A stretch of 64,000 nucleotides of DNA from Chloranthus sessilifolius (lineage: Eukaryota > Streptophyta > Magnoliopsida > Chloranthales > Chloranthaceae): positions 87,762,097-87,826,096 of the forward strand of contig CM037590.1 in NCBI GenBank assembly GCA_021018995.1, given 5' to 3'. This document shows, one piece after another, positions 1 to 64,000 of the stretch. The notes below the pieces were generated by a model. That model was not told the DNA's origin, ran no database searches, and saw only the letters and a program-made list of their open reading frames with translations. The translations under genes were made by a program, and so were the position numbers. Numbering within the stretch: the stretch's first letter is position 1; the number at the start of each line of letters is the position of its first letter.

Positions 1-1536
1 TCAATAAGCTCAAATCCTAAATGCATGCTATAGCCTGAACAAAACTATGGGAAAATAGAAAAATAATAGATTAAATAAATATTTAAAGCATAAATTCCAT
101 TGATCTAAAGTACCAACAATAAAATTTCTCAAGGCAGCAGCCATGTGCACAACAACTCTTCACAAAAATCCCAATGTTTAAATGACCTATTATAAAACTA
201 AATGAAACTACACCTAATTGCTTACCAAAGATTTAGTCAGCAAGTGCTGGCCTTAGAGAGAAGAAAAAATAGAAAAAGAGGTGATCAAACCCTAACCCTA
301 ACCCTAATCTGCTTGAGCTCTCAGCCGAGAGAGGTTGAAGGAGAGAGTGATTGATAAATTCTAATTTACAAGCACAGCTTATTTACTCAATCCTACTACC
401 TTTTCTAAGAGAAGAATAAATCCTAATTTTTCTAGCAGATGTGGCACTTTTACAACCTTGGATTTCTTAGGTGTGTGCCTCAAGATCAGTGCCTCGATAT
501 GTGTGCCTTAGACATGTGGAAATTCCCAAAGGGTCCTTGACTTAAGATTGAGAAGTGGAGGGATCAAGCTTCGCGAGGCCAGCTTCTGGACATTACTTCT
601 ATCACATAGTTGCTTTATGCTTTCAGTTCCTTCACGAAGCTTACAGAGTCCTCGAGAGGTAAGAATTTGGCCTTGAGTGTTGCTGTCTCGCGCTGAAGGA
701 CTTTTGATGATCATGCAGCTGATCTGGCTTTGAATGCACTCGCACAGAAGGTCTTGCAGTGCTTGGCTTACTCGTGCAGTAGAGCTTCAGAAGCACCTGT
801 CACGAGGTACTCGCGCAGTTGCCTTCACATCTCGCTCGATACAAGGTTAAACTTCTAGGCGCGCGAGAGCTGTGCAAGAGAAGTTTCTAGGCATCTCTCT
901 CCTCCAGAGCTACACGAGAACTTCATGAGGTCATTGCTGTTGTTCATGCAAATTGGTATCGCGAGGTAGCGCGCGTGGTTGCTTTAAAGCTTGATCCTCG
1001 TGAGAGCATCGTGAGCTTCTTTTCATGTTGATTTCAGCTTTAGTGTGCGACTGCTATGCGAGAGGCTTCTTTGTAGTAATAATCCCCTCACTGAGCTGCA
1101 TGACTTCTTCGCGAGCTCTATTATGCTGAATGTCTTAGCTGCACGAGGAAGCATTGCTAGTGAATTGAACAGCGAGAGGTAGCACTTCAACTGTGCGACA
1201 TAAGTCATTTGTTCCTCTACTGCTATGCTCATGCTTCTGTTACAGCTTCCTCCACTCTCATCTATACTTCTTTCATCTGTTGGACTGTCTTGGTACATTA
1301 TGACATGCAAGATAGTCACCATGGTGTGTACAACCATGGTGTTTCATTACTCTTTGGCTCAACTGTCATTCTTGGCTTGAATTCTCTCTCTCTTGGTACC
1401 AAAGGCATGGACTTTTTATTAAGCTGCACAATTTATTACTAACTACAAAATATACTTAAACAATAGTTATTAGTCAACTTTAAGGTCTAGCAAAGGCTAG
1501 GTTAAGAGGTGAAAAGTGGTACTTTTCTATGAATAA
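1..1536 (-). mobile_element. Partial LTR of an Athila-type element (A1)
   Basis: This stretch matches the right-hand 1.5 kb of the LTR at 9832-12550 almost throughout: the stretch around 'cctaaatgcatg', the CGCGAG-rich middle, the 'caccatggtgt' segment and the final 'aaaagtggtacttttc'. The left part lies outside the window. The match stops at about 1536, where sequence of element D begins. The orientation is the same as A2, so the parent element would read on the - strand. I see no gene in it. Confidence 0.8.
560..1210. repeat. CGCGAG-word cluster in LTR A1
   Basis: The words CGCGAG, CTCGCG and one-step variants (TGCGAG, CACGAG, CTCGTG) recur many times here. They are rare in the neighbouring elements C, D and B. 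The same cluster occurs in the related LTRs A2 and E and inside E. Many variants look like CpG decay of one parent word. Confidence 0.6.
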
Positions 1537-2476
1537 ATCCAGTCAACCCTAGGAGGGTGATGCCCTCATGGTCTCTAGAATGAACTATTGGGAAAGTCTG
1601 GTCCAACCAAGGAAGCCTCCATATCACTCTGCGTTGGTCAACCAAGGCTTCATAGCTGAGGAGTCACCCTACAGAAGAAAGTGACACCTACCCAAAAAGC
1701 ATCAAGCTGCGTCACCTCAAGCGATATAAAAGCATGGCACGGGTCTAAGATAGCGAGATGCTCACCTAACCAGACCTAAAGCAGCAAAGGACATCCCCTG
1801 AGGCTTTCCACCTTGCCCAGAGCAAATGCATCAGGGCATCAGTATCGTTCGGCAAGGACTAAGTGCATCACTGATCGGCCCTTTACCAACTCGATCAAAA
1901 TGTCGCAGAGAGCCAGAGAGAAGCTCTCTCCACCAGTGAAGAAAAGGACTTCCGAAATGAGACTGAGAGCAAAGGCTTTTACACTAAAGATATTCCTAAT
2001 CGGCAATTTTTGAAGACTTTCGTCACTGAAAAGTTTTTTAAGGAATTTGATCGAACACCTTGTGGGCCCCCTAAGAAAAATTTCTTCAAACCTAGGGTAA
2101 GGTGAATGGATTTGGAGTAACTCGACTTCGGCGTGACTCTTGCGAGACCTCTGTGGAGCTTCAAGCCAGACAAATTCAATAACTCCTCAAGAGTGGGAGT
2201 CAGCTTCCGCTTCCCAAAACGGAACACATGATCATTTGCATCCCAAAGTGAGGTGGCCGCATGAAGTAGGTCCCACCATGGAGGAACCTCGAGAAAGAAG
2301 GGAAGGCGTGATAATCCAAGCTGCTCTAGTTCAACGAGCTCACTCTCATTCAACTTCCCAAGCCAACTCTTTAGAAAATTGGGCCCCAAGCCCAAAGAAG
2401 GGAGTGAATTAGTTTCGGGCCCTCCATGTAGGAGAGGGTTGGAAAGCGGGTCCATAGACGTACAAAGATCTTTCAA
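1537..2476 (-). pseudogene. Remnant of antisense DUF7745-like gene of D
   Basis: The reading frame starts near 2476 or at the inner Met shortly after it. Residues such as VFRFGKRKLTPTLEEL and GLKLHRGLARVTPKS match the protein at 21568-23067 (VFRFGSRELTPTLEEL, GLKMHRGLATLVPKS). Similarity continues weakly toward 1537. The family (DUF7745-like, frequent in plant transposon-related ORFs) has no known function. It lies antisense to the parent element, downstream of where integrase would be. It is broken in several places and lacks the C-terminal coiled-coil part. The identification rests on the C copy and on my recollection of the family signature. Confidence 0.7.
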
Positions 2477-2582
2477 GGATATAAAAATTCAATGTATGTT
2501 AATGGACCCACCCTTGGGAAAGCAAGCAGAAGAAAAAATAGCTGAAAAGGCCAAGTCAAAAAGAAAAGAAAGGAAACATGGA

Positions 2583-2595
2583 CTCGGGCATATAA
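2583..2595 (-). promoter_or_regulatory. Core promoter-like site of D antisense gene
   Basis: On the - strand a TTATATG box (2589-2595) is followed at once by CCCGAG (2583-2588). Element C has the same pair, TTTATAA then CCCGAG, at 21415-21427. In both elements the box lies 26-27 bases downstream of the last palindrome and 120-150 bases upstream of the gene. Conservation across two diverged copies suggests a real start region; no transcript evidence is available. Confidence 0.5.
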
Positions 2596-2622
2596 GGCCC
2601 CACAGCTCCCCAGGCTAAAATT

Positions 2623-2690
2623 GGCACAACTATTAGTTGCGCCAATGCAAACTTCCCTAGAATAAGCCTGGCACAACTAATAGTTGTGCC
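2623..2690. repeat. Two 21-bp palindromes upstream of the D antisense gene
   Basis: The copies are at 2623-2643 and 2670-2690. Each has a 10-base arm (GGCACAACTA or a near variant), one central base, and the mirrored arm. The second is a perfect dyad and extends to 25 bp. The consensus arm within D is GGCGCAACTA. Same length and design as the palindromes of C, but a different arm. Confidence 0.9.
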
Positions 2691-3402
2691 AGTACATTTT
2701 CCCCCCCTTCTATGCCATTTTGGGACTTTTTGGGGATATTTGTGAGCCCTTGCTGGCCCCCCCTTAGCCAGTTTACCTGATTCACCTGCTTGATACTATG
2801 AAGACATTCAAACATGAATGATAAAAAAGGCACCTAACATTGAAATAATTTGACTTTTTGTGCAGGAGGAACCCGAACCAAGGCATATGACCTTGAGGGC
2901 CACTTTTATGGGCAATCGTCAAAACCATCACTAAACTTGTCCAAACAGAAAATCATCCAAAAAGTGCTACAAATATCTGCTACAAACTTTGCAAAATCCT
3001 AATAAAAATTATCCCAAAATGTTTGAATTGTTCAAAATGCAAAAGCTAAGGCCTAATCCTTGTTGGCGCCCTTCAACTTCCTCCGCCAACGCGAGGAGCT
3101 TTGGAAGGTCTGAATATCTCCCACTCGTGACCATGCCTGCGAAAGTCGGTTGAGCAAAGAGTGCAACTCCTTGGTGCGTGCACGCTATAAGTCATAGTCA
3201 AAATCAGAAATCAGGATCAATCGAGGAACAAAGGATAGCAAAATAGTGAGAAAGATGGAGCGGCTAAATACTCACCACCTCCATGTCCCGGAGCTCTGCG
3301 ATGTTATGGTAATATGCAGCATGCTCCGTGGCCGAGTCAAAATTTTACATTCAGAGGGAAGGGATGTCAGTTGCAGGGACTAGTAGTAAACACATGTATT
3401 TA

Positions 3403-3621
3403 TCAAAGGAACCAAGACAAAGGGAGAACGATCGTCAGAGGGCTTACCCCCAAAACCACCACAAGAGGAGGGGCCCAAACCGCTTCACCTGAAATGCGTG
3501 CCTGCTCATCCATGCTGGCGCATAGACCTAAGAGAAGGCTATCGTCGAGATGTCTGAAGGTCCCATAGACCATGGGTAGAATACCACCAAGGGCTCCCAC
3601 ATGAGGGGAACCTATGACCAA
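3403..3621 (-). pseudogene. Remnant of 3' part of antisense PMD gene of D
   Basis: On the - strand the peptide GTFRHLDDSLLLGLC followed by EQARISGEAV matches the C-terminal region of the PMD gene of element C (GTFKHLDDAFLSRVC, EKARISAEAI). The core plant mobile domain itself is not seen in D. Flanking bases 2700-3400 and 3622-4935 hold no further gene. The stretch 3630-4935 resembles the 3' noncoding part of C (about 15402-16600), and contains a short internal duplication around 'caatgcctcata' near 3640 and 4540. Confidence 0.65.
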
Positions 3622-4937
3622 TCAGATGAGGCAATCAATGCCTCATACGATGGGCGCACAGCTATGCATATGCGTGTTTCGATACAGTAAAAGGTCAATA
3701 TTTTATCGACAATGCAGTTGTGGTAAATTAATGTCCTAAATCTAAGGTGCACCTTAGATTTATGGATCCTACCTCACAGTAGGAGAAATGGTGTCAATCC
3801 CGATCAAGCTGTCAATGTTTTGATCGGTTCGACTCCACTGCTAAATCTTCAAGCTAAATGCTCTATCTTTGGATTTATATGAGCATGAGTGTCTAACTTT
3901 AGATTCATCACAAACTATTTCGAAGGTGTGAACCCTTGGTCTACATTGTCTAGGCATGTGCCCTATGGGGTTTGACGTCCAGGTAACTCCATTATGAAAA
4001 AGGTTAATCGTTGGTTGAGACCAACTTGTTGAAAATGGAACTACATATCAATCACCTATGTGTAAACATGCACATAGAAGGGTTCATTTCCCTTTATTGG
4101 CACAGTATCCATGTACAGTGTATGCCTTGTGTCTAGGTATTTGTAGGGTGGTTGTTTGTTCTCGTAAATTGTACTCGGACAAGATCTGGGTCGAGACTTC
4201 CATCGCCTTTGTTGCTTATCACTCCTAATGGGTGCAGGTTTATGCATAGTTCAATGATTTGTAAAATCATTATCGGCAGAAACCAGGATCAGCTGTCCCC
4301 TTTGGTGGGCACCTAATTTTGGCCGGATCTATTCAGTGTCATTTGAGGTTGGATACTCTGGGTCATGATGATTCGGGGCATGTTGGAAAAGCGGCACATA
4401 CTCCCAAAAAGTGTTGCGACATTTGTTCGCGCCACTCGGGTAGTCGTGCTAAATAAACTTTGGGATCAATGGGTTCGCCCAAAAACCTTGAACCCTGCTT
4501 CAAGCAGGGGTACCCGTGACCAGTCAAATGAGGCGGTCAATGCCTCATATAATTGGGCACATAGTGTGGAGCCTTGCGTACTTGCTTTGCGCCTATTTTT
4601 AAATGTGGGTCAATCACCCTCCTTACTTACAAAGTTGTTGTATTTAGAATGAATCTTGAACATCAAAATATCTCGAGAAGCAACTGTTTTTCCTAGCTAT
4701 TGGGCTTTTGCAACTCATTTTCCACCTCGATTATGCTCAGTAATATCGCTAAGCGCTTGGGAACTGATTACCTTGAGAAATGACCGTTTTTCTCGACATA
4801 CAGAGCTTTTATTTTCTCACCATGTTACTCATCTGATTTTTGAAGTTCATTCTAAATGCAACAGACCCATCAATAATGCCTTGGGCCTCTTCGAATGTCT
4901 CTTTTCTTTGGCATTCGATCATTACTGATCGGATATC

Positions 4938-4950
4938 AAAGAGGGGCATC
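4938..4950 (+). promoter_or_regulatory. Polypurine tract of D
   Basis: AAAGAGGGGCATC directly precedes the LTR start TGTAGACACCC. The same tract, on the other strand, borders the 3' LTR of C. It primes plus-strand DNA synthesis in this class of element. Confidence 0.8.
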
Positions 4951-5353
4951 TGTAGACACCCAAATTTAACTTAAGGCCCGATTGAGACACATTTCGAGAG
5001 AGGCGCATCTCTGAGCTTTTGATGGCATATATGGAACCATTAGAAATCTATTTGAATCCTTAAAAATCATCCTAGATCCCTTAGGAACCTTCCTGAACCC
5101 TCAGAAACGCATTCCGACCCTTATAACCAATTTCAGACCTAAACCTAACTTTCCCGAGCAATGAATGAAGGGTGATGCACTGGTACTAGTTGTGACCTTC
5201 TACTATGATCAAGTCTCATACTATTGAGAAGTAGAAGTCCTCATCTTTTCAACGAGTCAAGAATCACCCCAATCGGAGCTGTACACAAGAAGATATTGCA
5301 TTCTGAAGTGTAGGGGCAGAATGGTAAATAGTGTGGAGACCCCCTAGGGATTT

Positions 5354-5472
5354 GGCGCAACTAATAGTTGCGCCAGCATTAAGGTGGGTCCTCCTACGGG
5401 TAGCCAACTTCTCAGGGACTGTTCAAGCACTATTTTACTATACATATGCTTAGCGCAATTAATAGTTGTGCC
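5354..5472. repeat. Two 21-bp palindromes in the U3 of the D LTR
   Basis: The first (5354-5374) is a perfect dyad with arm GGCGCAACTA. The second (5452-5472) is imperfect. They lie roughly 285-400 bases upstream of the TATA box. The C LTR palindromes lie at similar distances (about 280-500) from their TATA box. Confidence 0.88.
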
Positions 5473-5756
5473 AGGCATATGAATAGTAACCCTAGTTCTT
5501 TACCTCGAATTTTAAGATTGGGGTTTGACTTGTTGACCATCTTTACCTTTGGGGTGTGTTTTGCTAGTTCTGTTGCACCCATTTACTATCCATATGCAAC
5601 CTCTTAAGTGGTTTAAAGCCTCGCCCTATCATCCACCATTGGAGAAACTCTTCACACTTTTTAAGGCTCCAAAAATCCTAGGAAACCATAGATTGCCTAT
5701 TACCTAATTGCTAATCTAAATTAGCTTCTAAGTACCCTCCTAACCTCTCTTTTTCC

Positions 5757-5764
5757 TATAAATA
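5757..5764 (+). promoter_or_regulatory. LTR TATA box of D
   Basis: TATAAATA followed by GAGAGG, in the middle of the LTR. Element C has CTATAAATAGAGAAG at the matching place. This is the likely promoter of the element's genomic RNA. Confidence 0.65.
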
Positions 5765-6481
5765 GAGAGGCACCCCTCCCTTTACAAAGGCTTGAAAAAA
5801 TTTGCAAATTAGAGATTAAGGAATCCCTTCTCTCTCTCCCCTAGTGTACTCTTTTCATCCAAATTCCAGAACTTTCAAACCTTCAAAAAACCTTAGCCTT
5901 CCATCAAAAAACTTTAGTTTAGGTGTGTGCTACCCCTTAGCCTCCCTTCTCTGCCTCTTAGCTACCCACCCTAGGTGTTAGAATCCATCATCAAGCTATA
6001 TAAACCATCAAAAGCTCACTAAAGCAAGCCAACGCAAGGCTCCACAGTGGTGCAATAAGGGCCTATGAGCTTCGGCTCTCCCCTCTGTTCCTCTACCTTC
6101 TCGGTTCTTCCTTCATCCTCACATTTGTGCCGTTACACCACCGAAGTTTCGGTAGGAACGAAGGGGCACAAATAGGATTTTAATGCCCCTTGGGCAATAG
6201 GAAGACCTATATGCATTTTTCACTTCTTTTTTGCTTTGGCCATAAGTAGAGACTATGTTAAGCAGGTTGATTGGGTGCCTAACACCTTCCCAATCGATAA
6301 TCGAAGCCCCTACCCAAGAGCCTTTGGTGTAGACCGGATTCAAAGTCATATTTGTAACACTTCGGTGCTTATAAAATTGATCAAGGTTTCTCAGGACACC
6401 AAAAGCTTCGAGTGGCGACTCTAAATATTTCATAGAGAGTGCATCGTCGCGACAGGATCGTCAAAAATCCCACTGTTGCAC

Positions 6482-7594
6482 ACCAATGATTAGGCTCCTA
6501 ATCTTCTCAAGAGTTCCCTAATTTTGCCTAGGTATTGGACTATTTCGCCTAGTCGATTTTAGCATGTTCTACATGGGCGGTGGCGTTGATGACTCCCCTT
6601 TCAATATCTTCTTTCAATGTGATACATTCCTGAATTTCTTCTTCAAAATGGGCAATACGTGTTGCATACATTGCTCGTTTTGGGTTGGATCTTGGGGTAT
6701 GCATTTTCATTACTTGAAGCAGGGCTTTCCAATAATCCCACTCAACGTCTCATTCAGCCTCTAGTTCGGCACGCTGCTTTTCTAATTTTCTTCTTAAGGT
6801 TACACTCATCTACAATTTTGTATCAAGTAAGTGAAAGGTTAGGATCAGGATTATGTTGTCGATAGGTACAATCGATCTCCTGTTCGAGTTTTCTATGAGG
6901 GTACACTAATTGACTGACCTTGACAGTTATCGCCTATGGCCTAGACCCTAAATATTTTTACTCAGGGTAAGGTTTTGTTTTTCGGCAGGCGATAGTTTTC
7001 ATTTATCAACTAGTCGAGAAAATCTTATTAATTAAAACCTCTCAAGTATGTGTGGTCGATCAGTGACTTTTATTTATGACATCAAATCGACCAAGACTGT
7101 CAGTGTCAATCAATCAATTTATATCGCCATTTATGGTGATATCAACCAATCTAATCAAACCTATCAAGCATAAACTATACGAATACAAACGGAATCAATA
7201 ACAAAACTATATCATATCAAGTGAAAGGATCAATCTACATCAAAATAAATAATGCAAGAAAATCATGACTTATGGTAACTTATCAAAACTCAATCTTGTA
7301 ACATATATTGTATCAGAAGTCAAATCACTATCAGACAAACAGAATGTGCCAAATGTTATCCAGAAGTCATATGATCAGATTTATACCATATAATCATATC
7401 CTTATTCAGAACAGATTCAAAGTCATTATTAATTTACTAAGTTCATATTCGACCAATTATATCAAAGACATATGCAGATAATCATATGCATGGGTCAAAA
7501 CTTAGTCAAACAACAAACTATACTTAGACTGTCTATCTATTCATGCAACCCAAACCATATTCAACTAATCAAAATTTCATAACTAACATTCAAA
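6482..7594. other. Unassigned stretch between D and the Tekay remnant
   Basis: No confident feature. From about 6540 to 6860 the - strand reads as a charged, coil-like peptide (for example HFEEEIQECITLKEDIERG). This could be the tail of another retroelement extra ORF, but I cannot match it to a copy in the window. From about 6900 to 7590 the DNA is AT-rich and without coding signal; it may be 3' noncoding or LTR sequence of the chromovirus to its right, but no LTR ends or polypurine tract are clear. Confidence 0.35.
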
Positions 7595-7599
7595 AGTAA

Positions 7600-7808
7600 T
7601 TCAGGTACCTTCAAATAGATGAGGGTAATTCATTTGCATCATGGATTCTAGTTCCCAGGTAGCGTTTTCCAGGTCCTGGTTCCTCCAGAATACTTTTATG
7701 AGGGAATAGTTTTAGAACGTAACTGTCGTTCTTTCTGATCCAAAATTTGCACAAGCCATTCTGTGTAAGTAAGATCTTTTGAAGTTCAACAACTTCTTCT
7801 AGAAACAA
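7600..7808 (-). pseudogene. Chromodomain end of chromoviral integrase
   Basis: The peptide ATWELESMMQMNYPHLF is visible on the - strand, where the WE and YPHLF pattern marks the end of the chromodomain that directs chromovirus integration to particular chromatin. The upstream part is only partly readable. It is a fossil with several breaks. Confidence 0.7.
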
Positions 7809-8170
7809 GTGACTCGGATCTAGAATATATCATTGCATGTAGATATATGGAAGACATTAGGTACTCATGCCATTTCTTCAGGAAGTTATAGCCGATATGC
7901 TACGGTTCCAATCTTTTCAATCACGGGATGAGGTAAAATATAATGGAGTTTCAGCTTGCCTCATTTACAGAATCGAATCACGCCTTTCGTCAGAGATACT
8001 ATAATAAAAGCCCTTTCTCCAACTTCAAATTCCAGTATTCGCCTCTTCTTATTAGCAAAACTCTTCTATCGATTTTGTGCGGCTAACAATCGAGATCGAA
8101 TTAGTTTAACCTTCTCGACAGTGATCTGGACCAACTCAGGGCCAAGTATTTGTCTCTCACCAACTTCACT

Positions 8171-8720
8171 CTAACACAGTGGAGATCGACAAGGTCTTCC
8201 ATACAGGGCTTCATAGGCTGTCATTTTAATGTTGCTCTGATAACTGTTGTGTAAGCAAACTCGCACAAAGGCGAGTACTGGTCTCAACTTCCTTGAAAGT
8301 CGAGAACACAAGCTCTCAGCATATCTTTTAGAATTTGAATCTCCGTTCGGACTGTCCATCTGTCTAGAGATGGTTTGTTGTACTCATCTTAATCTTGGTT
8401 CCCATAGTTTTTTGACATGATCGCTAGGATTTTGAAGTAAAATGAGAATCTTGATCCGATACAATAAATAAAGGAACGCCATGGAGTCATATGATTTCAA
8501 ATATATATAATCTGGCTAATTGCTCGAGCAGAGCAGTCTGCTTTGTAGCTAAGAAATGTGTCAATTTTGTCAAGCGATCCATGATTACCCAAACCCTACA
8601 GTAACCTTTACTAGTGGTAGGGAGTCCTAACACAAAGTCTATAGCAATGTGCTCCCACTTCCACTGAGGAATATCTAACAGCTGTAAAGGTCCCGCAGGT
8701 CTCTGATGTTCTGCCTTCAC
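8171..8720 (-). pseudogene. Chromoviral integrase core remnant
   Basis: Two readable blocks are KWEHIAIDFVLGLPTT with VIMDRLTKLTHFL, and SNIKMTAYEALYGRPCRSPLC. These are standard integrase-core signatures of Del/Tekay elements (D of the catalytic triad in 'IAIDFV'; 'YEALYGRPCRSP' near the end of the core). The function was integration of the element's DNA copy. It is broken, with several breaks. Confidence 0.8.
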
Positions 8721-8969
8721 TCACTGACATGCCAAGCATCAATAAATGAATTCAGCAATGTCTTTCTTCAATCTGGGCCACCAATAGTTTCATCTCAGAT
8801 CATGATACATCTTCGTACCTCCTGGGTGAATAGCATACTTCGAATGCTATGCTTCCGTCAAGATCTCATTCTTTAATTCTATATTGTTCGAAACACACAA
8901 TCTCCTGCAGAAATATAGGGCTCCGTCGGAAGAAATGGAAAAGCCAGGGAATGTGCCATCGTTCACTTT

Positions 8970-9400
8970 CTATCGATAGATCTCCAATTGAGGATCTAAA
9001 GGTTGTTCTTTGATCACTTTATTTATAATCAATGGCTTCAATTTCAAACTAGCCACTTCCAACTTCAGAATAGTACCATTTAGGGGTGTTGTACTATAAG
9101 ATAAATGAGCAAGTGTAGAGATATGCTCAGCTTTTCTACTCAAGGCATCCACAACTAAGCTTGCTTCCCCCTCGTGATACCGTATCTAATAATCAAAGTC
9201 CTTCAGGGTTTCCATGCAACGTCTCTGCAAAAAATTCAACTCCTTCTGAGTGAAGAGGTACTTCAAACTCTTATGGTTGGTATGGATGACCAATTTTACA
9301 CCATACAAGTAGTGTCGACGGATCGTCAAGGCAAACACGACCGCAACCAATTTTAAATCGTGTGTTGGGTAGTTTCTTTCATGACCTTTCAATTGTCATA
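8970..9400 (-). pseudogene. Chromoviral RNase H remnant
   Basis: The blocks [33 protein letters not shown] and MDALSRK are classic for the RNase H domain that follows RT in Ty3/gypsy elements. The domain degrades the RNA template during reverse transcription. It is decayed. Confidence 0.8.
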
Positions 9401-9532
9401 ATGCATAAGCAATCACTTTACCCTTATGCAGCATCACGCAACCTAGTCCCAGTTGGGACGCATCTTAGTAGACCTCATAACCATCACTTCCAGAGGGAAG
9501 TGCCAAAATCAGTGTAGTAGTCAATCGTTTCT

Positions 9533-9805
9533 TTAGCTCTGAAAACTATGTTCGCGAGCAAGGGTCCATTCAAACTGAGTCCTCTTCTTAGTTAGCTTCG
9601 TGAGCAGTTTAGCCAACTTAGAGAACCCTTCCACGAACCGACGAAAATATCCAGCCAGTCTGAGGAAGCTACACACCTTAGTCACACTAATCGATCTCTT
9701 CCAACTCATCATAGCTTCGATCTTTGCAGGATCAATAGAGACTCCATCTCTGGACACTACATGTCCTAAAAAGGAAACTTTTGTTAACCAAAACTTGCAT
9801 TTCAT
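9533..9805 (-). pseudogene. Chromoviral RT C-terminal/connection region
   Basis: The blocks [20 protein letters not shown] and [16 protein letters not shown] are the thumb and connection signatures of Ty3/gypsy reverse transcriptase. The palm with the catalytic aspartates would lie to the right, where A2 now begins. It is a fossil. Confidence 0.85.
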
Positions 9806-11360
9806 GAACTTTACATATAACTGTTGCTCTCTGTTGGTTGTTCAGGTTGCTATTTGTTATTGGTGAGAAAACAGTGGTGAAGAAACATAAATCAAAAAGT
9901 GAAGAGATAGAAATTGGTTAAAACAGCAAATCTGAAATACATAGCCTGCAAGATACAAGGTTGTTGTAACAAGTTTTGAGTAAGTAAGAGTTTGTCCCAT
10001 AGAGAAATTGATCTAGAACCCAAAATGGGTTGTACTAGTAGGCCTCGAGATCTGGCTACAAATCTGACAATCCTAGAGAAAGGGAGTTGGGTGTCACAAC
10101 TACACTAAACTAACACTAAAAGAAGAGAAATAAAGTGCAGCCATATCCTAGAGAAAGGGTTATGAAGAAGGTGGTGATGGTGCATGATGAAATAAAGATA
10201 AAATGATGGGAAGTAGGCAATTAAGCTAAGGTTATTTTAGTTATGTAACTCAAATTTAAGGCTATCTCTGCAGCAATCCTTCATATGGCTATAAGCACAT
10301 CTGCAAGGTGGAAGTATCTATAATTCAACTCTTATGGTTTGACCTGATCTCTTAAGGCTATAACCTGTCCACTTCAATGGTCACAGGCTATCCAATAGAG
10401 AGGATCAAATCACATGAATTAAATCAGAAAACCAATCTGATCCAAGGGAATAGACTGATCTTAGGCTATAACCCGTCCACTTAAATGATCACAGATTATC
10501 TAATAGATGTCTTCCAACAATTAGGTCAAATCAGAACAGTAAAATCATTGCAGACACCATGTTTTCCAGGCTATAAGCTCAGGCACCATAAGAGAAAATA
10601 TCTCTTAAAAAACTAGTAGAAACCACAATTGTTCAACGACTATTTGGGAACATAAATACAGCTGGTCATTGCTACGAAAGGCTTACAATGACTCAGCTCA
10701 CAAGTCTGCAATCTCTATAGAGAAATCAGATCTAACATCTGATGATGGTCAAGTACAATAGAGGGGAGTTTATTCCTACTACAACCTCTCACAAGGCTAC
10801 AACCTGAAGTGTATAGGAAAAGAATCCTTCTCAGATCTATGGCTTGGAATCACCCTAGGGCTATAGTCTATCCACTTAAATGGTCACAGGCTATCCACAG
10901 AGGTTATCCACACCACAGAGGACTAAGATGGAACATGGAAATTGTAGCTACCACCATGGTTACAGGGCTACAATCTCAAGCTTCCATAAGTATTTCAAAT
11001 TAGCTCAAGTCCTAAATGCATGGCATAGATTAAAGAATACTATGGATAAATAGGAAAATAACTGATTGACTAAGCATTAAAGTACAAATTCCATTGATTA
11101 GACAATACTTACAATGAAATTTCTCAAGGCAGTAGCCTTGTGCATAACAGCTCTTAACAACTCCCAATGTATACAAGACCCATTAAAAAAACTAAATAAA
11201 ACTAAGCCTAATTGCTTACAGAGGTCATAGCCAGGAAGTGTTGGGCTAAGGAAGAAGAAAATTGGAAAAAGAAGGTGATCAAACCACCCTTACCCTAATC
11301 TATTAGAGCTCATAGCTGACTGGGGTTGAAGGAGAGAATTTTCTAAGTTAAAAGGATAGC

Positions 11361-11367
11361 TTATATA
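11361..11367 (-). promoter_or_regulatory. LTR TATA-like box of A2
   Basis: The - strand reads TATATAA within GAGTATATAAGCT. The E LTRs carry a TATATAAACCC box at the corresponding place. Confidence 0.5.
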
Positions 11368-11549
11368 CTCAGTCACTGATTCCTTGGCCGAAAGCATATT
11401 AAACCCTAATTTTATGGCAGATGTGGCTTGGTTACAACCCTTGGATGCCTTGAGATGTGTGCATTGAGATCAAGGCCTCAGGAGGTGTGCCTTGGACCTG
11501 GGAAAATCCTTAAAAGGTCCCTGAGTATAGCATGAGAAGTGGAAAGCTC

Positions 11550-12220
11550 GAGCTTTGCGAGGTTGGCTTATACTCTTTAATTCATTCGTGTAGTTTGCAG
11601 AGTTTTCGCGAGGTCAGATTTGGCTTTGAAAGCTCCTTGCTCACACAGAAGGCTTTGGATTTCAATGCAACTAATTTGCTTTGAAATGTGCTCATGAGGA
11701 AGAAGTTGCAATGCTTTGGCTTTGCTCGCATAGTGGAGCTTCTGGTACTTCCTGTCGTGAGGATCTCGCATAGATGAATTTAAATCTCGCCAGGTATCTT
11801 GTGTAATGAGTAGCACAGCTCACGTAGTAGATGTTTAGAGTTTTACGTGCATGAGAGCTGCGCGAGAGAATTTTTGGAGCTCTCTCTCCTCTTGAGCTAC
11901 GCGAGCTGGCATGAGTTCTTTTATATAACTTGGCCTCGCTAGGCTATGCGTGCGGCTATTTGAGCCTTGATCCTCGTGAGAGTTTTGCAAGTTAAATTTC
12001 TAAAGGTTTTAGTGCGTGAGAGCTTCACGAGGACTTTGAGTGTTGATTGCAGCTGAAGCATGCAACTGTTGTGCAAAGTAATGCTTTGAGACCAATCCTT
12101 CACTGAGCTGTGCGAGGTCTTCGCGAGTTCACTTGTGCTACAGGTCTCAGCTGCGCAAGGTGGCTTTGCTATAAATTTAAACAGTGTGAGGTAGCATTTC
12201 TACTGTGCGAGATAACACCT
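11550..12220. repeat. CGCGAG-word cluster in LTR A2
   Basis: Many copies of CGCGAG/CTCGCG and near variants (TGCGAG, CACGAGG, GCGTGAG) occur in under 700 bases. They lie on the right side of the TATA-like box, which is downstream in + coordinates and upstream for the - strand element. This is the same position as in A1 and E. Confidence 0.6.
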
Positions 12221-12550
12221 TTGCTCCTCTACTGTAATGTAGCTGCTGCAGTTGTAGCTTTCTCCACTCATATCCATACTTATCTCATCTGTTGACCTCC
12301 TTTGGTCCACCTTGACATGCAAACTAGTCAACATGGTGTGTACCACCATGGTGTTCCATCAGTCTTTGGCTCAGCAGTCATCCTTGGCTTGAATTCTCTC
12401 TTTTTGGCACCAAAAGCATAGACTTTGTATTAAGCTGCATCTGTTATTACTAACTACAAAACATGCTTAAACAAAGGGTTATTAGTCAGGTCCAAGGTGT
12501 AGTAAAGGCTAGGTTAAGAGGTGATAAGTGGTACTTTTCAGTGAATAACA

Positions 12551-13809
12551 CACCCCCAATCTTTGGTAGTCCTCGAGCAAAGCAAAATTTAAACAACTAC
12601 TCTAAGAATGTAAATACAACTTTCGTAGGGAGCACGGATGCATTCAGCTTATGCATAAAGCCTTTTAAATCCCTAGGTGATCTCTAGTAGAGGAGTGAAG
12701 TCTCCTGAGGGTTTTCAGTAAAGATACCCACAAACTTCTTAGCAAAACAGTTAACAAAAGTGTACACATTGTCAAATCAGTTTTCAATAAATAGAGCATC
12801 AGTCCACCCTTGATTCTTTTCAAAATATGAGAAATTTAAACATATGAAATGCACAGACCATTTAACATGAAAAACTCTTACATGTGTGCACATCATTTCC
12901 ACTCAGCTTACCCCAAGAAAAATAGTATATGTCAGTAATGAGCTCACCATCAATTAAAAAATTAGGTTTAGACAATGCCTAATACATTTAATGTCAGACC
13001 CAATGCTTACCAGGGTAGTCTCTCACAAATAAATTTTGAGGGTTTTCATTTTCACACAAGCTCAAGAGCAGTTACAGTCCCCAAATGGGCCTGCAAGCAT
13101 TAGCATAGGCAAGGCTCCTAACTCCTGGGATCATTGACTATTTCTCACAATAGATTGGACAACTCCTTATCTCCACATAACAGCTCATTCTAATTAGAAT
13201 CACAAGGTCTTATGACTAGGTTGTAATGTGGCTTATTGGTGTAGGTTACAAAGAATGGAAGGGTGAAAAGATTACAAAATTGAGAAATCAGCAGGTGAAG
13301 GAGGTGATTCATGACTTCACCTTCTTTAATTCAGCATATTCCATCTTCTTTGATGTTTTTCAGACTTGAAGTGGCCAGCTTCTCCTCTTATTATCACTTT
13401 TTCTAATGAAATTTTCTCTTGACTCCTCTCTCTTCCTTTTCATTATTTTTTTCTATTTTTCTTTTGGATACATTTTCTTTTTCTTTTTGTTTTTATTTTT
13501 TTGAAATGCCACTCCCCTCCCAGCTGCTACACTGTTGTCCTCCTTTTGTGTTTCTTTTCCATTCACCAAATATTGACCCTAGCTTATCCATCTTCAACTC
13601 CTTCTCCTCTACCTTCTGAATTCTCAGAGTGGGGATAGGGTTGAATTAGGTCCACGGGTTTAGGTTCAAATACTTAGGTGTGTTTTGAAGAAAACTAAAA
13701 ATTAAGGCTCAAAGGGTGTATGCACAAGGGCAATTTACTAGGTTTGATATTTTTAGGCTCAAACTGTCTAAGAGAAAGTCCTGATCCTTTCCTAAATGTC
13801 ATGGGTACT
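12551..13809 (-). mobile_element. 3' noncoding interior of A2, first segment
   Basis: It starts with the polypurine tract (12551-12565, - strand CAAAGATTGGGGGTG). The following 1.2 kb matches the same part of E (51950-53216) and, less closely, B (40290-41500): 'gagcacggatgcattcagc', 'ctagtagaggagtgaag', and a T-rich stretch near 13420-13500. No gene is supported. It is cut at 13809 by element C and resumes at 35820. Confidence 0.85.
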
Positions 13810-14510
13810 TGTGCGACCATGGATCCTCTCGAACCCGTTGTGGCGATGCGCTCGCCTCGGATGAAATGTAGAGTTGCCACCCGTAGCCTTTGGTGATCCG
13901 AGAAACCTTCAAATCGATATTTTGAGCACCGAAGTGCTAAATATGACTCTGATTTACCGGTCTTTGCCAAAGGCTCTAGGGTAGGGGCTTCAGTTATCGA
14001 TCAGGAAGGGTTTAGGCATCCGATCAACCCGCATATAACGGTCTCTATCTATGGCCATAATTGAAAATAAAAAGGGCGGAGTTTCCCCTTGCCCGAAGGC
14101 AATACGGTCCTATCAAGCTTTGAGTCAAACCGAAATTTCGGTGGCATAACGGCTTGAATCCTTGGACGGAGGAGACACCAAGAAGGTAGAGGAGGAGAGG
14201 GGTGAGCCGGAGCTCATGAGCCCTTGTTGCACCGTGGAAGATCTTCGCTTTGGCGTGCTTCCGATGGCTTAAATGGTATGGAAATGGATTCTAACACCAG
14301 GATTCGGTAAAATAGGAAGTGTAGAGTGAGGCTAAAGGCTAGGCTTTAGCTAAAGGGAGTGGTCTAATGGTGGAAATAGACTGAAATAGATGGAATATGC
14401 ATGCTGGAATTCTGGAAAAATATTGGCATTTTTTCTCACTAGGGTTTTCTCTTAAGCACTCTCTAACCTTTCAACCAATTTTTCAACCCTTTGGGAAGAG
14501 GGGGGCTTCT

Positions 14511-14520
14511 CTATTTATAG
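14511..14520 (-). promoter_or_regulatory. TATA box in the 3' LTR of C
   Basis: CTATAAATAG on the - strand. The copy in the 5' LTR is at 34929-34938 and would drive the genomic RNA leftward. D has the matching box. Confidence 0.65.
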
Positions 14521-14799
14521 AGAAGGGATGGGTTAGGGGATTACTTAAGAGCTAATTGGTTTACCAATTAGGTAATCCTCCATCTAAGGTTTTTAGGGTT
14601 TTCAAGGTCCTAGGGTTTTGGGAAACTGGTTTCAATGGCAGATGATGGGGTGAGACCATAGGTGACATAAGGGTTGCAAATAAGCTCAAAGGGGGTGCAA
14701 CCAACCTCAAGAAACCCACCCCAACAAAGGGGATGGTCAAAGGGTCAAACTAGATGAAGGAAATTCAAGCAACTGATGACAGTTACTATAGCTAAGCTG

Positions 14800-15014
14800 G
14801 GCATATATATTATATACGCCCAGTTTAGGAACAGTGAATTTCACCAAAAACAGGGGAGCTTTGGGAAGATGAAGCCCGTAGTGGGTCCCACCTATGCTGG
14901 GTGTATATATTATATACACCCGACCAAATTTCTCCCAAAATAGGCAAGCGTATATAATATATACGCTTGACTAATCTGGAGCTAAATTGGCTGGGCGTAT
15001 GTAATATCCACGCC
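14800..15014. repeat. Four 21-bp palindromes in the 3' LTR of C
   Basis: The copies are at 14800-14820, 14900-14920, 14947-14967 and 14994-15014. The consensus arm is GGCGTATATA, followed by one central base and the mirrored arm. The second is a perfect dyad with both arms changed to GGTG/CACC. The third is perfect over 25 bp with AGCG/CGCT. The fourth is imperfect. They lie upstream of the LTR TATA box. Confidence 0.95.
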
Positions 15015-15401
15015 TGAGCAAAATTTTTATGATTTTATGTGAAACTTCAATTGGCCATAACTTTTGAACCGTAGCTCCACATTTGGTGATCTTTGGCTTG
15101 TTGGAAAGATGGAGAAGTTCTCTTTCCAATGGTATATGGCTCGTCATTGGTAATAGTCTGTATAAAAAATTGTAGCTCCTCTCCCATCAACTGCTCAGAA
15201 AGGTTCAAGTTAGGTATGGGAAGGGAATCTAGGGTTCAGGGGTGATCTATAAGGGTTGGGGAATGGTTCTAAAGGGTTCAAGGTGATTCGTAAAGGTTTG
15301 GACAGATTCCTAAGGGTTCAAGGGTGCCATCAGAAGCACAAGGGTACATCTCTCCCGAAGTACAGATTGATCGGGCCTTGGGCCGAATTTGGGTGTCTAC
15401 A

Positions 15402-15416
15402 AATGCCCCTCTTTGG
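15402..15416 (-). promoter_or_regulatory. Polypurine tract of C
   Basis: The - strand reads CCAAAGAGGGGCATT directly before the LTR start TGTAGACACCC. It matches the tract of D. It defines the element's orientation. Confidence 0.85.
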
Positions 15417-17398
15417 TATTCAATCACTAATGATCGGATGCTAAAGACAAGAGACATCTGAAGAGGTCCAAGGCACGTTTGATGGGTCCGCCTGGTTCAA
15501 CTCAATTCTCAAACATTCATGCTGATGGTGAGTGTACGTAAGCCCTCTCATTTCAGGATATCATCCATACCTCAAAGCTAACAGTCCCCAAGCGCATTGC
15601 GACATTACTGGGCATAACTGCGATGATCACAAAAAGTGTAAGCCCGCTAGCCGGGATATCATCCACTTCCTGAGGGAAATTATAGATTTGTGATGTTGAG
15701 TATTAATCTGAACCAAACAGCTCCATGAAATAGGATGATCGATCTATGCTTCAGAATTGATGCAAAGCACGCAAAGCGAAGGTCTAAACAATGTGTCCAA
15801 TTCTATGGGGTATTGACAGCTCCATTGGATTGGGCACGGGTGCCCTTACCTAGGTAAGGCTCGAAGTCTTTTAGGCAGACCCATCAACCTCAAGATTATT
15901 TTAGCATGCTTTAACCGAGTAAAGCGAATATTGATGTCGCAACACTTCTTGGGAATGCATGCCCATTTTCTGAGTGAATTTTTTTGTGTTTCCTTTTTCC
16001 GAATTTTTTATTCTGAGGCCTCTAAGCAAAGCTCAAGGACCTCTGGCAACTTTATTTCTACACAACTCTTTAAGTTGATCAAATGTCAGTTGATACACTT
16101 TAAGAGTGCGTGCGCTCTGTCGGGGACAGGTACGCCTTGGGGATGTGTACGTTCCAGTGGTGAGGTGCTCCTAATTCACATGAACTGGAGTGCCTTAACT
16201 TGAGACAAAGCTAAAAAGATCGGGCTAGGACCAATCATCCCTTGAAAGAGATGGCCAATTCTAGCCTCCATCCGTAATGAAATCACATCTTACTAACTAT
16301 GCACAGACAGACACCCATCAGGGGCGATAAGCAGCAAAATTGGCCCGAACGGAAGCCTCGACCCTAAGGTATAATTTACGAGGATAAACGACCATCCTGC
16401 GGATACCCAGACACAAGTGCGTACATTCAATAGGGACACCGTGCCTATACAGGTTTTAAGCCTGTGTAAAAAGAAATAAAAGGGAATGAGCCCTTTGGTC
16501 TATATGTTTGCACATTGTTTGGTTGGTTTGTAATTTCATTTTTGACGGGTAAGTTTCAACTGACAATAGGCTTTTCGAATGGTCTGAAGTCGGGGGCACT
16601 CTTGGTCAACATAGATCCGAAGGGGGATGACCAGAGCGAATGCTTGGAAGGTGGGGTCAACCTACTTAGGATTTTTACTAAGCAGCAACAGGTTGTTATT
16701 TCTTCTCCCTTTTTTTTTTGTTCTTTTTTTTCTCTTCTCTCTTTTTTTCTTTTTTTCATGTCAGATTGAGACTCTGGGCATGCTCAAACTGCCTTTATTT
16801 CTGCACGTATCCTTAGGTGAATCAACTTGCCATGTTGATATACCTTAGGGACGTGTGCATTCTGGTGATGGGTTCTTGGTTTGCCTGCCGGATCAGGCCT
16901 CGACCTCTGCTGAGGGAGATCTGGGGCTAAGTGTATGCTCCCAGGAGTGACCGGTGATGAATGAAATCCATTTGCCTGCTGGATCAGGTATGGGGTGTCC
17001 CTGTGTAGGACGGGGTTCGAGAACTTTCTGGTGGACCCTAATCGTTCCGAATTGATTTAACACAGTTCTCGGAGTGGTGCAAATGGTCATTGCAGTGCTC
17101 TTTTGAGAACTAGTGTCACTTTCAGCATTTTCTTTCTTCTTTTTTTCTTCTTTTTTTTTTGATTTTGTGGGGGCATTAGGTGGGTGCCTACAGGTCTAGA
17201 TTCGTTTATTGTAGCACGGTCCCTTTGGGGCAATTGAAGGGAACTCGAAGGGCCATTTTGGGGACGTGTGCACCCTTGCTCGATGATACGTGGGCCTCTA
17301 AGGGGGGTCTGGACCGGGGTCTATAGCATACAAGGGGGTCCGTCGAGCCTCAAAATCGAAAATGGCCGGGTAGTTAAAAAAACTACCATTTCTGGTCG

Positions 17399-17466
17399 GG
17401 CGTATATATTATATACGCCTGACCAAAATCTGGCAAAAATGGTCGGGCGTATATATTATATACGCC
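17399..17466. repeat. Two 21-bp palindromes upstream of the antisense PMD gene
   Basis: The copies are at 17399-17419 and 17446-17466. Both are perfect dyads with the consensus arm GGCGTATATA. They lie about 1 kb upstream of the first coding block and 28 bases upstream of a CCCGAG doublet at 17495-17506, as the palindromes at 21320-21388 precede CCCGAG at 21422. Confidence 0.95.
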
Positions 17467-17989
17467 TGTCTAAAAACTGGCAGTTACAAAACTGCCCGAG
17501 CCCGAGCACAAAAGGGGCCCCCCTTTTCAAATTCTATCTTTCTCCCTCCTTCCTTCTTGAGTTTGGGACAACCCCTAGGATTTTTGCATTTGATTTGGCT
17601 TGAGTTCTATTACCGGAGGTTGCGAGTGTGGATCGAAAGACGCTTATCCTTCGCCGATATTTGTTTTTCTCTCTCATCGAAGGTAATCATTACCCTTCCT
17701 TTATTTCTCTTTTGAATTTTTGATGATATTGTTGCTCGATGCCTCTTCTTTTTTTTTTCTTTATGGTGAAATGCTCTGTGATGCCTATATTCCTTTTTCT
17801 CTCTTTTTTGTTTTCATTGTTTTCCCCTCTTCTTTTTTTTAAAAATGCTTAATTTCTTAGGCCTATTTTCCATCCATCTTTCATTTATTTTGTGTTTTTT
17901 TTTTCTTTTTTGTTTTTGATGGATTAGTGCATTTTATTTGATGGATTGGTGCCTCTCCTTTTTTTTGGGATTAGCGCATACATATATTA

Positions 17990-17995
17990 GTATAC

Positions 17996-18050
<55 letters not shown>

Positions 18051-18250
18051 TCTGGTGGATTACTATACACACACACATATTTTTTGGTTGTTGATGGGTT
18101 AGTACCTTTATACACACATTTTTTTTTATTAATACACACATTTTTTTTGTTAATGGGTTAGTACATTTCTTTTGGATTAGTACACACACACACACATTTG
18201 TTTTGGATTAGTACACACACACATTTTTTTTTGACGGGTTAGCATACTCG
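17990..18250. repeat. TA and CA microsatellites
   Basis: An uninterrupted (TA)n run covers about 17998-18047. Short CA runs and 'gattagtacacaca' units follow to about 18310, mixed with T runs. This is low-complexity DNA in the presumed leader of the PMD gene. Confidence 0.9.
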
Positions 18251-18419
18251 TATATATTTATTATATTTATTTTTTTTTATTTTTTTGATGAATTAGTACA
18301 CACACACGTGTTTTTTTTTTTTTGATGAGATTTTTTTGTATTTGGATTAGTGCATATATATTTTTTTCTTTTTTTGTGTTGGCACCTTCTCATATGCCGA
18401 TGCGTCTCATATATTCAGA

Positions 18420-20850
18420 ATGTCCGGTGACGAAGGGCATGATCAGCAAGAAGGGCCGGAGATGGCCTACGGTCCCCGTGGGGAACAGTTCATCGTGTCT
18501 CAGCGCTCCTCCCAGCCTTGGTATGAAATGCAAGGCGAGGAGGCCCATACCGGCCTCCTCTACTACCAGCACACCCACATGTCCAACTTTGGGATCGTTG
18601 ATCAGGTAAACAGATGAGCCCCCCCCCTTTCCGCTTTTATTTTCCTTTGATGTCTTCATTATACCACCTTGCCCCTATCTGATTGATGCCTTTTGTTTGC
18701 AGCCCCTGTCGCACATTATGTTCTGAGGCGGTTGGTTTGACCTCCAGCGTCTCGTGCTTTATCTTCCCCCAATGGTGAAAGACCTGCTCATCGATGCCGG
18801 TTTCGGGGATTTCATTTCGTGCCCCCGCCATGAGGGCTGATACGGCCTATTTGAAGGCTCTGATAGAGAGTTTTCGCCTCGAGACCATGACATTTCACAT
18901 GCCCGTGGCAGAGATGGCCTTTACACCTGCGGACTGGTCTATGATCACTGGGGTCCGTATTGGAGGGGTGCCCATGGTACCTACCCGTACACCGAGTAAG
19001 GAGGAGGTGATTCGACTGATAGGGGTCTACCCAACCTCTGGGAATATTCGAGGTTGTGAGGTCAAGCTGTCCTGGCTGGTTGATCAGTTTGAGCGTCACG
19101 AGTTACTGGACCAGGGCCAGCCTGACATGGCCATTTATCTCGAGCCCGCACGCGGACATATGCTGGCCTGCATTACTCTGCTATTCCTCCTAGGCAAGAT
19201 TCTCTTCTCCAACACCAGCGGAGGGCGAGTCTCGTTGTCCCTGCTCAGCCTGATGGTGAACTGGGAGACCGTGCATCGATTCGATTGGGGTGGCGCCGGC
19301 TATGCGGTACTCATGTCCAGCCTAAAGCAAGCCGTTCTTGGGGAGTCTAGCTCCATTGTGGGTTTCTGGCCTGCAATTGAGGTATTTTATTCTTTGGTTT
19401 TAGCTTGTCCAATTTTCTTTTACGGCATACCTGTCTTTATCTGCTTGCTTTCTCAGATTTGGGGGTATCTTCACTTCCAACTGGGTCGCCCTCTGCTTCA
19501 GTTTGAAGTTGCTACGTTCCCCCTCATGTGTAACTGGCACGTGAGTCACCATCAGGACATAGATATGAAGCATTTGGAGTTAGGGTTGCGCTCTCAGTTC
19601 GACCTGTTGTTCCCAGAGTAGGTAAAATAATTCCCTTTTTATAAATTTGACAGCTCTTGTGTGTTATGGGTTCCGACCAAATGTGTGTATCCTTCCTCTG
19701 TTTTCTCTTCTTTTGTAGGTCATCCTCGACCCCTCCATAGGATCTCCCTTCTGGAACATGGCTTCAGTGGGTCCTTCTCGCTTTTTGCTAGACTGTCGCA
19801 TCATCTTCCTCTATGGGTCTTGAACTAGGGCCTACTATTTACGGGAGAGAGTGGTTCATCAGTATTGCCCTCTCTTTGCCATGCCCCAAGCTCCTCCCGC
19901 CGATGTGTTGGCTCTGAAAGGCTCCATTGATGAGCTTACTGCTCACTTTCTTCACCATGGGGTTCCTATTGATGACCTTCTTTTACCCAAGGGGTATAAG
20001 ACGTGGTACGATTCCCTGCCCTATCATTTCCTGCTGCCTCGCTTCGTGCCTGGTGCTAACTTTTTAGCTTTTGGCGGGCTGCGATATCAGGTAATGCCCC
20101 TTTTCTCTTTTTATTTAGCAGCCTCCTTGTGATTACTTTGATTGACCTACCACCTTTAATGATAAAATGTTTCTCTCTACAGTTTGAGCAGGGCGGCGAC
20201 TCAGATGAGGGGGATGAGGCGGCTGCTCCTTAAGATGCTACAGGTGCTGGACCCTCCAATCCTTTCGGGGCTGGTGCTTCTGGTGTGGCCTTAGGTGCTG
20301 GACCCTCTGACCCTTCTGGTGCTGGTGCTTCTGGTAGTTCGCCCGTCGAGGTCCAGGGGACTTTCAAGCATTTGGATGATGCTTTCTTGTCGCGTGTGTG
20401 TGCCGACGTGGCCGAGAAGGCACGTATCTCTGCTGAAGCTATCCAGGTCCCACCTCCTGAGCTGATCCCTGGGGTAATCTCTATCTTGTTGCTTTGTTCT
20501 CCTTCCCTTTGAATTATGTTGATGGTCTGTGTGACTAACACCTCCTTTTTCTTACTGGCCAAGATTATGAGTCGGCAGTGAGTCAAGCCGAATATTATCG
20601 TAACCTTGTTGGGCTTAGGGAGACCAAGGTGGTGAGTGATTCAAACCCAACCTAGTTATTTTCTTTATTTACTTTCCGCCTGTTTCTCTACCTGATGGCT
20701 TTTGGTGTGTTCCTACAGCGTGCTCGTGAAAAGGAGTCGCGTTCCCTTCTCAGCCGTATTTCTCAGGCGTGGACTTGGGTGGGGGAGACTCGTACTTTTC
20801 AAAGTGCGAGCCGGTGCCGGAAGAAGTCGAAGGGGGCTGCCCATGACTAG
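18420..20850 (+). pseudogene. Antisense PMD (MAIN-like) gene carried by C
   Basis: It encodes a plant mobile domain protein (aminotransferase-like family, related to MAIN/MAIL1), found in some nuclear host proteins and in several plant transposons. A first block opens at Met 18420. The core block (about 18830-19620) shows ETMTFHMPVAEMAFTPADW and MITGVRIGGVPMV, the typical start of the domain (HLPxGEMTxTLxDVxxxLGLxxxG), then a SWLVDQFE helix. Later blocks include GTFKHLDDAFLSRVC, and a basic end RKKSKGAAHD. Blocks are separated by T-rich stretches bounded by GT and AG that look like ordinary plant introns. It runs opposite to gag-pol, between integrase and the 3' LTR, as extra genes often do in the Tat lineage. 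It is a fossil with a few breaks. Its role in the element is unknown. Confidence 0.75.
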
Positions 20851-21244
20851 TTCATTTTCTGCAAATTTGACATACACAAAACAACAATTTAGACTTTTGG
20901 TTTATTTGGGGGATATGTAATAACATTTAAACAACACACATTTTTTTGGATGGTTTATAATTTTTATGCTTTATATGAATGTTTCATCTCTTTGCTTTGA
21001 TGGTTTTCTTTTCTTTGGTCTGAAACGAGCTGGCACCCATCCAATGATGGGGGTGATCTTGCAGGTGATTCTCTGTATATCACCTATGGATAGTGCATCA
21101 TCCGAGGCCCCCCCCCATGGGGGTGTGAGCATGCCTGCCTGTGGGCTGCCCCGAGATGAAAAAGTGGGCCAACCAAAAAATAAGTTCCTCCTTGGGGAAC
21201 AAAAATGGACCACTGTGAGAGGGGCCTTGCACCGACTTTAAACT

Positions 21245-21388
21245 AGTGTATATATTATATCGCCTTTCAAAATGTTCAAATAATGGGATATATATAAAAT
21301 CCATAGTGAAGAATGGCCAGGCATATATATTATATATGCCTGGCAAAATGTTTTAAACTTTTGCCTTGGCGTATATAATATATACGCC
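21245..21388. repeat. Three palindromes upstream of the antisense DUF7745-like gene
   Basis: The copies are at 21245-21264 (decayed), 21320-21340 (perfect, 27 bp when extended, arm GGCATATATA) and 21368-21388 (perfect, arm GGCGTATATA with A at the centre). They end 26 bases before the TTTATAA box at 21415. D has two palindromes at the matching place. Confidence 0.95.
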
Positions 21389-21414
21389 TGCTATAATTTG
21401 GGCTCAGCGGGATC

Positions 21415-21427
21415 TTTATAACCCGAG
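21415..21427 (+). promoter_or_regulatory. Core promoter-like site of the antisense DUF7745-like gene
   Basis: TTTATAA (21415-21421) is followed at once by CCCGAG. The same arrangement is kept in D. It lies about 150 bases upstream of the first Met codon of the gene at 21568. Conservation between two diverged elements makes it a good promoter candidate. Confidence 0.55.
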
Positions 21428-21567
21428 CCTGGTCCCCCCCTTGCCTCCTCCTCCATCTTGGTTTGGCCTTTTTGCCCTTCCTTTAATCTTTTCCTTCCCT
21501 TTCTTTTTTCTAGTGGATCCATCGTCATACACTGACTGATTTTATAAAGAACATCTTTATACGTCGA

Positions 21568-23067
21568 TGGACCCACCTTTCGAAAAGGGGCCCAAGCTCT
21601 TATACGGGGGCTGGTATACTTCCTTGTTTGCATCCGGGGCCCAGTTTTTTGCAAAAATGGCATGATAGCTTGGCTGAGAGCGAGCTTGTTGTTCTGTATT
21701 GCCTTGGGTTGTCCCGCCTTTCCTCTCTCCTTGCTATTCCTCTGTTGCCCAACCTGTTGCACGCAGCTTTGGCGTCATGGGACCATAGGGCCCATGTCTT
21801 TAGATTTGGGTCTAGGGAGCTTACCCCAACCTTGGAAGAGCTGGCCTCTATTACTGGCTTGAAGATGCATCGAGGCCTTGCTACACTGGTGCCCAAATCA
21901 GGGTATGCAAAGGCAGTTCACACGGTTCTCGGTTTAAAAAAGGGTGGGTATGAGAAATGTTTCGCCAGAGGGCCCACTAGATGTTCGGTGAAATTCCTGA
22001 GAGAACTTTTTGGCAACTCGAGTCTCCGATAGTTGCCCATTCGAGATCCCTTCAACGTAAAGGCCTTTGCCCTTTATTTGTTGTCGGAAGTTCTCTTCTT
22101 TATTGGGGACGAGACCTTTTCCCTTGGGCAGTGCGATGTCTTGACTGAGTTGGAGGGAGGCCGCTCATTGGTGCACCTAGTCTTGGCTGAGATGTATCGG
22201 GGCCTGGATGCCTCGGCCTCGGGCCGGGTTGGGATTCTCAGCGGGAGCCCGCTCCTTGTTCAGATTTGGCTAGGAGAGCATTTGGCTATCATGGGGCCTG
22301 TGCCGAGATTGTGCTTGATAAGAGGGGACGTGGCTCGGGGCTTTCTGATCCGGTGCTCGAGATTGCCTCATGGGAGCGCCGAGGAGCTGAATATGTGGCT
22401 ATCAGATGCGGAGCTGATCTGGCAGCTTCCCTGGTTGGACGGTACCTTTTCGATTGTCCGCTCTCGAGATTGTGAGGGTATCACCCTATTGGGGTTGACC
22501 GGTAGCACATATTATTTCCCATCTTGGGTGCTTCGTCAGTTCGGGTATACTCAACGCGTGTCGTGCTCTGTGAGGCCACCTTTGTGCTCTCTAATATTTT
22601 CTTGGGGTTCTCTCAGTGATCTCGACCGCATAGCTGCCCGCCAATCAGCGCATATGTGCAGCTTAGTTCAGGGGGGCGTCGTCTCTCCTGATTACGAGGT
22701 TTGGCTGGTATCTGAGGAATTACCTACCCCTAGCCCAGTTTCGGTAGATGTGATAGAGACGGGGCCTTGGCCATGTAAGGAAGCGATGCTTTGGACCCGG
22801 ATCGAGTCTCTTTCTATGGAGAGGCTGGCTTTGATCGAGGCTTTGGAGAAAGAAAGGGTCAGAGCTGAGATTGCAAAAGCGAGAGCTGCCACAGCGGAGA
22901 GTGAGGTTCTTCGGTTGACTGGGCTTTTGACTGAGTCTCGCAGTGCAGCTGACGCTTCACGAAGACGGCAAAAGAGTCTTCATGGTAGGTGGATGTCTGA
23001 TCGAAATGCTCGCGAGGACTCTCTTCTTGCAGAGATCAGTGCTTTGAAGCGTGCTCCCTACCCTTGA
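21568..23067 (+). pseudogene. Antisense DUF7745-like coiled-coil gene carried by C
   Basis: A protein of about 480-500 residues is implied, starting MDPPFEKGP. Its N-terminal half has SWDHRAHVFRFGSRELTPTLE and KMHRGLATL, which I associate with the DUF7745 family seen in many plant retroelement-linked ORFs. The C-terminal third (about 22800-23040) is a charged heptad-like coiled coil rich in E, A, R and L (ALIEALEKERVRAEIAKARA). The end is near 23067. There is no signal peptide or membrane segment. The function of the family is unknown. It lies between integrase and the PMD gene, on the strand opposite to gag-pol. A decayed homologue is present in D. It has about one or two breaks. Confidence 0.7.
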
Positions 23068-23379
23068 CCTGTTCCTGCACATATCATAGATCATATACAC
23101 GGAGGGGAGGAATGCCCCATAACGGAGATCTCTTTTTGGGTTATTTTTCTTTTTTGTTGTTTTTGTTATATATATACGCATATATATATACCTTCTTTTT
23201 TTGGTTTTTTGTTTGTAAAGAAGGCAGCAAAATAGAAAGTGTGTCACGTCGTTATCTTTTTGAGACGTGACACTCCATACGTAATACTGTAAGAAATGGA
23301 ATGAAATCTATACATACATATATTTTTTTATTTTTTGACTTTTTCCTTCGTACGTTTCGCAATGTAAGGCTTTTTATAG

Positions 23380-23810
23380 AGATTTTCTCCTCCACAGTGT
23401 GGGGTTTTTTATGGGAAAGGGAAATCTATTATCTTTTTTGAAATTTTCTCCTCCAAAGTGTGGGGCTTTTTATGGGAAAGGAAAATCTATTATCTTTTTT
23501 AAAATTTTCTCCTCCACAGTGTGGGGCTTTTTATGGGAAAGGGAAATCTATTATCTTTTTTGAAATTTTCTCCTCCACAGTGTGGGGCTTTTTATGGGAA
23601 AGGAAAATCTATTATCTTTTTTGAAATTTTCTCCTCCATAGTGTGGGGCTTTTTATGGGAAAGGGAAATCTATTATCTTTTTTGAAATTTTCTCCTCCAC
23701 AGTGTGGGGCTTTTTATGGGAAAGGGAAATCTATTATCTTTTTTTGAAATTTTCTCCTCCACAGTGTGGGGCTTTTTATGGGAAAGGAAAATCTATTATC
23801 TTTTTTGGAA
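23380..23810. repeat. Seven-copy 60-bp tandem repeat
   Basis: Units of about 60-61 bp begin 'ttttctcctccacagtgtgg' and continue 'ggctttttatgggaaaggga', then 'aatctattatctttttt'. Seven copies are very similar, which points to recent expansion. It lies just after the 3' end of the antisense DUF7745-like gene and well before the end of integrase. Confidence 0.95.
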
Positions 23811-24129
23811 ATTTCTCCCTTTAGGTCTTTTGTGATGTCGGTAATTAGAAGGCCAAATTAGTGGGTCTTTTTTGAGCATGGTCGAACCCTGTTCATGAGA
23901 TACAGGTTTTTCCTTTAAACGTGGGAAGGTCAGCTTCTCAGGGATTGGTCTAGTCTTCTGTCTTTCCCTTTGGTCATGCGAAAGACACTGCCGTAGAGAT
24001 GACATACTTGATCAGGATCTGATCCAATTTTCACATGAGTGGCCCATCAAAAAAGGGGGGAAAGGGGCTCAAGGGGTTCAAACTGAAATGGGCGGGCCAG
24101 AACAGGTCTTCTCCTAATCTCTCTCTTCT

Positions 24130-24335
24130 TGACATTTTTGCTCATAGCGCCCAAGATGGGTTTTCGCCATGCCCGTCATCCCTATTTTTACCCGTAGCGC
24201 TCCTTCGGGTTTTCACTACGTCCATGGGTTCGCTTTCTTACCCCAAGTCCCTTTCAGGTTTTCACCTGGTCCGTGTGAGTTCACTGTTTTTACCCGTGAC
24301 GCCCTTTCGGGTTTTCACCACGTTCATCTTGCTTT
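24130..24335. repeat. Short degenerate tandem repeat
   Basis: Three to four units of about 50-55 bp share 'tttttacccgtagcg', 'ccttcgggttttcac' and 'acgtccatgggttc'. They have diverged more than the 60-bp array to the left. Confidence 0.7.
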
Positions 24336-24934
24336 GAACTCAAATTAATTTTCTTTCTTTTCTTTTTCTTTTTTTCCTTTCTCTTTTTTTTTTTTAGAAC
24401 CAGAAGGCCACGACATGGATGTCGATTTCGTCATAGCCGACTAAATGAAGTTCTGCGTGGTTTGTTAACTCAGCTTGTTCTGATGCAGTAGATGCGATGA
24501 CCGCTTGGGGACCTTAAAGAGGGCATTCTTCCGGGTTGTAATGTGGCCGGGATTCAAACGGGTTGGGTTTTTCTAGGGATTTGGATCTAAGTTTTGAGTG
24601 AATTCTAGATTCGGGGACTCCTCTTTCTTTCCGAAGGCTTTTTATGCCCCAGTCATTTCTTTTTTCTTGGTCCCCCTATTTTTTTGAGGGGTTTTGCTTT
24701 TTTCTTCTTTTTTTTTCCTTTTTTGGTTTGGATTTTTACTCTTTTCTCTTTTCTCTTTTTTCTTGGAATTTTGGGTGGGGTATATGAAGGAAATGGTTAT
24801 TGGCCCGACGTGTGTAGCAAAAAGGGTGAAGGTTTTCAGGGAATATTTCTTTTAGGAAATGGTTATGGCCTCTTTTATGGGGTCCTTAAGCGGTCACGCA
24901 TCTACTTTTATCAAAACTTACCTTGTCTCAAGAC

Positions 24935-25909
24935 CTATGAGTAGAACTTACGACGGTATCCAGCGTTGATGGGCTCAAGAAAGTGGTCTCCGTCCATGGT
25001 GGCGAGGTGAACGGTGTATCCTAGCAAAACCTCTCGAACGACGTAGGGTCCTTCCCAATTTGGCCTAAACTTTCCTCTTGGATCGGCGTGGGGAGACGGG
25101 AAAATTTTCTTCAGTATAGTGTCTCCTACCTTCAGATCTCGACTGTGGACACGCTTATTATAAGCACGTGCAATTCTCCTCTGATAGATCTGGGTGTGGC
25201 ACAAGGCTAGGAGTCTTTTCTCGTCAATTAAATCCAACTGCTCAAAACGAGCTCTTTCCCTCTCAGCTTCAGGTAGATGGGATTCCAAAAGGATATGGAG
25301 CGACGGTACTTCGACCTCAACGGGTAGCACGACCTCGGTCCCATACACAAGGGAGAATGGTGTTGCCCCTATTGCGGTACGGATAGACGTTCTATAGGCC
25401 CAAAGGGCGAAGGGTAACTGCTCGCTCCAATCTCTGTAAGTAACTACCATCTTCTCTAGGATGCGGATCAGAGTTTTGTTGGCCGCCTCTACAGCTCCAT
25501 TCGTCTGTGGCCTGTATGGGGATGATCGATGATGCTTGATCTGGAACTGCTCACACAAGGCCCGAATGTGCCTATTAGCGAAATTAGTGCCATTATTAGT
25601 GATGATATCTTTGGGTATGCCAACTCTACAAATGATGTTATTCTTGATGAAATTCTCGACATGACTGGCCTTAATGCTCGTATAGGAGGCTGCCTCTACC
25701 CATTTCGTAAAATACTCTACCACGACGAGGATGAACTGATGCCCGTTGGAAGCCTTAGGATTGATTTTGCCGATGACGTCGAGACCCCAGGTGGTGAACG
25801 GCCAAGGAGTGTCCATGCTGTGTAAGTCAATGGCCGGAGCGTGTATTAGACTGGAGTGCTTTTGGCATTTGTAGCACTTCTGCACATGCTTGCAGCAATC
25901 GGTCTCCAA
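24935..25909 (-). pseudogene. Integrase of Tat element C
   Basis: The open stretch begins in the zinc-binding region (KCYKCQKHSS). The core shows WPFTTWGLDVIGKI, FILVVVEYFTKWVEA, and HHRSSPYRPQTNGAVEAANK with the catalytic Glu. It continues through FALWAYRTSIRTAIGATPFS and the C-terminal GPYVVREVL region, ending near NAGYRRKFYS. Length and motifs are those of Tat-lineage integrases, without a chromodomain. It would insert the DNA copy into the genome. It is largely open, and belongs to a broken polyprotein. Confidence 0.9.
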
Positions 25910-25927
25910 AGTGATCCAAAAGTATCC

Positions 25928-26539
25928 TTACCTTAGAATTTTCTTTGCAAGCATGTGTCCACTAACGTGTGCCCCGCAGACTCCTTCATGGATCTCCTTC
26001 ATGATCTCAACTGCCTCTTTTCGGGTTAGGCATCGGAGCAGAATATTGTCGTGAGATCGTCTATACAGGAGATCGCCGCAGATGACGTAGTTCGTTGCCA
26101 ATCGCTGGATGGTGTGTCTGTCTACCTTCGATGTTCCTTCTAGGATAGTTCGGGTCTCGAGGAAATTCTTGATGTCCGAGAACCAGGGTGGTTCATCATC
26201 TAACTCTGTAGGTCCTTCGATCAGGTGACAGAAAGCCGATTCGTTCCTCTGCTCTATCATGATCGGCTTCATCACAACTCCATATGGAATCTCAACCATA
26301 GAGGTCAGGGTGGCCAAGGCATCAGCAAACTGATTTCTTGCTCGTGGCACATAGGAGAAGGTAACCTCCTCAAAGCAAGTTATTAGATCCTCAAGATGTT
26401 CATGGTATGGGATCAGTTTCTCATCCTTGGTCTTCCAATCTCCGTTGGTCTGGCATATAATTAACTGTGAATCTCCAAAGACCCTAAGGTGAGTTATATT
26501 TAGATCAAGAGCCACATTGCATGCCTCATACTCGGCCAT
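25928..26539 (-). pseudogene. Second (archaeal-type) RNase H region of C
   Basis: MAEYEACNVALDL, LRVFGDSQLIICQTNGDW and YVPRARNQFADALATLTSM are the signatures of the extra RNase H domain that marks Tat/Ogre elements and lies between the first RNase H and integrase. The block continues to RKEAVEIMKEIHEGVCGAH at the start of the integrase zinc region. It is part of the pol polyprotein. Confidence 0.9.
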
Positions 26540-26635
26540 ATTGTTGGTGCATGGGAAGTTTAATTTGATTGAGATGGGTACATGTGATCCTCTTGGTGAG
26601 ATAAGAATGGCGCCAACTCCTTGGCCCTCAACATG

Positions 26636-27151
26636 CTATGCTCCATCAAAGTGCATTACCCAGGACTCCTCTGTTTCCTCTGTATCCTCATCAGTCATGA
26701 ACAGAATGTCCTCATCGAGGAATTCGGTCCTTAGAGGCTCATAGTCCGGCAGAGGGTTCTCAGCAAGATGATCAGCGAGTGCCTGCCCCTTGATCGACTT
26801 CTGGGTGACATAAGTAATGTCAAATTTGGATAGGAGTAATTGCCATCGTGCAATTCGACCAGTGAGAGCAGGTTTCTCGAACAGGTACTTTAACGGATCC
26901 ATCCGTGCTAGAAGTAGGACGGCTTGGGATAGCAGGTAGTGTCAAAGTCTTTGAGTAACCCATACGAGTGCCAAGCATGCTTTCTCTAGATGAGAATAGC
27001 GCGTCTCGTAGTTAGTGAATTTCTTGCTTAGGTAATAGATGGCCTGCTCTCTTCTTCCTGTCTCATCGTGCTGCCCTAACACACAGCCCATGGAGAGCTC
27101 CATTGTGGACAGGTACATTATCAAGGGTCTACCAGGTACAGGTGGTACCAA
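26636..27151 (-). pseudogene. First RNase H and tether region of C
   Basis: QAIYYLSKKFTNYETRYSHL and KACLALVWVTQRL belong to the RT-linked RNase H. PLKYLFEKPALTGRIARWQL and ALADHLAENP follow, the standard junction to the second RNase H in Tat elements. It is broken in places. Confidence 0.88.
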
Positions 27152-27162
27152 TACCAGAGGTT

Positions 27163-28071
27163 TTAGGAGGTAACTTTTGATCTTGTTGAATGCAGCCTGG
27201 CAGTCATCATTCCACTCAACAGGGCCGTCATTGCTCTTTGATAGGTTGCCCCAGCATTCTTTAGCCCGAATGGCATTACTTTGTAGCAGAAGGTTCCCCA
27301 GGGGGTAATGAACGTTGTCTTCTCGCGATCAACCTCTGCCATCTTTATCTGATTGTATCCTGAGAATCCATCCATAAATGAGAGCATTCCATGCTTTGCA
27401 GTGTTATCGACCAGGATATCAATGTGGGGTAATGGAAAGTCCTCCTTAGGGCTTGCCTTGTTGAGATTTCGAAAGTCAATGCACATTCGAACCTTTCCAT
27501 CCTTCTTCGATACGAGGACGATATTGGCTAGCCACTGCGGGTACTTGGATACCATGAGGAATCCTACGTCATACTGCTTAATGATCTCTTCCTTCACCTT
27601 CAACATCCACTCTGGTCAGAGACGTCTCAGCTTCTGTTTAACCGGCTTAACATCGGGGTAGAGTGGCAACTCATGCTCAACCAGATCTGTATCCAACCCA
27701 GGCATGTCTTCATATGACCATGCGAAGATGTCTTGGTATGATCGAAAGAAGTCTATCATACCTTTCCTCTCTGCGGGGGACAGTGATGTTCCGATTTTGG
27801 TGATTCTGGGAGCCTCTTTGGTGCCCAAATTGACATCCTCCGTCTCTTCAACGATCGGGGTAGGGCCATGCTCAAAATCGGCAAATTGTTTGAGGAGCTC
27901 ATCGGTTTGACCTTTCTCATCCAGACTCGTGACTCCTACCTCTTCTTGTATTTCTACAGGAAAGGGGTCGGCTTCACGTGGGACAGGTATCACGACATCA
28001 ATTTTATTGGGAATTTTAAAGGACAATATTTTTGGAATTGGTATTTTTTCTATTTTTATGGCTTTTTGCAT
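27163..28071 (-). pseudogene. Reverse transcriptase region of C
   Basis: The N-terminal linker shows FRSYQDIFAWSYEDMPGLD and DVKPVKQKLRRL. The RT fingers and palm show VLVSKKDGKVRMCIDFRNLN, DGFSGYNQIKMAEVDREKT and CYKVMPFGLKNAGATYQRAM. These are textbook Ty3/gypsy RT motifs of the Tat lineage. The function was cDNA synthesis. The region is broken in a few places. Confidence 0.9.
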
Positions 28072-28238
28072 TTTTTTGGAGGGCAGCCCCTGGCGAGGTG
28101 GATCTCTATATATACAGGGTAGAGTGGTCCAGAGGCTGACCTCACTTTTTATAGGTTGTTTTTTATTGGGGAGTCGGTGCTATTTTCACGGTATTTGGCG
28201 GCTCCCAGGAGTTGGGAAAAGGATGCCCAATTACTCAC

Positions 28239-28970
28239 CTACAAGGCTTGGCCTTTACCTCTTTGATTGGGAGCGGCATCAGTAGGCTCTTGCAGTTCCT
28301 CCCTCAACATATTTACAGAGGGATCCTCTGGGACCCTATCCACTATGGTTAGGATGGGCCCAGAGTGGCTGGTGCTGGAGTGATGGGTGGACCGGGGAAC
28401 TTCTTCCTCAAATAAGGAAAGGGCGGCTAAGTCCATTTCGAAGTCTGGGGGGATGATGTAGGGATTGGGGGGGTGGACGAAAGCAGGCTTATGTGGGGTG
28501 ACCCTCATCTCCCCATTTAGATCAATTTTTACTACCCCGACGCTCACAAAGGTTTCACGGATGTGGGGGCGAGCGTGAGGTTCCTCTTCCAAGATGATTC
28601 CTCTGGCCTTGGTGACTGCTGCGGCTCTCATCTTTTCCTTGGCCTCTCAGACTTCCTCTTCTCTGGGCCTGTAGCCTAAGCCGAATTTAGTTTGTTGCCC
28701 CTTGGCCTTGACGGGGTCTCTTCTTCCTTGGAGGCGTGGGCCCAGCCCTTTCCCTTTTTGATGGCCCCATCTGTGGAGCATGAACACAGCTGCGTCCATT
28801 CCTCCTCCAGTTTTATCCGGGGTCTTTTTAATTGGTCCGTGGGTGACGGCTGAGAAGTCATACTCGAATCGGTGAAAATCGACGTCCTCTAATGTGTGCG
28901 GTATGTTCAGCACTTTCGGATTCTCAATGTGCAGAGTGCTTCTTTCCCTGTCTTCTCTGCTCTCGCCCAA
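28239..28970 (-). pseudogene. Linker with G-patch-like segment, C
   Basis: Between protease and RT the - strand encodes a hydrophilic region with MLHRWGHQKGKGLGPRLQGR, which resembles the G-patch found next to protease in some retroviruses and plant gypsy elements. It then continues TKFGLGYRPREEEV. The role is unknown; G-patches usually bind RNA. Confidence 0.55.
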
Positions 28971-29000
28971 GATGGTGACAACTTTTTCTTCCGAGATGAA

Positions 29001-29519
29001 TCAGAGCTTTTGGTGCAGGGTAGATGGTATTGCTCCGAGCTTATGTATCCATGGCCGGCCCAATAGCAGATTGAAAGTAGACTTGATGTCCATCACCTGA
29101 AAGGGGGTGGTGAAGGTTTGTGGCCCGAGGATCAGGTCGAGGTCTACTTCTCCTATGATTTCTCTTCTGGTATTATCAAATCCCCGAGCGCTTGATATGG
29201 ATGGCCGGAAGGTGTCGAGGTTCGCCCCAATTTTGATTGCCATCCTTAGAGGGCATACGTTCAATGCCAACCCGTTGTCGATTAGGACCAACTGCACCAC
29301 CAAGTTTCCTACTTCCACTGTTATATTTAAGGGCTTAGAGTGGTCATTCCCCTCGATTGGTAGGTTCACATCAGTGAATGAGATGGCATTTGGGGCCAAC
29401 ACCTGCCCTATTATTTCTCCTACTTCATCTGGAGTTACGTGAGTGGAGACATGTGCGTCCTTGAGTGCTACCATTAGGGCTTGAAAGTGGAGCGGGGACG
29501 TGATTAACAAATCCCACAC
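29001..29519 (-). pseudogene. Aspartic protease region of C
   Basis: VQLVLIDNGLALNVCPL is the active-site region of a retropepsin-like protease, followed by VDLDLILGPQTFTTPFQV and LLLGRPWIHKLGA, the conserved end of the domain in Tat elements. It would cut the polyprotein. It is part of a broken gag-pol frame. Confidence 0.82.
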
Positions 29520-29930
29520 AGTGATATGTGCGGGTGTTCTCTTGAGCTACGTCTCTAGTATGTGCTCTCTGGCCATTTTTTCAAAGGGATTCCCCGCGGC
29601 CTGTTCTTTCTTCTTCTCTTCTCCTCTAACGGCCCCTGATGCTTCCGGCTGTGTAGAAATCCGGCCTGATCGAGTAACAAATTCAACAGCCTCCTCTTGG
29701 TTGCACCTGGCATTCATGTCTGTCTGTTCATAGCTTAATGGCACTTGATGCGGGTCATAGGCAGGCTTCGGGATAAGGAAAGGAGTGCATGGTAATTCTG
29801 GGGAAGATTGGGTTGGACACGCCAGTTTCTCGGGTCCCACCAGGTTGACTCCAGTAGGGGGCAGAATGGTAGTGGCGGGAATTGGTGGGGTTGAATTTGT
29901 GGGTGCAAGGGGGGCTTGTACAGGTATTAC

Positions 29931-32654
29931 CTAGGCTTGGTTAGACCAGTGGTGATTGGGAGCAGGTGATAAGGGGATTGGGTGAGGGGTTGCTTGCTTG
30001 GGTGGCGGTAGAGTTGGATTGGGGCCAAAATAACGAAGGGATGGCGAGAGTGTGACTGGGATGGAGGGATGGGGAGACATCTGAGGAGCGGGGTGATAGG
30101 GATATGAAGGGTTTGTATATGGGGTGGCATGGTGGGATGATGACGGGTTCGTGGATGACGTATGGTAAATTAGGGGTGATGGAGTTGTGCATGGAGCGGG
30201 ATGATTGGGACATGGTAGGGTAGTGAGTGGAATAGGGGGATATGAAGGGTTTGTATAGGGGGTGGCAAGGTGGGATGATGATGGGTTTGTGGATGAAATG
30301 GGATAGATTGGGGATGATGGAGTTGCGCATGGAGCGAGGTGATTTGGGGGTGGTGGGATGGTATATTGGGTGGTGGGATTTGAAGGTGCGTGTGGAATGG
30401 AGTAACTTGGGGATGGCAGAGTAGTGTATTGGGTGGAGAGATTTGAGGGTGTGTATGGGATAGGATAATACGGGGATGGCGGAGTTGTGTATGGTATGGG
30501 GTGATTTGGGTGTGACGGAGGGGTGTATGGGGTAAATTGGGCGTGGGATGGATATGTGTATGATTGCGGCGGGGCTGTGCCCATTTGGATTTGATAGGTG
30601 GGAGCAGGAGTGGAAAAATATTGCCCTAAATCTAAGGGCTCCTCTTGGTATGTCGGTGTGGGGAAATAATCAGCCAGATACAACGGCTCGATCACCCCAA
30701 CAAATAGTTCATCTTCGTTCGACCTGGGGAGTGAAAATTCCTCCTGATTATTGATACAATTCGAAGGGTCAAACTCTTCTTCTTCCTCCTCTATCCAATG
30801 AATGTTAGGCCTGGGGCCTCCTGGGTGCGGTGGCAGAGGGGCTTGATGGATATTCTGGTTCTGCCCTTGAGGAAGTGGCAGGGGAATGATTTTTCCCGCC
30901 TCTATCAGATCTTGGACCGCGTGCTTTAACGGGAAGCAGCGGTCCGTAGGGTGACCCGGTCCCTGGTGGAAGCTGGCAACTCCTCCACTGCTGCAGATCT
31001 CATCCTCCTCATACTGTTGGTCATGGTATTGGTGAGGGGCGAGTTCTGCTATTTGGACTTGGGGGGTGAGGGGTTGGATGACCTGGTGGGACCATATGGT
31101 TTGTAGGGGATGAGAAGGGATAAATGGATGAGCGGTTTGTGGGTAAGTGATGTGCTGAGTTGGGTGCACATTCTGGGGGTGAGGGAGGTGTGGTTGAGGT
31201 GGCGGGATGTTGTGGGTTTGAGGAATGGGATGGATTGGATTTCCCGTTGGAGGCGGGATGGGGGCGTAAGGGGTATAAGTGAATGAAGGGTACTGGTGGG
31301 GGGGTATGGGGTTAGTGAATGGGCCTTGATGAGCGTGGGTGGATGGGCCTTGGGTTTGAGGGATTTGGGTTTGATGATTTTGGAAGGCTTGGATTGATGG
31401 GCCTTGGGCTTGGGTGTGGGGGTTAGTATGACTTTGGGTCAATGGGCCTTGTTGGGTTTGGGCTAATGAGTCATGAAGCTGGGTTTGGGTCCATGGGCCT
31501 TGGGCTTGTGCTAATGGCCCATGAGGGAGTTGGGTTTGGGTCCATGGGCCTTGGGCTTGGGCTTGATAGGTTTGGGTCCAAGGGCCGTGGGGGGCTTGGA
31601 ACTGGGCCTGGGTCTGATGGGTTTGGACTTGGGCCTGAGTCCATGGGCTTTAATGATTTTAGGCCTGGGCTTGGGTCTGATGGGCTTGGGCTTGAGCCCA
31701 TGGGCTTTGAGGGGTTTGGGCCTGGGATTGAGTCTGATAGGTTTGGCCTTGGGCCCATGGGTTTTGAGGGTTTTGAGCCTGGGCCTGGGTCTTATGGGCT
31801 TGGGCCCATGGGCTTTGAGGGTTTTGGGCCTGAGCCTGGGTCTGATGGGCTTAGTCTTGTGCCCATGGGTTTTGAGGGTATTGGGCTTGGAATTAAGGTG
31901 GGGGATTTTGGGAGGTATGGACGATGGGTGGTTGGGCATGGTTTAGAGGGAATGGGGTATGGAGGTTTTGGAGATTTGGATGCGGGGTTAGAGGTGTAGG
32001 GTTCCGAGAAGCAGCCCACAAGGCGTACATCGTTCTCATGTCCTCCATTGAGGGCATGGATTCAGGTGTGAGATTGGGGGGTGATGGCTCACTTAAGGAT
32101 GGAGGGGGTTGGAAGAAATTGGGCATGACCTGTATGGGGGCATGGGTGGTTGTGCTTGGGGGGTATGGATGTATGGCTATGGAAGAGGGTAGGTTGTTGG
32201 TCATATCCTGGGAAGAGTTGGGCATGACCTGGGTAAATGGGGGGGTATGTTGGGACGTGGATGGGCCATGTGGTGGGGATGGAATGTGAGATGAGGTGGA
32301 TGGGATGTGGGATGTAGGGGGCATGGATGATGAGATGGATGGAACGTGGGAAGTAGGCGGGGGACGAGGCTCCCTATGGGGTCTTTGGAAATATGGGGGT
32401 GCGATAAGGGTGTTTGGATGGGAGATGGGGATATATGGGTCGGTTGGGAAATGAGGGGTTTCAGTAGGGGATGAAAAGGGGGTATGTTGTGAGAATGTGA
32501 GGGAGGGGGTGGGGTGGATCTGAACACGGGCGCCCCAAATGGGCCCATGATATCGAACCTGGTTTGGGTGAAGGTGTCGGAGATCGGGTCTTCTCCTATA
32601 TGAGAATGGGATGGGGATGATGGCGGGGATGTATCGGCTCTTGACATGATTCAC
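29931..32654 (-). pseudogene. Proline-rich gag-like region of C
   Basis: The reading begins MSRADTSPPSSPSHSH near 32654. Most of it is rich in P, H, T, S and Y. The only clear gag signature is GHPTDRCFPLKHAVQDLIEAG (30895-30960), the usual C-terminal gag motif before protease in this lineage. I recognise no capsid core. Two segments are tandem repeats: about 31440-31900 (roughly 57-60-bp units around CCCATGGG) and about 29950-30560 (units coding for SNP-SS-ATPYTNPSYP-like peptides). It is broken. Confidence 0.6.
31440..31900. repeat. GC-skewed minisatellite in the gag-like region of C
   Basis: Units of about 47-60 bp recur around 'cccatgggctttgagggttt', with at least five copies between 31640 and 31870 and weaker ones to the left. 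The strong G over C skew gives long open frames in several frames on both strands, none of which looks like a real gene on the + strand. Confidence 0.8.
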
Positions 32655-33269
32655 TGACGAGTGTTGTATCGATGTCTCGGGTAAGGGCCAAATACCTTCC
32701 TGGTTCTCCTTCTACAGGTCGGGTTTGAGGTTGCCATAGTAACGGTCACACCAAAATATACTTTTTTGTTTTTGTTTTCTTTTTTCTTTTTGCTTGTTTT
32801 GTTTGTTTTTGTTTGTTTTTGGTTTTTTGGAAAATGATTTTTTTTTTGTTTTTTTTTTTTTTTTTTTTTGAAGAGAGATTTTTGTTTTTGGTTTTTTTTT
32901 TTTAAGATGAATTTTTTTTTTTAAGATGGAGATTAACTCCCCTTTTCTTAGATGAATAATGACCTGGTGCCTAGGGTCAACTCCCGTTTCGGGTGATATA
33001 TGTAACTTTAGTAGGTCCCACGGTGGGATCCGACACACTTCGGAAGAGGCGAAAGGTAACCCTTTCGTTCTATTGAAGGTGAGGGAATCCACGCAAACGA
33101 CCCGATCCCCCAGAGCAAATCAATGAGAAGTTGCCTTCTTTTGATTGGGCGGGGGCATGTTGGGTGTTATAAAATGCGAGAAGCTACTGCGGGCACTAAT
33201 ACCCCTAATCGGGGAATTGGGGAGGTGGATTGGGCCTCAGATCGGGTTGCTGTGACCCAGTATACACTG

Positions 33270-33385
33270 GGCGTATATATTATGCACGCTCGACCAAAAA
33301 AATGCAGATTTTGGTTGGGCGTATATATTATATACACCTGGCTTAAATTTGGGGATTTTGGCTGGGTGTATATATTATATACGCC
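33270..33385. repeat. Three 21-bp palindromes in the leader of C
   Basis: The copies are at 33270-33290 (imperfect), 33318-33338 and 33365-33385 (each with a single mismatched pair, GGCG facing CACC or GGTG facing CGCC). The mismatches are all of the CpG decay type. Confidence 0.92.
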
Positions 33386-34213
33386 TGGCAAAATCAATTC
33401 TGTCAGTGTAGTTTGACAGTGAACAGCAAGCCCAAAAGTGGGTCTTTGAATTGGTTTCCTGGAAGGGATGCTCCCGGGGACGGCTGTGTATGTTATCGGG
33501 TCCCTCCTTTCTGTTTCCTAGGGATACACGACTGACTTTCGGGTTGTCTATGCTCTCACCAATGCGGGTTTTATGACTTTATCAGAATTGACAACCCAAC
33601 CGATATACCTCCGGCGCAAGCGCTTTCTCAGGTACTGGAAGGGGTGGCTCTTTTCAGGATCATCACCACTAGGGCTGTCGCCTTACTGGGAACCGGGTAA
33701 ATTATATCTGTGCCTAAACCCCCCCAAAAACCACCCAAAAATGTAAAATAAATTCAATTATTTCCCCACACTGTTGGTTCACTTTTAATTACAAATTTTA
33801 AAAGGGGAGTGAAATTAAGTCCAAAAATCGGGTCGGGGATGACAAGCCCGTGCCGCCTCAACGGGCCGGCGTTCAATGGTGAGATATGATGATTGAAATG
33901 AAAAGTGCACGTAGGCCCGCCAAATGGGTAAGGCTCATAAATGACTGAAATTTAAATGACGTGAAAAAGTAAATGCGAGTGGGCCCGCCAAATGGCTAAG
34001 GCGGCTTAAATGACAAGAATCGTAAAAGCTGAAATTTAAAGGCGCAAGTAGGCCAGCCAATCGGCTAAGGCACCTAAAGGACTGAATCGTAGGGGTGAGT
34101 ATGTTAGTAAAAACAACAAAAATATAGAAAAAATAGCAGAAAATAAAATAGAAGGGTAACGGTTAGTAATAAATAAAAGAAAGGCCAACAAGAGGGGAAG
34201 TGCTAGGGTGAAA

Positions 34214-34231
34214 TCCCCAGCAGAGTTGCCA
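34214..34231 (-). promoter_or_regulatory. Primer-binding site of C
   Basis: The - strand reads TGGCAACTCTGCTGGGGA, two bases inside the 5' LTR. Tat/Ogre elements commonly use a site of this form, reported to pair with tRNA-Arg; the tRNA identity is from memory. Confidence 0.8.
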
Positions 34232-34233
34232 TC

Positions 34234-35819
34234 TGTGCGACCATGGATCCTCTCGAACACGTCGCGGCGATGCGCTCGCCTCGGATGAAATGTAGAGTTG
34301 CCACCCGGAGCTTTTGGTGACCCGGGAAACCTTCAAATCGATATTTTGAGCACCGAAGTGCTAAATATGACTCTGATTTATCAGTCTTTGCCAAAGGCTC
34401 TAGGGTAGGGGCTTCGGTTATCGATCGGGAAGGGTTTAGGAACCCGATCAACCCGCATGTAGCGGTCTCTATCTATGGCCAAAAATGAAAATAAAAAGGG
34501 CGGAGTTTCCCCTTGCCCGAAGGCAATACGGTCCTATCAAGCTTTGAGCCAAACCGAAATTTCGGTAGTGTAACGGCTTGAATCCTTGGACGAAGACACC
34601 AAGAAGGTAGAGGAGAGGGGTGAGCCGGAGCTCACGGGCCCTTGTTGCACCGTGGAAGATCTTCGCTTTGGCGTGCTTCCGATGGCTTACACGGTATAGA
34701 AATAGATTCTAACACCAGGATTCGGTAAAATAGGAAGTGTAGAGTGAGGCTAAAGGCTAGGCTTTAGCTAAAGGGAGTGGTCTAATGGTGGAAATGGACT
34801 GAAATAGATGGAATATGCATGCTGGAATTCTGGAAAAATATTGGCATTTTTTCTCACTAGGGTTTTCTCTTAAGCACTCTCTAACCTTTCAACCAATTTT
34901 TCAACCCTTTGGGAAGAGGGGGGCTTCTCTATTTATAGAGAAGGGATGGGTTAGGGGATTACTTAAGAGCTAATTGGTTTAGCAATTAGGTAATCCTCCA
35001 TCTAAGGTTTTTTGGGTTTTCAAGGTCCTAGGGTTTTGGGAAACTGGTTTCAATGGCAGATGATGGGGTGAGACCATAGGTGACATAAGGGTTACAAATA
35101 AGCTCAAAGGAGGTGCAACCAACCTCAAGACACCGACCCCAACAAAGGGGATGGTCAAAGGGGCAAACTAGATGAAGGAAATTTGAGCAACTGATGACAG
35201 TTACTGTAGCTAACCTGGGCGTATATATTTTATACGCCCAGTTTAGGAACAATGAATTTCACCAAAAACAGGGGAGCTTTGGGAAGATGAAGGCCGTGGT
35301 GAGTCCCACCTATGCTGGGCGTATATATTATATACGCCCGACCATATTTCCCCCAAAATAGGTAGGCGTATATAATATATACGCCTGACTAATCTGGGGC
35401 TAAATTGGCTGGGCGTATGTAATATCCACGCCTGAGCAAAATTTTTATGATTTTATGTGAAACTTCAATCGGCCATAACTTTTGAACCGTAGCTCTAAAT
35501 TGGGTGATCTTTGGCTTGTTGGAAAGCTAGAGAAGTCCTCTTTCCAATGGTATATGGCTTGACCTTGGTAATAGTCTGTATAAAAAATTGTAGCTCCTCT
35601 CCCATCAACTACTCAGAAAGGTTCAAGTTAGGTATGGGAAGGGAATCTAGGGTTCAGGGGTGATCTCTAAGGGTTGGGGAATGGTTCTAAAGGGTTCAAG
35701 GTGATTCCTAAAGGTTTGGGTGGATTCCTAAGGGTTCAGGGGTGCCATAAGAAGCACAAGGGTACATCTCTCCCGAAGTACAGATTGATCGGGCCTTAGG
35801 CCAAATTTGGGTGTCTACA
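34234..35819 (-). mobile_element. 5' LTR of C
   Basis: 1586 bp, bounded by TGTGCGACC and GTGTCTACA, followed by the target duplication GTACT. It differs from the other LTR by about 2-4% by eye, with most changes in the first 170 bases. TATA box at 34929-34938. Confidence 0.95.
35218..35432. repeat. Four 21-bp palindromes in the 5' LTR of C
   Basis: The copies are at 35218-35238, 35318-35338 (perfect), 35365-35385 (perfect) and 35412-35432 (imperfect). They match the four of the other LTR in order and spacing. Confidence 0.95.
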
Positions 35820-36477
35820 GTACTGTTAGCTATTTTAATTTAGAGATGCCCAACTTCTAATGAGAAAATGAACTCAGTCAATCCTTAGAGCAAAAAGAAT
35901 TGCCTAAGGCCCTCCTCAAAGGGAAAAATGAAATGTTGTAGGCTCAAATCTCACTAGGCATGGTCTTCCATTGAACTGATGGGCATGTCCTTACCTTTTT
36001 CTCTCTTTAATGGTTCACTAAGTGCTGACACAAATGAGTTTTCTTGGTATTCATCTCATGGAAATACTAAAATTTAAAAGCTTATAATGCCTAAGGGTCT
36101 GCAAAATTTTTAATATCCTCATTTTCATAGTTTCTTAGGTGAACTTAACTCTATTTCTATCTTACTCACTTGATTCTACTGCACTTAGGTTAACTACATC
36201 ATTAGCATACAATGCCACACCCCCAAACTTATGAGGAACAGTGTCCTCACTGTTTGAGAGATAAGGTACTTGTGCAGCAGGGTACATTGATAAAAAGAAC
36301 ACACAAAACAAGGCAAGTAAAATTAATAAACAGCAGAAAGAAACAAAACCAAACAAGATTGAAACAAAAGATAACAAAAAGAACTTGCATTTATAAAACA
36401 ATAAAATATACAATGCAGGTGAAAATAACTACAAAAGATTCTACATAAACAGCCTAACTAATTACATGTACACGATT
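35820..36477 (-). mobile_element. 3' noncoding interior of A2, second segment
   Basis: It resumes A2 after the insertion of C. 'cttctaatgagaaaatgaactcagtcaatccttagagc' here pairs with the same passage of E at 53220-53290, which directly follows the E counterpart of 13809. This confirms that 12551-13809 and 35820 onward were once joined. No gene is supported. Confidence 0.85.
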
Positions 36478-38450
36478 TTAATCATCTAAATTTTTATCAG
36501 CCTGTTCTTGGACACCTTTGCCTTTTTCTTTCTTTAGAGTAGCAGCAGTGGACTTGTATCTCTTGGAAGTAGTCTTTCTCTGCTTGGTGTTGCTGCTCTT
36601 CTTGGGAGTGGGTTCAAGCTTTGGTGTAGGCTCCTTGATGTTGATTCCAGGCTTTATTTTTCTTGGCTCTTGGGGTTTAGGAGCAGTTGCCATTGGAGGT
36701 GTTACTGTAGTGAAGAGAGGCAGCAGCTACTGCTAAATCTCTATCACCAATCTCAGATAAGGTCTATTGTAATGTTGCGGCAGTCTTTACATAATCATTT
36801 GTTCTCTCCTCAACTAGTTGCAAGGCCACCTGCAGGTTCTTGATTACATCCTCCATTCCATCAGCTTTATTTTTCTCTTGATTGTGTTATAGTAATGTCT
36901 CCCTCCATCCATGCTTGATCCTTTTCTTCTCTATCTTGTGAGTTAGTTTCAAATTTTTGATTTGATCAAGGAGGGGCTGCTTGACTGTAGTTCTGAGGTC
37001 AGTCATGCCCCTAATCACATCCCTCTTGATATAGGCATTATCTTTCATTGCTCTAAGGAGTGTGGAGAATGGAGGCATGGGATTAGAAGAGGCAAGTAGG
37101 ATGGTGTTATAAATAGTGGAAGAAGGGTCAGCCAGCAAATGGGGTGGTGTGGATGAAGATGCAGGGATGGATGAATGAATGGGTAGGGTGGAGGTAGAGG
37201 GTATTGGTTAGGAGAGTTCAGGTTCAAATTGGGTAAGGTTTATTACTTCAGGGTCTATTTGGGTTGAGGCATAGGCCTGGGTAGGTGGGTCAGTTTGGGT
37301 TGAGGCAGTGGTAAATGTAATTGGAGGGGTTTCAGGTGTAGGTTCAATATTGGTAGCAGCAACTGTTGTTGCTGCTAAGGTTAAGGGTTAGGGAGATGGG
37401 GGTGGTGTAGGTATATGGGTAGGTGTAGGGGTAAATTACTATTGTGATGGTGAGGTTAAGGATTTCAAGGTTGATTAGATGGCTTGTAAACTGATTTGAA
37501 TGGTAGCCTGATTTTGGAGGGTGGAGTGCATGGCTTGAAGGTTGGCCTCTATGGATATTTGGGTTTGGGTGTTGGCCATCATTTGAGTTTGAAGTGAAAG
37601 GAGGAGATTAAAGATTTGGGATAGGGGATCAGTTGTGATAAGTGTTGGGGGTTGGGTGGTTGGAATTGGTTGAAATGGTGAAGTGGGTGCATGATGGAAG
37701 TTAGTAGGCTATGGTGAAGTAGGGGTATGGGTAAAGTGATGGGGCTATGGTGAATCAGGAAGAGGGGTGAACTCATAATTGATATCCCCTATAATAGAGT
37801 CCATCATAGCTGAGTATCCCTCTGATGAGAAGGGGTCTTGGTCATGGGAAGGGAAAAATGGAATGGATTGGCCCAAGGATTCAAGTGTGGCAGGTTCGAT
37901 GTGTGTAGAGGTTTCAGTGGGCTGAGGTGAAGTTACAGAGGAGCTGTGTGGGATGCCAGGGATTTGAGGCTCAGGTGCTGATGTGGATGGTTGTATGTCA
38001 GTGGTTGGGTCTGGAATGGCAGTTGTTTCAGGGATGAAGAGAGGTTGGGATATATAGGTGGGATGAGGCTCAGTGGGGACTTTGGTTGGTTTACTTTTTC
38101 TGTATGTGACCTTGACAGGTGGGCTGGAATGGGCTATGTATGTAGGCACAGACACAGGGATGGATATAGGTAAGGGTGTAGTCACAGCAGGTATGGTGGG
38201 TGTAGGTGAGGTAGTGGTGGCTGAGGTAATGGGTAAAATTGGCTGAGATAATGTAATTGTGGAGGGTTGTGAGGTTGGGGTTATGGTAGTGGCTGGCATG
38301 GGAATGGAGGTGAGTGTGAAAGTTGTGTGTGCAGTTGATGATGGTGGAATGGGGTGTGATGGTAATGGGATGGTGGCAACAGGTATGGTAGGTGTAGCTG
38401 GCACAATGGAGGTGGCTACTTTAGAAATAGCAGCAGAGCTGGTGGGTGGG
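36478..38450 (-). pseudogene. C-terminal part of the extra ORF of A2
   Basis: The - strand reads as a proline/threonine-rich stretch (37745-38450, for example TPTIPAVTTPLPISIPVSVP), then a helix-rich block with MKDNAYIKRDVIRGMTDLR, and a Lys-rich end (KEPTPKLEPTPKKSSN). The helix block matches B (MRDDPYIHRDVLRGMDTLR) and E (MRDNPYIKRDVLNGMAQLR). It is the downstream extra gene of Athila-type elements (often labelled env-like or 'putative plant transposon protein'). The N-terminal part lies at 63659-64000, on the far side of element B. It is broken, with several breaks. Confidence 0.75.
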
Positions 38451-40289
38451 TGTTGGCGTGTTTGCCTTCCCTCAAATGAGGGTCTAAAATCATGAATAAA
38501 ACTAGGCAGACACACTCATACAAACCTGCAAGTACTCAGGATCTGTTGTAGCAAACTTTAAAAGAATGGTGAGTAAGGAAATGTCCACAGGGAGGTTGGT
38601 TACAAATATGATAAATCTCACTATCTGTGGCAGATCTGGCACTCTAACTATTGCTAAGTTAGCTAAAAGACAAGGGAGAGGTTTAAAATGGATTGTCACT
38701 TAAACTAAGCTGAAATTAAACATAAACTAAATTGGATCTAGTTTAGGAGCTTAGATATTGCAGGGGAAGAGAGTAAAAAGAAAAAAATGGAGAAGAGTAG
38801 CTTGGAGGTTGGTTTTCACTGAAATCGGATTCGATTAATCATGCTACAGAGGTTCATAGCACACAATTCCCTCAACTGGCTATAAGCACAGATGCTGTAA
38901 TTCCCAAGTCACAGACTCAAGGAATCACAGGAATATCAGATCCACGGAGATCAGGTGGTATTCAAGAGGTCTACCAGTTAAGTGGGTGAGCTGATATACA
39001 GACTCCTCTACACAAATCCGATCGATCACCAAATGGACCCAAAGGAACTTTAAATCTAATTAAATCATTAAAAATAGCATTAACATTGCAAATAAGGTCA
39101 CTCTACAATGGAAATACTCTCAAATCTATAGTTTGTGCAGCTAGGAACCTACAATAGAACTCTTAACCTTACCCAATTACAGATCTAACTTCGCTCCTCG
39201 CTACTCCAAGAAACTTAGCCAACCATGGTTGGGTTAAAAGAGGGAAATGGGATTTCTCTATAAGCTCTAATCTCTAAAATTTGTCTCAGATCTCGATCCT
39301 CCCCCAATTGCAATTGGGGGTCTCTATATATAGCTTTCTCCTCTATTTTTTCCGCCAAAAATCCCTTCTAGAAGGTCGTCAGAGTTTGTTAGAGTTCTGT
39401 TAAAGCACGTGAGTCGGTTAGGGCTTCCTAGGGCATCTTCTGGAACCGTCGTGTCGGTCACCAAGTGCCTCGGGTTGCATGCAATAGGTCACCAAATCAC
39501 CACGTGTGCATAGCTGAATTTCTGAGAAGTTTTGCACATGATTTTGATAGGTTCAGGAAGCTTTCGATAGGTTCAGATAGAGCTTTTTGGTCCTTTCACT
39601 AGGTTCTCAGATCTATTTGATAAGTTTCGATAGGAAAAATCTTCGCTTAGAGTTCCAGCCTTCTCAGTCCTTGGGTTGGAGTATTCAACAGGTTGGACAG
39701 ACTCTTCAACAGGTTGGAGAACCATTTCGACAGGTTCCACTCTGCATTCTGTCGTTTCGATAGGTTTGCTTTCAGTCTTATCGAAAGGCTCAATCACCCT
39801 TCGATAGGTTCTGCTTCAGCATTTTCATCCCGATAGGTTCAAGAAACCATTCGATTGGTTCCTTTGACACTTCAGGCAAGTTTTCGATAGGATGGTTTCT
39901 TCTTTCCTTTCAGCTGCTCGATAGGTTCTAAGATCCTATCGAACTCCTCAATCCACACGATCATCCTTCTTCTACTTTCAGCTCCGATTGAAGTCTTCAG
40001 GTGACCAATCGATAGAACATTTTTAGCCTATTTTCACTTCCTTCGCCTTGCCCTGCTGTAGCCACGTGCTCCAAGGGTCAGTGAGGTCCTACCCTCTGGT
40101 GTGCTATTGCTGGGTTTGTCCTGTGCTGAGAGATAGCTCCTTTTTGGGCATTCTTGAGTGCTTTTCTGCATTAGTATCTTCTTTTGTTGTTGTCTACAAA
40201 ATGCACTTGACAGAAGCTTATTAGTGTGCTCACAGGTCTATCAATGGTCAAGTTATAGGGTGAAAAGTGGCATTTTTCACCACTTAACA
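38451..40289 (-). mobile_element. 3' LTR of B
   Basis: 1839 bp, TGTTGGCGTG to CACTTAACA, followed by CACCCCCAAACC (polypurine tract on the - strand). It has a TATATATA-type box at 39324-39333 and a dense cluster of TCGATAGG words (39540-40020). It is related in layout to the A and E LTRs, but with its own motif. Confidence 0.85.
39540..40020. repeat. TCGATAGG-word cluster in the 3' LTR of B
   Basis: TCGATAGG or its complement CCTATCGA occurs about seven times within 480 bases, usually as TTCGATAGGTTC. Many one-step variants (GACAGG, CCGATAGG, TTGATAGG) also occur. The word sits upstream of the LTR TATA box for the - strand element. Confidence 0.88.
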
Positions 40290-42120
40290 CACCCCCAAAC
40301 CTAAGCTTTGCTAGTCCCTGAGCAAAGGAGAATATAAAGAAAATAAAAATGCCACTTTCATAGGGAGCATGGATGCATTTCGCATATGCACCAAGCCTTT
40401 TAAACCCCTAGGTGATCCCTAGTGGAGGAGTGAAGTCTCCTGAGGGTTTTCAGTGAAGGTACCCACAAACTTCTCCAATAAGGTTAGTTAATAGTAGTAC
40501 ATCCTGCTAAATAGAGTTTCAGTGAACTAGAATACATTCTCAACATGTCTTTTCAGTTCTAGAGGGTTTGCAGCAGAAAAATCACCAATTTAAAACATGA
40601 AGTTTTACAAAAATTCCTTCATCATCAATCGGTTCATGTCAAGGCATTGTGTCTGAAGATCGATGCATGGCTCACCTTTCATTTGAGAATTCTATTTTGA
40701 TAGTACCCCCATCAAATTGGATTTCAGGCCCAAGTCTCACCAGGGCTCTTAACTCACAACAACAATGAAAGGTGTAAAATTTCGCACAGCTCAAGAGCAG
40801 TTACAATCCTCAAATAGGGCTATAAGCATGAGCATAGGCATTGCTCTACTTTCTTAAATTTTCTAACTCTTTTTCACCATAGATTAGACAGATCCTTATC
40901 TCCACATGACAGCTCAATCCATTCCATATCAATAAGGTCTTTTTATTGGGTTGTAATGTGGCTTAGGGATGGGGTTTGTAAAAGAATGAAAGGGTAAAAG
41001 GGATTCAAATTGAGAAATCAGTGAAGGTAAAGGAGGTGGTCTAGACAACACCTTCTTCATTTCCGCACCATTTCACTTTCTTTTTGAATTTTCAGACTTG
41101 AAGTGATTAGCTTCTTATCTTCTTGTAGATTTTCGCATGAGGTGACTTCTCTTTCTCATCTATTTTGCTCTGGTTTTTTTTTTTTTTTTTTTTTTAATTA
41201 GAATACCACAAATACCACCAACTGTATTTTTCTTTCTTTCAACCAGGTTTAACACCTTGCTCCTCTAACCTTGCTTCTTCTTCCTTTTTCTGATTTCCCA
41301 GATTGGGAGTGAATTGAAATAGGTCAAAAGGTTTTGGGTTTAAAATTTATGGTTTTCATCAAAGAAAATTGGGACTTTTAAGGCTTAAGTGGTGTGCATC
41401 AAGGGCACTTCAAAGGTGGGAAGTTTTAAGCTCAAGCTGACCAAGGGATGGCCTTACTTCATGTCCTCCATGTCATGAATGTTGTCAAGTTGTTTCAACT
41501 TGGACTTGCCTAACTTCTAGTGATTAACATTAGATCCAATCAGTCCATAGAGCAGAAAAATTTCCAAGGCACTCTTCAAGGAACTTTTTCAGGCCCAAAT
41601 CTTACTGGGTATGGCCTTCCATCTAATTTTCAGGGGTGTGTCTTCACAATTTCCTCTCATTTCAGGTTTACTACACATCAAAATTACTTTTCACAAATTG
41701 TTGACATTTGCCTCATGAAGTCTGTTGGACTACAGCTTATTTCCATTTCAAATAGTTGTTTTCTTAATTTTCTCTTTTTACAAAAAAAAAAATTCCAGTG
41801 AGAATTTACTCTAATTAATTCCAAACACTTCATTTTAGCCTAGTTGTAATAAAAGTAACTAATTTATTGGCATACATGCATGCCATACCCCCAAACCAAA
41901 ATCAAACAGTGTCCTCACTGTTTTACACTATGAAAGTAGGAGAGAGTCATGGGGGGAAAAGAGTGATACAGAAAGAGAAAAAATAACAAAACTATACGAA
42001 GACAAAATTGTATTACAAAGCTAAGTATATACATGAGACAAGTGAGGGAGAAACAAAAACAGCAAAACTGCCATAGCTATTTATAGGCATCATCTGGCCA
42101 TTCATAGAGGTCAGCCAAGT
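40290..42120 (-). mobile_element. 3' noncoding interior of B
   Basis: It starts with the polypurine tract. It aligns with 12551-13809 plus 35820-36470 of A2 and 51950-53800 of E ('ctagtggaggagtgaag', 'gggttgtaatgtggctta'). T-rich runs lie at about 41175-41195. No gene is supported. Confidence 0.8.
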
Positions 42121-42123
42121 TTT

Positions 42124-44444
42124 TTAGCTCATCCTTAGATAAGGGGGCTTTTCCTTTAGATTTAGCCTTCGGTTGCAGCTTCTTGGCTGCCTCCTCAGAT
42201 TGGGCAGCGGGCTATTTTCCTTTGGGATCAACAACAGCAATAAAATCAGAATCTGAGTCGGACAAAAAAAGGGCAATGGGGTCCAATCCGAGCACCGCAG
42301 TAGCCTTCCTCCTTTCTTCCTTTGAAAGTAGGGTGAAAGAGGTGTCAGGTTGGGGTGGGGGCTAGGTGGGAGGGGTGGCTTTAGACTGGGCAACAGGCCT
42401 CTTTCCTTTCTTGGCAGGGGCAGCAGAGGGAGCAGATCTTTTGGTAGGGACTTTCTTCTTGGGGGAGCCCTTTTAGGTTTCAAAGGGGCAGATTGAGTAG
42501 GGGGAGGTTCCTGGGCTGGGGGAGGGTTCACATCCATACGGGGGTGGGAGGTGGTTGAGTTGTAGAAGGGGGACTGGAGTGAGTGGAAGGAGGTGCAGGA
42601 GGGGGTACGGTAGCGAGAAGGGTAGGCTAAAATGGTTGAGAGGTAAGGGAAGCAACCTTATTCTCCAATATATCAATTTGTTTGGCAGCATAAAGTAGGT
42701 TGACATCATAGAGTTCCTTAGTGGCCTTGAGTATCTCTTGAGCATTGGCCAGTTTTTTCTTGAGAAGCTCAGAATTCTTCTTCTCATATTTGGCAATGAG
42801 ACTCTCAGCAGCTGCCACTTGTTTTGCTGACTCATAACGAGTCAGGATTTCAGACCACCCTTGAGAGATATCGCGGAGTTGAATTCTGTGTTCCAATTCG
42901 ATGTTGGCAGTCCTCTCCTCATAAGGGGCCTCAATGGAAGCTCGGAGTGTATCCATACCTCTCAGGACATCCCTGTGGATGTAAGGGTCATCCCTCATGG
43001 CATATAGCAGGGTGAGGTAGTGGGGTATGTACATGGATTGTCGAAGGACAATGGGTAAGGACAAGGGTGGAGTGGATGAAGAAGAGGGGGTGGAAAGAAC
43101 CAGATCCTCCCATGGATCAATTTGGGTGGAGGCATCCTCGAAAATAGGTGGGGGTGAAGGGAAGAGGGGATTCAGCTACTGCGGAAGCCTGTAAATTTGG
43201 GGATGAGGGTAAAGTGGCTTGTGGTGATGAAAGTATGGGGAGAGCTGGTGCGGCTATTTCCTCAGGCTGGGAATCAGCATGGTGGGGGGTAAGTATAGGT
43301 GAAACAGGAGGGGATATGTGAGGGGGTTGAGGAGCGGAAGAGGATGGGATAAGGGTGGATTGAATTGATTGGAGACATGAGCTCATGAGGGTCTGGGTGT
43401 CAGTGTTGGTGGTTAATTAGGACTGAATGGATTGGAGGATGGAAAGGATTTAAGTGAGGGTCTCAGGCCTGGTGGGGGTAGAAGGGGCTGGTGCTTGGAC
43501 ATGCTGGAAGGGAGAAGATGGTGCATGGTTAAAATGTGGAGTCTGTAAAAAGGTAGACCTCCTCCTTTAACAAAAGCTTGCCTCTTTAGCACCTTGTCAT
43601 TGATGTCCACCATTGTTTCAAAAATCAGCTTAGGCGCATTCACAAGTTGCCCCTTTGAACAGAAGTATAGTGCATCCACTAAAGGGGTCCTTTCTTACAA
43701 ATGGCTAGAGACATAGACTTTTTTCCTCAGAATGGTATCAATGAGTCTGAGGGTAGGATGGAGGTCTCTTCTCATCAAGGATTCACCAGAGCCCACGATT
43801 CCATTAGTAAGCTGTTTAGCCATTTCCCGAAATGTAGCCCCTGTAGGTGCTCCTTCAGCTCTGGTGGAGTCAAATTGATATGGGATTCCCAAAGCCATCC
43901 CAATATCTCTACAGTCAACAGTCAGCTGTCAGTCATCAATGAAGATTTCTAGTATATCCTCAGCCCTAGGTACCACTTTCTTTGTCAGGTTTTAATACCA
44001 CAATTTGACCAACCTGGGGTAGACATTTTCCTTTAGGAGGGAAAGCAGAGGTAGTAGACCTTCTTTTTTCAAATATTCCAACGTCCCCTGGCACTCCCCA
44101 ATGGTAGCAAAATATGCCATATCAAAATTTGTCTTAGGAACAAGAGTCAATTTTTCTACAAACTCATTGGGGGAAGTTAACCCTGCTGGCAGTTCTACTA
44201 GAGGGGCAACTCTCGCTAAGGTTTCTTCTACTCTAGGTTCTTGAATCTCAACAGCTTTGGCTCTCTTAGCTTTAGGAGTCTTTTTGGGTGACATCTCAGT
44301 GAGCTTCCTCTCGATAGGTGGTTTGTCAGTTGGCTTTGACTTTTTGGAGGATTTGGGGGTGGAAGCAGTTGTTCTCCGGCGTATGTTCGCAAGGATTTCC
44401 TCTGGCTCATCCATTTTACTCTTCAGAAATTTAGCACTCCCCAA
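42124..44444 (-). pseudogene. Extra ORF of B (Athila downstream ORF)
   Basis: The N-terminal part is basic (TASTPKSSKKSKPTDKPP, MSPKKTPKAKRAKAVEI). The globular domain shows GECQGTLEYLKKEGLLPLLS, LHPTLRLIDTILRKKVYVSS and APKLIFETMVDI, matching E. Then come a Pro/Ser-rich stretch, a helix block (MRDDPYIHRDVLRGM, EERTANIELEHRIQL) and a basic end. This fits the 'putative plant transposon protein' domain found downstream of pol in Athila elements. No signal peptide or membrane segment is apparent. It follows protease directly, with no pol between. It is broken, with several breaks. Confidence 0.75.
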
Positions 44445-44719
44445 CTTGAAGCGGAGTTTGAAGTTTAAAAATCAGAGGAGCGACAGATTGATTGTGGGAA
44501 GGCAACTGACCTTGAAATACCTAGGGTTTAACAGAAATCGCACTGCATAGCTTTAATTTTTTCATAATTAGGGGCAAAATACTCTGCTGTGCAAGCTAAA
44601 TGTACTAACAAAATGGCAGACTGAACAGTTGAAAGTTCTGTGAGGATTTAATGGAGAAAGAGGGAGGCGAAAGGTAGAGGAACATGAGCTAGGGTTTACA
44701 GAAGGTATGGAATGAGGCA

Positions 44720-45080
44720 TAAATGACCTATCGACAGGTATATAAAGGGGGAAATACGATTCCGATAGGATGAACTGGATGATTTCGATAGGTTCGTGCA
44801 TCCTGTCGAAAACATAGTAGACAAAACTTTGAAAGGGGATGATTCGATAGGATCTCGATAGGTGGAACTATCCTTTCGATCAGTTTAAACGGCAGCTGAG
44901 TCTTCCTTTCGATAGGTTCCTTATTAGTATTTAGAACCTATCGAAATCTCCGTTTTGCTCTTTTTAACTGATCAAAAAGTTAATTTCTCCTATCGAGAAG
45001 TTCTATGCCTATCAAAACCGTCGAACATCCTGCCGAAATCGCCATGGGACCTATCAAAAGGTGAACTCGACCTGTCGAAG
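44720..45080. repeat. TCGATAGG-word cluster upstream of the extra ORF of B
   Basis: At least eight exact TCGATAGG/CCTATCGA words lie in 360 bases, on both strands, along with CCTGTCGA and CCTATCAA variants. It begins about 280 bases upstream of the ORF (its start is near 44444 on the - strand). A TATATA box on the - strand lies at 44737-44745. Apart from these words I see no general similarity to the B LTR. Confidence 0.88.
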
Positions 45081-45419
45081 ACTTCTAAAAACCAAATAAA
45101 GCTACGATTGGGTACATTCGGTTTATTTTCAAGAGGGCTCTCATGCAGGCTCTCGATTTGTTTTCCACTGTACAAGCTCCCATTATCTCAGGATAACTCG
45201 TAATACTGAAATGATGGCCTAATATAAAGCATGGCAGTTTTGTTTCTCTCCTTATTTATTTTTATTTTTTTTCATTTTGCAAGAAAGAATAAAAAATATC
45301 GATTATCAATAAAGTAAACACCTAAGACAAAAGCAAAGTATGGTACATATGATATATACTGACTGCAGGGGATAATCTGGAGCGTCTGGAAGGTCCATGG
45401 TCTCCTCAGGCTCATCAAA

Positions 45420-45960
45420 CTAGGCACTTTTCGTGGACCTCTTCCTCAGCCACTGTCCATTCCCTAGGTGCAGTTTTCCATCTATGAACCAAGCATTTTC
45501 CTGCACCAACCAATGTGGATTATCATACATCACCTTATTTTGGGCATTAATGGAAAAATAAGCCTCTTCAGGAGAGGGTTGATAGCCAGTGTTATACACA
45601 TTCAGCTTAACCTTCATATTTCCAAATGGCACTTCCATGATCCCATACCTGCATTGTATATGGGCATTGGCAGTGGCCAAAAAGGGCCTGCTTAGAATCA
45701 CAGGTATGGAAGAAGCACATTTGCTTAGTTCCACGTCCAATACCAAAAAGTCAGCAGGAAGGAAGAATTTGTCAACTCCAACTAAAACATCCTCAATTAT
45801 TCCCATAGGTTTCCTTTCAGATCTGTCAGCCAATTGGAGAACCACATGTGTGGGCTTCAATTTGCCTAAGCCCAGCTTCTCATATACTGAATATGAAAGC
45901 AAATTTACACTGGCTCCTAGATCTAATAAGTCTTTGTCAATGATGTGATCCCCAATGATG
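45420..45960 (-). pseudogene. Aspartic protease of B
   Basis: The peptides LGLGKLKPTHVVLQLADRSE, GIIEDVLVGVDKFFLPADF and PVILSRPFLATANAHIQC are the Athila-type retropepsin, which frees gag products. The active-site region lies at the right end of the block. It sits downstream of gag and directly upstream of the motif cluster and the extra ORF. RT and integrase, which should follow, are not recognisable. Confidence 0.82.
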
Positions 45961-46121
45961 CAGGGGATTGTGGCTGTTCCAGGGTCTTAGAATTTGGTTG
46001 GGGTTGCAATTGACAAAATTTGTTTCATTTTTTCTGCTGAAAAGACTTTCTTGGATATGTGTATCCTGGATTATCTTTTATGGCTGCATAGTTCTTTTAA
46101 AAATTTGGCATAGGCTGGGAC

Positions 46122-47939
46122 TTATTTAATGGCATCAAATAAAGGCAAATTGATCTTTACTTGCTTGAAAGTCTCTATCATTTCCTCAATTTTTCCTTGC
46201 CCTTCATCAAAAGGGGAACGTGCTTGGAGTGCCTTAGGAAATGGAAAATGTGGGATTGCTCCCTCACCTGCAGCCTTAGCCAATGGGGTCTCTTTCTTTT
46301 TTATTTTTTTCTTTTCTTGTGGATCCTCATTATCCTCTTTATTCATAGCTTATTGTTCCTTCAAGTCCACCAATGGTGGTCTCTGTTGTGTGCTAGTAGA
46401 AATCACTTCATCTTCTTCCTCCAAGTTCCTCACAGGCTCACAGCCCACTTGGTTGTCCACTAGCTTACCACTTCTCAAAGTTTTAACAGATTTGGCTTCC
46501 TCATAGGTGGAGGAAACTTCACCCACTACAAACTGCCTTCGTGGATTGTCCTATGGTTGGCTAGGCAACCTTCCTCCCTCTCTCCTAGTCAGAGCATCAG
46601 ACAGCTGACCAAGTTGGTCCTCTATCTTTTTGATGCTCTGATTGTGAGAGTGCACAATTTGGGTTAAGGTATTCAAGCTCTGCAGTGAAGATAGAACTTG
46701 TTCCTCAAAGGATGGTGTTCTCATAGTTGGGTCTGACTTCTTTGCATAGGAGCTACTGAGTTGGGCCATGGGTTCCGTCACTCGAGGCCTTGGGCAATTA
46801 AGGCATGGGTTCTTTGGGGCTCTGCTTCTTTGGTGGGGGTATGCATCTTGTCTCCACCCCAGATTGGGGTGGTTCCTCCATTGATACCCAGCAGCAGGCT
46901 CCTGCCCATAAGACTGAGCTGTAGCCACATGCTCTGCTATAAAATATGGAAATTGGTCAGCAGATGGGCATTCTTCCAAGGGATGAGCAGGGGACTGGCA
47001 TATGGCACATGCCTCCTCTACTCTAGCAGCCACAGGTGACTGCATTGCTCCCATCAGCCTATCAAATTTCATAGTTAAGCTGTCCACTTTCCTTGCCAAC
47101 TCACTTGGCACACTCACTTCATATATCTTTTCCCTTGAGGTGTTCTCCTTCATCAATCTAGGAGGCTCTAGATCTCTTGCTAAGGTTTTCCTTTGCATAG
47201 AGTTCTCACTAATGATGTCAAAGAGCTCCCATGCCTCCTCAATAGTTTTATGGAGATAGGTGCCACCATAAGAGGCATCTATCATATCTCTGCTTTTAGC
47301 ATCAATTCCCTGATAAAAGCTTTGAACCAATTGCCATTCAGGGATTTGATGGTGGGGGCATTTCTTTAGGAGTTCCTTAAATCTCTCTCAAGATTGATGA
47401 AAGTCTTCAGTTGGATCTTGGGTAAAAGAGATGATACCTTTCCTCAACTGGCTGGTCTTTGACATAGGAAAGAATTTAGCCAGAAATTAACATTGGAGAT
47501 CACTCCAGGACTGAATGCTGTTGGGTGGAAGCAGGGGCAATCAAGTCTTGGCTCTGTCCTTCAATGAAAAAGGAAAGAGTCTCATCCTGGTGTCCTCCTC
47601 CCCCAAACCTGTGATATTAAATATAGTACACAGTCCTAAGAACTCATCAATGTGCTTGTAAGGGTCTTCTTTGGTCAAGCAATAAAATGAGGGCAGCATT
47701 TGAATGATGGATGATTTTATCTCATAGTTTCCCTGAACAACTGGGAATTAAATGCAGAAGGGAGAATTGTAGACCCCTGGTGCATTAAACTCCTTAAGGG
47801 TTCTTGGCTGCTGTTGCTCACCCATTTCTACATAATCAAATGCAACAAATGTGGGTGTAGTTGGTCTTGATCTGAGAAGTCTTTCAACCTCTAGATTTAG
47901 TGGAATAATCTGAGGTTGTAGAGTTCTCCTACCAGACAT
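46122..47939 (-). pseudogene. Gag of B (Athila type)
   Basis: It opens with MSGRRTLQPQIIPLNLEVER near 47939. The capsid region includes VQSFYQGIDAKSRDMIDAS and KTIEEAWELFDIISEN, standard for Athila gag. A zinc knuckle CAICQSPAHPLEEC (CX2CX4HX4C) follows, then YQWRNHPNLGWRQDAY, a helix, and the linker FKQVKINLPLFDAI toward protease. Gag would form the particle and bind the RNA. It is broken, with several breaks. Confidence 0.85.
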
Positions 47940-48116
47940 GCAACACTCAAATTCTGAATGCAGAACTGATCCTCAAAACAACAAGCAGAATCAACCAAAT
48001 TTTCTAACTATTCTAGCAAAAATTATCAACAGATCTGAAAAATGATAGGGGAGTAGAGGGATGCAAACTACAGAGCAGTCTCCAACATGATTCTCCTCTC
48101 ACTGGTAGCCTTAGAT

Positions 48117-48885
48117 CTCCACAGGGAGGTTGGTTAGAAATATGATAAATCTCCAGATCTGTGGTAGATCCGGCACCCTAACTATTACTAAGTTAGCTAA
48201 AAGACAGGGGAGAGGTTTAAAATGGATTGTCACTTAAACTAAGCAGAAATTAAATATAAACTAAATTAGATCGAGTTTAGGAGTTTAGATCCTGCAGGGG
48301 AAGAGAGTAAAAAGCAGAAAATGGAGAAGAGTAGCTTGGAGGTTGGTTTTCACTGAATCAGATTCGACTAATCATGCTACAGAGGTTCAGAGCACACAAT
48401 TCCCTCAATTGGCTATAAGAACAGCTGCAGGGTATAAATTCCACTCTAAATCATAAGATCCACTTGGTCTTAAGGCTATGATCTGTCCACTTTAACAGTC
48501 ACAGACCATCCTATAGACTTTATCGAATCCATGGGTTGCAACAGATGAATCCAATTGGGGCCTGAGCTTAGATTCATCTTAAGGTTATGATATGTCCACT
48601 TTAATGGTCATAGACCATCCTAGGGATCTCCTTCAAAGCTAGACCATCAATTAGAACAATTAAAATCACTACAGATGCTGCAATTCCCAGGTCACAAACT
48701 CAAGGAATCACAGGAATATCATATCCAGGGAGATCAAGTGGTATTCAAGAGGTCTACCAATTAAGTGGGTGAGCTGATATACAGACTCCTCTACACAAAT
48801 TTGATCGATCACCAAATGGAACCAAAGGAACTTTAAATCTAATTAAATCATTAAAAACATCATTAACATAGCAAACAAGGTCACT
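48117..48885 (-). mobile_element. 5' LTR of B, left part
   Basis: It matches 38585-39105 of the left LTR from 'tccacagggaggttggtt' onward, and contains an additional 'ctatgatctgtccacttt' block (48470-48650) that the left LTR lacks. It stops at 48885 where E begins; the sequence resumes at 62520 exactly where the left LTR would continue ('ctctacaatggaaatactctca'). Confidence 0.85.
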
Positions 48886-49073
48886 TGTTGATTACTTCTG
48901 GTGTGCTTTCATTATTGGTTAGTGGTGATAGTTATTTAAAAATCAAAGACAGAGTAAAACAGGGGGTGAATCCAGCACAACTCAGAAGTCCTAGACCTAC
49001 AAGATACAGGGTCCTTTGTAGCAAGTTTTGATAAGTAAGAGTTTGTCCCACAGGGAATGGTGATCTAGAGCTC

Positions 49074-49794
49074 CAGATCTGTCTACAGATCTGGAGCCAT
49101 CTCTAGATCTGTCTACAGATCTGTCTACAGATCTAGAGCCATCTCCAGATCTGTCTACAGATCTAAAGCCATCTCCAGATCTGTCTACAGATCTAGAGCC
49201 ATCTCCAGATCTGTCTACAGATCTAGAGCCATCTCCAGATCTGTCTACAGATCTAGAGCCATCTCCAGATCTGTCTACAGATCTAGAGCCATCTCCAGAT
49301 CTGTCTACAGATCTAGAGCCATCTCTAGATCTGTCTACAGATCTGTCTATAGATCTCTAGATCTGTCTACAGATCTAGAGCCATCTCTAGATCTGTCTAC
49401 AGATCTGTCTACAGATCTAGAGCCATCTCTAGATCTGTCTACAGATCTAGAGCCATCTCTAGAGCCATCTCTAGATCTGTCTACAGATCTACAGATCTAC
49501 AGATCTAGAGCCATCTCTAGATCTGTCTACAGATCTAGAGCCATCTCTAGATCTGTCTACAGATCTGTCTACAGATCTAGAGCCATCTCTAGAGCCATCT
49601 CCAGATCTGTCTACAGATCTAGAGCCATCTCTAGATCTGTCTACAGATCTAGAGCCATCTCTAGAGCCATCTCCAGATCTGTCTACAGATCTAGAGCCAT
49701 CTCTAGATCTGTCTACAGATCTAGAGCCATCTCCAGATCTGTCTACAGATCTAGAGCCATCTCTAGTAGTTCCTCCAGATCTGTCTACAGATCT
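49074..49794. repeat. 30-bp tandem array in the 3' LTR of E
   Basis: The basic unit is AGATCTGTCTACAGATCT followed by AGAGCCATCTCC. About 25 copies of GTCTACAGATCT are present, with occasional doubled or shortened units. Each unit contains the inverted pair AGATCT-gtctac-AGATCT. The unit length of 30 keeps one frame open over long stretches, giving a meaningless DGSRSVDRSR peptide. The other LTR has only about one unit (60298-60350). Confidence 0.97.
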
Positions 49795-51149
49795 GGCAGT
49801 CCTAGAAGGAGGGGAGTTTAAGGTCACTTATTCTAAGTATTCTAATATCTAAACTACAGAAAGTGTTGAGAGGATGGATGGAGTGTGGAAAATGAGTATA
49901 AAAAGGGTGAGAAGTACGTTATTAAGCCAAGGTCATGGAAGTTTTGTAACTCAGATTTAGATCTGATGTTATAGAAATCCTGTCCAGAGGCTACATTATC
50001 ACCTCTGAGGAGAAAGGATCCAACCCATCACTCTGCCATGATTCCACCCTTAAGGCTATAACCTATCCACTTGAATGGTCACAAATTATCTCACAAGTAA
50101 ATCATTGCAGGCACTATTTCATCTAGGTTACCAGCTCAAGAATCCATAGGGAACCTCAACCTCTAAAGTTCTATATGTGGGGCTAAGGCTATACGACCAT
50201 GATAGCCCAGACACATAGAACCAGCAAGAGATTGAGTACAACCTTCGATCTAGCTATCCATTGCTTGAGCGAGGCTACAATGGTCCAGTCACCAGCCTAT
50301 AATCTCTATAAACAGATCAAATCCAACATCTGATGGCGAATTTATACAAATATGGGGGAGTCTGCCTCTGTACAATCTCTCACCAGGCTTCTACAAGCTC
50401 AGGTGTAAAGAAGAAGGATCCATCTTAGATCGGTGGATCAGAATCACCCTAAGGCTATAATTTGTCCACTTAAATGGTCACAGACTATCCCAGAGGTTAT
50501 CCTCCTCATAGAGCCCAAAATAAAACAAGATTATCGCTGCTACCACCATGCTCACAAGGCACCAGCTCAAGCGCCCATGGGGATTTCAGATCTAGTGGGT
50601 CCTGTGGTGGGGCTAAGGCTGTAGGACCATGATAGCCCAGACACACAGGTCACTTGGATCTGAGTGGCCCTTAGAATCAGTCCTCCATTGCTTTGAATCA
50701 CAGCCAAAGCGATGGCAGATCACAAGGCAGCAGCCTTGCACAGAGCATCTCACACATAAACACCAATCCCACAAAGTACAGATCCTATTACAAAACTTCC
50801 ATTGATCGAATTCAAAAACACATACAAAGGCATAGCCAGCAAATGCTAGACTATGGAGAGAAGGAAAGAAAAAGAAAACTACTTACTGCTAAAAAGAAAG
50901 AGAAAAGACAAAATGATCTGAGATGGGTTCCCAGATGCCTAAACCTAAGCTCAGGTATGGGTTTATATAGTAGTGGGGTGGCGGCGCATTAGGGTTAGGA
51001 AACCCTAATTTTAACGATGCCACGTGGCCTGATAATAATCCTTGGATGCCTCGGGGCACGTGCATGGAGATTTGAGCATGGGAGTGCGTGCCCTAATCGC
51101 TAGAAATACCCAGACAGTCCTCTGCTAAAGAGATGGAAGTTTAAGGTCA

Positions 51150-51760
51150 GAGCTTCGCTAGGTAGCTGTAGTTTCCCAGACTTATCGCGTGGTAGCTCTT
51201 TGCTCTTTGCTAGGATGATTTGACACTGAAGCTTCAGCCGTCGTGAGGTTGCCTTGGTTTGCTCTTCAAGCAGTCGCGCGGTAGAGAGTTGCGCTCTCAC
51301 TGGATTGGGCTTTGCGAGGTTGAATAGAAAACACAGTCTCAAGACTCGCGGGGTTCAAATTCAAGCAGTCGCGCGGTCGATCGGTCTTTGTTGGGCAGCA
51401 GCGCGAGAACTTCGCGAGCACTTTTCTTTACTTGGACTTTGCGAGTTACCTCGCGAGGCTCTACTGAGTTCTGAAGTATGCGAGGTTCTATGTCTCACTT
51501 GATCTTCACAAGATTGGCTTTGCCTTCGCCAGGATGCTTTCTTTCTTGAATGGCGCGAGAATTGCGTGAGGCATTCTTCTTCTAATAATTACATCCCGCG
51601 GCGACTGTGCAATAGCTGTGCGAGGAATCTTCTGAAGCTCTCTCTCCTCAGCCGTTCTGAGTGAACTATGTGAGATTGAGAGAGGTATGCTATGAACTGC
51701 GCGACACTATGCGATGTGTTCTACTCTTGAGCTTTGCGAGAGCTGCACGAGTTTGAGTTT
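51150..51760. repeat. CGCGAG-word cluster in the 3' LTR of E
   Basis: CGCGAG/CTCGCG and near variants recur, including TTCGCGAG, CCTCGCGAGG, GCGCGAGA and GTCGCGCGG. It lies upstream of the LTR TATA box for the - strand element. Confidence 0.8.
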
Positions 51761-51949
51761 CTGAAGCTCTTCAGTCATTCATCTGAGGGATATCTGGTGC
51801 CAAAGCAGGCTCCTTAACAGGATTCTTGGCCTTATTTCACTGCTGATTATTACCTACACAAAACACTTAACAAGAACTTATTAGGTGGCTAAGGGTCTAA
51901 TCAAAGGTTAAGTTAAGGGGTGAAAAGTGGTACTTTTCAGGTCTTAACA

Positions 51950-53830
51950 CACCCCCAAACCTAATCTTTGCTAGTCCCTTAGCAAAGCTACATTAAATCT
52001 ACTCTAAAAATTAAATGCCACTTTCGTAGGGAGCACGGATACATTTAGCATATGTACCAATCCTTTTAAACCCCTAGGTGATCCCTAGTGGAGGAGTGAA
52101 GTCTCCTAAGGGTTTTCAGTGAAGACACCCACAAACTTCTCAAATGAAATAGTTAACAAAAGTGCAATGTCATCCAATGAGCAGTTAAGGAATCAGATTT
52201 AGTCTACTCTTGAATCAGTACACATAAAAGAAATTTAATTCATTGGTTTCACAGTAACTTGAACAACATAAACTCTCATGATTGCACAGCATTTCCAAAT
52301 AGTTTGCAATCACAGAAAACTACACAAGTGTGTGTCAGCACTGAGCTTATCCTTATGTCAAAAAAAATTAGGTTAAGGTCATACATAATGCATTCAAGTT
52401 CAGACCCAAAAGAAAGCTTTGCAGGGTATACTCTCATAAAGGTTTGTTGAGGGGTTCAATTTCTCACAGGCTCAAGAGCAGTTACATCCCCCAACTGGGT
52501 TTATAAGCATGAGCATAGGCAGAGTTCTTAAGTGCTGACATCATTGTCAGTTCCTCACCATAGATTGGATAATTCCTTATCTTCACATGACAGCTCACTC
52601 AACTTTGGATCACAAGGGCTTTTAACTGGGCTGTAATGTGGCTTATGGAGTAGGGTTAAAAAGAATGGAAGGTTGAAAAGGGGTTCCAATTTTAAAAATC
52701 AGTAGGTCACAGAGGTGGTTCATGACTTCACCTTCCATAATTTAGCTCCCTTCATCTTCTTTGAGGTTTTCCGATTTGAAGTGATCAGTTTCTCTTCTTG
52801 ATTTTGATTTTTCAATGAAAGTTCCTCTTAACTTCTCTCTTATTCCTCTTCATTATTATTTTTGTTTCTTTTTACTGGAGTTTCCTTCTTTTTATTTTGT
52901 TTTTGCTTTTCAAAAATGCCACCATGTTCTCAGTTACCATACTGCCAGATTTTTGAGATCCTTCTTCTCTATTCACCTAATGTTGACCATAGCTAGTCCA
53001 TCTTCAACTCTTTCTCCTTTACCTTCTGAATTCTCAGAGTGAGGGTAGGTTGAATCAAGTTCATAGGTTCAGGTTCAAGTACTCAGGTGTATTTTGAAGA
53101 AATTTAGGATTTAAAGCTCAAAGGGGGTATGGACAAGGGCAGTTGCTTTAGGATTGGTCTTTTTAGGCTCAAACTGTCCAAGAGAAGGCCTTGATCCTTT
53201 CCTAGGTCTCATGTGTACTGTCAGTTGTTTCAACTTGGAGTTACCTAACTTCTAGTGAGCACAGTGACTCAGCCAGTCCTTAAAACTAAAAGAAATGCCT
53301 TAGTTACTCCTCAAAGAACTGAAAAATTTTGTAGGCCCAATTCTCACTGGTTATGGTCATCCTTTGAACTTTCAAGTATGTCCTCACCTTTTTCTCTCTC
53401 TAATGATTCAATAAGTGCTGATACAAGTAGGTTTCCTTGGTGATATTATCATGGAAATGTGGAATATTAGAAGTTTATAATGTCCAAGGTTTGCATAAAT
53501 TTTAAACTTCTTAATTTCAGGATTCTTAAGTGAACAGAGGTCCATTTCCATATTGCTCAGATGAGTCTGCTGCACTTATGTTAACTATTCCATTGGCGAG
53601 TCACATACCCCCAAACCTATGAGGAGCAGTGTCCTGATTGGTTCAAAGGTGGCCGTGCAGCAGAACTAATGATGCTAAAAGAAAAGGAAAGAACAGGGAA
53701 CAAAACACACACAGGCAAAGCAAGATAGTAAAGACAGGGGAAAAGTCTATGAAAAATTAGAAATCTACAAAATACAAGAGAACAGTTGTAAAAGAAACAG
53801 AGAAATTCCTAGGTACAATTTAGTTAGAAT
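51950..53830 (-). mobile_element. 3' noncoding interior of E
   Basis: It begins with the polypurine tract (- strand reading GGTTTGGGGGTG before the LTR). It is an unbroken counterpart of A2 12551-13809 plus 35820-36477, and shows the pre-insertion state of the place where C landed in A2. No gene is supported. Confidence 0.85.
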
Positions 53831-56800
53831 CTGTCTTAAAACTTGTCCCAGCCCATCTTCTTTGCATGCTCTTGCAGGAGAGCCTCTTCTTCTTTCTTCT
53901 TTCGTTCCCTCTCTGCCTTTCTTTGCTCGGGAGTTTTGGGTATGGTTGGAGCCCAGACCCTCATTTTTCTCTTCTTGGGTTCAGGAGGGATGTCCAAAGA
54001 TTTAGCAGTGGTTGGCTCAGGGGGTTTGGTGGGAGATTTTCCTTTGGGGCCCTTACCTTTGGAGGCTTGCCCTTGCTGAGGCAGAGGGGGAATAAGAGAT
54101 GATTGGGCTGGTGCTGGCTCAGGAGGGGCAATGGGGGATTTAGCTTTTGGCTTGCACCCCAGACAGAGAGGACTTTTCCTTTTTCTCGTTTAGGGGAGCC
54201 CAGGAGATGGATTTGGTAATGTGATCAGAGGAATGGTGGGCGCTTTCACTTTGGCCGGCTTAGTGGTGGTGCCTCCTCAGACTGGGCAGATGTTTCTTTT
54301 CCAATTTTCAAAGAGCGACTTAGGGGAGTAGTCCTCTTTGCAGCAACTTTCCTTCGCTAAGGATAGGATTGTGCAGCAGGGGCAGATGAAGGAGCAGCAA
54401 CAATAGGTTGGGCACTGGGATCCGTAGGTGGTGCAGCATCAGAGTCGAAGTCAGAAGGAAAGACCTCAGTAAGGTCCAATCCAAGGGCAGCAGCAGCCTG
54501 TCTGCGTTCTTCTTTGGAAAGTAGGCGCCCATGGGGATCATCCTGAACAGAAGCTCTGGTGACCATTGGAGGTGGGGATGGAGGGGCCGGCCTTTTGCCT
54601 TTTTGGGCTGCAGTGGCTCTTTTAGAAGTGGGCTTTTTCTTGGAAGGGGTGCATTTTCTTTTGAGAGCAGGAGAAGGAATAGGGGGGGCACTGAGGGAGG
54701 AACAGGAGCTGCAGTAGGGATTGCAGCAGGAGCAACAGGCTGTGTAGGTACTGCAAAAGGAACTACAGTAGGCATTTGAGGAGGAACAGGAGGAGCTACC
54801 TGAGGGAGTGGGAGTTGGGGATGTGTGTTGGGGTAGGGGTAGTGGAAGAAGATGGGCCTGGTTGTGTGGAAGAAGATGAGGCCTCAGGGGGAGTGGTGGC
54901 GATGGGGGTGGCCTGTATAGGTTGGGATAGTAGGAAAGAAACTCTCTGTTCCAAGATTTCAATTTTCTTGTTAGCCCACAGGAGATTGGTATCTGCAAGC
55001 TCCTTACTGAGTCGGGTGATCTCCTTAGCATTGTTTAATTTTTCTCTAATAGCCTATTGTGCTTTTTCACCCTCTCTGTATTGGCCTTTTCCATCTTAGT
55101 AGCCATTTTGTAATATGTTGTTGCAGCCTTGTTCGCATTTGATGTCTCCAAAATTGCCTCCCACCCTTTGGAAATATCTCGCAGCTGCTCGTGGTGAGCA
55201 AGCTTCAAGTCACTAAGTTTCTGCAGCAAGGGGTATTCGATGGCTTGACGGAGTTGGGCCATGCCATTGAGAACATCCCTCTTGATATAGGGATTATCCC
55301 TCATGGCATGGAGGAGGGTGAAGTAGGGACGGGTGTAGTAGTAGTGTCTGGGCAAGATTGGTAGAAATGGAGTGGAAGGAGGAGATGGTGATGGATCTTG
55401 GGGGAGAAAAGTGGAGTTTTAGAAATGGTTGGGGTGGTCTGGGTTGAATGGTCAGTGAATTAAGGAGGGGGGGGGGGGGAGAAGAGGGGGAATGGAAGGT
55501 ATGGGTGGAAAATGAAATGAAGGAAGGTCAGCGGATGTGGATGGTTCAGGGTAAGGGAAGAAGGGGATGGTGAAGGGTTGGAATGGAAGGGGTGAGGGTG
55601 CAAATAGGGGGGCTGGAATGGGAAAGGTGGATGGGAATGGAATGGGGTCAGTTTGGGTAGAAGTGTTGGTAAATTGAGGTGGCGGTAGTATTAGAGGGGG
55701 AAGGATAGGTAGAGAGGGAAAGGAGTGGTCGGGTATGGTATCATGGAGGAGGAAGGATGGAGGTAAGTCAATGGGGGTGGGGTCTGTTGGAACTGGGGAG
55801 TCAGAGGTGGAAGGGGGTTGGGTCAATGGGGTGGTAGGAGGTTGTGTTGGGATTGGTGGGTTTGTCAATGTGTGAAGGGTGGATTGTATGGTGGTTATGT
55901 CAGTTTGCATTTGGGCTTGGGTCTGTGTGGTGTTGGATAGTTGGGTTTGGAGGTCATCTATGAGGGAAAGGATATGAGTAAGGGTATCTGAGGTTGGTTG
56001 AGGTGGAGTATGAGGATAAGAAGGAACAGGTTGGAAAGGGGAAGTGGGGGCATGATGGAAAGTGGTAGGGGGGAGGGTGAAGGGTCTGACAAATGATGTG
56101 GTGAAGGGAGAGGGATGTCTTGGGTGGGCAAGGTATCAAGCAAGGTGGTCATGAAGGCTTGATACCCTAAAGTGGTGGCTAGGTTAAAGTCCAGGTCATG
56201 GAGAGGTGGGACTAAGGGTTGGTCAATAAGGGGTGTGTCTGTGGGAAGGACAGGGGGGGTGGAAGTGGGTAAAGATGAGGCAGAGGTAGTGTGAGAGGTT
56301 TTCTTTTTAAGGTAGGTTATCAAGGGAGGGCTGTCAGGGTGTGGATCAGATGATATGGGAGAGACTGGGGCTGTGTATTGAGGTATGGTGGGTGAAGGTG
56401 GAGTGTTGTCCTGGGGTTCAACACTTTCTTCCCAGGTACGGATAATAGTGGGAGGTGGAATGGAAAAAGGAGATAAAAGAGGGAAAGGGAGAGATGGAAT
56501 GGGTGAAGAAGGTAGTGGAGAGGCAAGTGTGGTGGATGGAGGGATTGCTGCAGAAGCAGAGGTGACAGAAGCTCGCGCCACCTTCTTTGGGGCAGGGGTT
56601 TTAGCCTTCTTTTTGGGGGCAGGGGTGGCCTTTGCCACAGCAGCTCCCTCTCCCTGCTCGGAGACATTCTGAGCTTCAGCCTTCTTCTTCTTCTGGGGAT
56701 CCATTAGACTTCTGCTGATCCCCCATTGTCTTTTGGCAAAAGTGGTGGGAGTGAGGTCAGCAGATAACTCCCCCACTGGTATCTCGTACCCTCCCCTCAG

Positions 56801-57592
56801 AAGTAATCTGGTGATGAGTCGTCCATAGGGGAGAGTGTGGACCTTCTTTTGCAGCCCAAGTTTTATCATTATGTCTTTCATGGCTTCAAAAATCAACCAT
56901 GCAGCATTAAATTCGTGGCCCAGAGAGAAAGAGTAGAGAGCATCAGCAATTGGTGTCCTCCTTTCTTGCTGATGGCCGGAGCAGTAGATATTCTTCCTTA
57001 GCACTTGATCGATGAACAGCAGCTTGGGATCCAAATCCCTTCTTCTGATGGAGTCCCCTGTGGCCTTCAAGCCTCTGGTAATGGCTTGGGCAATGGTATC
57101 GAGAGAGGCACTCACAGGGGCACCATATCCGCAGTTGGGATCAAAAATGGTCGGGATGCCCAAGACATCAGCAATTAAATTTGGGCTAAGCAACATCTCA
57201 AAATTATCAACTAACACGAGGAGGCCTGGCTGCCCCTGTGTGTCTGGTCTGACCCTAAGGTGTTGGTAAAAGAGTTGCACTAATCTAGGATAGGCTAGTG
57301 CAGGAATCATTTGCATCAAGGAGAACAAACCAGCCTTGCGCAAGAACTCGATGGCAGGTGCTGACAACGGCTCTGATTCAAAGAAAGAGATATCGAAAAT
57401 GGCTTCAGCCTCTAAGGGAATGGAAATGAGGAGCTCAGAGGGTGTAGAATAATCTGGTGTTGGTGCAGCCATCTTAGGAACCACCTCCTTCCCTTTGTGC
57501 TGAGCCGTAGAGGACTTGGCTTTCTTAGGGGTAGGCTCCACAGTGGCCTTGTCCCTGGCTCTCTTCACAGGTGCGCTTTTAGGAGTCATCAC
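53830..57592 (-). pseudogene. Extra ORF of E (Athila downstream ORF)
   Basis: It opens MMTPKSAPVKRARDKATVEP, a basic, nuclear-signal-like start. The globular domain shows FLRKAGLFSLMQMIPALAYP, NLIADVLGIPTIFD, DPKLLFIDQVLRKNIYCSGH, RRTPIADALYSFSLGHEF and AAWLIFEAMKDI, and LPYGRLITRLLLRGGYEIP. This fits the 'putative plant transposon protein' domain. A Pro/Ser-rich stretch, a helix block (MRDNPYIKRDVLNGMAQLR) and a basic tail follow. No signal peptide or clear membrane helix is seen, so the common env-like label is doubtful. The first 540 or so codons are open; the remainder has several breaks. Confidence 0.78.
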
Positions 57593-58399
57593 AACTCTCC
57601 TTGGTGAGTGTGTAGTTGAAATTTTGAAAGGAAATATCAGGAGCTGAGTCTAACCCTAAAAGTTAGGGTTCTATTCAATTGGACCCACGGTGGATCTCAA
57701 GAGCTCTTAGCAGGGGGCAACTATTGATGGAAGCTTTAAGAACAAAAATCTAGAATTTCAAAGTGAACAATAATCTGTAGACAGGATGCTGAAGGAGAGA
57801 GGTTGAGAGGAGTGGGAGCTAGGGTTTCGCTGGTAGGAGAGGAAAGAGAAAGCGATGAGGAAAGCAACAATGGGATTTAAATATCGCGAGGCTCGGCGCG
57901 CTTTGAAAATGTCTGCTCGCTGGCTGGGAATGAATGGGTCGCGAGATTAGATGTTCCTTTAAAATGCGTGAGGTAGCCCACCCAGTTGTATCTGAAACTC
58001 GCGACAGTAAAACAGAGTAGTTCTTTATGAACTGCGCGAGAGGGGACCAAACCCATTATTCAGAACCCCGCGATGGCTTAACCGAGTTAGAATTCACTCA
58101 CCCATGAGTCAGCTATTTGACCCTGACTTTATGGGTGGATTCTCTCTCAAACTCTCTTCCAGGGACACCCCCAAGCATTATAAAGCATTTACAAATTCCC
58201 ATATTTTTCAGGCATTAAATTCATACATCATGAAAAGCATTCAAATACTACATCATCATTTAATCACTTGAAATTATCAAATAAGGGGAGCTGGTATAAA
58301 AGTAGGCATTAAAGCACTAAACTCAGATTCCAACAAGATTGCTAACGATTCCTATCAACTGTAGAATACATATCATACAACGGTGCACAGTTCGGAACC
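57593..58399. mobile_element. Spacer of E between extra ORF and gag
   Basis: No gene is supported. It contains a CGCGAG cluster (57880-58085) and a TATTTAAA-like box on the - strand near 57872-57880. This may be the promoter region of the extra ORF. Confidence 0.6.
57880..58085. repeat. CGCGAG-word cluster upstream of the extra ORF of E
   Basis: Words include ATCGCGAGG, GTCGCGAGA, GCGTGAGG, CTCGCGAC, GCGCGAGA and CCCGCGA within about 200 bases, 290-490 bases upstream of the ORF start. The position relative to the ORF is the same as the TCGATAGG cluster in B. Confidence 0.8.
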
Positions 58400-59742
58400 C
58401 AGGTTTTGCAGTGATGTCAAGACCTGGTCCTCGAAAGAAGTATTTCTAGGTTGAGAAGGGGGTAAGACCAACTGATTTTGCTGCTTATGGGGCTGCTAAT
58501 GGTGCTGGAAGGTAGACCTAGGGGCATTCCCTTGATTGAACTGCTGTTGTGGCCTTTGTGGTAAGGCCAACATCTGCTGGGGCTGCATGTAGTTATCTTG
58601 CTTCCACCTCAGATTTGGGTGGTCTCTCCATTGGTAACCAGCATTTTGGTGCTGCTATCCATATGGCTGCCTATTGTAGCCCCCAGATTGTTGTTGGCCA
58701 TAAGATTGAGCAGCAGCAGCATGTTCCAACATCAATTCAGGAAATTGTCCTGCAGATGGATATTCCTTCACTGTGTGCTATGGGGACTGGCATATCAGGC
58801 ATGCCTCCGCCACATGAGCAGCCCTTCTGGGTTGCATCACAGTAAATAATTTATCAAACTTCATAGAGAGGTTTTCCATCTGCAGCTGCAAGTCATTGTT
58901 CCCAGACACCTCATAAATTTTTCCTTTTGATCCAGCAGCAGGCCCCACCTTTGACTCAGATCCCTGACTAGTTCTTGCCAGGAATGGCTTTTGAAAAGCA
59001 TTCTCACTAATCACCTCAAACAATTCCCATGCCTCCTCAGCAGTCTTGTGCATGTAGGATCCACCACAAGAGGCATCAACCATATCTCTATTTTTCTCAT
59101 CAATCCCATTGTAGAAGCTTTGTACAAGCTGCCACTCAGGGATCTTGTGGTGGGGGCATTGTTTGAGCATCTCTTTAAACCTATCCCAGGACTGGTTAAA
59201 ATCCTTAGTTGGGGATTGAGCAAACGCAAGAATCTCTTTCCTCAACTGGCTAGTTTTGGTCTAAGGGAAGAACTTGGTTAGGAATCTGGTCTGCAGGTCT
59301 TTCCATGAAGCAATGCTATTGTTGGGAAGAGTGGTCAGCTAGGTACTGGCCCTATCCTTCAGAGAGAAGGGAAAGAGTCTGAGCCTAGTAGCCTCAGGTC
59401 CCAAACCAGTGATATTAAAAGTGGTGCACAAGGCCAAGAACTGGTCAATATGCTTGTAAGGGTCCTCTTTGCTAAGCCCATGGAAAGTTGGCAGCATCTG
59501 GATGATTGAAGTTTTTATCTCATAATTCCCCTGAACATCAGGGAATTGAAAGCTAAAAGGGGAGTTATAGTCATCCGGAGCATTCAACTCCTTGAGGGTT
59601 CTGGGTTATTCTTCACCCATAATTGCTCTCACAGATTCACTTGGGGGCTCTCCTATGGTGTGCCTGTCTCTTCTAAGTCTCCTTCCCCTTTCTAACTCAT
59701 GGTTAAGAGGCTCTAAAGCAGGGCCGAGGGATCTCCTCCCTA
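58400..59742 (-). pseudogene. Gag of E (Athila type)
   Basis: The N-terminal part carries RRSLGPALEPLNHELERGRR and FHGLSKEDPYKHIDQFLALC, the start of the capsid domain. The middle shows SFYNGIDEKNRDMVDASCGG and KTAEEAWELFEVISENAF. A zinc-knuckle start CLICQSP and a Q/N-rich tail with WRDHPNLRW follow. The arrangement equals that of B and of Athila gag in general. It is broken, with several breaks. Confidence 0.83.
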
Positions 59743-60087
59743 GCATACAAGCATACCAACAGCAAGGAAAGCTTCTTGCAGGCACATTACAAAAGAATAA
59801 TTGTACACTAACAAATTTATCTAACTAGTTTACAGCTATTCAAAGAATACATTTAAACTATCCTAGATACTGCTAGAAAAAAAATTGTTTAAGAAAGATA
59901 GACAGAGCTTTAAAAGTCAGAGTTTGCAAACAGAGGTAGCTAAGCTCCAATTGCAGTCCAACTATCCTTCACTGCTGTTGTCTAGATCTGCAAGAAAGGT
60001 TCAAAATTATGTCAGCAGTATCAATTATTCACATGTGCAAAGAATACTAACAATACAAAAACTAAGGGTCTACTAATAGATCATCTC

Positions 60088-60105
60088 TCCCCGGCAGCGG
60101 TGCCA
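60088..60105 (-). promoter_or_regulatory. Primer-binding site of E
   Basis: The - strand reads TGGCACCGCTGCCGGGGA, six bases inside the 5' LTR. This is the Athila-type site, usually given as complementary to tRNA-Asp. Confidence 0.85.
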
Positions 60106-60111
60106 AATACT

Positions 60112-62519
60112 TGTTGATTACTTCTGGTGTGCTTTCATTATTGGTTGGTGGTGAAAGTTATTTAAAAATCAAAGACAGAGTAAAACAGGGGGTTAATCCA
60201 GCACAACTCAGAAGTCCTAGACCTGCAAGATACAGGGTCCTTTGTAGCAAGTTTTGATAAGTAAGAGTTTGTCCCACAGGGAAAGGTGATCTAGAGCTCC
60301 AAGGGAGCCATCTCTAGTAGTCCCTCCAGATCTGTTTACAGATCTGGCAGTCCTAGAAGGAGGGGAGTTTAAGGTCACTTATTCTAAGTATTCTAATATC
60401 TAAACTACAGAAAGTGTTGAGAGGATGGATGGAATGTGGAAAATGAGTGTAAAAAGGTTGAGAAGTACGTTATTGAGCTAGGGTCAGAGAAGTTTTATAA
60501 CTCAGATTTAGATCTGATGTTATAGAAATCCTGTCCAGAGGCTACATTATCACCTCTGAGGAGAAAGGATCCAACCCATCACTCAGCCATGATTCCACCC
60601 TTAAGGCTATAACCTGTCCACTTGAATGGTCATAAATTATCCCATAGGGGAGCCACTATCCAGGGATGGGTCAAAACATAACAAGTAAATCATTGCAGGC
60701 ACTATTTCATCTAGGCTACCAGCTCAAGAATCCATAGGAAACCTCAACCTCTAAAGTTCTATATGTGGGGCTAAGGCTGTAGGACCATGATAGCCCAGAC
60801 ACAAAACCAGCAAGAGATTGAGTACAACCTTTGATCTAGCTGTCCATTGCTTGAGCGAGGCTACAATGGTCCAGTCACCAGCCTACAATCTCTATAACCA
60901 GATCAGATCCAACATCTGATGGTGGATCTATACAAATATGGGGGAGTCTGCCTTTGTACAATCTCTCACCAGGCTTCTACAAGCTCAGGTGTAAAGAAGA
61001 AGGATCCATCTTGGATCGGTGGATCAGAATCACCGTAAGGCTATAATCTGTCCACTTAAATGGTCACAGACTATCCCAGAGGTTATCCTCCTCACGGAGC
61101 CCAAAACAAAACAAGATTATCGCTGCTACCACCATGCTCACAAGGCTACCAGCAAAAGCTCCCATGGGGATTTCAGATCTAGTGGGTCCTGTGGTGGGGC
61201 TAAGGCTGTAGGACCATGATAGCCCAGACACACAGGTCACTTGGATCTGAGTGGCCCTTAGAATCAGTTCTCCATTGCTTTGAAACACAGCCAAAGTGAT
61301 CGCGGATCACAAGGCAGCAGCCTTGCACAGAGCATCTCACACATAAACACCAATCCCACAAAGTACAGATCCTATTACAGAACTTCCATTGATCTAATTC
61401 AAAAACACATACAAAGGCATAGCCAGTAAGTGCTAGACTATGGAGAGAAGGAAAGAAAAAGAAAACTACTTACTGCTAAAAAGAAAGAGAAAAGACAAAA
61501 TGATCTGAGATGGGTTCCCAGATGCCTAAACCTAAGCTCAGGTATGGGTTTATATAGCAGTGGGGTGGCAGCGCATTAGGGTTAGGAAACCCTAATTTTA
61601 ACGATGCCACGTGGCCTGCTAATGATCCTTGGATGCCTCGGGGCACATGCACAGAGATTTGAGAATGGGAGTGCGTGCCTTAATCGCTGGAAATACCTAG
61701 AAGGTCTTCTACTGAAGAGATGGAAGTTTAGGGTCAGAGCTTCGCTAGGTAGCTGTAGTTTCCCAGACTTGTCGTGTGGTAGCTCGTTGCTCTTCGCTAA
61801 GATGATTTGACACTGAAGCTTCAGCCGTCGCGAGGTTGCCTTGGTTTGCTCTTCAGGCAGTCGCGCGGTAGAGAGTTGCGCTCTCGCTGGATTGGGCTTC
61901 GCGAGGTTAAATAGAAAACACAGTCTCAAGTGTCACGGGGTTGAAATTCAAGCGATCAGCGATCGATCGGTCTTATTTGGCAGCCAAGCACTTCTCTTTA
62001 CTTAGACTTCGCGAGTTACCTCGCGAGGCTCTACTGAGTTCTGAACAGCGCGAGGTTCTATGTCTCACTTGATCTTCGCGAGATTGGCTTTGCCTTCGCC
62101 AAGATGTTTTCTTTCTTGAATGGCGTGAGAACTGTGCGAGGCATTCTTCTTCTGATAATTGCATCCCACGGTGATTGCGCGACAGCTGCGTAAGGAATCT
62201 TTTGAAGCTCTCTCTCCTCAGCCGTTCTAAGTGAACTGCACAAGATTGAGAGAGGTCTGCTTTGAACTGCACGACACTATGCGATGTGTTCTACTCTTGA
62301 GCTTCGCGAGAGCTGCGCGAGTTTGAGTTTCTGAAGCTCTTCAGTCATTCATCTGAGGGATATTTGGTGCCAAAGCAGGCTCCTTAACAGGATTCTTGGC
62401 CTTATTTCACTACTAATTATTACCTACACAAAACACTTAACAAGAACTTATTAGGTGGCTAAGGGTCTAGTCAAAGGTTAAGTTAAGGGGTGAAAAGTGG
62501 TACTTTTCAGGTCTTAACA
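60112..62519 (-). mobile_element. 5' LTR of E
   Basis: 2408 bp, TGTTGATTAC to GGTCTTAACA. It carries a TTTATATA box at 61549-61556, and a CGCGAG cluster (61730-62320) whose words are better kept than in the other LTR (for example TTCGCGAG, CCTCGCGAGG). It contains only about one unit of the 30-bp repeat. Confidence 0.93.
61730..62320. repeat. CGCGAG-word cluster in the 5' LTR of E
   Basis: At least eight exact CGCGAG words occur, among them 61829, 61898, 62008, 62020, 62047, 62085 and two near 62305-62318. The copies pair with those in the 3' LTR. Confidence 0.82.
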
Positions 62520-63658
62520 GTCATTCTACAATGGAAATACTCTCAGATCTGTAGTCTGTGCAGCTAGGAACCTACAATAGCACTCTTAACCTTACCCAAT
62601 TACAGATCTAACTTCGCTCCTCGCTACTCCAAGAAACTTAGCCAACCATGGTTGGGCTAAAAGAGGGAAATGGGATTTCTTTGCAAGCTCTAATCTCCAG
62701 AATTTGGCTCAGATCTCGATCCTCCCCCAATTATAATTGGGGTCTCTATTTTTCCTGCCAAAAATCCCTTCTAAAAGGTTGTCAGAGTTTTTTTGAGTAC
62801 TATTAAAGCATGTGGGTCAGTTTGGGCTTCCTAGGGCATCTTTTGGAACTATTGTGTCGGTCACCAAGTGCCTCGGGTTGCGTGCAGTAAGTCACCAAAT
62901 CACAACGTGTGCACAGTTGAATTTCTGAGAAGTTCTGCACACAATTTTGACAGGTTCAGGAAGCTTTCGACAGGTTCAGATAGAGCTTTTTGGTCCTTTC
63001 GCTAGGTTCTCAGATTTGTTCGATAGGTTTTGATTGGAAGAATCTTCGCTTAGAGTTCCAGCCTTCTCAGTCCTTGGGTTGGAGTATTCGACAGGTTGGA
63101 GAGACTCTTCGATAGGTTGGAGAGCCATTTCGACAGGTTCCGCTCTACATTTCATCGTTTTGATAGGTTTGCTTTCAGTCTTATCGAAAGGCTCAATCAC
63201 CCTTCGATAGGTTCTATTTCAGCATTTTCATCTCAATGGGTTCAAGAAACCATTCGATAGGTTCCTTTGACACTTCAGGCAGGTTTTCGATAGGATGGTT
63301 TCTTCTTTCCTTTCAGCTGCTCGATAGGTTATGAGATCCTATCGAACTCCTCAATCCAGATGAATTCATCCTTCTACTTTCAGCTCCGATTGAAGTCCTT
63401 AGGTGACCAATCGATAGGGCATTTTTAGCCTATTTTCACTTCCTTCGCCTTGCCCTGCTGTAGCCACGTGCTCCAAGGGTCAGTGAGGTGCTACCCTCTG
63501 GTGTGCTATTGATGGATTTATCCTGTGCTGAGAGATAGCTCCTTTTTGGGCATTCTTGAGTGCTTTTCTGTATTAGTATCTTTTTTTGTTGTTGTCTACA
63601 AAATGCACTTGACAAAAGCTTATTAGTGTGCTCACAGGTCTATCAATGGTCAGGTTAT
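62520..63658 (-). mobile_element. 5' LTR of B, right part
   Basis: It continues the B LTR after E, matching 39106-40260. It includes a second TCGATAGG cluster at 62940-63420. The match with the left LTR ends at about 63658, where the extra ORF of A2 resumes. Confidence 0.85.
62940..63420. repeat. TCGATAGG-word cluster in the 5' LTR of B
   Basis: This is the counterpart of 39540-40020. Several positions that read GATAGG in one LTR read GACAGG in the other, and the reverse, so the two variants interchange between copies. Confidence 0.85.
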
Positions 63659-64000
63659 TAGTGGTAGCTCCCTCTTCCATTGTGGGTGCTGCTTGAGTTA
63701 GCAGCTCCTCCTCCTTCTCAATTAAAGTGCCACTGATCCCCCACTGTTTCTTTTCACATTTGCTAGCGGCCAGGTTGAGGGTCTCCTCATTCATCTGAAA
63801 GTGGTAGCCCCCCAATTGCAGTAGAGCTATAATGAGCCTACAATAGGGCAAGGCATGGGGCTTCTGCTCTCTCTTAACCTTCTCATGTATGTCTTTCATC
63901 CCTTCAAAAATCAGCTTTGCAGCATCAAATTAGTGGTTGTAGTGGAAGGAGTGGAGGGCATCAGCAATTGGGGACCTCCTCTCTTGCTGGTGCCCAGAGC
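63659..64000 (-). pseudogene. N-terminal part of the extra ORF of A2
   Basis: The - strand encodes SGHQQERRSPIADALHSF, AAKLIFEGMKDIHEKV, LPYCRLIIALLQLGGYHF and KKQWGISGTLI, matching the E extra ORF over the same region. It runs out of the window on the right. The rest of the gene lies at 36478-38450, beyond element B. It is a fossil with breaks. Confidence 0.82.

Follow-up and report, generated by a model that had tools for sequence, protein, structure and literature searches.

Lineage-specific palindromic sites that track antisense genes in retrotransposons of Chloranthus sessilifolius

Introduction

Two LTR retrotransposon sequences, here called C and D, lie within a 64,000-nucleotide stretch of the Chloranthus sessilifolius genome (the window), and both carry 21-bp palindromes with a single central base (dyads). 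The question raised by this locus is why the symmetry and placement of these dyads are maintained while their sequence differs between the two elements. An earlier note on this DNA proposed that such a pattern is expected for a site that coevolves with a protein that binds it. Here we describe the dyads in the window and across the host assembly, relate dyad type to the phylogeny of an adjacent gene and weigh the explanations that could account for these observations.

Antisense open reading frames located between pol and the 3′ LTR are known from Tat-lineage elements, including TRP28 of Retand, PMD of Ogre and gene23 of Grande (PMC11963269, PMC6317226, PMC7264820), and an antisense PMD frame is reported for 57% of Ogre elements (PMC6317226). 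The accessible portions of these sources describe no dyads or cognate sites for the encoded proteins and leave their function open. The consulted part of the open-access journal literature describes no dyads of this kind, and one source treats palindromes, in the part available, as insertion targets only (PMC12477314).

Dyads at matching places in two elements

The D sequence represents the 3′ portion of an LTR element, comprising the relic of an antisense DUF7745-like gene and a 3′ LTR. The broken relic (positions 1529–2488, minus strand) is recognizable by its similarity to the corresponding gene of C, with 59% identity over 108 residues and 67% over 55, and a TATA-like box for this gene can be read from the sequence at 2590–2595 on the same strand. 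The 3′ LTR spans 4951–6480 on the plus strand, where the start is placed by the polypurine tract and TGTAGACACCC and the end is approximate. Its TATA-like box, TATAAATA, is read from the sequence at 5757–5764, also on the plus strand.

A mismatch scan of the window recovers D dyads exactly where they had been placed before, with two upstream of the DUF7745-like gene and two in the U3 region of the LTR (dyads are given without strand throughout). The dyad nearest the gene (2623–2643) has one mismatch to GGCGCAACTAnTAGTTGCGCC, and its partner in the promoter pair (2670–2690), located 47 bp away from centre to centre, has two mismatches that are symmetric. In U3, the dyad at 5354–5374 is perfect and that at 5452–5472 carries three mismatches. 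Chance matches average only 0.01 per shuffle of the window, and none of 100 shuffles reaches four. Thus, all four sites reported previously as 21-bp palindromes are present far above the shuffled background, although only one is a perfect copy and the other three are imperfect. The second LTR dyad is also embedded in a longer imperfect palindrome (5435–5489) with arms of 27 nucleotides, and similar long arms flank the corresponding LTR dyad in four other loci (L001 to L004).

The C dyad has the arm GGCGTATATA. Direct comparison of the arms reveals that D differs from C at positions 5, 7 and 8, with each change mirrored in the opposite arm, whereas the length of 21, the single A or T at the centre and the outer GGCG are common to both, as previously noted, and so is an inner TA. 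Placement is likewise maintained, such that the nearest dyad and the antisense gene's TATA-like box are separated by 27 bases in D and 26 in C, in line with the earlier note. In the LTR, the last dyad stands upstream of the TATA by 295 bp for D (5462 to 5757) and by about 291 bp for C (14810 to 14519). The observation made on D in the window is therefore confirmed.

Element C is more complete. It encodes RVT_1 and rve domains (Pfam), its two LTRs are 95% identical, and an open frame of 280 residues (18779–19621, plus strand) matches the Pfam PMD family with 77.9 bits (cut-off 34.9). This frame is on the strand opposite to pol and is located between pol and the 3′ LTR. Thus, C has two marks of Tat-lineage (Ogre/Retand-like) Ty3/gypsy elements, namely reverse transcriptase with integrase and an antisense PMD frame. 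A second antisense gene, which is DUF7745-like, occupies 21514–23067 (plus strand) and carries one internal stop. Dyads of type C are present in the 3′ LTR (14800–15014; centres 14810, 14910, 14957 and a weaker one at 15004), before the PMD gene (17399–17466; centres 17409 and 17456), before the DUF7745-like gene (21320–21388; centres 21330 and 21378), in the leader between the 5′ LTR and gag (33270–33385; centres 33280, 33328 and 33375) and in the 5′ LTR (35218–35432; centres 35228, 35328, 35375 and a weaker one at 35422).

The D copy in the window carries neither a PMD gene nor PMD-promoter dyads, as judged from a D/C alignment with one weak inner anchor (E 0.001). In this alignment, about 0.5 kb of D (3572–4090, unstranded) stands opposite roughly 3.9 kb of C that includes the PMD gene and its dyads. 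Of 11 D-type ten-kilobase loci, five (L005, L009, L013, L014 and L015) contain PMD matches, which makes it likelier that this copy has lost the gene by deletion than that the D family lacks it.

Elsewhere in the window, a tandem array at 48981–49821 is built from palindromic units of 12 and 18 bases (AGATCTGTCTACAGATCT and similar) that are unrelated to the dyads. This repeat was considered as an explanation of the dyads and rejected as something else.

A regular arrangement across the genome

The 2.17-Gb host assembly contains 9,405 perfect D dyads, 8,687 perfect C dyads and 725 perfect dyads of a third type, F. Reversed patterns, which served as the sole genome-wide controls, yield no perfect match for D or C. 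Together with the shuffles, these controls rule out chance as the whole story.

A looser scan of the window and 21 ten-kilobase loci, chosen from the lists of perfect dyads, yielded 168 dyads (91 C and 77 D), and only three loci include a single stray of the other type. The dyads of C and D elements cluster at four places: LTR U3, the leader preceding gag, the PMD promoter and the DUF7745 promoter. At all of these, which can be kilobases apart, an element carries its own dyad type. The leader cluster is a fourth place that was absent from the earlier note, and its dyads again exhibit the 47/48-bp spacing described below. It is present in C of the window and in six of seven loci that contain leader DNA (L011, L012, L017, L019, L022 and L072); the seventh (L001) ends before this place.

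Spacing between neighbours is regular. Among 188 gaps of up to 160 bp, drawn from 284 dyads in 65 stretches, 148 measure 47 or 48 bp, 8 measure 37 or 38 bp and 16 fall between 97 and 101 bp. A distance of 47/48 bp corresponds to about 4.5 helical turns, and the gaps generally lie near half-integral turns at 10.5 bp per turn, those of 97–99 bp less so. The 37/38-bp spacing was seen between D neighbours and is about one helical turn below 47/48 bp. Neighbouring dyads are of the same type in 176 of the 188 pairs, and the 12 mixed pairs are seven E/G, two D/F, two E/C and one C/G (types E and G are defined below). Of the 284 dyads, 279 have A or T at the centre, and a tendency of this base to alternate between neighbours (85 different versus 58 the same at 47/48 bp) is only suggestive.

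The arms are also better conserved than their surroundings. For example, arms of same-type promoters are 91–93% identical in D and F, compared with 43–75% in ungapped flanks. For C-type promoters, of which there are only four, the values are 75% for arms and 29–44% for flanks.

Dyad type follows the antisense gene

The earlier note had suggested a search for dyads at this position in other family members and a comparison of dyad arms with the phylogeny of the antisense proteins. A DUF7745 profile search, which is blind to dyads, identified at least 117 genes, with 118 of 4,408 candidates scored. Upstream DNA was taken for 40 of these, comprising the ten best, ten that are stop-free and 20 of the next rows. 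A palindrome scan that ignores arm sequence detects a dyad of odd length at the homologous position in 36 of these 40 genes (17 of 20 and 19 of 20). When learned arms are used, at least one dyad is found in all 40, and in 49 of 49 genes when nine C and D genes are included, a count that has no shuffle baseline and within which L029 and L030 each rest on one weak site. The earlier note would have been contradicted by an absence of dyads here in other family members, which is not what the sampled genes show.

These dyads fall into six main types that are distinguished by arm positions 5–8: TATA in C, CAAC in D, TGTA in E, CATG in F, TGTG in G and TGCA in H. All six share GCG at arm positions 2–4 and TA at positions 9–10, leaving four variable bases. 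One dyad (L035) combines TATA with an outer T.

On a tree of 49 rows built from about 500 bp of the DUF7745-like gene, dyad type changes seven times, where the minimum is six and shuffled labels average 25.1 changes; none of 200 shuffles is as low. Before the count, four labels (L035, L050, L053 and L065) were assigned manually, since single elements can contain both E and G arms. The note's other contrary outcome, a dyad type unrelated to phylogeny, is thus not observed for this gene; for PMD proteins, the comparison covers types C and D only. The 22 D rows form one side of a branch with support of 97/96, and the eight C rows form one side of a branch with support of 100/100 and a long stem of 0.51. 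With midpoint rooting, four F rows constitute a grade below D, and D adjoins type F. The misfits are a fifth F row (L046) and two G rows that stand apart from their own type, and type H has weak support (57/84).

However, the dyads and the gene are only about 0.3 kb apart, and shared descent alone would give such concordance. The tree test excludes unrelated types and stays compatible with neutrality, and close linkage explains part of the agreement.

Half-sites change and modules move

Several F elements indicate how one type may give way to another. In L043 and L038, a D-like dyad (two mismatches) and an F dyad lie side by side, 48–49 bp apart, at a site that precedes the DUF7745 dyads by about 3.9 kb; this site is assigned to the PMD promoter by distance, since the PMD gene falls outside these windows. 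At the same distance, L040 carries an F-like dyad (four mismatches) and a perfect F dyad. Dyads were sought and not seen at the PMD-promoter distance in a fourth F-element window (L068), or in one E window (L067) and one LTR-position window (L071).

Genome-wide, perfect dyads that combine a D with an F half-site number 1,220 (585 + 635), whereas only two join C and D half-sites; mixing is thus seen between neighbouring types and hardly at all between distant ones. One D/F hybrid was inspected and belongs to an array in the leader that also holds three D dyads, and many of the 1,220 may therefore stem from one event. These hybrids rule out a strict requirement that the two arms change in concert, and change appears to proceed by half-sites rather than by whole dyads.

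The dyads also group with the antisense PMD and DUF7745 genes in a manner that integrase does not. Integrase DNA of the C-type locus L025 is 87% identical to that of the D-type locus L013 and 78% identical to that of C in the window, in a comparison of seven rows of which one (L022) comes from an unrelated element. Across the two types, PMD and DUF7745 DNA is 57–64% identical. Along the element, L013 and L025 are 81% identical over integrase and about 60% beyond it, a pattern that would fit an exchange of everything past integrase between C-type and D-type elements. On these comparisons, the antisense module and its dyads are separable from pol. L025 and L016 (C) and L013 and L006 (D) have closely related integrases and very different antisense modules.

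The proposal of coevolution is partly supported. Four arm bases vary against a background of preserved symmetry, place and spacing, and within a C or D element even sites separated by kilobases share a type. Conversely, the concordance with the gene tree is obtainable by descent, and the paired-arm rule is broken by the hybrids.

Two explanations that require no element-encoded binder bear directly on these data. The dyads might be sites for host transcription factors that were borrowed for expression, with different lineages adopting different paralogues. Their location 26–27 bases before TATA-like boxes is a usual place for host factors, and parts of the arms may resemble E2F- or MYB-like cores. 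This model does not explain why six types share the frame GCG....TA and a single spacing while tracking element lineage, nor does it give any reason for the scarcity of C/D hybrids, and we consider it unlikely. Alternatively, neutral descent could be combined with palindrome correction, wherein one arm is overwritten with the sequence of the other when the template is switched during reverse transcription, and mirrored changes arise without any binder. Reverse transcription is prone to such copying, the dyads and genes are linked, and within a type, changes to the same base in the two arms are only slightly in excess. Nonetheless, the 47/48-bp spacing, the fixed places and the shared type at distant sites are unexplained by this process, the arms are better conserved than their flanks and 1,220 uncorrected hybrids persist, making this the less probable of the two.

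The antisense proteins and a candidate regulatory system

Most pairs of antisense frames differ more at third codon positions than at first and second, as in protein-coding genes under selection. This excess is absent for both antisense genes in a very close pair (C of the window and L018), and pairs that include L016 are blurred by a frame break. In a set of 117 C-like DUF7745 genes that were scored (84–100% identical), a good number are stop-free within the match, with open frames of up to 606 residues. Against the Pfam DUF7745 profile (PF24924, curated cut-off 26 bits), the C gene scores 17.5 and 20.4 in pieces and 38.6 when read through its stop, and the D piece has no Pfam match. No known DNA-binding domain was found in the antisense proteins, and a protein database search gave no match at E 0.001. 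Among solved structures, PMD has no match and the DUF7745 piece has one at chance level (E 0.58). The predicted fold of PMD alone has a mean pLDDT of 40 and is of no use. Searches for the D dyad in viral contigs and for papers naming DUF7745 each returned none.

The closest known parallel is VANC of Arabidopsis VANDAL elements. In the parts of these reports available, VANC carries DUF1985 (PMC5735166), and binding to motifs that are short, specific to a lineage, repeated in non-coding element DNA and changed between related lineages has been demonstrated together with demethylation (PMC5735166, PMC10398659). A lineage-specific motif repeated in non-coding element DNA is likewise found here, and the PMD protein of C has a DUF1985 match, albeit one of 16.8 bits that is the best among five element proteins, occurs in one of them and is below the cut-off of 35.1. 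The VANC6 motif as given in the source, AGTTGTCC, resembles the D half-site TAGTTGCGCC, which we treat only as a lead. The differences are substantial. VANDAL elements are DNA transposons, whereas the dyad carriers are LTR elements with reverse transcriptase and integrase. VANDAL motifs are direct and tandem and, in the text available, are not described as palindromes, in contrast to odd dyads clustered at promoters in a 47/48-bp phase. Finally, VANC binding and demethylation are established by the reported experiments, whereas such activity of the antisense proteins would be a prediction from sequence.

A second parallel is provided by the Arabidopsis PMD proteins MAIN and MAIL1, which are tied to a promoter DOWN motif (25 of 26 genes); in the excerpts available, direct recognition of this motif is offered only as a hypothesis (PMC7156037, PMC9899485). 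These proteins are linked to both a promoter DNA motif and transposon control. They are host genes, whereas the antisense PMD described here is encoded by the element.

Lineage-specific dyads that track antisense genes suggest a private switch and an element protein that reads it. We favour, with a probability of roughly 0.6, a model in which a dimer of a protein encoded by the element itself binds the dyads as operators and regulates its own lineage in the manner of VANC. The candidate binder would most likely be one of the two antisense proteins of the PMD superfamily, DUF7745-like or PMD. Each half-site could be read as nGCG-NNNN-TA, with the four middle bases serving as a lineage-specific code, and dimers on dyads 47/48 bp apart would probably touch. 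Protein bound at LTR U3, the leader and both antisense promoters may act as an activator or anti-silencing factor for its own lineage and would also regulate its own gene. If its specificity shifted, half-sites would be replaced at all places, and the F-to-D shift may be an example seen part-way. We infer binding, the dimer, the direction of effect and the identity of the binder.

The opposite effect should also be considered. The dyads could be bound by the antisense protein itself as a check on copy number, or by a silencing protein of the host, so that the element is kept quiet. Host PMD proteins MAIN and MAIL1 act in transposon silencing, as described in the available parts of the sources (PMC7156037, PMC5418596), and many of the arm changes occur at CpG steps. 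A target of host defence would be expected to be lost, yet the dyads are kept at all four places, and we regard repression as improbable; self-repression by the element may still apply and would retain most of the favoured model. Least plausible are RNA structures that act in genomic or antisense RNA as packaging, translation or stability signals: the places lie within transcribed element DNA or the LTR and palindromes can fold, but Rfam matches are absent from 1900–6500, which eliminates a known RNA as the identity, a one-base centre beside an invariant TA makes a poor hairpin loop, and the spacing and distance to TATA are DNA-like.

Discussion

The operator model can be extended, at slightly less than even odds, to at least six self-specific regulator–operator systems with four-base half-site codes among related retrotransposons of one plant genome, wherein the F-to-D switch would be preserved part-way and the cassette could be exchanged as a unit between pol backbones. 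For types E, G and H, sites at the LTR, leader and PMD promoter were not seen.

The dyads offer a concrete target for Tat-lineage antisense proteins, whose function is left open in the portions of reviews available. The six types and the hybrids constitute built-in controls for specificity, with thousands of natural variants. If the model is correct, these elements would represent a second VANC-like system, one with a short, readable code, and a genomic parasite would be keeping a private switch while changing its code.
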